Below are positions 1 through 64,000 of a stretch of 64,000 nucleotides of DNA, piece by piece. The notes below the pieces were generated by a model, which did not search any database, was not told where the DNA came from, and was given only the letters and a program-made list of their open reading frames with translations. Within the stretch, counting starts at the first letter, position 1. Every line of letters starts with the position of its first letter. Location of the stretch: assembly GCA_036898135.1 (NCBI GenBank), contig CM072522.1, forward strand, positions 2,692,921 to 2,756,920, written 5' to 3'. The position numbers were made by a program, and so were the translations under genes. The DNA is from Oncomelania hupensis (lineage: Eukaryota; Mollusca; Gastropoda; Littorinimorpha; Pomatiopsidae).

Positions 1-140
1 CAATAAAACACAACAGACTTCAGGGATTAAAACAATACACCCCAAAGAACATAAAAGCAGGTGTACACAACATGAATGTAGCTTATGAAATAATAAAAGT
101 CATGCATCCTACTTTCTAACCCCCAACACAAAACACCCAC

Positions 141-180
<40 letters not shown>

Positions 181-206
181 GCACGCACACACACAAACAC
201 ACACAC
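141..206. repeat. (CA)n microsatellite
   Basis: Nearly pure CA dinucleotide repeat with a few GC interruptions near its right end. Length-variable marker type; no coding potential. Confidence 0.9.
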
Positions 207-348
207 CAGAAGTTAAAAAGTTACTGGTACAGTATTTAATGCAGACTGTCACTGGCCTGTGGCAGGACCAGTAATGACGTCGCTTCTAACCTAGTTACAG
301 TGTTCTAAACACACAACGGGAGTTGTGCTAAGTCTGTGTTTATTTCAG

Positions 349-487
349 TTCAGTGCAGATCAACTGCAATTCCTGGATATTATTTTTATGCGTACACAAC
401 AGGACCCAAGAAACAAAGACCTGAATTTCCAAGCAGTATACATGTTTTTGATATTATGAACCAGACTGCCATGCAAGGAGAAACTGG
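349..487 (+). CDS. candidate internal exon of an unidentified host gene
   Basis: An acceptor-like sequence (gtgtttatttcag) is followed by an open frame of about 46 codons, including the motifs YYFYAYTTGP and IHVFDIMNQT, ending at a weak donor (GG|GTCAGT). The composition is protein-like, unlike the simple-sequence open frames elsewhere in the window. I do not recognise the family. Boundaries rest only on splice consensus; the frame stays open past the proposed donor to 563. It could belong to the same gene as the exon at 3946-4106, which is on the same strand, but nothing in the sequence proves that. It may equally be chance. Confidence 0.3.
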
Positions 488-3400
488 GTCAGTACAGGGT
501 TTTCTGATGATTAACTTTGCACAGACTAAGTATGGTTATGCATATGAATCTCTTAAAAACTAGATGACTAAAATCTATTGCTCTAAAAGCAAATTACATA
601 GAATCACGCTGGATCCAGCTGATAATAAAAGAGTCAAGCTACAAAGAGGTAAGTAATAAATGCTTCAACCTACAAATTTTCCTCCACATGCAGGTTTATT
701 ATAGCTAAAATAAACAAAACAAAACAAAAAAATACTTTTACAACCACTTCTACAGGCATACACTCATGCACACACACGAATACACACCACCACTACTGTT
801 AATAACAATAATCACAGTCTGATTATGACATATAAAATGATATTGCATTCAATCTAACAATCATTATCACAGTTCTTGATGGTTAAGAGTCAGTCCAAGA
901 TGATGATGATGATGGTGATGGTATGTAAATACATGTTCACATTGACAGCAGTGATGGGAATGACAACAATAGGAAAAGGTAATCATAGCACATTGCACAG
1001 GCTGTTTTTAATTATTTGCAAAGAACCAATTAGTATTTTTTATGCAAGAAACCGGAAATTGTAATAGAATTTGCCAACCCAACCCACCCCTTCCCCTCTC
1101 TTACCCCCTGTCTCATTCGTTTAACTCTTTTCGATTTCTCTCTACTTAGCATCTGTCTCTTTGTGTGTGTACGCGTGCGTGCGTGTACAAGTGTATATAT
1201 GCATACTATATTATAAAAAAAACACTAAAAAGAGACCACCATTGTTTATGGTACTTTCTGTGTTAACTATACAATGACTGTACTATGAATGTAGACAAAC
1301 TACATTTGTGAAAAATATTAAGTTCTTTGATCGTCGTTACTATGCATATTATGTGGATTTACTGTGCATTATGTGGTTTAATGAAAAGAAGGATGAGCGT
1401 GCTCTCCCTAAAAGAAAAAAAAAACAAAACAAAACGTGGGTTATGACTCTTGGTGAATTCCAAACTCACTGTAAAGGTGTGCCACTGGCCCACTGTTAAC
1501 TGTTAAATTTTGTCCCCCTCTTAAATCAACACATATACGCATACGCGAAATATTCATAAAGCTTACATTGCTCAACTTTTGCGTTATTGCGCCTTAGAAA
1601 CAAACTACTTTGGCGAGCATGCGTGCGTGTGTGTGTTTGTGTGTGTATGTGTGTGTTCGTGTGTATATGAGACTAAATCCCAGATTTTTTTAATTTAAAG
1701 GGTGCGGCTTATATACTGATGCGCTCATGAGCGCAAATTTTGCGGTATTGAGAATGTTACAGTTCAGAGTAAATGTTTTCCTAACCCCCAAATCTTTACC
1801 CTTCCCCAAAAGCCTACGGCGAGAAAAGGCAGGGAGCCACATCGAAACGGGGCGTTAGGTTGGCAAGACACAACACAACCAGCACCACAACATTCAACCG
1901 TCAGACATAGCCGTACCCCTGTCGGCTCCTCCATTCGCTCTCGCTTCGCGCGTTTTTCCACCATATGGATACGCAGTTTGATCCCCTAACCCATTCATTC
2001 CAGGGAGACAACATCGTTTGGGAAGTTGTCTCCCCTAGAGAGATTGAAATGGAATCAGTGCAAGCATCTTGGGCATAATTCTTATGAGATGCTATCCTCG
2101 AGAGAGTGCATGGAAGCTATAGGAAAGATATTTGTCCCCTTTCCTGCTGCCTGTGAGTTGTGAACTATTTGCCAAATAAACAACCTGCAGTAAGTAACCC
2201 ATTTACGACCGATAACGACTCCACCGCTGTCACGGCATAAGGCCAGACATTACACCCCCCTACCCTTCCCCGCAAACTATCTACTTACCCTTAATAACAA
2301 AACAACACAAAACCCAAGGTGCAATAATAAACAATTTATTTCAAACAAAACGCTCACACTTTCTCACGCAATACAAGCATTCATTCTATACATTCTAACT
2401 AAATATTTAACAAAAAAAAAGAAATGAAATTGGATGATTCAATGATAAGCCTTAAACTTGAATTAAGCAGGATGAAAAATCACTTCAGAATAAAAAAAAT
2501 GTTATCTTTTCATAGTCTTGGCATCATTCAAATAATGGTTAACCAGACGAAAGTCTATCTCAAGTCATGTCTTTTCTTTATCTGATAAACCACAACATTA
2601 TGCAAATATCTGTCTGTAGTTCTCGCTCTCTTGCAAGTCAAGCTACACAGTTTATACGTATATGAAATAAAAGAAACTTCCTGCTGTCTGGAGCTTGGGC
2701 AGGCGTCGCATGCCCCTATGCCGCCCTACCGTACGTATCTCAACGTTGTCAACCCTCGACCTTCCGGCAAAACGACGAAACGGCGACGGAGGTCGAGAGT
2801 GAGAGAAGATCGGCGAGGATGTAGCTAGGCATGAACTTGGTTGTTACCCCCCTTGAGCCAAACCACGCAGGTGAGGAATGCCATGCGAGGAACCAAATGA
2901 TGACGTAACGTGAAACAAACTGAACTGAAGTTGTGGAAAGGAGAAGATGACAGAAGACTCATCCTGCAACCATTGGTGCATTCATAAACACATATCCAAA
3001 TCTACTATTCGTAGTCTTTATCAAAATGGCGACAGTTACCCCCAGTGTCAATCAATAGTCTTTACCTAATCATCTATAATTATAATTACGGCACCACCAT
3101 TTTGATCTAATAAAGCCACATCGCCATTCTGACATTTACGATGTATATATACTGTAATTCCATGCCAAAAATATCAAACAAGCCTCCCTTGAAAATCTGC
3201 TACAAAGTCCGTAAATACACAGATTAATAAAATAATGTAACATTATCTATAATTATATTAAATTATCACACTCACATTTCGTACGCATTCGCTCTACATG
3301 AAGCCGGTCACTCCTTCCCCCCCTCATTATGAAATGCTAATAAAATTTACAAAATGAAACCTAGCGACTGAAAATAAATCCATGCACACAACACATTCGT

Positions 3401-3945
3401 TCACACCAAGCTTCAAGCCACGGTAGAAAGAACAAAAGCCACCTACCAGCCCGTGCAGTGTGTTGGGGCGGACACTCGGCGCAGTGCAGCCCTGCCTAAA
3501 CAAAACTGCCCTCTACAGACTAAGTCACTTCGAACACAAAGGTCTGTTGCCACTGTAATAGCTCTAGACTATTCAAACAGCTCTGGTCCCGCTACAATCA
3601 CTGTTTTTCTGGTGTCTTTTCCAAACAGAAAAAATACGTCCGCTTATAGCTAGCGAAAAAGAAATAATAATCAATGCCCCAGCTCACAACTTTACCGTTC
3701 CCCTCTATATTCCTACCAAAATTCATAATCATCAAATTATGCTTACGCTGCTGTTAAAAACACGTGAAACTCGAGCACGGCTAGCCTAACACGCAAAACA
3801 AGTCGCACCATGCAGTATCAAAAATGCTTATGTTATGATGTCAAGCTACCCTATACAATAACACTTTACCGCGACAACCGCCATTAACTCATTTGTGCCG
3901 CGCAACTAATTAAATCCGCCTTCATTATTCCATTTCTACCTGCAG
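488..3945. other. non-coding stretch, possible intron, with a possible LTR end
   Basis: No supported gene. It holds GT-rich and AAAAC-rich simple sequence, two CpG-richer patches (about 1800-1960 and 2690-2830), and at about 2240-2280 a sequence ending ...cattaca followed by a C-rich run. Read on the minus strand that is a polypurine tract followed by TGTAATG, the typical junction between internal region and 3' LTR. No partner LTR or coding remnant was found, so this is only a possible solo or fragmentary LTR. Open frames here (for example 1764-1964 minus and 2631-2828 plus) show no recognisable domain. Confidence 0.4.
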
Positions 3946-4106
3946 TATCTGACACCGCGACAGGCCAAGTGATCTCTGACGTCAAACAGGAAGTGATCAA
4001 ACCCGCCCAGGGCGCAGGCGCAGATCAACGGGATGTGGAGGTGAAAACGGAAGTGGACGTGCCAGGGGAGGGAATCCACGAAACCATCGTGCAATCTGGA
4101 ACTGAG
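3946..4106 (+). CDS. probable internal exon of a host gene with two SUMO-type motifs
   Basis: A pyrimidine-rich tract ending ctacctgcag precedes the exon and a strong donor (GAG|GTATGT) follows it, giving 161 bases with one open frame. The peptide is acidic and polar, contains SDVKQEVIKP and VEVKTEVDVP, and ends IHETIVQSGTE. VKQE and VKTE both match the psi-K-x-E sumoylation consensus, common in low-complexity linkers of animal nuclear regulators. No folded domain is visible in this piece and I cannot name the gene. The start is set by the acceptor; the first two bases complete a codon begun in an upstream exon. A TTTA microsatellite begins a few bases inside the downstream intron. Confidence 0.55.
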
Positions 4107-4113
4107 GTATGTA

Positions 4114-4196
4114 ACTTATTTATTTATTTATTTATTTATTTTTGTATAACCTTGTTGTATGCATGTTATATTTATTTATTTATTTATTTATTTATA
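4114..4196 (+). repeat. (TTTA)n microsatellite, two blocks
   Basis: Two TTTA tracts, about 4116-4142 and 4170-4196, separated by about 27 bases. They lie just downstream of the splice donor at 4107. Confidence 0.85.
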
Positions 4197-4208
4197 GTTT
4201 TATGATTG

Positions 4209-4915
4209 GTTTCGTTTTGTTTTTTATTGGCGTAACCCCTTGGGGTCATGAGCAATCTTGCCACTGTAGATTGTTCTAACCTATAAAGGGAACAGTGAAA
4301 GCCCCAGTTGAAAACCTGTCTTGTCTTTGTAGGCATGACAGATTCACTGCGGCAACAGTGCCGGGGGTTTCAGTATAAATAGTATCCCCACTTTATGGAA
4401 ATTTAGTGCTTTAAATTCCCACTGTTGCTATCTTCCTCATATACTCTTTCCCATTCCTGCTCTGTCCTATCACTCTGCTATACTATCTTCTTCTTCGCTA
4501 GATCAATGACCTACCTTTTTTCTTGAAAACTCTTCCTGGACAAGACTCCTTGTTTGTGTATGAGGTCTGTTGGATCAGCTTGGGAGTGTTGGACGCTTTC
4601 TGCTGGGTGGTCACTAGGGCTTCCTATGATGTTAGTATTTAGCACTATAGGCATTTTATATGTATATGTTTCGTTGATGATTTGTAATGATGGTTGTATT
4701 CTATTTTGTTTTTGTAACCGGGGGTTCGCGTAGTTGAGGTAAACCCTCAGCCGTCCCTCGCGTGGGATGTCTTTATTGTAAAGTGACTGGCCGGTGGAGG
4801 GCGTTCAATTTTCCCACTAGGGTTGTTTCAGCAAATCTTTTATGCGGATTGGGGGTTGTCCGGTCCTGATTTGGCTCGGAGGAGTCCGCTGAACCTAAAG
4901 CAACAATAAATCAAT
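4209..4915 (+). repeat. RepB dispersed repeat, long copy
   Basis: About 700 bp that recurs in reverse at 23560-24125. It includes the stretches 'cactagggttgttt', 'cttttatgcggatt' and the diagnostic 3' part 'ctgatttggctcgg..gagtccgctg.acctaaagcaa', ending in AATAAATCAATCAATC. The 3' part occurs on its own elsewhere, once as a 63-bp insertion with target duplication, so the family behaves as a retroposon. No protein is recognisable. The first part (ttttattggcgtaaccccttggggtcatgag...) shows no obvious tRNA head. Confidence 0.7.
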
Positions 4916-5539
4916 CAATCAATCAATTTTATTGGCGTGCACAGTAATTGAGTTGTATAAGGGAGACACGTGTTGTATGAGATTATTATTCATGTAGTGT
5001 GGTTCATACTGCAGCACGCAAACCGTAGTGAAGGCTATGATATAGTTGTAGCCGACGGTGCTGGATTTGTTTTCTTCATTGTCAATAGTAGTGTTACATC
5101 TGGACAATGAAAACAAATACAATACCACATGGAGGAACAGGCAGCTACCAACACTACTTAGGGGAGAGAAGAGGTCGAGGTGGCAAGGAGAAAGACTGAG
5201 GGGTGGGTGGAAGAAGGAGAGGGAGAGGGAGAGAGAGAGATATGTATTGTTACTTTCACATCTCATATTCACCCATCACGTGCGCACTCCAGACACACAC
5301 GAACACACTCTCGATCGCACATACATATAAACACACACAAACACAGGCGCGTTGTAAAACAATCAGTCTTGGTGATAATAACACAGGAAACAAGCTGACA
5401 AACATGGTCCAATCAAATTACAGTTTGCTATCACGTGATGAACATTTAGCCTATGAAAAATTACATTAGTTTAGGGACGAGATGTGAGCTGAATAAAATT
5501 CCGTGTTCATTGACATATTTGCTGTGAAACTTGCTTTGA
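4916..5539. other. no supported gene; GA- and CA-rich sequence
   Basis: Contains a GAGA-rich stretch near 5210-5240 and CA-rich stretches near 5295-5345. Open frames on both strands here are products of these simple repeats. Confidence 0.6.
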
Positions 5540-5690
5540 AAGCATGATTGATCTGGGTAGCTGAGTTGTTAGAGGCGCTTGACAGTGCACGTTTATGCAT
5601 TACATTGTCGTGGTTGCTGTAAGTTCGATCCTCACGCCTTTAGTATCTCTTGAAGTTTGCGCTATATCAAAATAAAATGTTTAACTCATT
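5540..5690 (+). repeat. tRNA-derived SINE
   Basis: A tRNA-like head with a box-A-like stretch (ggtagctgagttgttagaggc) and a box B (agttcgatcct) is followed by a short body and the tail 'gcgctatatcaaaataaaatg'. The 'gcgctatat' tail is shared with the longer SINE family at 19.3, 26.5 and 46.0 kb. The spacing between boxes is longer than in a functional tRNA and no cloverleaf was completed by eye, so this is a SINE, not a tRNA gene. Confidence 0.5.
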
Positions 5691-5850
5691 GTGCATAGGA
5701 GCAAATGGCCGATGGTTTTAATGGATTTGTTGGTAATTTGCGATTCAGTCTATGCTATATTAAACATGCTCGGTGCAGTCAAGAGGAGAATGAAACATTT
5801 CAGCTTAAGATCAGTTTAAAGACCCAGGGACACGGACTAACACGATCGTC

Positions 5851-6168
5851 CACCCGTGAACGAATTTGTTTTTTCCAAACTGTTTTTTTCCAAACTAGTT
5901 CCAGTCAATCGTCGAAAAAAGCAATTACCGAAGTCGAACGAAGCTCTCCGAGTCGAGCGAAGCTATCCGATGTTTTGCGAACGAATGTTTGCAGGACTAC
6001 GTGAAACCACAGGCTGGGAAGTATCGTCTTTCGTAGAAAAGACTTCAGAGCTTGTGGTGAAACATCCTTGCATAAAAATAGCCGCTGTTGTTTCTAGATC
6101 TAATTCTGTTTCGATCTGCACAGCTTCAAGCTGTAAGTCAAGTCGAGATTCGCATTTTGAAGCAGTTA
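5851..6168 (+). repeat. RepA dispersed repeat, left part
   Basis: Matches 18656-19030 closely over 'aattaccgaag.cgaacgaagctctccgagtcgagcg', 'ggactacgtgaaaccacagg' and 'tttcgatctgcacagcttcaagctg'. The match stops at ...gaagcagtta, where the hAT element begins, and resumes after it at 9302. Coding origin unknown. Confidence 0.75.
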
Positions 6169-7555
6169 CACAGGCGGCGGAAGCTGCTCAAGATTGGGGG
6201 GGCACACACACATTTTATTCACTGACATCAGGGCCGGACCTGGGAAAATCGAGGGGGGGAGAAGGGGCGGGGGTTACAGATTCAGCGAAGGCGCGAAGCG
6301 CCGAGCCATCTAGTGGGGTCCGGGGGCATGCTCCCCGGAAATTTTTTTTTTCAAGGATGCAAAATGGTGCAATCTGGTGCAATCTGAACCTTGAAAAAGC
6401 CATTTGTGATGGTCTGGGACTTTGAGCTTTTTGAACAATTGAACTGACAAACTCTGGGGTACCAAAAAAAACACCTCTGCCCCTCCCTTAAAAAAAACCC
6501 CACACACAAACATTTATTTATCAGCAGAGATGTTTTGTATACTATTATTCTTCACTACTTTTTGTTGATCGTTAACGGTATAAAGCTTTACCTTGTAGTT
6601 TATTAACATCACCGCCCTGCTTTCACTTAATTCAGTCTTGCTGCACTAGGTTCCTCGGCATTTGTGAATTGTATCTTCTGGCAAAACAGTTCACTGCCTC
6701 TTTAAAGTCAATATCAACATCCCTGTGCACTTTCAGTAAAGCAAGTCCATTGAGTCTCTGTTGCCCCATTGTAGAGCGCAGGTAGTTTTTCAGGTTGCGC
6801 AACTGACTGTTTGAACGCTCCCACTCGGCAGTAGTGACAGGCAGGGTGCAAAGGTTCTTTAGCATGAACAGGTTGGGATAAAAATCCCTGTCACAATGTT
6901 TCAGTGCTTCTGATGCCGTTGATGGGATGATAGCTGTCGCATTCTCAGCAGCACTTCGCCATTTGCAAACCCACCGTTGGTATTCTGCATCAAGGATAGC
7001 ATTGTCTGGTAGGTCAGACTCCCACAAAACATTGCCAGTGTCTTCACCCCTTCTGGAACCTGCATGAAACCATCCTAGTTGTCTATTAAAGTGCTTGGCA
7101 CCAGACAGAGACCATCAACTGCTAGGCCAGCATTTTTTAACCTCGAGTCCAATTCGGTTGACAGGTGTTCCAAGGAAGGAATGGCAATGCTACTCTTGAA
7201 ATATTCTTCTGGAGTGGCTGCAGATTGGTTGTCACGGAGAGTCTGTCGGGATGCTTGACGAGGAACAATAACACCAGTTGTCAAAGCATTTGCCATTTTG
7301 CTGACTTCACCAAACCAGGCAACGAACGCTGTGTCGACATCTCTTCTAAAAGAAGACATGCAGTTACTTACCTCTTTGATTTCCCTGTAGGCATCGACAA
7401 CATCTTTTGTCCTTTTCTGCAGCTTCACTGTCAAGGGTTTCCATTTCAACGAAGTTTTTGGACGATTCAGCGATGGTCGTTTCAATTGATGTTCGTTACA
7501 ACGAATTGTCAGAATTATCAATTTAGCATCTTAATTAATATTTCTAAAAAGTCGT

Positions 7556-7558
7556 TTT

Positions 7559-7615
<57 letters not shown>

Positions 7616-7690
7616 AGTACATTTATATCGCGCGGTACCTCGCAAACGGTAAGGAAAGCGAGCTCGCCGCGCTTGACATCACACGTGCAA

Positions 7691-7755
<65 letters not shown>

Positions 7756-8345
7756 TACACACAGAACACGTATACACTTATCAATTGGTTAAATAATTAC
7801 AGTAAAATAAAACACAAAAAAAACAGATAATATGAATACCAAGAACCGAGCCGGTGCCGCCACCATCCATGAACAGAATGATGACGTGACTTGGTAAAAG
7901 ATTACATATGGGGATGGAAGGGAGGAGGGGGGAAAATTATTGAGTTTGCATGTTAAAAAGGTGGGTCTTTAATTGGCGCTTGAAGGAAGAAAGTGATGGA
8001 GCATGTCGGAGTTGCATCGGTAGTGAGTTCCAAGCAGTTGCAGCAGAGAAAGAGAAAGATCGTTCACCATAGGTCTTTGAGTGAACACGGGGGATAGAAA
8101 GCAGTCTTGTATCAGAAGAAGAGCGGAGTTGTCTTGCAGGAGAGTAGACAGCGAGAAGGTCAGTAAAGTATGAGGGGGCAGAACCAGTGAAGAATTTGAA
8201 AACAATAGTTGAGAGCTTGTACAAGATGCGAGCTCGAACAGGGAGCCAATGAAGAGATCGGAGTAGAGGGGTGGCATGGTCTCGTTTTTTAGCTTTAAGA
8301 TTAGGGCAGTATCAAGGTGAAGGTGCTGGAAGAGGCTTGCAGCCA
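7556..8345 (-). mobile_element. 5'-truncated LINE tail (CR1/L2-like) inserted in the hAT element
   Basis: On the minus strand it encodes the C-terminal end of a non-LTR retrotransposon protein: SLHWLPV-type remnants near 8250, then PSYFTDLLAVYSPARQLRSS and SFSFSAATAWNSLPMQLRH, with the frame broken upstream. It is followed by a 3' UTR ending gcgcgatataaatgtactg and a (TAA)n tail at 7562-7613. A CA microsatellite at 7690-7760 lies inside the UTR. No reverse transcriptase catalytic motif remains. Confidence 0.75.
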
Positions 8346-8627
8346 AAACAAGAAAATATGGCTGCATTTACTAATTTAGGGTTAGGGGTTGGGTTACTTG
8401 GTCGTTTCAACGGGAAAACGCTTTGGACATTTCAACGGATCCCTTGAAATTGATTTCCGTTGAATTGACTATAAATAACTCTTTGTACTTTGGACCAAAA
8501 TTGACTAAAAACTGCAATTCTGGTCTCTTCCCTGCTGCTCCATCACTTAGAAGAACTTCAGTTTTCCTTGGTAAGTCGAGAGCTATTTGATCAAACCGGC
8601 TCTTTAAATGTTCTTTGATGTTGTCAA

Positions 8628-8690
8628 AGGTGGTTCTGATTTGGCTCGGAAGAGTCCGCTGGACCTAAAGCAATAATCATGTAATGTAAT
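8628..8690 (+). mobile_element. 63-bp retroposed RepB tail with 11-bp target duplication
   Basis: The RepB 3' motif (ctgatttggctcgga followed by agagtccgctggacctaaag) is flanked on both sides by gatgttgtcaa (8617-8627 and 8691-8701). Removing it restores continuous hAT coding sequence. This is a 5'-truncated insertion made by LINE-type target-primed integration. Confidence 0.85.
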
Positions 8691-9208
8691 GATGTTGTCA
8701 ATGGCCTCACAGTATTGCTGTCTGTAGTAAGCAGATGGACAAGAGTAGCTGTGACCCTGTGATCCATCGTGCAGTCTTCGTGGAGGCCTCTTCTGTCTAG
8801 GAACGTAGGGCTCATCACACAAATTTGCAGCTTTCGTTGTGATGTCAGCAAAAAGTGTCTCATAATCTTCATGCCGCATGCTTTCCAGTGTTCTCAGACA
8901 AATGTCAGCAGCGTTTACTGCGTCATCACAAGTCGTTTGTTTTATTTTAAGAACTGTCGCCAGCTCTTCAGTCACAGCAAGGATCTCATCTTTGAATCTT
9001 TTTGCAACTCCTGACACATGACCCTGAAAATTACTCGCCCCGTCGTAGGCCTGGCCCCTGCAGTTTTGCACTGGCAAGTCAAGTCTGATCAAGCAATCCT
9101 TCAGTGCTTTGAAAATGGTCTCAGCACAGGTATTGTTAACTTACATCAGTCCAGAGAAAGGGGGAAAATATTGGTTTGAACCTCCAAATAATGTTTTTTG
9201 AGGAGCTG

Positions 9209-9250
9209 AATATTGGGGGGGCAAATGTATATGTTTGCCCCCCCAATATT
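9209..9250. repeat. 17-bp-arm palindrome near the hAT terminus
   Basis: Perfect inverted repeat with arms aatattgggggggcaaa (9209-9225) and its complement (9234-9250) around an 8-base loop. It lies about 40 bp inside the terminal inverted repeat. Confidence 0.9.
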
Positions 9251-9301
9251 TTTCTGGAGGGGGCCAGTGCCCCCCTTGCCCCCCCGCTTCCGCCGCCTGT
9301 G

Positions 9302-9838
9302 AGTTAGTATTATTATTATTTTATGATGATTAATATACCGACACAATTAGTAATAAAGAGTAAAAATAATACATAACACATAATGCACACATACAACGAT
9401 ATCTCACATATCAAACAATAAAATCATGACAAAATTTCAAAGCGCTATGGATGCGTTGATGTCCTTCAGCACAAGGCAAAGCAAGTTTATAATGGTCTCA
9501 AAAAACAGTGACATTTGTATTGCAAGCACCAATGCAATTATTTATTTAACTATTCTTATACTATTTAAATATTCTTTGAACTGATACAGTAAATTTGTTA
9601 TATGTATTTTAATGATATGTATTTTAAAAAGAAAAGTGTATTAAAAAAATGTTGCGTGGCAGGCGGAAATTTCCAAAAATCATATGAAAACTTTTCTAAA
9701 TTGATACGAAAATCTAACCAGTAACACTATCTGAATATTTCGAGCTACACCCAACTTCAGCAAAATCAAACAAAACGTCACTGACCAAATTTACAACATT
9801 GAGCACGCACAGCGGCATACTATTCTAAATATAAAAAA
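9302..9838 (+). repeat. RepA dispersed repeat, right part
   Basis: Continuation of RepA after the hAT element. It matches 19020-19757 through 'ttatgatgattaatata.cgacacaattag', 'ataatggtctcaaaaaacag', 'gttgcgtggcaggcggaaat' and 'caaaacgtcactgaccaaat'. It lacks the SINE that sits in the other copy. Confidence 0.8.
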
Positions 9839-9841
9839 GTA

Positions 9842-9842
9842 G

Positions 9843-9919
<77 letters not shown>

Positions 9920-9935
9920 AATAATAATAACAACA

Positions 9936-9996
<61 letters not shown>

Positions 9997-10014
9997 TTAA
10001 TAATAATAATAATA

Positions 10015-10104
<90 letters not shown>

Positions 10105-10145
10105 ACAAACAAACAAAACAAAATAAATAAATAAATTAAAGATTT

Positions 10146-10217
<72 letters not shown>
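9842..10217. repeat. (AAT)n / (ATT)n head-to-head tracts and (CTA)n
   Basis: About 170 bp of AAT repeats switch near 10013 to about 90 bp of ATT repeats, making a long self-complementary tract. An AAAC/AAAT spacer and a pure CTA tract (about 10147-10217) follow. Long homopolymeric open frames here are artefacts. Confidence 0.9.
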
Positions 10218-10400
10218 AAGCGAAGTTGTGGTCTTTTTTGTGGTCCTGATTCGGCTCTTTGCAGTCCGCTGGACCATGTAAGCAATGAATAACTAACTAT
10301 TAATTTCACTCTGATCTCGAGTTGTCTTGATTTTGTGGTCCTGATTCGGCTCTTTGCAGTCCGCAGGACCCTGTAAGCAATGAATAGCTAACTAACTATT
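10218..10400 (+). repeat. two tandem RepB-type tails
   Basis: Two copies of 'tgtggtcctgattcggctct' followed by 'ttgcagtccgc.ggacc.tgtaagcaatgaata', about 90 bp apart. This is a subfamily variant of the RepB tail, also seen at 36610 and 44015. Confidence 0.75.
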
Positions 10401-11058
10401 AATTTAACTCTGATCTCGAGTTATGAAAAAAAAAAGATTTCGCTTAGTATACTCGTCCTTCTCCGGAAATGTTAGATTCGAATATTATAAAGTATAGGCA
10501 TAAATATTATTAATTAGAATAGATATAATTTATACATTTATTTACGAATAAAACAAACAATACAGGCCTAATATTTATATTCAGCTAGTGACGCTTCTTT
10601 GCTGCGCGGAGACTGACTTATAATATACTAGTGGTTTTTGTACCCTGGCAAGCCAGGGTACACATGATGCTGTTTAAAATGTAGACAGAGAGAACTTTTG
10701 TCTGCGAGATTCATTTGGACGTTGATACCTCCCCATATCCCCCTTGATACCTCACCATCCCCCCCTGATATCTCCCCGTCCCCCCCCCCCCATGATGCCT
10801 CATCATACCCCCTTGATACCTCCCCGAACCCACTTGATACCTCCCCATACCCCCTTAATACCTTCCATACCCCCTTGGTTCCTACATGTACCCTCCTTGA
10901 TACTTCCCCGTTGATCGTTTCGCAGGTATGGATGAAAGGAATCGACCGTATCGTCGTCGTCGTATCGTATTTAGATTTACGTCCCCAAACACGTTAGCGT
11001 ATAGGGGACTTACGGAAACGACCATCACCATACCCCCTTATATATACCCGTATCCCCG

Positions 11059-11172
11059 TTAAAGGGGCATGGGTAGGCATAAATAATAATAATAATAATA
11101 ATAATAATACAGGATGCTATACGCATCCTGTATTATTATTATTATTATTTATGCCTACCCATGCCCCTTTAA
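11059..11172. repeat. 114-bp imperfect palindrome inside the Helitron-like copy
   Basis: Left arm ttaaaggggcatgggtaggc plus AAT repeats and acaggatgc; right arm is the complement, with only a five-base centre. The corresponding position in the other two copies has a single copy of the arm, so this is a local fold-back duplication. Confidence 0.85.
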
Positions 11173-11239
11173 ACCTACCCGTAGCCCCCTTTTACCTACA
11201 CGTACCACCTTATCCCGATCCTTGGTAGTAGTAGTAGTA

Positions 11240-11316
<77 letters not shown>

Positions 11317-11317
<1 letters not shown>

Positions 11318-11436
11318 TTGAATATAGAATAATACAAATAGAAATCAGAAAAAACACCAAGGTTTTAAAATAAAATAAAATATAAGATATTATAATTTTT
11401 ATAATAATAATAATAATTATTATTATTAGTTTATAA

Positions 11437-11499
<63 letters not shown>

Positions 11500-11617
11500 T
11501 TGAATATAGAATAATACAAATAGAAATCAGAAAAAACACCAAGGTTTTAAAATAAAATAAAATATAAGATATTATAATTGTTATAATAATAATAATTATT
11601 ATTATTATTAGTTTATA

Positions 11618-11691
<74 letters not shown>

Positions 11692-11756
11692 ATATAGAAT
11701 AATACAAATAGAAATCATAAAAAACACCAAGGTTTTAAAATAAAATTTTATAGAAG

Positions 11757-11760
<4 letters not shown>
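11317..11760. repeat. three tandem ~185-bp units in the Helitron-like copy
   Basis: The segment containing 'tgaatatagaataatac' and 'aacaccaaggttttaaaata' starts at about 11317, 11498 and 11688, each followed by AAT/ATT tracts. The other family members have one such segment. Confidence 0.8.
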
Positions 11761-11799
<39 letters not shown>

Positions 11800-11929
11800 T
11801 ATAATTATAATAATTATAATTATTATTATTATTATTAGTTTGTATAATAATAATAATAATAAATTAAAGGTAAAAAGCCTAAAGTAAAAAGAAAAATATC
11901 CATATTTTAGTATACTAAAAAAAAAAAAT

Positions 11930-12003
11930 AGGGGCCGGGTGAGATTTGAACCTGCGTCGCGCTGCACGGTAGGCGAATGGTTTTACTAACTGAGCTCCCA
12001 ACG
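11930..12003 (-). other. tRNA-like segment in the Helitron-like element
   Basis: On the minus strand it contains gagctcagttagtaaaacc (box-A-like), cgcctaccgtgcag in the anticodon-arm position and caggttcaaatctcac (box-B-like). Homologous segments lie at 13260-13335 and 45197-45278. Divergent arms argue against a functional tRNA; it is more likely a captured tRNA-derived SINE head. Confidence 0.5.
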
Positions 12004-12562
12004 CTTACACGAAACTCTAGCAATTTTTTGGTCTATATGGGAAAACATGCTGAAACCTCAATTTGATTTTTAATGGAAGCGCGCGGAATGAGGCTATTGC
12101 AGTTTGTGGACATTTTGTTTATTTATTTATCTCAGAAACGGTTAAACGTTCGGTAAGGAAATGTCGGCTATAACGATTTCGTGGGTTTTGAGCACACAAA
12201 GGGCCGATTCACAGCACCCAGCACCTGCCAAGATCAGCGTCCATAGGAGACAAACTTTACAGTAGAGGCGAAGAAGGACTTCCGGCTAAGCAATTTATAT
12301 ATATAGATATAATGTAGATTAAGCCTGTGTATATAACAGCGTCTACTTGGTTCTAGGCAGGAATAGGGAATGCTATTAGCCTACTGCTGAGAACTAACAA
12401 AATACAAATCAAGGAACGCAACTATTAAATATGGTCGATAATAATTATGCTCCTCTTAACAAAATATACCGTTGCGAAATGCTAATCTGTGTAAATCGAA
12501 CAGAATTAGAAGCAACAGCGATCAATTTTAAAATTTAACTAGTCGTAGTCATGCAAGCATCA

Positions 12563-12660
12563 TTTCGTAACACATCGGAGAGCTTCGTTCGACTTCGGTG
12601 ATTGCCTTTTTCGGCGAATGACTGGGACTAGTTTTGAAAAAACAAGTTCGCCACCCGTAT
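12563..12660 (-). repeat. RepA fragment, reverse orientation
   Basis: The complement contains 'agtcattcgccgaaaaaggc', 'cgaagtcgaacgaagctctc' and 'cacccg', matching the left end of RepA at 5851 and 18656. Confidence 0.7.
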
Positions 12661-12960
12661 TGGGATACACAATAAATTTGTTTGAGGAAGAGTGAGTTGG
12701 CAGTTTGTTGGAGCAGATGTGTTTAACTGCCGACTCAATACCCAGATCAAGCTTGCTTTAATTGCAAGTTCTATAGCAAATATGGCAGTGTTCACGGGAT
12801 TTCATTCAGGCAGTTAGTGGTTCTTCTGCAAAGCAGGCAGCCAATGTGAAAGCAATATTTGACAGTAATAGAAGATAAGAGAGAAATTGCTAAAAAAACA
12901 AAAAAAACAAAAAAAACAACTCGGGAGTATGAAAAACATTAATTAGGTTCACGTCAGTTT
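12661..12960. other. no supported feature
   Basis: About 300 bp of unique-looking AT-rich sequence between a RepA fragment and a Helitron-like copy, with a short caaaaaa repeat near 12895. Nothing recognisable. Confidence 0.5.
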
Positions 12961-13401
12961 TCTATATATATAAATTGCTTAGCCGGAAGTCCTTCTTCGC
13001 CTCTACTATAAAGTTTGTCCGGTATGGACGCTGATCTGGGCAGGTGCTGGGCGCTGCGGATCGGCCTGCTGTGTGCTCAAAACCAGCGAAATCGTTATAG
13101 CCGACATTTCCTTACCGAACGTTTAACCGTTTCTGAGATAAATAAATAAACAAAATGTCCACAAAGTGCAATAGCCTCATTCCGCGCGCTTCCATTAAAA
13201 ATCAAATTGAGGTTTCAGCATGTTTTCCCATAGAGACCAAAAAATTGATGGTCTTTCTACGAAGCCTTGGTAGCTTACTTAGTAAAACATTCGCCTACCG
13301 TGCAGGGCGACCCAAGTTCAAATCTCACGCGGGCCATATTAATTTTTTTTTTACACTACCATATGGATATTTTTCGTTTTCATTTAGGCTTTTTACCTTT
13401 A

Positions 13402-13480
<79 letters not shown>

Positions 13481-13633
13481 TATAAACTAATAATAATAAT
13501 TTATTATTATTATTATTATTGTTATTATTATTATTTTTATTATTATTATTATATCAAATTTTCTTTTAAAACCTTGGTGTTTTTTATGATTTCTATTTGT
13601 ATTATTCTATATTCAATATTAGTAGTAGTAGTA

Positions 13634-13705
<72 letters not shown>

Positions 13706-14143
13706 CCAAGGATCGGGATGGGGTGGTACGTGTAGGTAAAAGGGGGCTACGGGTAGGTTTAAAGGGGCATGGGAAGGCATAACGGGGATACGGGTATATA
13801 TAAGGGGGTATGGTGATGGTCGATTCCTTTCACCCATACCTGCGAAAAGATCAACGGGGAAGTATCAAGGAGGGTACAGGTAGGTTACAAAAGGGGTACG
13901 GAAGGTATCAAGGGGGTATGGGGAGGTATCAAGTGGGTTCGGGGAGGTATCAAGGGGGTATGGTGAGGCATCATGGGGGGGGGGGACAGGGAGATATCAG
14001 GGGGGGGGTGTATGGGGAGGTATCAAGGGGGATATGGGGAGGTATCATCGTCCAAATGAAACTCGCAGACAACAGTTGTCTCTCTGTCTACATTTTAAAC
14101 AGCAACCTGTGTACCCTGGCTTGCCAGGGTACAAAACCACTAG
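12961..14143 (+). mobile_element. non-autonomous Helitron-like element
   Basis: Begins TCTATATATATAAATTGC and ends with a 10-bp-arm hairpin (14111-14132), seven bases and CTAG (14140-14143), followed by T. The base before the 5' end is T rather than the expected A. It contains the family landmarks 'agccggaagtccttcttcgc', the tRNA-like segment, TTA tracts, a TAG tract (about 13620-13705), 'accaaggatcgggatgggg' and an array of roughly 20-bp GGTATCAAGGGGG-type units (13855-14050). It encodes no protein, so mobilisation would depend on a Rep/helicase supplied from elsewhere. Confidence 0.75.
13260..13335 (+). other. tRNA-like segment in the Helitron-like element
   Basis: Contains ggtagcttacttagtaaaac, cgcctaccgtgcagg and caagttcaaatctcac in tRNA-like spacing; homologous to 11930-12003 (minus) and 45197-45278. 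Confidence 0.5.
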
Positions 14144-14182
14144 TGACAAATATGTTGGGCACATGGCTTTGACAAACAGAAT

Positions 14183-14246
14183 ACACACACGCACGCACGT
14201 ACGCGCGCGCACTCACATACGCGCACGCACACACACACGCACACAC
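14183..14246 (+). repeat. imperfect (CA)n with CG interruptions
   Basis: CACGCACGTACGCGCG-type imperfect dinucleotide repeat immediately after the Helitron-like copy. Confidence 0.8.
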
Positions 14247-14858
14247 AAAACGCCTCCACAAAACTGTAATGGGGTTGGTGTCAGTATTGAAGAATGCGGC
14301 TAGAAATTGCTTCCAGAAATAGATGCCGATCAATGAACGCATTGGAGATGGAGAGTCCCAACATAACGCACTTCAGCCTCACAGAGCCTTGTCAAGTTCA
14401 CAGTGAATGTTGCTCCAAAGAAAGAAACACAGCAATAAAGAAAGAAAGAGGGAGGGGAAAGAAGAAGTGTTAAAGCAAGAATGAAGGTAAGAAATGTGAA
14501 TGATCGGAAGAAACAGAGTTCATTTTGGGGAACAAAAACTATGATTGGTTGTTTAGACCGAGTGAGAAAGGCGTTGAGAATTAAACAAGATGGCAAGTCA
14601 AAGAAATGCATTTCCGTACATTGACACACATAGGCCTAACCCCAAAATACACATGTTCAAAGTGTTCACATTCTTGCCGCTGTTGTGACTGCTTATAAGG
14701 AAGCAAAAGTACAACATTGAATGATAGACCACTAACTCAACTATCTGTAAGAAGAACAAACATCAAATTCGGCAGAGTCAAAGTGAAATTCGGAGCTATG
14801 GATCGACCGACTGACCGACAAAAGTATTGCCTCTGATTTGAAATATCTGTTTAGCAAT
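14247..14858. other. no supported gene
   Basis: About 600 bp without a recognisable repeat or domain; the minus-strand open frame 14330-14629 shows no motif. Confidence 0.5.
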
Positions 14859-14963
14859 CCTATCTTATTCCTATCCTATCCCGTAACTCAGAGGTCGTAG
14901 GGGCACCACAGATGTTTGTTTAACCAGCGTACTCCATCTTTCTCTGTCCTCAGCAACCCTCAG
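14859..14963 (-). mobile_element. 3' end of the BovB/RTE-like LINE
   Basis: The complement reads 'ggttgctgaggacagagaaa..atggagtacgctggtta', 'tctgtggtgcccctacgacc' and 'cgggataggatagga', the same 3' end and GATAG tail as the element at 51550-54899. Confidence 0.85.
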
Positions 14964-14984
14964 CAAAACTCAACAAAATCGATT

Positions 14985-15235
14985 CAGCCGGTTTTGAGAT
15001 ATTGAGCAAAACGTGTTCACCAACAAAAGGATTCCAGTGACCTTGACCTTTGCGGTGTAGCAAATTCTGATGACACGGGAGGCAGGCCATGTTTTTATGA
15101 AGTTTGGTCAAAATCTGTGGAGAGGTTTTTTAGATGACTTTCCAGCGGAATGACTGACGAACAGACCGACCGTCTGACCAGCATTTGGCTCGTTTTGATT
15201 TCTTACGACGGTTTTAAAGTATTTCCTGATAAGTC
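14985..15235. repeat. probable old dispersed repeat
   Basis: Motifs such as 'cggttttgagatattgagca', 'gtgaccttgacctttg' and 'atgaagtttggtcaaaatc' are of a type I associate with dispersed repeats of marine invertebrates. No second copy in this window, so the call rests on recognition only. Confidence 0.35.
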
Positions 15236-16026
15236 TGGAAACACAAAAAAGAAGGAGGAGGAGAGACGGAAGAGGACAAGAAGAAAAAGAAGAAAAGAGA
15301 CACACCGAATTTGTCGTGAATTATTTTTCATACGTTAAAAATAATGGCGCTGTTATTTCCAATTCAGGAGGAAATACCCCCACCCCTATTCTCAACCCAG
15401 CACCACCCGTACCCATACCCCCCTCCCAACACACACTCAACGAAAGAGGGAGAGGGGGTGGGGAAGGAGAGAGCGAGGAGGAGGAGGAGAAGAAGAAGAA
15501 GAAGAAGAAGAAGAAGAAGGGCTGATGGAAAAGGGATGGGTTGGGTGGATTACATGTGCCAATCGTGGCGTCGCCTTGGAGATCGGGACGGATGACGTTT
15601 TTGGTTGCCATAGCAACCGTTGTGAGTAAATTTGAATTGCAGACTGATCTGTCAAATATTTCTGTGTGAGAGGTGTCTGTGTACGAGGGTGGTGTGTGTG
15701 CGGGGGAAAGGGGTTGGATGTATGGGTGGACAAGGGTGTGAGGTTAGAGAGCAAGAAGGAGACAGTTGTATTGTGTGTTGGTGATGAGAGATGAATGGTG
15801 CTAACGTTGATTATCGCTAGTGTAAGAGCTGGCGAAGTAATGAGGTGGGTTGTGGCTGGGAGGTGACATACATCATTATCAGTTGGACAAAATTGGGCCA
15901 ATGTTGGTTTGATAAAATTTGGAAAATTTTAACTGACATTATTTATATTTTTTTTTTAATTTATTTATGTTATTTGTTATTTAAATATGTTTGTTCTTGC
16001 TGTTTAGTTCAATCTGAATTTTCGTA
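15236..16026. other. no supported gene; GAA tract and C-rich patches
   Basis: Contains GA-rich sequence and a GAA tract (about 15475-15520). Open frames on both strands around 15316-15901 are low-complexity. An AT-rich stretch precedes the TTTC tract. Confidence 0.5.
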
Positions 16027-16031
16027 TTATT

Positions 16032-16083
<52 letters not shown>

Positions 16084-16201
16084 TGTTGTTTTCTTTCTTC
16101 TTCTTCTTCTTCTTCTTCTTCTTCTTCTTCTTCTTCTTCTTCTTCTTCTTCTTCTTCTTCTTTTTCTTCTTCTTCTTCTGCTTCTTCTTCTTCTTCTTCT
16201 T

Positions 16202-16232
<31 letters not shown>

Positions 16233-16386
16233 TTATTATTATTATTATTATTATTATTCCTACTGCTCCTCCTTCTCCACGATTCCCCTCTTCCTGCCCC
16301 TATTTCTTCTTTCTTTATTCTTCCTTCTTCTTCTTTCTCCTTGTTATTTTCTTCCTCCTCTTGTTCTTCCTCCTCCTCCTCCTCAA
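16027..16386 (+). repeat. (TTTC)n, (TTC)n, (TTA)n compound microsatellite
   Basis: TTTC tract 16027-16084, TTC tract about 16096-16230 with few interruptions, TTA to 16258, then degenerate TCC-rich sequence. Confidence 0.9.
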
Positions 16387-16899
16387 CCTCCTCTGCTTTA
16401 CATCTTCTTCATTGGTTTGGATAATGGCATTCATTTAATAAACAAACGATGAAACAACAAATATGAACTTAGGGTACTTGGTCAGGGGGACCGTATAGCC
16501 AGACAAGAGGGGAAGGAGGGGGGATAGGGAGACACAATAATATTATATACAAAAGGACAGCAACAACGGCACTATATTACTGAATCTAAAGACGCAGAAG
16601 CATCTAACTGCAAACAATAGCATACATACTGAATGGTTAAAAATCAAACCAAACCAAACAAAACAAAACAGCAAAAATACTGGATCCATATGAAAGTAAA
16701 TATTTATGACGTATACATACCTCGAGAATATGCACTCAAAAGAACAAGTGCATAAAGATGCCAGATAAAACAAAAACAACAGTCATCGGTAAAGGGGAAG
16801 GTAAAGAATGCAAAAAAATAAAGCACAAACGCATGAACACCAAACAGCATTGACACACTTCAAAAGAAGAAGAAAAAACCAATGCGCGGTACTGCTTAA
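16387..16899. other. no supported gene
   Basis: About 500 bp without a recognisable feature apart from short CAAAA-rich patches. Confidence 0.45.
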
Positions 16900-17195
16900 T
16901 TTTAAGAAAGTGAAAACATTTTTTTTAATAAGACGAGTTAGATTCTTCAGTGTTCTTTTCGATTTCGAGTTCTTTAGCTGAATTAATTTGAAGACCTTTG
17001 GGCGATTCCTAAAATAGTGTGACAATAGGGAAAACCTGTTGTCTTTTAGAAGGAGATTAGTACAATTAAACAAATTATGGAATTCATCACCTATTTCATT
17101 TAGATCATACAAAGAACACAACCTTTCTTCTCTCAAAATATTTATATATCTGTGAATTTGAATCGGAAGTTTGTGGCAACCAAGTCTAAATTTTA
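16900..17195 (-). mobile_element. LINE C-terminal fragment (jockey/CR1-type)
   Basis: The minus strand encodes RLGCHKLPIQIHRYINILRE followed by RLCSLYDLNEIGDEFHNLFN, the zinc-knuckle-like C-terminal region found downstream of the reverse transcriptase in several jockey/CR1-group LINEs. No catalytic RT motif remains and the 5' part is missing. Confidence 0.6.
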
Positions 17196-17790
17196 ACAGG
17201 TTAATTCTAAAAAATAAAAATAAAGTGATGACCATAATCCTCAAAACAAAACTTTTCCTTGAAAATTCTATGTAATAGCAAGCAAAAGCGAAGCTTTACG
17301 TCCTATATGAAAAAGTTAAGGACAATAAAATTGTGGTATTATGCCACTTATTATAAAAGACCAGACCAGGTCTGGTTATGGGGGGAGGGGGGAGGGGGGG
17401 AACCTCTATGTAATACAACTATTACACCCATTTATATACTGATGCCAGATTTGCAAAAAACTGGTCTCTAAGGCCTTATTTGATTAGATTCTTAAAATAA
17501 TTCAAATAATAACTACAACCGCCCAACCCAACCATATAAAAGACAACCCGAGATCGTTCAGAAGAGAACGAACAGTATTTAACCAAGATAATTTATACTC
17601 ACTATTAAAAAACAAATAAGAGCACAGACGAAACGTAAGGACCGACATTTTTGTGGAATCGCTACAACAATCGACACACAATTTATACTAAAAACAAAGT
17701 AACCTGCATTTGGCATCCAAAGAGACAGGAATACAACCAACCTCACAACAGTGAAGAACTAAAACCATGGAGATTTAGCTCAATGCGCTA
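17196..17790. other. no supported gene
   Basis: AT-rich sequence with a G-rich patch near 17380-17400; nothing recognisable. Confidence 0.45.
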
Positions 17791-18080
17791 AGAAGAGGAA
17801 GAAGAATTACAAAAACAAGAGAAGGAGGAAGGCAGCAACAAGAAAGAGATTTAGTTTAATGCGAGAAGAAGAAGAGAAGAAGAAGGAGGAGAAGAACAAG
17901 AACAAGAAGAATAGGGGAAGAAGGATGAGCAAGAAGAAAAAAGAACAACAAAAACAAATGACAAGAAGAAAAAGGATGAGAAGACAGAAGAAGGAGGCGG
18001 AAAAGGAGGAGGAAGAAGTAGAAGAAGAAAAAGAAGAAGAAGAAGGAGGAGGAGGAAGAAGAAGAAGAAAAGGAGGAGAA
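17791..18080 (+). repeat. degenerate (GAA)n tract
   Basis: Purine-rich AAG/GAA/GGA sequence over about 290 bp, giving misleading lysine/glutamate-rich and leucine/serine-rich open frames. Confidence 0.8.
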
Positions 18081-18196
18081 GAAGGAGATAAAAGAAGAAC
18101 AACACCACTGACGCCCACAGCAACCGCAAACAACAAGTGAGACAGAAAAATTGGTTAAGTTATGGAATTAGGGCTGTCTGGACAGAACATTAGTTT

Positions 18197-18198
<2 letters not shown>

Positions 18199-18289
<91 letters not shown>

Positions 18290-18412
18290 CTCTCTCTCTT
18301 CTCTCTCTCCCTCTCTCTCGCTCTCTCATCTCTCTCTCTCTCTCGCTCTCTCTCACACTCTCTCGCTCTCACTCTCCCTACTTCTCCATCCCTCTCCCTT
18401 CTTCCATCCTCT
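18199..18412 (+). repeat. (TC)n microsatellite
   Basis: Almost pure TC from 18199 to about 18287, then interrupted CTCTCTCC/CTCTCTCG sequence. Confidence 0.9.
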
Positions 18413-18655
18413 CTTCTCTTTCCATTCTATTTGAAACTCCTGAACCGTTCATGAGAGTTTGATTTTTATATGCAAGAACACTCTTTTTCTCATCACGCCA
18501 AAAAAAAAATAATTAAAAAAATCACACTCTTAAAAACTGGTTTATCTGCACTAGTATTTAGATGAACTCTTTCCCTGCCAGATAAATTGTGTCAGCTTGC
18601 TACAAACCTGCCCCGTGGGTATTCACTGAATAGAATAGACCCAACGTTTCCCTGT

Positions 18656-19750
18656 ACAAACTACAGTAGTTCCAGTCATTCGCCGAAAAAGGCAATTACC
18701 GAAGCCGAACGAAGCTCTCCGAGTCGAGCGAAGCTATCCGATGTTTGCACGAACTCCGTGAAACGAATGCTGGCAGGACTACGTGAAACCACAGGCCTGG
18801 AAGTCTCGTCTTTCGTAGGCCTCAATTACATACTATAATTATATACTACGTACGTATATAGGAGGCCCACGAGTTTACAAAGACTAAAGAAAAGACTTCA
18901 GAGCCTGTGGTGAAACATCCTTGCATAAAAATAGCTGCTGTTGCTTCTAGATCTAATTCTGTTTCGATCTGCACAGCTTCAAGCTGTAAGTCAAGTCGAG
19001 ATTCGCATTTTGAAGCAGTTAGTATTAAAAATATTTTATGATGATTAATATACTGACACAATTAGTAATAAAGATTAAAAATAATACATAACACATAATG
19101 CACACATACACCGATATTTCACATATCAACAATAAAACCATGACAAAACTTTCAAAGCGCTATGGATACGTTGATGTGCCTTCAGCACAAGGCAAAGCAA
19201 GTTTATAATGGTCTCAAAAAACAGTGACATTTTTATTGCAAACACCAATGCAATTATTTATTTAACTATTCTTATAATATTTTAATATTCTTTGAACTGA
19301 TACAGTATTTTAATGATATGTATTTTTAATAAGAAACGCGTAGGGTGAGTGCCGGTGACAAGAAAACACCCAGCATGCACCTAGGTCCTTCTCCCCCATC
19401 CCTGGCTGCCCAGGATTGTGCTCAGTTGTCCGGACGTCAGACCATGCGCCCAAAGGCTGCGGGTGGGCGTCTCGGGCGGCTTGAGTTAGATCCTGTATCG
19501 GCCAGCGCCTTGAGCAGCTCTTGAGCTGGAAAAGCGCTATATAAGAACGATTAAATAAATAAATAAATATTAAAAAAATGTTGCGTGGCAGGCGGAAATT
19601 TCCATAAATCATATGAAAACTTTAGTAAATCGATAAGAAAAAGTAATCAGTAACACCATCTGAATATTTCGAGCTACACCCAACTTCAGCAAAATCAAAC
19701 AAAACGTCACTGACCAAATTTACAACATTGAGCACGCACAGCAGCACACT

Positions 19751-19757
<7 letters not shown>
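18656..19757 (+). repeat. RepA dispersed repeat without the hAT element
   Basis: Collinear with 5851-6168 plus 9302-9838. At about 19020 it reads gaagcagttagtattaaaaa, the uninterrupted form of the site that holds the hAT element in the other copy. It carries a private insertion of about 55 bp near 18820-18888 and a SINE at 19343-19568. Just upstream (18630-18652) lies a 23-base match (atagaatagac, ccaacgtttccc) to the 5' end of the BovB/RTE-like LINE. Confidence 0.8.
19343..19568 (+). mobile_element. SINE, 5'-truncated, inserted in RepA
   Basis: Contains 'gggtgagtgccggtgacaag', 'acacccagcatgcacctagg', 'tggctgcccaggattgtgct', 'cttgagcagctcttgagctg' and a tail 'gcgctatataagaacga' plus TAAA repeats. 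The sister RepA copy at about 9640 lacks it. It shares its body with 46014-46333 but lacks the tRNA-derived head seen at 26.6 kb. Confidence 0.85.

Positions 19758-19786
<29 letters not shown>
19758..19786 (+). repeat. poly(A) run
   Basis: About 30 consecutive A residues between RepA and a LINE copy. It may mark a retroposition junction or simple-sequence expansion. Confidence 0.85.
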
Positions 19787-19787
<1 letters not shown>

Positions 19788-22716
19788 ACGGTATGATGAA
19801 AAGAACCACTCAGTCCATACCGGATCGGTCGTCGCCCGAGTCACCAAGGACCGCGCCTTCCGTTGGCCACCAGGACGGAGGTGATAAGTGGACAATTTAG
19901 TAAGATCCGCACGAGAGAAACATAGTCATAGGAACCTGGAATGCCAGCATCCTAACTGCGGATGGAAATTAAAAGAAGTGAGCCATGAGCAGGCAGGACC
20001 ACTATCGATAGAACATTTTAGGTATCAGCGAACTGAGCTGGTAAGACCTAGGTGAAACAACGACCGACAACGGCCACTAGCTTTATTTCAGCGGGAGAGA
20101 TGACAGGCACGAACACGGCGTTGGATTCTTGGTCTACAAAGACATTCTAGCTACTGTCATGGGTTGCCGCCCACTCTCCAGTAGACTAATTATCCGTCTG
20201 AGAGCAACCCCTTTCAACATCACCATTATCCAGGCCTATACCCCAATATCAGACTATGACGACATCTGCAGGCTGTCCTTGACCAAGTGCCGAAGAATGA
20301 CATAGTCATAGTGCAAGGCGATTGGAATGCCAAGGTTGGCCATGATGCGTATCACGATTGGGGAGACACATGTTGACTCCACTGCAACAACGAGGCAAAT
20401 GACTTTTGGAATTTTAGAGATACAACAATTTGATACTGGCAAACACGCTTGGTCTCCACAAAAAATCCAGACGATGGACCTGGCACAGTCCCGGCGGGGA
20501 GCATCACAACCAGATTGACTACATCATTGTCAAGAAATGCTTCAGATCAAGCATAAACATTGGCATGACACGCTCTTTTCCAGGAGCAGACATCGAAAGT
20601 TACCACGATCTCGTGATGATGTCTTTCCGGCTCCACTTAAAGATAGTAAACACAGCAAAGTGCACCAGACTGAAGGTCGACCTGGAGGTGGCAGAAATAT
20701 TCAAAGCCACAATTGGAGAGACATTTACACCACTGCTCATTTTGGGAGCTGGGGAAGTAGATGTAAATATCATGATCACCACCTTCACCTCAGCTGTGAC
20801 AGATGCCGCCACTGAAATCTTTGGCAAGCACCGCCCAATTACAAACCATGGACCATACCTGAACTTTTGGACCTGTGTTAAAAACGAAGAGTGATAAAAA
20901 AATTTGTTTTAAAATATAAAACAAGGCCGGCAGGGAGCTGAGGTCTACCGAAAAATCAACAATGGCATCCGAAAAGGCATGCACACAGCAAAAAAAAAAA
21001 ACTGAATAGAAGATCAATGCCAGGAAATAGAGAACAGTCTGAACAAGAACAACACCAAAAAGCTCTGAAGCGGCTGACAAATGCTAAACAGTCCAAGGTC
21101 TCCACGATCCAAAGCAAGTCTGGCATATGCCTTATAGAAGAACAAGAAGTCTTGAATAGATTAGCAGAAAACTGCTCTGACCTTTACAACCACACACCAA
21201 ACAGAGACCCATCAGTTCTAGCATGTCACTAGAACAGAGAAGAAGAACAAATCCTTCCAATTCTCCGAGGAGAAGTTCAGGCAGCAGTACAATCGCTGAA
21301 GAAGGGGAAGTCAGCGGGAGTGGACAACATACCTGCTTCAAGCAGGAGGAGAAGCGATGATTAACGCCCTCACCATTATCTGTAACAAGATCTGGCAGAA
21401 TGGAGAGTGGCCTACACCATGGACCAAGTCGCTTGTCATCACTCTTCCAAAGAAAGGTAACCTTCAGGAGTGTGAAAATTACAGCACCATCAGCCTCATC
21501 AGCCATCCCAGCAAGGTCCTCCTGAAAAGCTGAACAAATCATAGCTAAAGAAAAGCAGGATTTAGGGCAGGGTGAAGTACCACTGAACTGATTTTCAAAC
21601 TCAGAATAATCTGCGAGAAATACCTACAGCACCAACAACATCTATATCATGTGTTTGTAGACTTCAAGAGAGCGTTTGACCGAGTCTGGCATGCAGCTTT
21701 TTGGGCAACCATGAGAGTGTACAACATCAGCCCTAACATTATTGAAGTCATCAATAGCCTGTATGGCAAGGCTACCAGTGCAGTCCTCCACAACTGCGCC
21801 ATTGGGAACTGGTTCATAACCACAATCGGTGTGCGTCAAGGATGCCTCTCTCCAACACTCTTCAACATCTTCCTAGAGCGCATCATGCCCGATGCCCTTG
21901 CAGATCACGAAGGCCCAGTCAGCATAGGAGGTAGAGCAATCTCCAACCTCCGTTTTGTGGATAACATTGATGGTTTGGCTTGAGAGGAAAAAGAACTTGA
22001 ACAGCTGGTACCTCCAGAGCCTTTGGAATGGAAATAAGTGCAGAGAAGACCAAAATGATGGTCAACAACACCGATGGTATCAACACGAATATCCAAGTCC
22101 AAGGCCAATCCCTCAACACAGTGCACAGCTTCAAATATTTAGGAGCCATGGTATCAGACAATGGCTCCCGATCGAAAGTCCATTGCAGGATCGCAGAAAC
22201 AACTGCTGCCCTGACAAGGTCGATGCCCATTTGGAAAGACAGGACCAAAGTAAGGCTGCAGGGCTCCCTTGTCATCTCCATCTTCCTATACGCTTGCGAA
22301 ACAGGGACCCTCACAGCAGACCTACAACGAAGAATACAAAGCATGGAGATGAGGTGCTACAAAAGACTTATGGGCATTTTCTATACCCAGCACATCACCA
22401 GCGACGAAGTCCGACAGACCATCACACAAGCCATCGGACAACATAATGACAGTGGTGAAGAAACGGAAACTCCGATGGTATGGCCACGTCACCAGAGCAT
22501 CAGGCCTTGCGAAGACCACCCTGCAAGGCACGGTGCAAGGAGGCAGAGGAAGAGGGAGACAGAACAAGAGGTGGGGTGACAACATTCGCGAATGGACTGG
22601 CTTGACACCGAGCGAAGCCATGAGGGTTGCTGAGGACAGAACGCTGGTTAAGCGATCATCTGTGGTGCCCCAACGACATTCGAGTTATGGGATTGGATAG
22701 GATAGGATAGGATAGA
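19787..22716 (+). pseudogene. BovB/RTE-like LINE, decayed copy
   Basis: A full-span but broken copy of the element at 51550-54899. Visible endonuclease pieces include the region equivalent to GTWNVRTL (around 19930), LGDW/QGDWNAKVG (about 20310) and a Q-DYI piece near 20515. Reverse transcriptase pieces include VFVDFKRAFDRVWH (about 21650), IGVRQGCLSPTLFNIFLERI (about 21825) and LRFVDNIDGLA (about 21950), where the catalytic FADD motif has become FVDN. The C-terminal part (KLRWYGHVTRASGLAKTTLQ, REWTGLT) runs to about 22680 and the tail is GATAG repeats (22695-22715). Several frameshifts, stops and deletions make it inactive. Confidence 0.9.
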
Positions 22717-22734
22717 TTGCTATAAACCCACTAG

Positions 22735-22995
22735 ATTGTGCCACGTGCCAAGTGTTCTGCTGATACCAATCCGGTTATTCGCTTTCTGCATTGGCTACCT
22801 GTTTAAACGCATTGACTACAAATCTTGTCAGCTGCGTCTATTCTTGTGTGAAGAAAACTGCTCCGGCGTACTTATCTGAACTGGTCCCTGTGTATGAACC
22901 CTCTCATCGTTTCCGTTCCTTCTCTCAGTCTTGGTTTATCTGCTCTAGTATTCAGTTTCACATTTTCACACGACCTTTAACACAGACGAAATATT
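22735..22995 (+). mobile_element. LINE C-terminal fragment (CR1/L2-like)
   Basis: Frame pieces read LHWLPV and then, after a shift, APAYLSELVPVYEPSHRFRS, the conserved C-terminal stretch of CR1/L2-group LINE proteins. Broken frame, no RT. Confidence 0.6.
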
Positions 22996-23139
22996 CCGCT
23001 AGGGGAAAAACGACCTGCTGCCCATACATGAATTTTTCTGTTACTTAGTTACTCAGTTTGTGCTTTGCACGCGTCTGACGAGTTTCTGTGGCTGGCGGGT
23101 TTCTCACTTTCTGTTGCTACTTGTTGGACGATTTTGCGC

Positions 23140-23141
<2 letters not shown>

Positions 23142-23188
<47 letters not shown>

Positions 23189-23233
23189 TGTGTGTGTGTG
23201 TGTGTGGGTGTGTGTGGGTGTGTGTGTGTTTGT
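23142..23233 (+). repeat. (AG)n / (TG)n compound microsatellite
   Basis: AG tract 23142-23186 joined to a TG tract to about 23233. Confidence 0.9.
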
Positions 23234-23449
23234 GCCACCTTTGCGGCTTATAAACCACTGAGGATTGTGTGCGAATACATTCCTGATTCTTTTTTTTTAT
23301 AAATAGGGGATGCGGCTTATATAACTCAATAGTTCGTATGTAACGGTACGTTGGATGTCCTAAAGTAGGAACAGAAGTAACTAACGTCACCCTGATACAC
23401 AGGCCAGCGCCCCCTACTTGTTCGTTATAGAGTATCAACCGAGGTCGAA

Positions 23450-23552
23450 TGTGCATGCACGCATTCTATCCGCACGGACTTTTAAAATCCTGAAGCTCAT
23501 GCATGTCCCAAATGGGTGAGCATCAGCGACATAATATACACCCAGCATTACT
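23450..23552 (+). repeat. SINE body fragment
   Basis: Matches the central part of the SINE family (cgcattctatccgcacggac, taaaatcctgaagctcatgc, atgggtgagcatcagcg, cacccagcatta). Both ends are missing. Confidence 0.6.
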
Positions 23553-23559
23553 TTACATT

Positions 23560-24125
23560 ACATGATTATTGCTTTAGGTCCAGCGGACTCTTCCGAGCCA
23601 AATCAGGACCAGTATAGCCGAATCAGGACCACAAAATCAAGACTACAACTTCGCCGAAAGAGGACTCGCCCCCTGATCCGCATAAAAGATCTGCCAAAAC
23701 AACCCTAGTGGTAACACTGAAGGCACTCCACCAGCCGGTCACTTTACAATAAAGACATCCCACGCAGGGGACGCTGAGGCTCTAATTTATTGACCCCCCG
23801 TTTACAAAAACAAAATAGAATATGAACATCATTATAAAATATCAACAAAATGCATACATATAAAATGCCTACATTGCCAAATAATAACATCATAGGAAGC
23901 CCCAGTGACCATCTGGCAGAAAGCGTCAATATTTCCAAGCTGGTCCAACAGACCTCACTCACAAATGAGGAGTTTTGTCCCGGAAAAGTTTCCAATAAAA
24001 AATGTAGGTGACTGGTCTAGCTAAGAAGAAGATAGTATAGTAGATTGATTGAACAGAGTAGGAATGAGAAAGAACAAAGAAGAAAGACAGCGACAGTGGG
24101 AATTTAAAGCACTAAATTTCATACA
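23560..24125 (-). repeat. RepB dispersed repeat, reverse copy
   Basis: The complement matches 4209-4915 in order: the tail 'gagtccgctggacctaaagc' at the left, 'cttttatgcggatcagg', 'ccactagggttgttt', 'tgggatgtctttattgtaaagtgac', down to 'ctttaaattcccactg'. This copy also carries both tail variants in tandem (tttggctcgga and ttcggct). Confidence 0.75.
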
Positions 24126-24139
24126 CCCATCAAGCACTA

Positions 24140-24530
24140 GATCAATCTACAACTAAGAATACAAAGCATGGAGATGAGGTGCTACAGAAGACTTCTGGGC
24201 ATTTCGTATACCTAGCACATCACCAACAATGTAGTCCGACAGACCCTCATACGAGCTATTGGACAACACGATGACATACTCACAGTGGTGAAGAAACGGA
24301 AACACCGATGGTATTGCCACATCACCAGAGCATCAGGTCTTGCACGAGGCAGAAGAAGAGAGAGACAGAAAAAGATGTGGGAAGATACAATATTCGAGAA
24401 TGGACTGGTTTGACACTGAACGAAGCCATGAGGGTTGCTGAGAACAGAGAAAGATGGAGTACGCTGGTTAATCGATCATCTATGGTGCCCCATAGACCTT
24501 TGAGTTACGGGATAGGATAGTATAGGAAAC
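24140..24530 (+). mobile_element. 3'-end fragment of the BovB/RTE-like LINE
   Basis: Starts inside the coding end (agaatacaaagcatggagatg), keeps pieces equivalent to VVKKRKLRWYGH and REWTGLTLSEAMR with a small deletion, and ends in the GATAG-type tail 'ggataggatagtatagg'. It directly follows RepB. Confidence 0.85.
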
Positions 24531-24625
24531 ACTATGTCTCTTCTCCACCATCCCGAGGATTATGCTAAGTTGCCTGTTCGTAGATAGCCTACTGGGATAG
24601 CGTTATATAAGTGTAGCCGAGCGGA
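24531..24625 (+). repeat. SINE tail fragment
   Basis: 'ccaccatcccgaggattatgc', 'taagttgcctg' and 'gggatagcgttatataagtgt' correspond to the 3' half of the SINE family. Confidence 0.5.
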
Positions 24626-25074
24626 GTATTTGAATCCCAACTCTCGGCCACGCCCTTGAGAACACGGCCCAACCTGAGCTGTTATTTTTATTAGCTTTCG
24701 TAAGAGGGACGTAAAAAAAAGTTGGCTAGCAAGGCGGGGAAGCGTTTTGATAGTAAACCGGATTGCCGGCTACTAGTGCCACGACACTGTCTGCAGGTCA
24801 CTGCTACAAACCTGCCTAAAATGCCCAATGTAGTCCTGCTCACCACCAAAAGCAGAAGACGAACGGTCAGGCGGGGACTACATATGTCGTGTCGCATTGT
24901 CCTGCATAATCCAAGGTCCACACCAAAGGATTCTGCACAGCAGGAGCCAACCAAGGCCAGACTAACCCATCAAAGGACAGCCTCAAGGGAGACAATCTCT
25001 CCCAAGCGTGATCAGTCGCCTCCCATTCCCCAAAATAAGAAAGAAGAAATCAATAAACAAATCAATTAAAGTGT
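24626..25074 (+). other. unclassified repeat-like segment with a 115-codon open frame
   Basis: The open frame 24722-25069 begins with TTG, is rich in K, R, T and P and has no recognisable domain. The segment ends in aatcaataaacaaatcaatt, a retroposon-like tail. It is probably an unclassified repeat rather than a gene; no second copy in the window. Confidence 0.35.
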
Positions 25075-25390
25075 ACTCTTATTTTAAGTCAGTGGGCGTC
25101 ACGCAGGCAGCGAAGAAGTTAATGTAGAGGGTATTGGAGATTTTGATGACCAAGGAGAAAGAGAAGAAGTCTAGGAAGCGGAGGTTTGTGTTAGCCAAAG
25201 TACCTTTAAGGAAAAGTCAATACGTTGGGGTCTTCAGGTCTTAAAATGCTTGTTCACTATCTCAGCCCGCCATTATCGGCTAAAGCTAAGGCGGCTGGCA
25301 GAGAGAAAGGGAGGGAAGAAGAAAGGGAGGGTGTGTGAGAGAGAAACAGGAAGAAAAAAGAAGAGAGAGACTAGGAGATTGAGGAGATAA

Positions 25391-25392
<2 letters not shown>

Positions 25393-25439
<47 letters not shown>

Positions 25440-25540
25440 TGTGTGTGTGGGGGGGGGGGGGGGTGTTTGTGTGTGTGTGTTTGTGCCTTTTTTCTTCTTC
25501 TTCTTCTTCTTCTTCTTCTTCTTCTTCTTCTTCTTCTTTG
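25393..25540 (+). repeat. (GT)n, G-run and (TTC)n compound microsatellite
   Basis: GT tract 25393-25449, a run of about 14 G, a further GT stretch, then TTC repeats 25493-25538. Confidence 0.9.
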
Positions 25541-25719
25541 TAAACATTTGCTACAGTGTGTATGCTGAAAGAAAGAGGAGAGTGAATAAAAGAATTGATA
25601 CGTCATTTCCACAATAGGGCGTTTGTACAATCATGACTAAGCTTGAATATTGCCTTTGATGTCGTCACTTCTCTAAATGCATATACTCATGCGGTTTTTG
25701 GAGAATAAAATCGTGAAAT

Positions 25720-25793
25720 GTGTGTGTGTACGTGTGTGTGTGTGTGTGTGTGTGTGGGTGTGTGTGTGTGTGTGAGGGAGAGGGAGAGAGAGA

Positions 25794-25825
<32 letters not shown>

Positions 25826-25960
25826 TAGAGAGAAAAACAGAGACAGAGACAGAGAAACGAAGAGACTTAGAGAAGGAGGAAGAGAAAGGGGTATGGAGAG
25901 AGTTAGGGAGACTGTGTGTAAGATGGAAGAGACAGAGACAGATAGACAGAGAAAGAGAGA
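25720..25960 (+). repeat. (GT)n / (GA)n-rich simple sequence
   Basis: GT tract about 25720-25772 and GA-rich sequence through 25960, giving long artefactual open frames on both strands. Confidence 0.85.
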
Positions 25961-26374
25961 GTAAGGTTAGTATAGCCATGGAAGTACAAACATATGGAAA
26001 CGCATCTCCTTCTTTCTATGACTAAGGGAGTTTGCAGCCAAGTCACGTGGTTTTGCCCTTGTGTTCGATACTTCCGGTTGCAGAAAGTCTTGTGTCCGCA
26101 TCATGTGGAAGTGGATCATATGAACCAATTAGATGACCTTGTTGAGCCATGTAGATACTTTTTCCTTTCTAAATTTCTATGTACTAACGAAGAAGAAAAG
26201 TGTAAGTACTAGATTTAATGTTCTTCATCGGTTTTTGAAATGTGAAACATGATGGTTCGACTGTCCAAATAGCCGCTATCGGAGAGACCGCCATTGACTA
26301 TACACATTCACTCATTGTCACTTCTTCTTCTTCTTCGTAATACTTTGGATTCGATGAAAATGATTCCACAAGGT
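25961..26374. other. no supported gene
   Basis: About 400 bp of unremarkable sequence, with a short TTC tract at about 26320-26334. Confidence 0.45.
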
Positions 26375-26606
26375 GCATGCTAGGTGTGTTCTTGTTACCA
26401 ACACTCACCCGTCTAGGCATGAGCGTCAGAATCTTTAAAGTCCGTTATGATGGAATGTATGCGACACAGAATAGACCTCGGTTTATACTTTCAGCCGAAG
26501 GAGTAGGAAATGGGAGTAAAAACACAATGTCCCGGCCTGGGCTCGAACCCGGGAGCTTCAGATCCGCAAACCAAAGCTCTACCATTAGGCCACCGTGCTT
26601 CCCTAG
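26375..26606 (-). mobile_element. tRNA-headed SINE, 3'-truncated
   Basis: On the minus strand it starts gggaagcacggtggcctaat, has box A (tggcctaatggtagag) and box B (gggttcgagccc) in tRNA spacing, then the family body (ttcctactccttcgg, taaaccgaggtct, catacattccatcataacgg, gactttaaagattctgacgc, tagacgggtgagtg). The match ends near the 'agcatgcacc' block, so the tail is missing. It shows that the 19.3- and 46.0-kb copies are head-truncated members of a tRNA-derived SINE family. Confidence 0.85.
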
Positions 26607-27254
26607 GCCAAAACTTGCGAGGCAAGGTAGAGATGTAGATTTTTAGTAATTTCTTATCATGGACATTTTCATGATACATTTGTAACTTTAGTAGTGTATA
26701 TATTTAATCTATCGTTGTTTTTGACTTATTTCGTTTAGTTTACGGCGAAACATGTCAACAGGGTCAAAATACCACTATCAAAACATGTACGCCATTCAGC
26801 AACCGGAAGTTTGGTACACACACGTCCAAAAAAGACGAAAAGCAGAGAACTTCGGGCCTTCTCGCCGAAAGCCGTGCATCCATATACTGAAGAATCCATG
26901 GTATTGCCTATTGCCATAGAAAGAAGGAGATATTTCCAAATGCGTGTGTGAGGGTGAGAGGTAGAGTTGGAACTTCTCAACATTGCAACATGCTTGGACA
27001 CAGACATGTTTGGATGTTAATGCAGGAGTACGCCCACGCGGTCCATAAAGTTAGCACTCTACAGTATGTTGTATTGCTCCAGTACATTTCTGTTACAACC
27101 GATCCATATTGTATGTCCTGTCCTGCTAATGGATTGTCCTAAATCTTGTGCACTTGAAAGCTCCAATAGACTCAAGGTGTATGCTCAAAGAGAGAGGCTT
27201 AAAGGTTTAAGTGAAGAAGAAGAGAGAGAGATTTTTTACATTTTTAATTAATGT
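26607..27254. other. no supported gene
   Basis: About 650 bp without a recognisable repeat; open frames on both strands (26735-27007 minus, 26948-27142 plus) show no motif. Confidence 0.45.
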
Positions 27255-27345
27255 ATCTATTTATTTGTTTTTATATAGCGCTTTTCCAGCCCAGCAGCTG
27301 CTCAGTGCGCTGGCTCAAGTCTGTCTTTCAAGCGGCGTACAGCTG
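27255..27345 (-). repeat. SINE or LINE tail fragment
   Basis: The complement has 'gagccagcgcactgagcag', 'ctgctgggctggaaaagcgc' and 'tatataaaaacaaataaata', the tail shared by the SINE family. Confidence 0.65.
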
Positions 27346-28044
27346 CTGTAATGCCAGGAATCTATATTAGTAAACCTTCAATCTTGAATCTTGATCCAAA
27401 GATAATTTCTTTGTAATGGAGTGTTCTTATATTGCGCACTTATAGGCTGTGTGCGTTTGTTGCTCAAGACTTAGTTCAAAGAGATTGTTTTTCAGTTGTT
27501 TTTGTCTTGTTTTTGGTATATCAATTCGTCTAACAAAATCTTTATCCAAAGTAAACTTATATTTGGAATTGACTGTCAATGACAGAGTTTGTTTTTTTAA
27601 TGGGATCAAATTTGTTTTTAATAGATTTTCGCAATATTTACAAATCTATGCTATTAGTTTCAGGTTTATTTAAATTTGGTTTGCATTAAACAAATCTGTG
27701 TTTCAATGTAACCTTAGAAAGTTCTCCCTGAAGGTATAAAGGAAGCCCTGGTTAACACCGATAGACTCCGGGGGGAAATACATTGACGTTCTAATGTTAT
27801 CAAGGAGTCCGAGAGGGTTGATGTTCTCCCCTTTCCCATCCCCCTGCCCCCATCCCTTTTCTTCTGCGCAACGACCCGACCCTTTTAGGTCTATAGTCCA
27901 TCGATCTTAGGTCCATGTTCCGTTAGGTCTCTGTCCACTCAAGGTTTGTCAGGTCTATGTTCCCCAGGTGTCAGTTTCGGGAGGTCTGTCACTACGATCT
28001 GTGAGAAACATAAACCTGGAGGGAAATGAAGAACAAAGGTCTGG

Positions 28045-28045
<1 letters not shown>
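27346..28045. other. no supported gene
   Basis: About 700 bp; AT-rich then C-rich. Nothing recognisable. Confidence 0.45.
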
Positions 28046-28095
<50 letters not shown>

Positions 28096-28122
28096 TTTTT
28101 TTTTTTTTTTTTTTTTTTTTTA
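28046..28122. repeat. (TTA)n followed by a T run
   Basis: TTA repeats 28046-28094 and about 27 T. Read on the minus strand this is the A-rich/TAA tail of the LINE fragment to its right. Confidence 0.9.
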
Positions 28123-28385
28123 TTCATAAGGCACTTTCCCTCGCAGAGATCAAAGCGCACACATACACCCACACACACCATGTGTACCGCACAGACACAC
28201 ACACAAATAGCAGCAATATTTAAAAAAAAAAAAAAAACCACTTTTAATTGTATGTGGCAGTAAAAAGGTATGTCTTCAACTTTTTCTTAAAACAGTTATA
28301 GGATGTCGCATGGCGTACATCGGCTGGGAGGGTATTCCATATCAATGGTCCTTGGAAAGAAAATGATCTCTCATGGTTTAAAAAC
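28123..28385 (-). mobile_element. LINE C-terminal fragment with 3' tail (CR1/L2-like)
   Basis: The minus strand encodes ERSFSFQGPLIWNTLPADVR then HATSYNCFKKKLKTYLF, the conserved C-terminal end of CR1/L2-group LINE proteins, followed by a UTR with 'gcgctttgatctctgcgagg' and the TAA tail. Strongly 5'-truncated. Confidence 0.75.
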
Positions 28386-28441
28386 AAAACAAAACAGGAG
28401 GAACATAGGCCTTATTAAAAATAAACCGTTCACTGTGGAGA

Positions 28442-28442
<1 letters not shown>

Positions 28443-28472
<30 letters not shown>

Positions 28473-28488
28473 AAGAAGAAGAAGAAGA
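28443..28488 (+). repeat. (GAA)n microsatellite
   Basis: Pure AAG/GAA tract. Confidence 0.9.
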
Positions 28489-28837
28489 ACTATGCCAAAG
28501 GAGAAGGGGAGGGGAGGGGAGAGGAAGACAACAATAATAATTATAACAACAACTGCAGCAGCAACAACAGCGGGAAACACTTAATATAAAATAAAAAAGA
28601 CAAATAAATTCAAGAACAAAAGAGAAGAACGCAGAAGAAGAAAAAAAGACACGCACCAGTCAATATAGCGCAGATGACCCCAGATGTTTTAGCCATGAGT
28701 GAAAGTCAAGGGAAGTAATTTCATTGTCTGCTACTGATGTAATTGAATTGTCACCCCTGATGTCCACGCAGCGGCTTGGCGGGTTGTTGACGGTTTGGAC
28801 AAGAAGGGGATAGAATAATTCTTACTGATGGGGAGTA
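28489..28837. other. no supported gene
   Basis: A-rich then unremarkable sequence up to the inverted-repeat element. Confidence 0.4.
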
Positions 28838-29289
28838 TGGAATTCCCTTTGTAAATTAATAATTTTCACCCCTTTCAGCAAAATATTTATTTTGAAGCAT
28901 ATTTTCAAAATAATCACTTGTTTAATGTAAGATTTCTCTAAATAATATTTTTTCTCTGTGAATAACTCATTATTTACCTAAAGAAAATCCTTATTTTAGG
29001 TATATAAATCATGATATAGGTAAATCAGTAGTTTTTGCTAAATAAGGCATTATTTATCAGAATTTGCTCAATAATGTATTATTTAGAAGATGTTGCTAAA
29101 TAATGCATTATTTACGTAAACAATTCATTATATTTGGACTTCAAAAAGTTGTTTTTTTTTAAGCAACAATGCTTTATTTATCTATATCATGGTTTATTTA
29201 TGTAAACAATGTATTGTTTCGGTAAATAATAAGTTAGTTACGGAAAAAATAAATTATTTGGAGAAATGTTATATTGTTTGTAAACAAAT

Positions 29290-30267
29290 TGTAACGGAGG
29301 TTTTTTTTGTGTATTATAATCTAAATAAATATATGTATAACTACTTATGGTGTAATGAATGAGTGTGTGGGTGTGGCTGTCTGACGCTCAGTATAAAGGA
29401 GTGTGTTCTATCTCTGTTTACTTTAACTATTCATCCTTCACCACACACATGCTTTCAGACAAGGACAAAGTCTACACAATTGTTTCTCTTTGCCCTCTGT
29501 TAAGCTATTACTCATTCAAGCATGATCATACACATTAAACCATTTACATATACATTAAATTCACAGATACATTAAATCATACGATTCTTTCCAGCATATA
29601 AATAAATCACACAGCTGATAAATAAGCACAAATAGTTAACGTAGTACTTTTACCCAGTTAAGCTGATGGGGCCACATAGTTACTACCAGAGTTCAACGCT
29701 AGCAAAAGTCGTTGTCCTTTCTAAGGACGTCACTCGACTCTTCTCTTTTCCATTAGCACCGGAGCACAGAAAATGTCACAGTTTTTATTTAGGCCTACTG
29801 ACCGTGTTTCGCGGATCAAACACTCCCGGCGCGGTATTCACAGCCGACGCTGGGGTCACAGCCACACACTGAAGACGCTGCAGTTGTCTTCGTGGCGTTG
29901 ATCCGGAGATTCACTTCGGTACCGTTGTTGCAATTCTGCACCAGTGATGGTATCCGAAGGAGAGCTACGGCGATGATGGTGTCCACATCAGGTCAAGCCA
30001 GTGATGTCATGGGGACCAAATCCATCCGCCGCACATCAGGGGTCCTTTGCTCCGTAACCGCTCCGCTGTATTCTTTATACAGCAAAAGTAATTCCTAAAG
30101 AATCAGGTCTTTCTAGAGCACCCCACGTAAAAACGTCCTCTCGCTTAGGCTGATGTATAGTCTCTGATCTAACAACAGCTCAGAAACCAAATTATAATTT
30201 CTACCGGAACACACAGTGACGTCATAACGTCTTTCTACAGAAAAATGTACGAACTGCGTCCGTTACA
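29290..30267 (-). repeat. 3' LTR of the minus-strand retrotransposon
   Basis: 978 bp, begins TGTAACGG and ends CCGTTACA. Carries an open frame (29666-29872) conserved in the other LTR simply because LTRs are copies. Confidence 0.92.
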
Positions 30268-30292
30268 CTACCCCCCTCCCAAAGAAAAAAAG
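30268..30292 (-). promoter_or_regulatory. polypurine tract
   Basis: On the minus strand the internal region ends with a purine-rich run (tttgggaggggggtag) immediately before the 3' LTR. It is the expected primer for plus-strand DNA synthesis, and the main frame stops inside it. Confidence 0.8.
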
Positions 30293-33200
30293 AACCGACC
30301 GAGGTTATTTTTTACAAGTTCTGAGGATAGTGTCAAAACACAGCAACGACCACGAAACCTTGATCTATGGAACCGATTGATCACGATCAGCGCGTGACAA
30401 CAGATCCGCGAACACATTCTGTGTACCTGGAAGTGGTTCAAGAGTGAATCTGAACTCTTGTACGGACATGAACCATCATCCTGGATAACGCCAATACCTA
30501 CTGTAGGGACAGTATGCCTATCTGTAGAAATATCCACCCGAGAAACACAACACTGAGGTTCCACAACCTCGACATCTGGAAGCAAAAATGGAAATATGGA
30601 AGCTTTCGGTTTACGACCGAACATCCGATCACAAAGACTGAAACCTGCACTTTCTGACGGCAATTCTTTACATTCGAAGAGCAATGTAGGAAGATAGCGA
30701 TGCCAAGCCTTCGGTTGAGAATGAACAACCTTTCGAAGCATAGATTTCAAAGTGCCATGAAACCGTTCAACAGTACCATTTGCTTGAGGATGGTAGGGAG
30801 AAGTACGTATGGCTTGAGTACCACACAAAGCATGAAACTGTTTCATCAAATCTGAGTTGAACTGAGAACCTTGATCAGAAAGAATTTCCTTGGGAAAACC
30901 TAACCTTGAAAAAATACTCATCAAAGCTTCAGCAACTGCAACAGAAGAAATGTCTTTCATAGGAACAGCTTCGGGAAACCTGGTAGCCAAGTCAATCAAA
31001 GTCAGAATATATCTGTGACCTTCAACAGATGGAGGAGACAAAGGCCCAACTAGATCAATAGCGACCCTCTCGAATGGAGTCGAGATAAGAGGCATAGTCG
31101 CCAAAGGAACAGGGGGAACTTTTCCTTTTGAAATTGTCTTCTGGCAAATGTCACAAGTGTGAACATAAGCACTCACATCAGCAGAAACACCAGGCCAAAA
31201 GAATTGGGACAGAATCCTAGTCAAAGTTCTACGAACTCCACAATGACCTGCCAAAAGTTGATCATGCGCAGCAATCATGACTGAAGTGCGAAGTTTTTCA
31301 GGAACAACAACCTGATGCAAAATATCCTTGGATTTCTGATACCTTCTGTACAAAATTTCATCTTTAAAATAGAAAGTATAAGTAGCAGAACCAACAACCT
31401 TTTCTTCACCTGAAACAGCTAACTTAAAACAACCCTGCAAAGTAGCATCATCTTTCTGCAACTGAATAAGTTCAACACGAGTGACCTTCAAGTCATCGCA
31501 CACAGTGACAAGAGGTTTGTGCGGGAGATCTTGCTTCCTAGCCTGAGCACGAGTAGTGACAGCAGCAACAGGGACATCAGCAGCAGCAGCAACTTTGGTA
31601 TCTTGGGTCTGCTGAACAATCAAACCTGGAATATTTCCTACAATCAAGTCAGCAACTGGATCCTCAAGAACACAACAAACCAACTCTCCAACAAAATATG
31701 GACAAGAAACAACAACCTTAGCCTGCTGATAGATGTTTATCTCTCCACCAAAAGTTTTACAACGAACAATACCTGGCACATACTGCTCATCAGAAACCAA
31801 ACGTTTTCGAACACCACAAATGGTAGCACCTGTGTCTCGCAGAACTGAGCAAGCAGTAGAATTTACAGAACCAACTTCTAAATGCAAGTGACCAGGTGTC
31901 TGATCAAAAACAGAACAAACAACTTCAGAGTCCACAGGGACAACTGCACAACCAGAGCTTGATTTATTAGTCTTATCATCTGAAGCTGTGGCTTTCTTCA
32001 CAACAAAGGGACAAGCCTTTCTAGTATGACCACCAATGTTGCAAATAGGGCAAGGATTTTGACTATTTCGAAGGGGACATTGTTTAGGACCATGACCTTT
32101 ACCATCACAAAGAGGGCAATTATCAAAATTGGAGTAAAATGAACCACCTCCACGTCCACGTCTATAAGATCCCCGAGTTTGATCAAAACGACCTTCGACC
32201 TTTTGGTTCGAATCTGTGTATGTTGGGTCTTTCTTTTGAAAACCACCACGATTTCTCCAATAGCCACGACCTCGATAGTTTGAGTAACCACCGCGAGAAT
32301 CTGCAGAGCCAGCACCAGCTTGCGATTCCTCAGCTACATCAACTGATCCTACTGAACCGAAAATTGTAGCAGCCGATTTGCGTGCTAAGTTCTTTCCGGG
32401 ACGAGCAAGACGATAACTTTCAGCAGTTTTAACCATATCATCCAATGTGACAAGTCCACGCTCGCGAATGAAAGTAGCAAGATCTTGTGACACACATTCT
32501 AGAAACTGCTCACCTAACACAAGATTCATTATTCCTTGCATGTTTCTAGGAACACCTGACAAAGCTATCCACCTATCAAACAATCTGTTCAGTTCAATAC
32601 CAAATGTTTGGAAAGGTTCGTTTGAGTCTGGTCGGACTTCACGGAATTTCTTGCGAAAACCTTCAGCAGTACACTGGAACTTCTTAAGCAAATTGTCTTT
32701 CAATGTTGGATAATCAACCTGACCATTTGCAGCAAGACTGTGGTATAAGTTCAGTGCATTACCTTCTAACAAAGCTGAAAGAAATGTAACCCATTTGCTT
32801 TTATCCCAGCCAAGGGCTGTAGCATGAGTCTCAAAACGAAAAAGGTATGAATCTATGTCATCTTGTCTTTCTTTGAAAAGAGGCAACTTGGGGTAAACAG
32901 GTCTAGCACCAAAAGAAGTACTATCTCTACCTCTGTTTCCAAAACCCGTATCTTGTTCCTCAGGTCTATGTTCAGAACGGAACTCAAATTCCTTTTGTTT
33001 AGTTTTCTCTCTCTCTTTTTCTAACTCAACATCTGCTTGTTTATTTGCTTGTTCAACTTCTGCTTGTTTAGTTGCTAGTTCAACTTCTGCCTGTTTTTTA
33101 GCTAATTCAACATCTGCTTGTTTTTTAGCTAATTCAACATCTGCTTGTTTCTTTGCTAATTCAATCTCCAAAGTTTTCTGTTTTGTTTCTTCTTCTAATT

Positions 33201-33339
33201 TTTTTTCATCTCTTAATCTTTGTCTCTCAAGACGATCAAAACAATCCTGTACATATTTTCCACGATCTTTATCAGGAATACCCAAAGTTGTAGCTTGAGC
33301 AATAAAAGATTGGAACAACTGATCATAATCATCAGACAT
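30268..33339 (-). CDS. gag-protease-integrase protein of a Gmr1-like gypsy element
   Basis: About 1023 codons; I place the start at ATG 33339 (MSDDYDQ), not the upstream TTG. In order: an N-terminal coiled coil with repeated ELAKKQADV units; a capsid-like domain (about residues 150-310); two CX2CX4HX4C knuckles (CPLCDGKGHGPKQC and CPICNIGGHTRKAC); an aspartic protease with RDTGAT; a linker containing VTTRAQAR; the integrase HHCC finger (ending HTCDICQK); and an integrase core with D-x59-D-x35-E (AIDLVGP, LSDQGSQF, ANGTVERF). Integrase follows protease directly. The C-terminal ~130 residues after GRKPKAS lose family similarity as the frame runs into the deleted RT/RNase H region. The protein could at best be a non-autonomous gag-pol fragment. 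Confidence 0.88.
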   Translation of the reverse strand: MSDDYDQLFQSFIAQATTLGIPDKDRGKYVQDCFDRLERQRLRDEKKLEEETKQKTLEIELAKKQADVELAKKQADVELAKKQAEVELATKQAEVEQANKQADVELEKEREKTKQKEFEFRSEHRPEEQDTGFGNRGRDSTSFGARPVYPKLPLFKERQDDIDSYLFRFETHATALGWDKSKWVTFLSALLEGNALNLYHSLAANGQVDYPTLKDNLLKKFQCTAEGFRKKFREVRPDSNEPFQTFGIELNRLFDRWIALSGVPRNMQGIMNLVLGEQFLECVSQDLATFIRERGLVTLDDMVKTAESYRLARPGKNLARKSAATIFGSVGSVDVAEESQAGAGSADSRGGYSNYRGRGYWRNRGGFQKKDPTYTDSNQKVEGRFDQTRGSYRRGRGGGSFYSNFDNCPLCDGKGHGPKQCPLRNSQNPCPICNIGGHTRKACPFVVKKATASDDKTNKSSSGCAVVPVDSEVVCSVFDQTPGHLHLEVGSVNSTACSVLRDTGATICGVRKRLVSDEQYVPGIVRCKTFGGEINIYQQAKVVVSCPYFVGELVCCVLEDPVADLIVGNIPGLIVQQTQDTKVAAAADVPVAAVTTRAQARKQDLPHKPLVTVCDDLKVTRVELIQLQKDDATLQGCFKLAVSGEEKVVGSATYTFYFKDEILYRRYQKSKDILHQVVVPEKLRTSVMIAAHDQLLAGHCGVRRTLTRILSQFFWPGVSADVSAYVHTCDICQKTISKGKVPPVPLATMPLISTPFERVAIDLVGPLSPPSVEGHRYILTLIDLATRFPEAVPMKDISSVAVAEALMSIFSRLGFPKEILSDQGSQFNSDLMKQFHALCGTQAIRTSPYHPQANGTVERFHGTLKSMLRKVVHSQPKAWHRYLPTLLFECKELPSESAGFSLCDRMFGRKPKASIFPFLLPDVEVVEPQCCVSRVDISTDRHTVPTVGIGVIQDDGSCPYKSSDSLLNHFQVHRMCSRICCHALIVINRFHRSRFRGRCCVLTLSSELVKNNLGRFFFSLGGG
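30365..30463 (-). pseudogene. RNase H C-terminal remnant, out of frame
   Basis: In another minus-strand frame, 32 codons ending in a stop read ...FRFTLEPLPGTQNVFADLLSR..., the conserved end of gypsy RNase H domains (PG..N..AD.LSR). Its place after integrase and just before the polypurine tract shows that RT and RNase H originally lay downstream of integrase and were mostly deleted. Confidence 0.85.
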
Positions 33340-34962
33340 GGCTAAGTACAATGTAGACCAGCAATCAACAAAAAAAAAAATTACTATAAAAGTATCAAAG
33401 TGTTCAACCAGTAAATCAATAAAATATCAAAGTATCAACAATGAAATGGTCAAATGCAATCAATCAAACAACTATAAATTGCTCAATGAATCTTATGAAA
33501 ACAATTAAGGTTTTTTCAAAAGCAGCTTTTCAATACAATGCACAATTCAAGTTATAATGAGAGCAGTCAAGTCTTAATGTAAACAAAGCAAATTATATAT
33601 TATATTATCCAAATATGTTTTACAAGTTCCGAAGCAATGACAAAAATTTTTAAATATCAAATGGAATACACCAAGTCAATATATTCACAACATATGCTGA
33701 AGAACTTCAACTGAAGTTGATAATAAGCACAATGAATATACAGTGAGAGATTAAATTACTAAGTTAAGTTTGGATCCAAGTATTTGTCAAACAGTCTTTT
33801 AGTTTTAAAGTATGATAATATTATTATGCATAATCACAGTAATAAATCTATTCATAAGTATTTAAAGTTTGTATTAATGTCAATAGGAATTTAAAAAAAA
33901 AATTTTTTTAATAAATTTCTAAGTCAAATAAAATAATCCAAACACTCAAACTCACAATCAAATTGTTACCTCCCTTGCCCCAGAGAATAATTATATAAAC
34001 AGTGTAAAAAACTATCCTAATGAAAAATATATACAACGCCCACAAAAGAAATATTATTTAAACAAAGTTATTAAATAAAGAATTATGAAATGAGAAAAAA
34101 AAAAAACAATTAACTCTCAACACAATAAGCACTAGAACTAAATAATACTATAATACCAAGCTGACGGCCAAAGGAAAATAAACTCAACAAAATAACAAAG
34201 TCTTATGAAGTTTAATTTTATAAATAATAAAATCAATAAATGTCACACTAACTACTATACTATTCTATATCCAATTAATATTCAAAGTCAAACAGAATTA
34301 CTAAACCAAAATAAAATAAAAATCACAAAACACAAACTATCAGCACTAACAATCCAACATGAACCAAAGGAAACAATGTATTAACAACTAAACTAAATCA
34401 AGGGAAACAATTTAACAACCAAGCTAAATCAAGGGAAACAATTTAACAAGGATAATCCAGCATAACTACATACATAAATACAGAATATTATAACATCAAA
34501 CTCAATGTAAATCAAACACAATGAATAAATAAAATAAATTAAATTAAATTAAATGGGGCTGAAATCCTAATACTATAACCTACTTAAAATAAGGGCAAAG
34601 AGAACATACACCCAAACACACGCATGAAAGGACAGAACCCTACACAGCAAAGAACTAACCAAAAACAAACAATCCCACTAACAGAAGAACAGAGCTGAAA
34701 ATAAGAAAATAGCAACCCACAGACAGAAAAAGAATTAAGCCCTTAGTGCCCAGAAACTGTACACAGGCACAGCCGTTACGCCGGAGACAGCATTGTCACA
34801 CAAAACAAAACATCACAGTCATACACAATATAATCAAGAAGTCCAAGGGAGATAAGCCCACTAGTCTAACAGTATAAATATATATAATAACTAGTGGTGC
34901 CCTCAATAAATATAAATATGTATGACTTAATGCTAACACAGAGAGAGTCTAGGGTCACCAAA
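33340..34962 (-). other. AT-rich leader of the minus-strand retrotransposon
   Basis: About 1.6 kb without coding frames between 5' LTR and gag. Holds a 31-bp tandem repeat (about 34362-34450, ctaaatcaagggaaacaatt). The bases next to the 5' LTR (minus strand TTTGGTGACCCTAGACTCTC) are the expected primer-binding-site position; I could not assign the tRNA by eye. Confidence 0.7.
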
Positions 34963-35920
34963 TGTAACGGAGGGTTTTTTTGTGTATTATAATCTAAATA
35001 AATATATGTATAACTACTTATGGTGTAATGAATGAGTGTGTGGTTGTGGCTGTCTGACGCTCAGTATAAAGGAGTGTGTTCTATCTCTGTTTACTCTAAC
35101 TTCTCATCCTTCACCACACACATGCTTTCAGACAAGGACAAAGTCTACACAATTGTTTCTCTTTGCCCTCTGTTACACTATTCTCATTCAATTATTCACA
35201 TATACATTAAACCATCTTCACATACACTAAATTCACAGATACATTAAATCATACGATTCTTTCCAGCATATAAATAAATCACACAGCTGATAAATAAGCA
35301 CACATAGTTAACGTAGTACTTTTACCCAGTTAAGTTGATGGGGCCACATAGTTACTACCAGAGTTCAACGCTAGCAAAAGTCGTTGTCCTTTCTAAGGAC
35401 GTCACTCGACTCTTCTCTTTTCCATTAGCACCGGAGCACAGAAAATGTCACAGTTTTTATTTAGGCCTACTGACCGTGTTACGCGGATCAAACACTCCCG
35501 GCGCGGTATTCACAGCCGACGCTGGGGTCACAGCCACACACTGAAGACGCTGCAGTTGTCTTCGTGGCGTTGATCCGGAGATTCACTTCGGTACCATTGT
35601 TGCAATTCTGCACCAGTGATGGTATCCGAAGGAGAGCTACGGCGATGATGGTGTCCACATCAGGTCAAGCCAGTGATGTCATGGGGACCAAATCCATCCG
35701 CCGCACATCAGGGGTCCTTTGCTCCGTAACCGCTCCGCTGTATTCTTTATACAGCAAAAGTAATTCCTAAAGAATCAGGTCTTTCTAGAACACCCACGTC
35801 CTGTCACTAAGGCTGATGTATAGTCTCTGCTCTAACAACAGTTCACAAACTATTCGAAAAAGTATGCAGTGACGTCATACCGTCTTCCTACAGAAAAGTG
35901 TACGAACTGCGTCCGTTACA
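34963..35920 (-). repeat. 5' LTR of the minus-strand retrotransposon
   Basis: 958 bp, same TGTAACGG...CCGTTACA termini as 29290-30267, with a number of indels relative to it. Confidence 0.92.
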
Positions 35921-36027
35921 CAAATTATTACTTACAAAATATATATCTTTATAAAGCGTATTTAGCTGAAAGTGGTAAAAATACACCGAAAAATATTGAA
36001 AATAAATAGTTTACAAAGGGGATTCCA

Positions 36028-36480
36028 TAGAGGAGAGTCTTCAACTTCATGACACACTCACTTAAACACTAACCAATGAATTCACTGACAAGCATGCACG
36101 CCGGCAATTATTAACCATAAGCGAAGTGTAAGGGTGTATATGTGACATTGAAAGAAAAGTATTTATATTCTAGGGAATTGATGATTACACTGGCAGATTA
36201 CTTGGTGGTAAACGTTAACAATAATATGCTGAAATCGTTTTTAATGCTAGTATCTGCTCTACGTTGGCATTTCCAGTGCGGTTTTTGAATTCTGTAAAGT
36301 TCTGTAAAGTAAAAATTGATTCACAAATAATTATAAGTTGTTTGTTTGTTTGTTTTTAATGAGATTTTATTTTTGTGAGATTGTGTTATTGTCGATGTAC
36401 TCAAGATGATGTTGTTGCTGCTATTGTTGTTTTGTTTGTTATTGTTGTTGTTATTGTTGTTGTTGTCGTTCTTCTTCTTC
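36028..36480. other. no supported gene
   Basis: About 450 bp of AT-rich sequence; a TTG/TTC-rich stretch begins near 36410. Confidence 0.45.

Positions 36481-36560
<80 letters not shown>
36481..36560 (+). repeat. (TTA)n microsatellite
   Basis: Pure ATT repeat of about 80 bp ending in ATC. Confidence 0.9.
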
Positions 36561-36609
36561 CATCATCATCCTTCTCCATTTTATCTTGTCATCCTCACAT
36601 CTTCTTCTC

Positions 36610-36652
36610 TCTCTTTGCAGTACGCTGGACCCTATAAACAATGACTAACTCT
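36610..36652 (+). repeat. RepB-type tail fragment
   Basis: 'tctttgcagtacgctggacc' plus 'ctataaacaatgactaac' matches the tail at 10250 and 44035. Confidence 0.7.
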
Positions 36653-36894
36653 TCTTCTTTTGCTTCTTCATATTCCCCTCCTTCTTCGTGTTGTTTGTGT
36701 GACCTCTCTGACACTTCCTGGGCCACAGAGACTATTAAAGGGCTAAGGCCTAATGGGAACGAGTGCCTGTACTGTATGTCATTCTCCTTGCCCACATGAC
36801 TACGCTGTGACGCAATACACTAAGTCATTATTTATCTACATCCCCTTCCAACCCTTTCCTTACACCACTCCACCCCCACCCGCTTCCTTCTCTC

Positions 36895-37042
36895 TCTCTC
36901 TTCTACCACACAAACGCTGTTTCTTTGTCTCTCTCTCTTCTACCACACAAACGCTGTTTCTTTGTCTCTCTCTCTCTCTTCTACCACACAAACGCTGTTT
37001 CTTTGTCTCTCTTTCTCTTCGACCACACAAACGCTGTTTCTT

Positions 37043-37081
<39 letters not shown>
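36895..37081 (+). repeat. ~37-40-bp tandem repeat ending in (TC)n
   Basis: Four units of 'cttctaccacacaaacgctg' plus 'tttctttgtctctctct', with TC expansions between units and a pure TC tract at the end. Confidence 0.85.
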
Positions 37082-37084
<3 letters not shown>

Positions 37085-37407
37085 ACTCCTCCCACGCACA
37101 CGCACACACATACACACACAGACCCATCGATTCGCAATAGATAACATTAATAAGCAATTCTGTACCTGAGGTATAAACCTTTAGAGTTTTGTCTATCAAA
37201 TGAAACAAGGAAATAAATGGGTTGTGTGAAAATTAAAGCCGTTTGAAAGTGGAATCTGTATAGGCAGTATAACTCTCAGGGAGGGGAGGGGGGAGAGAGA
37301 TGTGAGGAGGGGAGGTAGGAGGGGGGGAAGGCTAAGAGGGGACATTATTCTTCAGGCAACACGAGAAAAGCCAAAAATGACACTTCTATTCAGCAGCAAC
37401 AGCAGCA

Positions 37408-37410
<3 letters not shown>

Positions 37411-37480
<70 letters not shown>
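37411..37480 (+). repeat. (GA)n microsatellite
   Basis: Pure GA over about 70 bp, immediately left of a 37-bp triplicated unit. Confidence 0.9.
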
Positions 37481-37486
<6 letters not shown>

Positions 37487-37489
37487 TAA

Positions 37490-37600
37490 GGCCACATACA
37501 GCACTTATGGGGTTAGCGTAATGTAAGGCCACATACAGCACTTATGGGGTTAGCGTAATGTAAGGCCACATACAGCACTTATGGGGCTAGCGTAATGCCA
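37490..37600 (+). repeat. three exact-length 37-bp tandem units
   Basis: 'ggccacatacagcacttatg' plus 'gggttagcgtaatgtaa' occurs three times with at most a few changes. Confidence 0.92.
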
Positions 37601-38424
37601 GGCGTTCTAAAAGAAAACAGATATGTATGACAAGTTGTGTGCTTTAGTGTGACCAGTTTTTTTCTTCGAGGGGCAGGGTTTCATGGATGTCTACGTCTTG
37701 TGACCGTGAGTTTACGTGGGAAATTGCATTGATGTCACATTGAAAGATGGTACAGTATAATGAGTAATCGTTGCATGCTCAAACCGACCGCTAAACTGTG
37801 AATTGTAGATGTCGTTTATATTCAATTCAAAGCTTTTATATATAAGCGCGTCGCAGACACAGTTGTTTGTTACGCGCACTTTCTCAGCGGTGCTATTTTT
37901 AAGATCAACCTTATTGTTGATAATAGATAAACATATCGTTTTATATCGCAATGGCACTTTCAAAGAGGTTGTTTTGGGCGCAATCTTTTTTCCTGTGGTG
38001 CAACAATTAATGTGAATATGAAGCAATTGCATACTAGAACCAGAGGAAAAACCGGGAAAAAAAAGAAGACGTTGGAGAAGGGAGGTAAGAGACCTCTAGA
38101 GGGATGCTAGACAGGGGCCGTTACTGCAGCTAATCCTGGCTAGTTGTCTTTTCCTCTCTCACGCCAAAAGGACTTGATGTTGTGAGGGGGAGAGAGGTGG
38201 GGGTGGGAGGAAGAGATAAGAGCAAGAGAGAGAAGAGAAGGAGAAAGATAGAGGCGGGGTGGGAGATGGCTCCATTTTTTCAGATGGAACCTAAGATTTG
38301 GTGAACTTTCCCCAGTCTAGGCTCCCTAAGCTCTGTTCTTTTCCACTCCACCCCTCATCCCCCATCCCCTTACTCACACACCTACCTACTCACCCCTCCA
38401 CTCCCTTAAGGACCGAAACCCGCG
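37601..38424. other. no supported gene
   Basis: About 820 bp; includes GA-rich sequence near 38185-38250 and C-rich sequence near 38345-38405. Nothing recognisable. Confidence 0.45.
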
Positions 38425-38735
38425 CGCATTTTATTTATGTCATCGTTCATCTGTAGCGTTTTTCCAGTTCAAGAGCTGCTCAAGGCGCTGGCCAGTGCAG
38501 ACTATGACTCGAGCCAGACGACTGGGCATAATCCTGGGCGACAGGAGTTTGAGAGAAAAGGGACATTTGACATTTTTTGACATTTGACATTTTGAAATTT
38601 CAGAAGGAACACATTTGTTTCCTGGGTATATTTGTGTAGCTGGCCCTCACCCGTCTAGGACATGAGCATCAGGATCTTTAAATTCCGGGCGACGGAATGC
38701 GCGCGTATACTCCTCGGTTTATACTCTCATCTTAT
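38425..38735 (-). mobile_element. diverged SINE copy, reverse
   Basis: The complement contains body motifs (taaaccgaggag, ggaatttaaagatcctgatg, tagacgggtgagggccagc) at the right and the tail (cttgagcagctcttgaactg, gaaaaacgc) at the left, with a diverged middle. Head missing. Confidence 0.6.
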
Positions 38736-39480
38736 CCGCGCATCGACGTCAACACAATGGGACGAGCAACGATGACTATCAGACTTCAAATACTGACTCA
38801 GCTTTCCCTTCCTCAGCCTCTGCCCTACAGTGCAACAAGCTTCATCAGTCTTGAGGTGCCCACAACAACACGCAAGATACCAGATACAAGATACAAGATG
38901 ATCTATTGTTCCCATTTACACCAGGAAATTCGACATGTGGGGAAAATACTAGTGAAAGTTAACATGAAACATGACAATGACAATATTATTATAAAACAAT
39001 AGATTAACATTACCATTCATTGACATAAATATTCCTAAGAAAATGACATTATCGAAACAATAAAATATATACAGTGATATAAATAGTAAGCAACCAAAAC
39101 GTAGCCAAGACTAAAAAGGGAATTATGACAGTTGGAATTTATCAGTTCAGAGAACGAGCATAATGTTTTTACCTTTAAAAATAATAACCAAAACTATCGC
39201 TATGTCAAAATGTGGACACAAATCTAGCTCATTGCAGTGGTAAGACTATAACGTAATGACAAAGAAGAAGAACAACAAGAACAAGAATAACAAGAACAAG
39301 AATAACAGGAACAAGAAGAAGAAGAAGGAGGAGAAGGAGAAAAGGAATGAGAAGAAGGGTCGTTAAGCTTAAAACAGGATCGATGGTGTGTCTGCCTGTG
39401 GCTATTTCCAGATCCCACTTTTCTTTTACTTTGTCACGCCAAGCACGCACGCATACCCTCTTTCCCTCACACTCCCCAAC
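38736..39480. other. no supported gene; AAC/AAG-rich patch
   Basis: AT-rich sequence, then a degenerate AACAAGAA tract (about 39260-39350). Open frames have no motif. Confidence 0.45.
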
Positions 39481-39496
39481 ACCCCCTTCCACCCCA

Positions 39497-39520
39497 GCTC
39501 TCTCTCTCTCTGTCTCTCTC

Positions 39521-39554
<34 letters not shown>

Positions 39555-39556
39555 GC
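39497..39556 (+). repeat. (TC)n microsatellite
   Basis: TC repeat with TG interruptions. Confidence 0.85.
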
Positions 39557-39800
39557 TCATACTAATGTGTTATTTTATTGCCGAAAATGTAGAGAAATAT
39601 AATCTAGCTACTTTGGATACCAACATAAATTAGCCTGATTCATTTTCTCTTGTAACGTGATCAAGATTCTCTTCTTCTTCTTCTTCTACTACTAACAGCC
39701 AGGTTTCCTTTGTATCCAGAAATGCGATCATGGTTATGACGCCCGCAGATGGTTTGAAATGGAATGGTCAACTATCATCGACGCATTCAACGCTTAATTG

Positions 39801-39975
39801 GAAGTTCGTGAAAGGTTCGTGGAGGTTCAATAACATATGTTCTAAGAACCTCGAAAAAACGTTTTTGGACCTCCACGAACCTTTCACGAACCTTCCACGA
39901 ACCTTTCACGAACCTTCAACGAACCTTTCACGAACCTTCCACGAACCTTTCACGAACCTTCCACGAACCTCCCAA
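39801..39975. repeat. self-complementary minisatellite
   Basis: 39801-39828 carries gttcgtgaaaggttcgtgga; 39868-39972 carries about nine units of 11 bp type ccttccacgaa/cctttcacgaa in the opposite sense. The two parts can pair into a long hairpin with a loop of about 40 bases. Confidence 0.85.
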
Positions 39976-40478
39976 GAAAGGGAGAGTGGGTAAGGAAAAT
40001 AAAACGACAGCTATTAACAGGCAGCTGAAGTGGGTATTCACCGTTGATTCTCGCAATGGCGCTGCTACGTGTAATTCAAGAACTACAAACATTCTAATTT
40101 CCGTTTCCTTTCTTTAGAAATATTATTGATTTTGAAGCGTGCGATGATGTCAAGGTCTTTTTTAATAACGAGGCACATTTTATCTGTCATTGTTTACAAA
40201 TTCAGTTTATTCTCACGTTTCCGCACAATTTTATTATTTGTCATCTGACCTTACCAACTTCTTCTTCTTCTTCTTTTTATTTGTCTAAATGAGTAGCTAT
40301 ATTTGCATTCTGTAAGAGGTTATAAGCGTTGTTTTTAATCAATACGCTGTTTCCTTGGCATTTCGAAATTTCTGTTGTAAGATTTTCGGATTATTTCATG
40401 TTGATTTTTTTTCTTCTTCTGTTGTATCCTTCTCTTCTCCGAATTGCCATTAGCTTTTTGTACAGAATTTTCAAGGCC

Positions 40479-40625
40479 CTTCTTCTTCTTCTTCTTCTTC
40501 TTCTTCTTCTTCTTCTTCTTCTTCTTCTTCTTCTTCTTCTTGTGCTTCTTCTTGTTCTTGTTTTTCTACTTATTGTTCTTCTTCTTATTATTGTTTTTCT
40601 TCTGCTTCTTCTTCTTCTTGTTGTT

Positions 40626-40676
<51 letters not shown>

Positions 40677-40701
40677 CTTCTTCTTCTTCTTCTTCTTCTT
40701 T

Positions 40702-40754
<53 letters not shown>

Positions 40755-40851
40755 CTTCTTCTTCTTCTTCTTCTTCTTCTTCTTCTTCTTCTTCTTCTTC
40801 TTCTTCTTCTTCTTCTTCTTCTTCTTCTTTTTTCTTCTTCTTCTTCTTCTT
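40479..40851 (+). repeat. (TTC)n / (TTG)n alternating microsatellite
   Basis: Blocks of TTC and TTG alternate at least five times. All long poly-Leu, poly-Phe, poly-Arg or poly-Gln frames here are artefacts. Confidence 0.9.
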
Positions 40852-41352
40852 CACCCGATACACATGGGTCGAACGCTACCAGAAGCATGATTTTCTAGTC
40901 GCCTCAACAGGCCGTAAAGCATGCTCTTATGCTTCGGAGCATGCTTCCTATACGCTTCAAGCGTTATAGTGACGGAAAAAGCGCAATTTCACTGTAAACA
41001 TATACAATATGTTGCTCTACAACATTCCGCTCTTTCCGTCTCTAAAACCCATTTGCTTTGTTGGATTCTTAAATTATATGAAACCAAGTGAGGACACTAT
41101 CCGGCGTCAACAAACGGTTCAAAAACATTCTCAAACTGTTGACCTACCTAGAAACAAATACAGTTTGACCTAATTCGTCCCCTAGAGCAGACGAAACTGA
41201 CATTTTCTATTTTCACGAGTTCATTGGCCAATGCTCCTAGGGCTTGAAGCGTATAGGAAGCATGCTCCGAAGCATAAGAGCATGCTTTACGGCCTGTTGA
41301 GGCGACTAAAAAAGCATGCTTCTGGTAGCGTTCGACCCATGTGTAACGGGTG
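40852..41352. mobile_element. 501-bp DNA element with ~110-bp terminal inverted repeats
   Basis: The first ~110 bases (cacccgatacacatgggtcg, aacgctaccagaagcatg, ggccgtaaagcatgctctta) reappear inverted at 41242-41352, with a few mismatches. Both outer borders are TTC repeats, so any target duplication is unreadable. The 280-bp interior is unique and non-coding. Long inverted repeats with a short core fit a MITE or foldback element; the superfamily is unknown. Confidence 0.85.
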
Positions 41353-41572
41353 TCTTCTTCTTCTTCTTCTTCTTCTTCTTCTTCTTCTTCTTCTTCTTCT
41401 TCTTCTTCTTCATTCTTCTTCTTCTTCTTCTTCTTTTTCTTGTTGTTGTTGTTGTTGTTGTTGTTGGTGTTGTTGTTGTTGTTGTTGTTCTTCTTCTTCT
41501 TCTTCTTCTTCTTCTTCTCATCAGTACAACTTATGTTAATCTGGTGAATAAAATTTGATACAACAACTTATT

Positions 41573-41647
<75 letters not shown>

Positions 41648-41728
41648 GTTCTTCTTCTTCTTCTTCTTCTTCTTCTTCTTCTTCTTCTTCTTCTTCTTCG
41701 TCTTCTTCTTCTTCTTCTTCTTCTTCTT

Positions 41729-41759
<31 letters not shown>

Positions 41760-41815
41760 TTGTTTTTCTTCTTCTTCTTCTTCTTCTTCTTCTTCTTCTT
41801 CTTCTTCTTCTTCTC
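41353..41815 (+). repeat. (TTC)n, (TTG)n, (TTA)n compound microsatellite
   Basis: TTC 41353-41410, TTC/TTG 41413-41518, about 45 bp unique, TTA 41567-41646, TTC to 41812. Confidence 0.9.
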
Positions 41816-41929
41816 ACGACCTTGTCTTATGTTCGTGCTAAAATATAAATAGGATCAAAGAACAGAGATGATGGATGAAGAATGAGAATGAAATTGGCCT
41901 ATTTGTTGTATATATGTGGGGCTAGAATA

Positions 41930-42225
41930 TAAGCCGAAGTCTAGTCTGCCCAGGCTTGCACTCCACCGCACTGACTTTAAAGATCCTGATACTCGTGTTG
42001 TATACGGCTGAGTACCAGATACATAAGCACACCCTGCAAAACACTAGGTCCTACTTCCTGTCAGTCGTTCAGAATTGATCAGTTGTTTGGGGCATTAGAC
42101 GTTGCGCGCCAAGCGGGGGGTTGCGCCTTTGGCAACTTAAGTTATATCGTCCTCTGGCATCTCCTTGATCAACTCTTTGAGCTGGAAATGCGCTATATAA
42201 CAAAATACATTTTATTCAATTCGAT
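41930..42225 (+). mobile_element. diverged SINE copy
   Basis: Contains 'gactttaaagatcctgatac', 'acggctgagtacc', 'acaccctgcaaaacactagg', 'actctttgagctggaaatgc' and 'gctatataacaaaataca', in family order. Head missing. Confidence 0.65.
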
Positions 42226-42825
42226 TCTACAAATCTTTATTACCACCAAAGGAATTGTGTGCAGGAAATGAGAATTTATTTGTTCTAAAACACTTTCTGT
42301 GTTTTGAGAAGGCTTTCTGGCCCTACAGTGCAAACGGTATGTTTAATGTGTTGTTGTTGTTTTTTGTTGTTGTTGCTTTTTTTATTCTGGCGAATTGCTG
42401 ATGATGTTTTACTATTGTTATATTTTGTTTGCTTCGGGTTGGGATCAGAATTGTCTGCTATTATTCATTGTAAATGCCCGAGGTGCAAAGTGGTAACCTA
42501 TTTTGTGCCTTGGCGGAACATGGTGTCTGAAAAATAACCCACTGTGGCCGCCCGACGCAGAATACATGTTGATTTAAGATGGCGGAGTTTGATCGTGTTT
42601 TATTGATTCTGAATTTCCGGCGTCAGGGCCCATAACTCTCGCCCACGCTTTATTCTGCATGATTGGTAATCAATAAGTTGTCTGCCACTTTCCTAGTTTT
42701 TATTTCGCTCTCTTATATCTTATATTCCTTTCGCTATCTGTCTAACTTGTCTTTATTCTGCATATCTGTCTCTGCCTCTGTCGCTGTCTGTCTGACGATC
42801 TGTCTGTAATGCGCTTTCTGTGTGT

Positions 42826-42828
<3 letters not shown>
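42226..42828. other. no supported gene
   Basis: About 600 bp; nothing recognisable. Confidence 0.45.
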
Positions 42829-42921
<93 letters not shown>

Positions 42922-43090
42922 GTGTTTCGCTGTCTCACTCTGTCTCATTCTGTCTCTGTCTCTGTCTCTCTTTCTCAGTTTTTTCCCCATGTCTGTATTT
43001 ATCTGTCTCTTTATTTGTCTCTCTGTCTGAATCTCTCTCTATCTGTCTGTCTTTTTGACTCTCTCTCTCTGTCTCTATTTCTCTTTCTTT
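42829..43090 (+). repeat. (TC)n microsatellite and degenerate flank
   Basis: Pure TC 42829-42912, then CTGTCTCT-type degenerate repeat to about 43090. Confidence 0.9.
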
Positions 43091-43204
43091 CTCTGTGGCT
43101 CAGTGTTACTGTGCTGCAAAAGGCATATATTACTTCACCACGAATTAGACATTTGAACAGGAGACAACCCTATGAACGTTTCACTATAATGTAGCCAGCG
43201 CCAC

Positions 43205-43318
43205 TGAGTGGACGAGAGAGAGTGAGAGAGCGACAGAGAGAAACAGACAAAGGGACAGAGAAAAAGAGAGAGAGTGAGAGATAGAGAGAGACACACAGAG
43301 AGAGAGAAAGAGAGAGAC

Positions 43319-43397
<79 letters not shown>
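43205..43397 (+). repeat. (AG)n microsatellite
   Basis: Degenerate AG sequence becoming a pure AG tract (about 43327-43396). It faces the TC tract 240 bp to the left, so the two are complementary. Confidence 0.9.
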
Positions 43398-43401
<4 letters not shown>

Positions 43402-43727
43402 TGTAGCTACGTGAAAGCATTATGAACGATGATTGGACGATAGATAACCCTATGAGCTACGTCAACCATTATAAACTTTCTTTTTCACTCTCTCCACAAG
43501 TCATATGGATTGTGACTTGGATTTTTCCTTTCCCCTACCAACCCCCCTCCCCCCACTCTCACACTCCCTACTCCCCTACCTTTTTCCACTCACCACATTT
43601 TCCCTCTCCCCATCCCCTAATCTCCCCACTCACTCTGCGGGGGAGGTTAATTCGGTTAATCAGGAACAGACGCCGTAAAAATCTTCTTTGAACACTTGAC
43701 CGCACAATGGTCTAGCAGTAGAAGAAG

Positions 43728-43794
43728 CAGGAGAAGAAGAAGAAGAAGAAGAAGAAGAAGAAGAAGAAGAAGAAGAAGAAGAAGAAGAAGAAGA

Positions 43795-43825
<31 letters not shown>

Positions 43826-43912
43826 GAAGAAGAAGAAGAAGAAGAAGAAGAAGAAGAAGAAGAAGAAGAAGAAGAAGAAGAAGAACAACAACAACAACAA
43901 CAACAACAACAA
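43728..43912 (+). repeat. (GAA)n / (GAG)n / (CAA)n compound microsatellite
   Basis: GAA tract with an internal GAGGAG block near 43808-43826 and a CAA tract at the end, directly joined to a RepB segment. Confidence 0.9.
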
Positions 43913-44082
43913 CCGGCTGGTGGAGGTGCGTTCAGTGTTACCACTAGGGTTGTTTCGGCAGATCTTTTATGCGGATTAGGGGTAAGTCCTCTTTCAGCGA
44001 AGTTGTGGTCTTGATTTTGTGGTCCTGATTCGGCTCTTTGCAGTCCGCTGGACCCTGTAAGCAATGAATAACTAACTAACTT
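43913..44082 (+). repeat. RepB 3' part
   Basis: 'ccactagggttgtttcggca', 'cttttatgcggattagg', 'agcgaagttgtggtcttgat', 'ggtcctgattcggctctttg' and 'cagtccgctggaccctgtaa', collinear with the 3' part of the repeat at 4790-4900 and 23630-23740. Confidence 0.8.
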
Positions 44083-44528
44083 CTTCTTCTTCTTCTTCTC
44101 CATCCTCCTCCTCCTCCTCCTCCTTCTTCCTCATCCGCCTTCTTCCTCCTCCTTCTGCTTCGCTTGTTCTTGTTCGTATTTATTCCTTGATGACAGGTAG
44201 TATCGTATCAAGTCAGTATAGCAGAAAAAGCTATCAGTCTCAAAATACAAACTTAATGTAGCATGCGTAAGTTTGTATTGTGATGCGAGTCTTGCCCCTC
44301 TTGTCCTGGATAATGGCGCATTGGCTACACCTGAGTTATTCTGAAGAGAGCCCAAGCTGCAGGAAGAGAGGCAGGCAATGGATATTTGGAGACTGGGTGG
44401 AAGACTGGGGGGAAGAGAAAGGAAGAGAGAGGAAGAGAGAGTTGTGGGAGGTAAGAGGTGTGAGTGTGGTGGTGCACAGTAAAAGAGAGAGAGTGTGGCG
44501 CAGAAGCTCTCTTCCTTTCTCTTCCACC

Positions 44529-44531
<3 letters not shown>

Positions 44532-44617
<86 letters not shown>
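44532..44617 (+). repeat. (TC)n microsatellite
   Basis: Pure TC tract, just left of the LINE remnant. Confidence 0.9.
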
Positions 44618-44620
<3 letters not shown>

Positions 44621-45196
44621 TTAGATGGGACTGCCTAATATCCTCTCTTGGTCTTAGTTGATATCTTCACCTGCTAGGGTAACATCATCAACACCATCTT
44701 TAATCGACCACATATACATCAACGCACCAATTGAGCATGCTTCCCTTTCTGCTATGAGCATCTATATATATAAATTGCTTAGCCGGAAGTCCTTCTTCGC
44801 CTCTACTGTAAAGTTTGTCCGGTATGGACGCTGATCTGGGCAGGTGCTGGGCGCTGCGGATCGGCCTGCTGTGCGCTAAAAACCCGCGAAATCGTTAAAG
44901 CCGACATTTCCTTACCGAACGTTTAACCGTTTCTGAGATAAATAAATAAACAAAATGTCCACAAACTGCAATAGCCTCATTCCGCGCGGCGCTTCCGATT
45001 CAACCCGTGTCAAGAACGTGCCGTTCCGTAATACCGCAAATTTTGTTTTATTTCCATTCAAAACACTTTTGCACTCATGTCACTAATCTTACAAAATTTT
45101 GTGTTTAACTAATTAAATGTGATTAATTAAAAATCGAATCGAGGTTTCAGCATGTTTTCCCATATAGACCAAAAAATTGATGGTCTTTATACGAAG

Positions 45197-45278
45197 CCTT
45201 GGTAGATCACTTAGTAACTTAGTAAGACAATCGCCTACCGTGCAGGTGATCCAAGTGCAAATCTCCCGCGGGCCATAT
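45197..45278 (+). other. tRNA-like segment in the Helitron-like element
   Basis: Divergent version of the segment at 13260-13335, with a duplicated cttagtaa motif; box-B-like region caagtgcaaatctccc. Confidence 0.4.
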
Positions 45279-45351
45279 TTTTTTATGTTATTTTTTTTAC
45301 ACTACAATATGGATATTTTTCTTTTTCATTTAGGCTTTTTACTTTTAACTG

Positions 45352-45420
<69 letters not shown>

Positions 45421-45441
45421 ACTAATAATAATAATAATAAT

Positions 45442-45476
<35 letters not shown>

Positions 45477-45557
45477 TAATTATAATATCTTATATCAAAT
45501 TTTATTTTAAAACCTTGGTGTTTTTTATGATTTCTATTTGTATTATTCTATATTCAA

Positions 45558-45616
<59 letters not shown>

Positions 45617-46013
45617 CCAAGGATCGGGATGGGGTGGTACGTGTAGGTAAAAGTGGGCTACGGGTAGGTTTAAAGGGGCATGGGAAGGCATAACGGGGAT
45701 ACGGGTATATATAAGGGGGTATGGTGATGGTCGATTCCTTTCATCCATACCTGCGAAACGATCAACGGGGAAGTATCAAGGAGGGTACAGGTAGGTTACA
45801 AGGGGGGTACGGAAGGTATCAAGGGGTATGGGGAGGTATCAAGTGGGTTCGGGGAGGTATCAAGTGGGTTCGGGGAGGTATCAATGGGGTATGGTGAGGC
45901 ATCATGGGGGGGACGGGGAGATATCAGGGGGGGGGGTATGGTGAGGTATCAAGGGGGATATGGGGAGGTATCATCGTTCAAATGAAACTCGCAGACAACA
46001 GTTGTCTCTCTGT

Positions 46014-46333
46014 TTCCTACTCCTTCGGACGAGAGTATAAACCGGGGTCTAGTCTGTGTCGCATACATTCCATTATAACGGACTTTAAAGATCCTGACGC
46101 TCATGTCCTAGACGGGTGAGTGCCGGTGACAAGAACACACCCAGCATGCACCTAGGTCCTTCTATCCCATCCCTGGCTGCCCAGGATTGTGCTCAGTTGC
46201 CTGGAGCGTTATTACGATGCGCCAAAAGGCTGCAAGTTGACGCCTCGGGCGGCTTGAGTTAGATCCTGTATCGGCCAGCGCCTTGAGCAGCTCTTGAGCT
46301 GGAAAAGCGCTTTATAAGAACGATTGAATAAAA
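46014..46333 (+). mobile_element. SINE, head-truncated, inserted in the Helitron-like element
   Basis: 320 bp starting ttcctactccttcgg and ending ataagaacgattgaataaaa, flanked by tctgt (46009-46013 and 46334-46338). The Helitron-like copy at 12961 lacks it at the same point. It is the most complete body plus tail in the window; the tRNA-derived head is absent. Confidence 0.88.
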
Positions 46334-46394
46334 TCTGTCTACATTTTAAACAGCAACCTGCGTACCCTGGCTTGCCAGGGTACAAAACCACTAG

Positions 46395-48639
46395 TTCCCC
46401 AATATATTGCACAAAGTTTACTAAACTGCCCAAACCAAGCACTAAAGGCCATACTCATATTACATATCGGTCCTTTAAACACTTTGATTGTGGAGCTTTT
46501 CTGAGGAATCTGTATGATGCATCATTTGATGATGTATATACTTATAATGACCCTAATGTTGCTCTTAATCGTTGGTACACTATTTATCTATCAATACTCA
46601 ATAAGCACGCGCCACTTAAAAAAAAAAAGTAAAACATTCTAAACTCCCAACATAGTTGACTCCAGAAATCATACATGCAATGTCACTGCGTGACAAACTT
46701 AAATGTACTCAACAATTTCAAGAGTACAAAAAAATCGTAATAAAATAAAAAAAAACATAGTGCGTGACTCCAAACGAAACTACTTTAATACACTAATAGA
46801 AAATAAAAGAGACATTTCTCAACTTTGGCATGCACTGAATTCTTTTATTAAAGGCTCATCTTCAAATCATCATGAAATTCCTTCCACTTTATCTGCTAAT
46901 GACTTCAACAACCAATTCCTTTCAGTCGCTATTTCCGTTCTGAAATCGGATTCCTCAAAATATACACAGTACTCCTGCTCTGATTGTCTTACACAATTTG
47001 GTAAGAAAAGAACAAATAACTCTTTACCCTTTGAAATACCACTCATTACTGTAAATGAAGTTACTAAATACATATCAAAACTTAAAAATAAAAAATCGGC
47101 AGGTTCAAATGAAATTAGTAATAAGATCTTGAAAATTTCTTTGCCTTATATTATTAATTCCCTTACATACATCTTCAATTTATGCATTGTAAAAAATATA
47201 TTTCCGACTGCATGGAAACAAGCTAAGGTTATTCCCCTTCCTAAATCAAAAGTCAGTTCTGATCTTAATCACTATCGGCCAATATCTCTGCTGTCTACAC
47301 TTTCAAAGATTCTTGAACGACATATTCACACTCATCTTACAAAATACATGGATGATCTTGGCCTTTTTCATCATCTACAATCTGGTTTCCGTAGCCACCA
47401 TTCTTGTGCTACTGCCCTGTCACTTTTAACTGACAAATGGCTCTCTGCAATGAATAAATCTACATTGTCAGGAGTTGTTTTTCTTGATCTTTCCAAAGCT
47501 TTTGATCTCGTCAATCACCACATACTGCTTCAAAAACTTGAACTGTACCTCAATGGCTCAGTTGCGTTAAATTTGTTTCGTTCCTATCTTTATGAACGTA
47601 CGCAATTTGTACATATTCATGGAATAAATTCCTCTGTAGGCCATATAATGCATGGGGTTCCTCAAGGATCGGTTCTAGGTCCTATTTTATTTTGTATTTA
47701 TATTAATGATTTACCGTTACATCTCTCAGATAATTCTGTTGAATGCCATATGTTCGCTCATGACACGACATTGCACAATCAGGGGAGGAACATAGGTGAA
47801 ATTCAGCAATCTCTACAAGGTGCTCTTAACAATGTTGCTGATTGGTGCAGGTTTAATCATATGTCACTGAATCCAGTTAAATCAAAAGCTATGTTAATAA
47901 CAACTAGACAAAAGCATCAACGGACTCCGTTTTCTCTTGATTTAGTCGTGAATGGAAATAATATTAAACAGGTTGAAAGTCATAAACATTTAGGCGTCCT
48001 CGTAGACAACAAACTCAGTTGGCATTCACACGTTGAAAATCTTTGTAAAACTCTCTCAACAAAATTATTTATGTTGTCTAAGCTTCAATCTATCATAACT
48101 GCAGATGCTAAACAGCTTTTTAATAATGCTTATATCAAACCTCACATTGATTATGCATCAACAATATGGGACGGCTGTAGTGATGCCTTGTTTAAAAAGA
48201 TTAATTCTATTCACCGCAGAGCTGCAAAATTGCTTATCTCCAACACTTCCATCAAAGTTGATTCAAAATTAAAACTAGCTGGTAGTCTATGCTTCCCCTT
48301 AACAAACACCTTAATTACAATAAAGCCGTTTTCATGTACAAAATACTAAACAACAGAGCTCCTGATTATTTAAAAGTACTTTTTAGCAAACCTTCATCTC
48401 GTTATTCACTTTTCAGACATAATTTAACCTTGCCACAGCCACGCTTAGACATATTTAAAACATCTCTGTCATATTCTGGTCCAAGTATATGGAATTCTCT
48501 CCCACAAGAGATCAAGGAAAGTAAATCATTATCATTGTTTAAAATTAGACTCCACAAATTTCTATTTTCCATTGCTCCTAATATTTCAGATGATTGTATA
48601 CATTTTGTTCTTTCCTATCTTGCGACAGTTCATGTGTGA
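46395..48639 (+). pseudogene. CR1/L2-like LINE ORF2 (endonuclease end, reverse transcriptase), inactive
   Basis: The main frame, 46703-48349, holds the RT. It shows [73 protein letters not shown] and [12 protein letters not shown], the usual finger, palm and thumb motifs of jockey-superfamily LINEs. In the catalytic motif the expected FADDT reads FAHDT, so one catalytic aspartate is replaced by histidine (GAC/GAT to CAT). Frame is lost at an A-run near 46620, upstream of the RT, and again near 48285, after which [20 protein letters not shown] and SYSGPSIWNSLPQEIKES continue to 48639. These breaks plus the active-site change make it a dead copy. Confidence 0.88.
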
Positions 48640-48964
48640 ATTAGCTTGTGTATGTGTGTGGTTGTGTTGGAGGGGGAGTAGGAAAGGAGTATTGGAGGAA
48701 GGTGGGGGGAGGGAGTATGTGTATTTCGGTACATTAATTTTCTTAGTAATGTTTTAAATTCTTACCATTGTTAAGGTTTGTGTTAGTTTAAAGTCAATTT
48801 TATGTTAATTATTTTGTTTGTTCTGAATTTTTATTTTTATTTTTATTATTATTATTTTTATTTTACTTTTTTAAAATTTTTATTTTACAATTTTTATTAA
48901 GTATTAGCTGTAAGACAGGTCCATGGGACCTAATGCTATTATCCTATTAAAGGTTTCGACTTCG

Positions 48965-48966
<2 letters not shown>

Positions 48967-49011
<45 letters not shown>

Positions 49012-49066
49012 ACCCCCTGTCTCTCCCTCTCTCTCACCCCCTGTCTCTCCCTCTCTTTACCTCCCC
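48967..49066 (+). repeat. (TC)n and CTCTCACCCCCTGTCTCTCC repeat
   Basis: TC tract followed by two copies of a 24-bp CACCCCCTGTCTCTCCCTCT-type unit. Confidence 0.85.
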
Positions 49067-49650
49067 TCCCAGCTGTTCCTTCCTCAGGATGACAAGAGAA
49101 GAGAACTTGTGGCTATTTCCGTCACAGCCATAGAACACCAATGGACAGCTCGCGGATCAATACGCTGGGCTATTTGCGGCTCCAAATATCCTTCCGTGGT
49201 AGAGAAAATAGTTCATTGACGTCACAGATGCCATTCATTGGAACTTGATTGAACACCCACCTTGCCGGAGGGCGTTTTTGGACCTTTGCGACTGTGGCTT
49301 ATCTCGGACCTAGAGTGATGGATCTCGGACCTTAGCGTGCTGGATCTATTCTTCGCGTGTTCAGGACTTCTTCGCCACCTTGATTTCGCGCTGCCAGTAA
49401 CGACTATATAGCCAATACAATACCTTTGTCTGTGTAGCCGTGACACAGCTGACTGCTGGCATAAACATACATTACTTGTCTAACTTGAGACGGAAGCTCA
49501 GAGAGCCACAAAGGCACAAATGATATTAGGAAAGAAGCGACAGCGATTTCAATTCAATGACCCTGGCGATAAAATGATCCTGGTACTGAGACAGAGCAGC
49601 GGTTTGTTCTGTTTTTGATAAGATGATCACTGAGGACTGGTTAGCGCACG
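49067..49650. other. no supported gene
   Basis: About 580 bp, includes a 'ttcattgacgtcacagatgcc' CRE-like TGACGTCA site at 49217-49224; otherwise nothing recognisable. Confidence 0.4.
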
Positions 49651-49860
49651 CAAGCATTCCATCGCTCGGACTTTAAAGGTCTTAGGCTTATGTCCTTAAC
49701 GGATGAGGGCCACATACACATTCAGGATGGCTAAATTATGTGTGCGCATCAAGCGGCAAGCTGAGGTTTTGTGCGCTTTGATTGAGTTAGATCCTGTTTC
49801 TGTCAGCACCTTTGAGCAGCTCTTTTGACTGGTAAAGCGCTGTGTCAGAACCAGTTCATA
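49651..49860 (+). mobile_element. diverged SINE copy
   Basis: 'aagcattccatcgctcggac', 'tttaaaggtcttaggcttat', 'gattgagttagatcctgttt', 'ctttgagcagctcttttgac' and 'gtaaagcgctgtgtcagaac' match the family body and tail in order. Confidence 0.7.
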
Positions 49861-49959
49861 AGTGTTAAAACATTGCTCATGGAAGCCATGTTATGACGTA
49901 GACTGTGCCCCGGATGTAATCAGAGACAGATACGTTTGTGCACCTAACGAGATTGCAAA

Positions 49960-50048
49960 GCAGAGAGACAGACAGACAGACAAAGGGAGAGAGAGAAAGG
50001 GAGAAAGACAGACAGACATTGAGAAAGAGAGAGATAAAGACAGACAGA

Positions 50049-50123
<75 letters not shown>
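49960..50123 (+). repeat. (AG)n and CAGACAGACA-type simple sequence
   Basis: Degenerate CAGA/GAGA repeat leading to a pure AG tract (about 50054-50123). Confidence 0.9.
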
Positions 50124-50127
<4 letters not shown>

Positions 50128-51099
50128 GATCCAATATTAATGATGTAAAAATGTCTGAGATACCTTGGTGCTGTTTTTATCCCTGATTTGGAATAATTTG
50201 TTTCCACTGCCTGATTGAGTGTTTGTTTTGCTGGATCAGATTTTGACAACACAGACAGAATCCAATTAATGCAGCGCATGTAGATTGCCAAGATGGCATA
50301 ACAAAACATAATAAGATGGAACAAATTCTATTTGTGTTAGGTTCCTCTGACAATATGTCGTAGTTTAGTTTAGTTCCGTTGTTTAGTTTGGACCAGTTCA
50401 GTTCAGTTTGAACTTGAATAATCCTGGCAACTTGCGTGTCCAGGAGAGCATTGCTATTGGGTTTGCAATACACTTTTCTGGGGAGTTAAATTAAGTACAG
50501 GGTTAGGATTCCCGTCCTTTTCTTGTATAACTGGAATGTCACTGGTTTGTTGGTTTGAAAAAGGCAAGGTGTGGGTGGGAATGGTGTGTGTGGGTGCGTG
50601 CGCGTGAGTGTGCGTGAGTATGTATGTGTGCGTTTGTGTACGTGAGCGTGCGAGAGTAGGATGGGTGTGGGAGAGAAAGACAAACACAGACAGAGGAAGA
50701 AGAGCGAGACAGAGAGACAAACAGAGATAAGGAAACGCGAGATAAAGAAAGGAGAGATATAAAGACAGACAGACAGACGGGAGAGAGCTGGACGGAGGAA
50801 GGAGTGCGAGTCGTGTAGATAACATTGTTTTTTCAATATTTTAAAACTTGTCGGTTGATATTTTAGACGCATTCTAATAATTTACAAAGAGGAAGTGGGG
50901 AATTTCTGTACTAAACGCTTTCAAATTGAAATGTAAATTCTTTCAAATTATATTTACAACTGATTTAGAAAGTTTTCTTTGGCTTGAATGCCAAATGAAA
51001 ATGTGAAAATGCTGTTTAGTCTTTACAGGTGGCCGACAGAATGGAGAATGGACAAAACGGAGAAACACAAAAGGGGAAGACAAGATGGAGAATGTAAAG
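50124..51099. other. no supported gene
   Basis: Nearly 1 kb; GT-rich 50570-50660, GACAGA-rich 50680-50790. At 51040-51057 the motif atggagaatggacaaaa occurs, which is found again at 63869-63885 on the other side of the old LTR. Confidence 0.45.
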
Positions 51100-51549
51100 T
51101 GTGACGTGGGGTTCTATTGTTGCTGGGCTCTGCACAATGGACTGCTATAACCCTCTCGTCTTATTCAATAGGGACCGCTAGTGAATCACCCTGTGAATTA
51201 CTTTAATACATTTATTTGTTTAGCTCGGTATGTGTTTAGGCTGGGGTACAGAGATAGATAGAAAAATGGTAAAAAATCGCTGTCACACTAGCTTTCACAC
51301 GGCTATGAAACATATGTAGTCCAGCCACTTGATAACAGTAAAAAGCACACATTTATTTCCTCTACTCTATACATGATTTTCGATGTACGAAACTAACTTA
51401 AAAGTTCAAATGTCAATGCGAATGGTTCGCTCGCTGATAATCTAGGCAGCTACTTTTTCTTCATCGGGCACTGGCTACTTTCTGCCTTAAGGGTCAGCGT
51501 TTTTGAAGCGTGGACTACTGTGGTCCTGTTTATACAGAGTTTTAGTGCA
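51100..51549 (-). repeat. old solo LTR, first segment (reverse orientation)
   Basis: Begins tgtgacgtgggg and is the diverged reverse complement of the 3' part of the 1537-bp LTR at 55020 (for example 'gggctctgcacaatgga', 'ttatttgtttagctcg', 'cacactagctttcacacggc', 'atgtagtccagccacttgat', 'tggactactgtggtcctgtt'). It breaks off at tttagtgca, where the LINE was inserted. Confidence 0.85.
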
Positions 51550-54500
51550 TGCTCTGTGGGTTCGGGCAAATAGAATAGACCCAACGTTTCCCGGCGTGTC
51601 GTAAGAGGCGACTAACAGGGGTGATGTTAGCACGGCATCACTGGGCGAAAGTCTTCTACACAGAAGTCACCGGCCAGGGCGGAGGAACCTCACGTTACTA
51701 CAGGTTCAACGACCACGTGCTCAGGGCCAAGGCGAGCCACACTGTATTCGTGGATTTCGGCTGTGGCCAACAGCCTGGAGAGGATTGGGCCCTGCCAGGT
51801 CTTTTTTTTTGCCCAAGACACAACACATGATGAGGCTATCCACTAATTCCATGCCGGATCGGTCGTCGCCCGGCTACACAAGGACCGCGCCTTCCGTTGG
51901 CCACCAGGACGGAGGTGAAAAGTATGCTACTGATGGACAAACTAGCAAGATCCGCACGAGAAACAACATCGTCATAGGAACCTGGAATGTCAGGACCCTA
52001 ACTGCGGAAGGAAAATTAGAAGAACTGGCCCACGAGCTGGACCACTATCGATGGAACGTTCTAGGTATCAGCGAACTGCGCTGGAAAGGCCTAGGTGAAA
52101 CAACGACTGACAAAGGCCACAAGCTCTATTTCAGCGGTAGAGATGACAGGCACGAACACGGCGTTGGATTCTTGGTCCACAAGAACATTCTAGCCACTGT
52201 CATGGGTTGCCGCCCAGTCTCCAGTAGACTCATTACCATCCGTCTGAGAGCAACCCCTTTCAACATTACCATCATCCAGGCCTATGCCCCAACATCAGAC
52301 TATGAAGACAGCGAAGTGGAGGATTTTTATGAAAATATACAGGTGGTCCTTGACCAAGTGCCGAAGAAGGACATAGTCATAGTGCAAGGCGACTGGAATG
52401 CCAAGGTTGGCCAAGATGCGCACCACAACTGGGGAGACACATGCGGACCCCACTGCAACAACGAGACAAATGACAGGGGTCTGAGGCTATTGGAGTTTGC
52501 CAGATACAACAATCTGGTACTGGCAAACACGCTTGGTCTCCACAAAAAATCCAGACGATGGACATGGCACAGTCCCGGCGGGGAACATCACAACCAGATC
52601 GACTACATCATGGTCAAGAAACGCTTCAGATCAAGCATCAACATTGGCAGGACACGCACTTTTCCAGGAGCAGACATTGGAAGTGACCACGATCTCGTGA
52701 TGATGTCTTTCCGGCTCCATTTGAAGAGAGTAAATACAGCAAAGTGCACTAGGCTGAAGTTCGACCTGGACAAACTGCAAGACCCGGAGGTGGCAAAAAT
52801 ATTTCAGGCCACAATTGGAGGGAAATTTGCACCACTGCTTATTTTGGGGGCAGGCGAAGTAGATGTCAACACCATGACCAATACCTTCAACTCAGCTGTA
52901 ACAGATGCCGCCACTGAGATCCTTGGCAAGCACCGACCAAAGAAGAAGCCGTGGATCACACCTGAACTTTTGGATCTGTGTGATAAACGAAGAGAGTTAA
53001 AAAAGAAAAAGAACACCTCACAGGGAGCTGATGTCTACCGAAAAATCAACAATGACATCCGAAAAGGCATGCGAACAGCAAAGGAGAACTGGATAGAAGA
53101 TCGATGCCAGGAAATAGAGAACAATCTGAACAAGAACAACAGCAAGAAGGCCTACCAGACTGTGAAGCGGCTGACAAGTGTTAAACAGCCCAAAGTCTCC
53201 ACTATCCAAAGCAAGTCTGGCATTTGCCTTACAGAAGAACAAGAAGTCTTGGACAGATGGACAGAGTACTGCTCTGACCTTTACAACCATACACCAAATG
53301 GAGACCCATCAGTTCTAGCATGTCCCGAGAGCAGAGAAGAAGAAGAAATCCTCCCAATTCTCCGGGAAGAAGTTGAGGCAGCAGTGCAATCGCTGAAGAA
53401 AGGGAAGTCAGCGGGAGTGGACAACATACCAGCGGAACTGCTACAAGCAGGAGGAGAAGCGATGACTGATGCTCTCACCATTATCTGCAACAAGATCTGG
53501 CAGAGTGGGGAATGGCCTACACCATGGACCCAGTCGCTTGTCATCACTCTTCCCAAAAAAAGGTAACCTTCAGGAGTGTGAAAATTACCGCACCATCAGC
53601 CTCATCAGCCATCCCAGCAAGGTCCTCCTGAAAATAATACTCAACAGGTTGAAACCACAAGCTGAACAAATCATAGCTGAAGAACAAGCAGGATTCATGG
53701 CAGGGCGAAGTACCACTGAACAGATTTTCAACCTCAGAATAATCTGTGAGAAATACCTACAGCACCAACAACATCTATATCATGTGTTCATAGACTTCAA
53801 GAAGGCATTTGACCGAGTCTGGCATGCAGCTCTATGGGCAACCATGAAAGTGTACAACATCAGCCCTAAAATTATAGAAGTCATCAAAAGCCTGTATGAC
53901 AAGGCTACCAGTGCAGTCCTCCATAACAGCGTCATCGGGAACTGGTTCAGAACAACAATCGGTGTGCGTCAAGGATGCCTACTCTCTCCAACACTCTTCA
54001 ACATCTTCCTAGAGCGCATCATGTCAGATGCTCTTGCAGATCACGAAGGCACAGTCAGTATAGGGGGCAGAGCAATCTCCAATCTTCGTTTTGCGGATGA
54101 TATTGATGGATTGGCTGGAGAGGAACAAGAACTTGAACAGCTTGTACAGAGGCTTGACACCACCTCCAGAGCTTATGGAATGGAAATAAGTGCGGAGAAG
54201 ACCAAAATGATGACCAACAACACCAATGGCATCAACACGGACATCAAAGTACAAGGCCAATCCCTCAACACAGTGCACAGCTTCAAATATTTAGGAGCCA
54301 TTGTGTCAGACAATGGGTCTCGACAGGAAGTCCTCTCCAGGATCGCACAAACAACTGCTGCCCTGACAAGGTTGAAGCCCATTTGGAAAGACAGAACCAT
54401 CAGTCTACATTCCAAAGTAAGACTGCTGCGCTCTCTGGTCATCTCCATCTTCCTATATGCTTGCGAAGCATGGACCCTCACAGCAGATCTCCAACGAAGA

Positions 54501-54899
54501 ATACAAAGCATGGAGATGAGGTGCTACAGAAGACTTCTGTGCATTTCCTATACCCAACACATCACCAACGTTGAAGTCCGACAGACCATCACACAAGCCA
54601 TTGGACAACACGATGACCTGCTCACAGTGGTGAAGAAACGGAAACTCCGATGGTATGGCCACGTCACCAGATCATCAGGCCTTGCAAAGACCATTCTGCA
54701 AGGCACAGTGCAAGGAGGTAGAAGAAGGGGGAGACCGAAAAAGAGGTGGGAGGACAACATTCGAGAATGGACTGGTTTGACACTGAGCGAAGCCATGAGG
54801 GCTGCTGAGGACAGAGAAAGATGGAGTATGCTGGTTAAGCGATCATCTGTGGTGCCCCTACGACCTTCGGGTTATGGGACAGGATAGGATAGGATAGGA
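51550..54899 (+). mobile_element. BovB/RTE-like LINE, near full length
   Basis: Flanked by the 9-bp repeat tttagtgca (51541-51549 and 54900-54908), which belongs to the interrupted old LTR. It has a short 5' UTR containing 'cggcgtgtcgtaagaggcga', an endonuclease-reverse transcriptase frame with one shift, and a tail of GATAG repeats (about 54881-54899). Short tandem-repeat tails and a single large ORF without RNase H fit the RTE clade. Other copies or fragments in the window: 14859-14963, 19787-22716, 24140-24530. Confidence 0.85.
51829..54887 (+). CDS. endonuclease-reverse transcriptase of a BovB/RTE-like LINE (one frameshift)
   Basis: Encodes the protein that nicks target DNA and copies the element RNA into it. 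The endonuclease comes first: GTWNVRTL, SELRW, IQAYAPTSD, VQGDWNAKVG, QIDYIMVKK and GSDHDLV, the full set of apurinic-type motifs. The reverse transcriptase follows: SAGVDNIPAELLQAGG, HVFIDFKKAFDRVWH, TIGVRQGCLLSPTLFNIFLE, the intact catalytic LRFADDIDGLAG and FKYLGAIVSDNGS. The C-terminal region has KLRWYGHVTRSSGLAKTILQ and RRRGRPKKRWEDNIREWTG. I start at ATG 51829 or 51832 because the longer frame opens at a TTG. At about 53551-53561 a run (cccaaaaaaagg) is one base longer than in the copy at 21446, so the frame ends at 53566 and continues in the +1 frame to 54887. Apart from that single shift all catalytic motifs are present. Confidence 0.88.
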
Positions 54900-55019
54900 T
54901 TTAGTGCACGGTTTCTTGTTGCACTTAACTGTGGGGTTGAAGCGCTGCGTTGAGGTCGCTTCTATGACATGCTGTGTTGTCGTTGAGTCTTTGACTGAGT
55001 GGTTCGACGGTTGGGTTAT
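54900..55019 (-). repeat. old solo LTR, second segment
   Basis: Continues the reverse LTR after the LINE: tttagtgcac, gcacttaact and ttgaggtcgcttct align with the reverse complement of 56000-56110. It ends at gttat, the target duplication of the young element. Confidence 0.65.
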
Positions 55020-56556
55020 TGTCATGAACCGAGCAGTTTACCCTGCCCATTGACTATTTAGCCATGTGTAGTATTTGTAACAGTAGAGAAGTTAGACTAT
55101 TACACAGCAGCAATTAAATTACACAGTAAACCACACACCGCGAGCCCGACCCACATCGCAGTGAGTCAGCACTTGAGCTTTGAATCGGACCGTTTTAACC
55201 AATCAGAGCAGGCTCAGTGGGTAGAGCAGTTTTGACTGTGTCAGAGCCTAAGACAGTTTGAATCAGTCGTGTGTGAGCCGAGGTAGAGTCAACATCTCCA
55301 CAGCTAGAGAAATCTCTACACTCATAGACCAGGAAGCAGGACTTTGAAATCTTAGAATTCTCTCAAGTCATCACGGGCCTGAACTTGTCAAACAGGTAAA
55401 TGAACACCCTTCTGTTTCATCGTGATATATTTGTATTATTGTTGAAATTATGTTGGTGGAATTTGCTATGCATAAATGTGAATTGTTAATCCGAATTTGC
55501 GGGACCACGTGAAAGAGCCGACCACGAGGCGAAACACGACCGGTTGCGCCGCCATGTTGTATCCCGTACGGAACCACTGTTGTTTAACTTATATGTATGT
55601 TTGCAGACCAGTGACTGTACCCGTGAATGTTTATATTATTATTAATTCTGTATGTGTATAGTTAGACACGATTGATATTTATGTATATATAGGAATTTAG
55701 AGTGAGATTCCAGTGGAACCCGGAAGTAGCAGAATGTTCGTCGCTTATGTATAGAGATGTGGAGCTATCACTGAGGGCTACTTGGCTTTCAGTGAGACGC
55801 TCTGCACAAACCGATTATTCAGGGTTGTGCAGAATTTCGTCTCTTATATTACAGACGAGCAGGCGAGCTATCCCGAGCTATCCCGAGCTATCCTGTGTGC
55901 CCCACTCCACAGAAACGACTAGTTGGTTGAGGAGACTCTACCGCACAAGTCGGAAAGAGCCACCTTGAAACACACCCTATCAGACCCCACAGCGTGGCAA
56001 GGGAACCCAACTACACAACTACAAAGGTGTACCAGAAGCTACCTCACAGAAGGACTTCGACCGCACCATCAGAAAGTTAAGTGTAATCTCCGAAAGTGCA
56101 CTTAAACTGATCATAACAGGACCACAGTAGTCCAACTCTTCAGAAACTGTAAAACGGACCACAGTAGTCCAAATCTACATGAGATATTATAGCAAGTGCC
56201 CGAGGAAGATATAACAGCTGCCTAGACTATCAGCGATCGAACTATTAGCAGTGACTGAGACTTTTTAAGTTAGATTAGTACTTAGAGAACCTTGTATAGA
56301 GTAGAAGAAATAAATGTGTGATTTTAACTGTTATCAAGTGGCTGGACTACATATGATTCATAGCCGTGTGAAAGCTAGTGTGACAGTATTCTTTTACCAT
56401 TTTTCTATCTATTTCTGTACCCCAACCTTAACACAGAACGAGCTAAACAAATAAATTTATTAAAGTAATTTATAGGGTGACTTACTAGCAGTTCCCACCG
56501 AATAAACGTGAGGGTCCATAATTCCATTGTGCAGAGCCCATAAACCCCACGTGACA
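55020..56556 (+). repeat. 5' LTR of the young Gmr1-like element
   Basis: 1537 bp, TGTCATGAACC...CCCCACGTGACA. It has a possible TATA-type promoter (tatgtatatatagg, about 55680-55693) and AATAAA signals at about 56309 and 56501. An apparent 88-codon frame (55702-55968) recurs in the 3' LTR only because the LTRs are copies. Confidence 0.95.
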
Positions 56557-57214
56557 CTTTAATTGGCGAGCCTAGCCAGGATCTGTGTATAATAGGAATT
56601 GGGTATAACCGGACCTAAGTACAATAAAATTAGATAACAGTAGAAGTAGAATAACTTAGAATAGTGTAAGGGTATAACACTGATCAGTTGGGTGCACTAT
56701 TCTTTAGTTAAAAACAGTGTCGGATAGTGCAGTGGTTGGAGCACTCGCTACTGTGTCGAAAGTGAAGCACCGTCCGGTGCGGTTAGCACTTGGATGGGTG
56801 ACCGCTAAGGTGTGAAGCGACAAACAACAACGCCCCCAGTTGACTCAACTGTGATTGAGTACCTACTCTCTTGAGGGTGGGGAAGGTAAAGCAGCGAGGG
56901 AGAGAGTTGGGCATCACCCTCATTACGCTGGCCCAAGATAAGTGTGATCTCCAACATCACGCTCCCCTACGGCCACAAGGCTATGGGACTACCTTTACCT
57001 TTTACCTTTTTGCTTCAAATATTTTTGTGCCTGTATGTTGCATTGTTCTTTTGCAGGTTTTGCTTAAATAACTGTTGTATGCCATATGACTCTTGTTTTA
57101 TTCTATTATTGATTACGACTTGTATGGTCTTTGCATTGTTTTTATTGACTTGCAATATTGCTAGTGTTTTGGTATTCCACTTGATTCAGAGGGTGTTCAT
57201 AGACACGTTTGGCA
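56557..57214 (+). other. leader of the young element, with primer-binding-site position
   Basis: Starts ctttaattggcgagcctagc right after the LTR; this is where the tRNA primer should bind, but I could not assign the tRNA. Contains the 5S-rRNA-like segment at 56756-56810. The end before gag is AT-rich and leucine/phenylalanine-coding in a short unrelated frame (56944-57330), probably a shadow. Confidence 0.7.
56756..56810 (+). other. 5S rRNA-like segment in the retrotransposon leader
   Basis: Reads tcgaaagtgaagcaccgtcc then ggtgcggttagcacttggat and gggtgaccgctaagg. Animal 5S rRNA has the same order (..GAAGTTAAGC.., GGTTAGTACTTGGATGGGTGACCGC), the region containing the box C part of the internal promoter. 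The 5' half of 5S is not present; a tRNA-like stretch (gatagtgcagtggttggagc) lies just upstream instead. A pol III-derived or SINE3-type insertion is one explanation. Confidence 0.65.
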
Positions 57215-60200
57215 ATGTCGGACCCAGTGGCCTTGAGATTGCGTTTCAAGGAATTGGGAGAAGCTTTACACTTAGCAGGGGGAGACCTAATTGCGTACAT
57301 CAATGCCGAGGTAGAGAAACAGGAGGCTAAGGCAGAGAGAGCAGCAGAGAGAGAGGCAAAGAAATTAGAAGCTGAACAAAAGAAACTAGCATTAGAAGCA
57401 GAGCAAAAGAAAGCAGAGTTAGAAGCAGCAAGAGAGCAAAAGAAATTAGAATTAGAAGCAGAGCAAAAGAAAGCAGAGTTAGAAGCAGCAAGAGAACAGA
57501 AGAAATTAGAATTAGAAGGAGAACAGAAGAAGGCAGCATTAGCAGCAGAGAGGGAAGCAGAAGTTAGGAAATGAGAGTATGAGAGGGCAGAAAAGGAAAA
57601 AGACAGACAGCATGAGTTAGAATTGAAAAGATTGGAATCAGGAGCGTCAAGTTCTTCCTCAACCCCTCCCCACTCAGATCAGCTAGAGGTAGCCCCCAAC
57701 CCTGTACAAGGAATGTCATTCCCACTGGGAACATTCAATGAGAGAGAGGAAGGTCTAGATCTCTATCTGACTAGGTTTGAGCGTCTAGCAACAGAGTACA
57801 AACTAGATCCCACTCATTGGTCGTTCAAGCTTAGTCAAGGGCTTAGAGGAAAGGCTTATGACATCTACAGTAAGCTACCGACTGACAGAGTGACTGACTA
57901 TCACAAAGTAAAAGAGGCACTCCTAACGGGATTCGAACTGACAGGAGAATGCTACCGGCAAAAGTTCCGCACCAATCGGAGAGTGAAAGGAGAGAGCTAT
58001 GCGCAGTTCGCGGATCGGTTGTCCACAATGCTGGATAAGTGGATTAGCCAGTCAGCCACGGCAAAGACGTATGATGGACTGACAGAACTGTTAGTATGGG
58101 AACAGCTACGGGAAACCATGACCCCCGAGCTGAGAACATTCTCAGTAGAGCAGGGCGCGGAAAGACTAGAAGATCTGGTCAAGGTCGCAGATAGGTACGT
58201 GGCCGCACACGGAGAAGCCAAGAGCTTCAGGCGAGACCTAAAGCCTAACGGGAAAGAGGCACAGAAACGAAGCCCTAACCGGGAAGAGCGCACCGCGAAT
58301 AAGCCGAATAACCCCAGACCTGGGCAAAATAAAGGACCCAACGCGGAATTCGGGAAAAGAGGTCCCGCAGAACAGAGACGGTATTGTTCGTTCTGCAACA
58401 GAAACAATCACTCCACCGCAGAATGTTTCAAGTTGGCCGCACAACGGAGGGAAGAGCGCGAAAGCCGGCCAGCGCACAGAGTTCTAACTCAAAGTAGCGG
58501 TAACAAGCCACACACGATCGGAGATCACCCATCGGTGACAGACACGGTCAAGGTCAACGGAAAAGAAGCGAACTGTCTGTATGACACAGGTCTATCATAC
58601 GACGCGATAGTTAGCGAATCTCTGGTATCGCGCGCGGACTTGACAGACAAGACAGTCGACTTACAAGGAGCAGACTTGACGAAACCGACGACTACTTGCC
58701 CAATAGCTTGGATCGAAGTAGAGAGTAGGTACGTCACAGGACGAATCCAAGCAGCTGTTTTACAGAAACCCCTGTATGATCTAGTGCTAGGTTGTAGGTA
58801 TGTGTTCTTAGGCACGCCCCCTAAAACTGTAGAGATAGCTGCAGTGCAAACCAGGGCCCAAGCTAAAACCCAACCACCCCAGCCCGAGTTCGCTCCGAAT
58901 CCAGGACTCGAAGAGATCAAAACAGCACAGAAAGAAGACACCTCGATAGCGAAGTGCTTCCAGAAGCTACCCAAGGCGCACACACCCCCGCACAAGGGAG
59001 ACTTCTACATGGAAGAGGGAGTTCTACATCGACAAGGAGATGGAGATCACACCCAACTAGTACTGCCAGCCACCCTTCGAGCCCAAGTACTAGAACTAGG
59101 CCACAGCATGCCACTCAGCGGACACATGGGAATTGGAGCCACAGTGCAGAGAATCAGCGCACACTACTATTGGCCAGGAATCACGGAGGATGTCAAGCGC
59201 TACGTGAAATCTTGCCACCAATGTCAACGATATTCCCCGCGACATCACACCATACCAGTTACCTTAGGACCATCAGTAGTAGTCGGCGTGCCATTCCAGC
59301 AAGTCTCAGTAGACATAGTAGGACCACTGCCCATGACCAAGAAGAGGAACAGATTTCTACTCACACTCGTCGACGCATGTACGATGTGGTGCGAAGCAGT
59401 CCCGTTGCCAGCGATTGACACCAAGAAGATTGCAGATGCACTCATCGCCATCTTTACCAGAGTCGGATTCCCGGACAGCATTAGAACGGACAACGGATCT
59501 CAGTTCACCGGCCGCCTGATGCAAGACGTGTTCGAGTTGATACAAGTTCATCACATTCGCACACCACCATACCACCCCGCCAGCAACGGACAAGTAGAAA
59601 GACTGAATGGAACCCTTCTCACCATCCTCAGGAAAGTCGCCGACGACAATCCAGAAGCGTGGGACACCTACGTGAATGCGGCACTGTTCGCATACCGAGA
59701 AACGCCCCATGCAGCCACAGGCTACACCCCGTCAACATTGCTATTCGGCAGACCTCTAGCAGGACCGCTAGAAGCCCTACGCAGAAGTTGGACGGAAGCC
59801 AAGATAGACGACACACCAAGAGGTGCCACCAAGTACGTCGCAGACCTGCAGGAAACCCTCAAAGCAACGTGGAAGAAAGCTGGTGAAGCACTGAAGAAGG
59901 CAAGAGCCCGTCAGGCGAAGTACTACAACCGCCACGCGAAGGACAGAGAACTGCAAGTCGGCGATCAAGTGCTACTCTTACTTCCAAGTGGAACCAACAA
60001 GCTGGACATCGCTTGGAGAGGACCGTACCGGGTGACTGCCAAGAAATCCAAGACAGTCTACCAAGTAGAGGTGAACGGGAGAGCCCGATACCACCACATC
60101 AATCTCCTCAAGAAATACACGGACCGACCAGCGACCCCCAGCACTCACAACTTGTTAGCCATCGCCATCGCGGAAGAAGGAGAAAGCATGGAGACCAATG

Positions 60201-61720
60201 CAGTAGAGTATCCCCTGCACTCCAAAGAAACCTACAAAGACGTGATACTCAACGGAGACCTAGCCGCTAACCAGCGACAGCAAGTACTACAGGTCATTCG
60301 ACAACATCAGACTGTGCTCACAGACCGACCAGGGAGGACAGACCTCGTCGAAGTAACCTTAACGGTGACCGACCCAACACCCGTCCGCCAGAAGCTCTAC
60401 CCGATGCCACTGTCTCAGCAGCGAGCCATCAAGGAAGAGATAGACACCTTACTGGCAGCCGGAATCATCTCAGAGTCTACCTCACCCTACAGCGCAGGCA
60501 CGGTACTGTTGCGAAAACCCAACGGAGAGCATCGACTGTGCATCGACTTCAGACTCCTGAATGCGGTAACGCAGTTCCAGCCAGAGCCACTCCCGGACCA
60601 GACCGACCTATTTGCCAAGCTACAGCGAGCGAAGTACTTCTCACGCATCGACCTCAGCAAAGGATACTACCAGATACCAGTACAACCACAAGTCCGAAAG
60701 TACCTAGCTTTCAGCACTATGGAAGGACACTTCGAGTTCAACGTACTTCCATTCGGACTCCACAACGCACCCAGCATCTTCAGCGCCATGATGCGAAAAC
60801 TCCTGGCACCCCTGAGCAGCGAGCACCTACATTCGTTTATGGACGACATCCTCATCGCTACACCTACGTGGGAGGAACATGTCACGCTCCTACAGCAACT
60901 ACTCGCCCGCCTCAGAGACACGGGATTGACGGCAAGACCCACCAAATGTCAGATTGGATTCACGGAACTAGAATTTCTGGGACACACCATCAGTCAAGGA
61001 AGCCTGCGACCGGTAGAAAAGACCGTGAAACGCCTACTCGACGCTCCTAGGCCCAAGACCAAGAAGGAAGTGCAGTCATTTCTAGGACTCTGCGGCTTCT
61101 ACCAGAAGTTCATCCCCAACTACAACAGCATCGCCGTACCACTGACTAATGGAACCCGGAAAATCGCCCCGGACAAAGTAGTATGGACAGCCGAATGCGA
61201 GACAGCATTCCAAACACTCAAGGACAGAATGACATCGGCGCCAGTACTCCACCTACCCGATTTGACTCAGCCATTCGTTCTTCGCACCGACGCAAGCGAC
61301 TTAGGCCTCGGAGCAGTACTGCTACAGCGCGACCCCAAGAATGCAGAGACGCTATTCCCTGTCGCCTACGCCAGCAGAAAATTGAGACCCGCCGAGACCC
61401 ACTACGCCACGTCGGAGAAAGAATGTCTTGGACTAGTCTGGGCCATACAGAAGTTTCAACTCTACCTGTATGGGACCCACTTCACAGTTCAGGTGGACCA
61501 CCAACCACTATCGTTCCTGGCAGCCTCCAAGTCTTTGAACTCTCGCCTGATGCGATGGGCACTCACCCTTCAGGCATACTCATTCCAAATCGAGTACATC
61601 CCCGGCAAAGAGAACCACGGAGCCGACTACCTCAGTCGCCATCTCGTGGAGGACACAGCAGCTGTCGCCCACCCAACACAACTAAGGGCCACAGCACCAG
61701 AATTCGTCCCCGCCCAATAA
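57215..61720 (+). CDS. gag-pol polyprotein of a Gmr1-like gypsy element, one in-frame stop
   Basis: The first ATG of the frame is 57215 (MSDPVALRLR); the TTG at 57209 is not needed. An N-terminal coiled coil with repeated AEQKKAELEAA units runs to a TGA at 57572-57574; the same frame is open again to 61720. Domains in order: capsid-like region (57740-58220); one CX2CX4HX4C knuckle (CSFCNRNNHSTAEC, 58385); protease with YDTGLS (DTG at 58583); linker VQTRAQAKTQ; integrase HHCC finger (ending CHQCQ, about 59230); integrase core D-x58-D-x35-E (codons at 59312, 59489, 59597); GPYRV chromatin/DNA-binding tail; RT with RIDLSKGYYQIPV and FMDD (60842); RNase H with TDASDLGLGAVLL and ending GADYLSR. 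All catalytic residues are present. The stop precedes the capsid, so it would cut off nearly all the protein unless read through. Confidence 0.93.
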
Positions 61721-61888
61721 AAACCCTGTCACTAGTGTCCATAGCTACCTGGCACAGTATTGCAGCTCAGGTAGAGCAACTTACTTAGTTTGTAAATAGG
61801 ACCCTAGGATAGTGCAGTGTTAAACTAGGCTCTGTAGTAGAAAAAGGTCGAATCCAGTAGTCATCGCCTTTTTTCAGTTGAGGGAGCC
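61721..61888 (+). promoter_or_regulatory. 3' untranslated part and polypurine tract
   Basis: Ends gttgagggagcc immediately before the 3' LTR, a short purine-rich tract broken by the final CC. At 61811-61860 a stretch with gatagtgcagtgttaaac and ggtcgaatcc resembles the tRNA-like part of the leader (gatagtgcagtggttggagc). Confidence 0.6.
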
Positions 61889-63425
61889 TGTCATGAACCG
61901 AGCAGTTTACCCTGCCCATTGACTATTTAGCCATGTGTAGTATTTGTAACAGTAGAGAAGTTAGACTATTACACAGCAGCAATTAAATTACACAGTAAAC
62001 CACACACCGCGAGCCCGACCCACATCGCAGTGAGTCAGCACTTGAGCTTTGAATCGGACCGTTTTAACCAATCAGAGCAGGCTCAGTGGGTAGAGCAGTT
62101 TTGACTGTGTCAGGGCCTAAGACAGTTTGAATCAGTCGTGTGTGAGCCGAGGTAGAGTCAACATCTCCACAGCTAGAGAAATCTCTACACTCATAGACCA
62201 GGAAGCAGGACTTTGAAATCTTAGAATTCTCTCAAGTCATCACGGGCCTGAACTTGTCAAACAGGTAAATGAACACCCTTCTGTTTCATCGTGATATATT
62301 TGTATTATTGTTGAAATTATGTTGGTGGAATTTGCTATGCATAAATGTGAATTGTTAATCCGAATTTGCGGGACCACGTGAAAGAGCCGACCACGAGGCG
62401 AAACACGACCGGTTGCGCCGCCATGTTGTATCCCGTACGGAACCACTGTTGTTTAACTTATATGTATGTTTGCAGACCAGTGACTGTACCCGTGAATGTT
62501 TATATTATTATTAATTCTGTATGTGTATAGTTAGACACGATTGATATTTATGTATATATAGGAATTTAGAGTGAGATTCCAGTGGAACCCGGAAGTAGCA
62601 GAATGTTCGTCGCTTATGTATAGAGATGTGGAGCTATCACTGAGGGCTACTTGGCTTTCAGTGAGACGCTCTGCACAAACCGATTATTCAGGGTTGTGCA
62701 GAATTTCGTCTCTTATATTACAGACGAGCAGGCGAGCTATCCCGAGCTATCCCGAGCTATCCTGTGTGCCCCACTCCACAGAAACGACTAGTTGGTTGAG
62801 GAGACTCTACCGCACAAGTCGGAAAGAGCCACCTTGAAACACACCCTGTCAGACCCCACAGCGTGGCAAGGGAACCCAACTACACAACTACAAAGGTGTA
62901 CCAGAAGCTATCTCACAGAAGGACTTTGACCGCACCATCAGAAAGTTAAGTGTAATCTCCGAAAGTGCACTTAAACTGATCATAACAGGACCACAGTAGT
63001 CCAACTCTTCAGAAACTGTAAAACGGACCACAGTAGTCCAAATCTACATGAGATATTTTAGCAAGTGCCCGAGGAAGATATAACAGCTGCCTAGACTATC
63101 AGCGATCGAACTATTAGCAGTGACTGAGACTTTTTAAGTTAGATTAGTACTTAGAGAACCTTGTATAGAGTAGAAGAAATAAATGTGTGATTTTAACTGT
63201 TATCAAGTGGCTGGACTACATATGATTCATAGCCGTGTGAAAGCTAGTGTGACAGTATTCTTTTACCATTTTTCTATCTATTTCTGTACCCCAACCTTAA
63301 CACAGAACGAGCTAAACAAATAAATTTATTAAAGTAATTCATAGGGTGACTTACTAGTAGTTCCCACCGAATAAACGTGAGGGTCCATAATTCCATTGTG
63401 CAGAGCCCATAAACCCCACGTGACA
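61889..63425 (+). repeat. 3' LTR of the young Gmr1-like element
   Basis: 1537 bp, same termini as the 5' LTR, about seven substitutions relative to it. Confidence 0.95.
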
Positions 63426-63430
63426 GTTAT

Positions 63431-63827
63431 CTGCGCTCAATGCTGTAGATGCCTCGGTAGCCAACTGTACGCGTCGACGTGGTTGTTGCCGTTTGCTGAG
63501 TTGGGCTCACGGTATACCGCCTGCTCGTCTGTTTGACAATGTCAGGCCGTGGCTACTTGATTGAATTCGAATATTGCTGTCTAATCTTCTCAGGAGAGAT
63601 TCTGTCAAAGAGTACTGTGTACTCCTCAGCGTTTCAAATTAGACTGACATTCTCTCTCTCCTTGAACCAACCAGAAATGGTTCTAACTAACCTTAGCTGT
63701 GTTCTCATTGGCTGAACCATCTTAGTGGATATAAAATTCGAAACACGATCGTAGGCTGCGATGATGTCACTAACTGTGCGTGTATCAAGCTACAAATGTG
63801 CTGAGTAAAACTGGGGCTCTTGTGACA
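63431..63827 (-). repeat. old solo LTR, third segment
   Basis: Diverged reverse complement of the 5' part of the 1537-bp LTR; the end gagtaaaactggggctcttg followed by tgaca parallels the complement of the LTR start (gggtaaactgctcggttcat, gaca). Together with 51100-51549 and 54900-55019 it makes about 960 bp, so the old LTR has lost sequence relative to 1537 bp. Confidence 0.6.
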
Positions 63828-64000
63828 GGCATAAGGAATAATGAACAAAGAGGACATTGGACAAAATGGAGAATGGACAAAAGTAGTTTTGAGTATCTGT
63901 TAAAAACAGATGATGTTCGATGTTTTTTTACGCTGCTTACTCACTGGTTAATTTACTGTTACAAATTAAAACAAATTGAGTCGTTGTTCAGTTGTTGTTG
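63828..64000. other. no supported gene
   Basis: Flank of the old LTR. Contains tggagaatggacaaaa, which also occurs on the other side at 51040-51057. Confidence 0.5.

What the first reader, a model, noticed from the sequence alone, without database searches (positions are those of the whole stretch)
55020..63425. Nearly intact gypsy-type retrotransposon with integrase placed before reverse transcriptase
The polyprotein reads gag, protease, integrase (D-x58-D-x35-E and a GPY tail), reverse transcriptase (FMDD), RNase H. Ty3/gypsy elements normally have RT and RNase H before integrase. The inverted order is known for the Gmr1 group, first described in deuterostomes. The RT, RNase H and GPY-type integrase are gypsy-like, so this is not a copia element. 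LTRs nearly identical, exact 5-bp duplication: recently active. A lophotrochozoan member would extend the known range of the group if that host assignment holds.
Basis: partly seen in the sequence, partly recalled or inferred. Interest (0 to 1): 0.8.

Follow-up and report, generated by a model that had tools for sequence, protein, structure and literature searches.

The report
Young Gmr1-type retrotransposon in a mollusc
A recently inserted jumping gene of a known but unusual kind, whose integrase lies before its reverse transcriptase, sits in a mollusc genome that carries very many copies of it; the layout is already known from other animals.

Summary
At 55020-63425 lies an LTR element: two 1537-nt LTRs with 7 mismatches, 5-bp duplication GTTAT, then gag (SCAN-type), protease, integrase (D58D35E, GPY), reverse transcriptase (FMDD), RNase H, in that order. 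One correction: an in-frame TGA at 57572-57574 splits gag, so this copy is not intact. It is a Gmr1-type Ty3/gypsy element. All 120 listed protein relatives have integrase first. RT and integrase trees, made apart, put integrase-first rows on one side of one branch (support 99-100), also against eight conventional gypsies of the same genome: neither a chimera nor a nested insertion. The host is a mollusc by its haemocyanin genes, probably a gastropod. The family is large and young: 3063 exact LTR-leader junctions; LTR pairs of 8 of 10 sampled copies differ at 0-6 sites. The claimed range extension is not new: Gmr1 elements are published for crustaceans (2013) and an annelid (2021), and mollusc proteins of this layout are public. 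A 2018 mollusc survey does not list Gmr1, so molluscan members may be under-described. A second, deleted Gmr1-type element lies at 29290-35920.

The parts
55015..55019 (.). target-site duplication GTTAT, left copy
55020..56556 (+). 5' LTR, TGTCA...TGACA
56564..56583 (+). presumed primer-binding site TGGCGAGCC..., resembling the complement of a tRNA-Arg 3' end (tRNA recalled, not tested)
   Evidence: sequence; variants of the same site in other copies
56723..56826 (+). 5S-rRNA-like stretch in the leader, possibly part of a SINE-type insertion
   Evidence: below the gathering score
57215..57571 (+). gag N-terminal part with coiled-coil repeats, followed by in-frame TGA 57572-57574
57575..61720 (+). 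open frame of 1381 codons: gag rest, protease, integrase, RT, RNase H
57947..58216 (+). SCAN-type capsid domain of gag
   Evidence: PF02023 E 3.8e-10
58385..58432 (+). CCHC zinc knuckle
58544..58792 (+). aspartic protease (DTG)
   Evidence: PF13650 E 9.1e-06
59066..60034 (+). integrase: H2C2, DDE core (D 59312, D 59489, E 59597), GPY motif
60512..60991 (+). reverse transcriptase, FMDD 60836-60847
61259..61579 (+). RNase H
61880..61888 (+). weak presumed polypurine tract
   Evidence: read by eye
61889..63425 (+). 3' LTR
63426..63430 (.). target-site duplication GTTAT, right copy
29290..35920 (-). second, older Gmr1-type element: LTRs 29290-30267 and 34963-35920, SCAN gag and integrase in one frame (30268-33426), integrase tail to most of RNase H missing
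51100..51549 (-). old fragment of a related LTR (two pieces, 84% and 83% identical)

Best explanation
It is a young member of the Gmr1 lineage of Ty3/gypsy LTR retrotransposons, in a mollusc, and moves by ordinary LTR retrotransposition. The LTR drives a transcript that is packaged by gag and primed by a tRNA at the site just inside the 5' LTR; protease cuts the polyprotein; RT and RNase H copy the RNA; integrase inserts the DNA with a 5-bp duplication. Its one unusual trait, integrase encoded before RT, was inherited from the ancestor of the integrase-first lineage and did not arise in this copy. Shown: anatomy, duplication, order, shared history of RT and integrase, many young copies, few amino-acid changes in pol between copies. 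Inferred: transcription, packaging, priming tRNA, processing sites. This copy itself is probably disabled in gag by one stop codon.
For: Anatomy and duplication. 120 of 120 listed relatives have integrase before RT. Ty3 is the best solved relative of both parts (RT 1.4e-78; integrase 1.9e-32). In the careful trees the integrase-first rows are one side of one branch with support 100/100 in RT (38 against 36 rows) and in integrase (39 against 36); with eight conventional gypsies of the same genome added, 100 and 99 in quick trees. SCAN-type gag, as described for Gmr1 (PMC4592553, passages). In the genome: 3063 exact LTR-leader junctions, reversed-pattern control 0; LTR pairs of 8 of 10 sampled copies differ at 0-6 sites; dN/dS 0.057 in integrase (22 of 30 loci) and 0.027 in RNase H (25 of 30) (loci ranked by RT identity, so biased low); 78 of 150 scored copies have an open frame of 1440-1700 codons.
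Against: No named Gmr1, Mag or CsRN1 reference sequence could be put in the trees; the clade name rests on order, SCAN gag and published descriptions. The first integrase tree warned that one long conventional branch (P0258) meets the integrase-first side, a join that may be false. No transcript data. The gag frame of this copy carries a stop codon.
Confidence: 0.95

Rival explanations
1. A chimera: integrase and RT come from different element families.
For: The order is unusual for gypsy elements; over all rows the window's distances in the first RT and integrase trees hardly correlate (0.03).
Against: P0001, P0002 and P0003 are among the five nearest rows in the RT trees and in the integrase trees (P0004 too in 88 and 89); both sets separate by order with one change.
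Confidence: 0.02
2. The order was made by two overlapping nested insertions.
For: The window is rich in transposons.
Against: One uninterrupted 1381-codon frame, no inner LTRs, same order in 120 of 120 listed relatives; integrase lies at the same spacing and strand beside RT in 28 of 30 loci of other copies (L004 had no integrase match in the stretch, L024 a displaced partial one).
Confidence: 0.01
3. The integrase-first order arose more than once, so the lineage called Gmr1 here is a mixture.
For: The conventional rows came from a Ty3 search whose named hits are yeasts, plants and green algae, the rest unnamed; the known animal conventional rows are eight, all from one genome and found by likeness to Ty3.
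Against: One change suffices in all trees made with both sets.
Confidence: 0.08

Closest known systems
Gmr1 group of Ty3/gypsy (Goodwin and Poulter 2002, content recalled; seen as a reference in PMC6238403)
   Same: integrase before RT, gypsy-type RT and integrase, SCAN-type gag
   Different: host is a mollusc; protein distance to the named original elements not measured
Proteins of Biomphalaria glabrata such as P0009
   Same: same layout; nearest relatives with an organism name, P0009 55% identical over integrase to RNase H
LGF3 of Lamellibrachia luymesi (PMC8220671)
   Same: lophotrochozoan, filed as Gmr1 by separate RT, RNase H and integrase trees
   Different: annelid; sequence not compared here
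Ty3 (PDB 7q5b)
   Same: best solved relative of RT and integrase
   Different: RT before integrase; RT to RNase H 38% identical

Membership tests
Gmr1 lineage | integrase encoded upstream of RT | tested here: met
Gmr1 lineage | RT and RNase H of gypsy type, not copia | tested here: met
   Ty3 best in PDB; PF00078 and PF17917/PF17919
Gmr1 lineage | integrase of gypsy type with GPY module | tested here: met
   Ty3 best; WRGPYRV; C-terminal Pfam matches below their cut-offs
Gmr1 lineage | gag capsid homologous to the SCAN domain | tested here: met
   PF02023 39.9 bits, cut-off 27; link to Gmr1 from PMC4592553
Gmr1 lineage | groups with named Gmr1 elements in RT and integrase trees | not testable with these tools
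   no named Gmr1 reference sequence at hand; groups with other integrase-first rows
Ty1/copia | copia-type RT and integrase | tested here: not met
   only the order is copia-like; best matches are Ty3, (no copia rows were put in the trees)

The most novel reading that the evidence does not exclude
Molluscs hold a large, still active and largely undescribed radiation of Gmr1-order, SCAN-gag elements; the rearrangement of pol happened once and before protostomes and deuterostomes parted.
Probability: 0.45. Interest if true: 0.45.

Novelty: new member of a known kind. Interest (0 to 1): 0.3.

Why it matters
It gives a young, very abundant Gmr1 family in a mollusc, a phylum whose 2018 LTR survey lists five known gypsy clades without Gmr1 (PMC6238403, passages with Table 1). 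It adds to the signs that the SCAN-type capsid, from which a vertebrate transcription-factor domain is thought to descend, also occurs in protostome elements, and it fits a single rearrangement of pol for the integrase-first elements compared here.

Tried and rejected
Scans of viral contigs with the RT piece and with an RT alignment, and of prokaryote genomes with a Ty3-window alignment, gave no relatives. Rfam at gathering threshold found nothing in the window. The LINE at 51605-53566 was tried for naming the host; its named hits include fish, crab, urchin and two bacterial records, so it was no help. Flanks joined as an empty site: the left flank matches other LINE copies up to about 120 nt before the insertion, the right flank only 23 nt elsewhere, so no empty site was found in the window. 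One row of the Ty3 set seemed integrase-first, but is a fused RT-integrase-RT-integrase protein. Two very long open frames (2 of 150) were looked into and the stretches fetched read N for the most part, so they mean nothing. The PDB search with the gag piece found nothing at 0.01. Distances in the first two trees correlate only modestly (114 rows, Mantel r 0.32, 0 of 2000 shuffles as high; the window's own row 0.03). only waited.

Full report
What is there. The element runs from 55020 to 63425, flanked by GTTAT. Its LTRs are 1537 nt long with 7 mismatches and no gaps (Kimura distance 0.0046). The inner part holds one open frame of 1381 codons, 57575-61720. Pfam finds, in this order, SCAN, aspartic protease, H2C2 and integrase core, RT, RNase H. 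The integrase triad is D-58-D-35-E, with GPY behind it; the RT motif is FMDD. Between the end of the frame and the 3' LTR lie 168 nt, too little for an env gene.

Where the copy is broken. The gag start is at 57215, in the same frame, and a TGA at 57572-57574 cuts it off before the capsid. In relatives P0001, P0003 and P0006 the N-terminal part and the capsid share one frame. The stop is not at the gag-pol border, so programmed readthrough is unlikely (inference). Frames of full length exist in the family: 78 of 150 scored copies have 1440-1700 open codons, 70 have fewer, and 2 longer ones are not usable.

Order and history. The search with integrase to RNase H found 1229 proteins at E up to 1e-20 among 7993 candidates, best 120 listed. 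In 120 of 120 the integrase lies before RT. The contrasting set, seeded with Ty3, gave 114 of 120 RT-first, 5 with RT alone, and one fused duplicate. For the trees I took 38 of 121 integrase-first rows (120 and the window) and 36 RT-first rows (Ty3 and 35 of 106 usable rows; 10 best and 25 drawn at random). The split by order is a single branch with full support in both careful trees. The first integrase tree warned of a long conventional row, P0258, that meets the integrase-first side; it is still long. Eight conventional gypsies from the same genome, 8 of the 150 listed (150 of 13997 candidates scored), all show RT, RNase H, integrase, and fall on the RT-first side in both quick trees. So this element is no private chimera, and one change of order suffices for all rows compared.

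The host. The window lies in a genome of 1,449,719,270 bases in 428 contigs. The haemocyanin beta-sandwich family of molluscs (taxon range recalled) matches at 66 places of 77 scored, on two contigs, and in 0 of 14 control genomes. Two exons were compared with solved haemocyanins; 8trz and 3j32 come first, but that ranking adds up eight repeats of long chains. Among single units, 8tnv (Concholepas unit CCHB-g; the name is recalled from its code, a gastropod) scores 105 bits, 1js8 (Octopus, recalled) 64 and 63 bits, and 1lnl (Rapana, a gastropod, but another unit; recalled) 53 and 51 bits. So a mollusc is well supported and a gastropod likely, not shown. The nearest named relatives of the element, in Biomphalaria, fit this.

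Number, age and selection. The RT piece matched with 100% amino-acid identity in 150 of 150 scored copies, out of 17657 candidates. A 26-base pattern across the LTR end and primer site occurs 3063 times exactly (1471 + 1592), its reversed control 0 times. If all were full length this would be about 1.8% of the genome. Ten copies were taken from the top of the list (ranks 1-9 and 11; rank 10 was passed over). Eight gave LTR pairs over 1000 nt long with 0-6 substitutions; of the other two, one gave a 408-nt partial alignment with 5 substitutions and one gave no pair in the stretches fetched. By eye, six of the eight show a 5-bp duplication; in two it was not resolved. Against the window copy, integrase shows 239 synonymous and 44 other changes (dN/dS 0.057; 22 of 30 loci) and RNase H 222 and 20 (0.027; 25 of 30); gapped or partial loci were left out (8 and 5). 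RT showed no amino-acid change in 30 of 30, but these loci were ranked by RT identity, so that figure is biased, and the others lean the same way. The LTRs of these copies differ more from the window's (mostly 85-95% identical over the stretch compared, lowest 77%) than their pol genes do, as expected for several lineages that kept moving under selection on pol (inference). With an assumed rate of 2e-9 per site and year (recalled), the window's copy would be about one million years old.

A second case in the same window. On the minus strand, 29290-35920, lies an older element with LTRs about 94% identical and the duplication CAAAT (read by eye). Its frame has SCAN gag and an integrase 41% identical to that of the main element over 232 residues; a protease was not matched there. 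No RT match was found, and just before the LTR, in another frame, lies a remnant that looks like the end of RNase H (read by eye). If that reading is right, it had the same order.

What is known. Gmr1 elements and their order are established (PMC6238403, PMC8220671, PMC3587641, passages). The finding's range claim was met by crustaceans in 2013 and an annelid in 2021; a second annelid survey of 2021 did not find the clade in its own set. The homology of SCAN to Gmr1 gag is stated in PMC4592553 (passages); the original paper was not held. In molluscs, the 2018 survey names C-clade, AB-clade, CsRN1, Cigr-1 and Tor2 as the known clades and mentions Gmr1 once, in the background. Searches for Gmr1 or the inverted order with mollusc and lophotrochozoan terms listed 5, 2 and 3 papers, and a wide one 91, of which I saw 40 listed; from listings and passages none described a mollusc member. 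The library lacks most subscription papers and Repbase, so this is weak evidence. Proteins of this layout are public in the molluscs Littorina, Biomphalaria, Batillaria, Babylonia, Pecten, Mizuhopecten, Ylistrum and Argopecten, and also in echinoderms, shrimp and a tick.

Verdict. A well-supported new member of a known kind, of moderate interest for its abundance, youth and phylum.

Noticed in passing
window 29290-35920: Second Gmr1-type element with SCAN gag and integrase, lacking the integrase tail to most of RNase H; CAAAT duplication, LTRs about 94% identical.
   Followed up: partly
window 56723-56826: 5S-rRNA-like stretch inside the element's leader, perhaps part of a SINE-type insertion; below Rfam's cut-off.
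   Followed up: partly
window 51605-53566: LINE frame whose best hit, 98% identical over 66% of it, is a protein filed under Acinetobacter baumannii on a 3.3-kb contig: most likely animal DNA in a bacterial record.
   Followed up: no
own genome, contig C1 about 19.817-19.846 Mb: Five LTR-leader junctions at spacings of 7128-7136 bases: a tandem array of LTR-plus-inner units, perhaps from recombination between LTRs.
   Followed up: no
window 51100-51549: Old fragment of a related LTR on the minus strand beside the LINE.
   Followed up: no
own genome, contigs C9 and C13: Clusters of molluscan haemocyanin exons, suggesting several multi-unit genes.
   Followed up: partly
window 57363-57550: Repeats of 27, 33 and 60 bases code the coiled-coil part of gag; repeats of this kind could vary in number between copies.
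   Followed up: no
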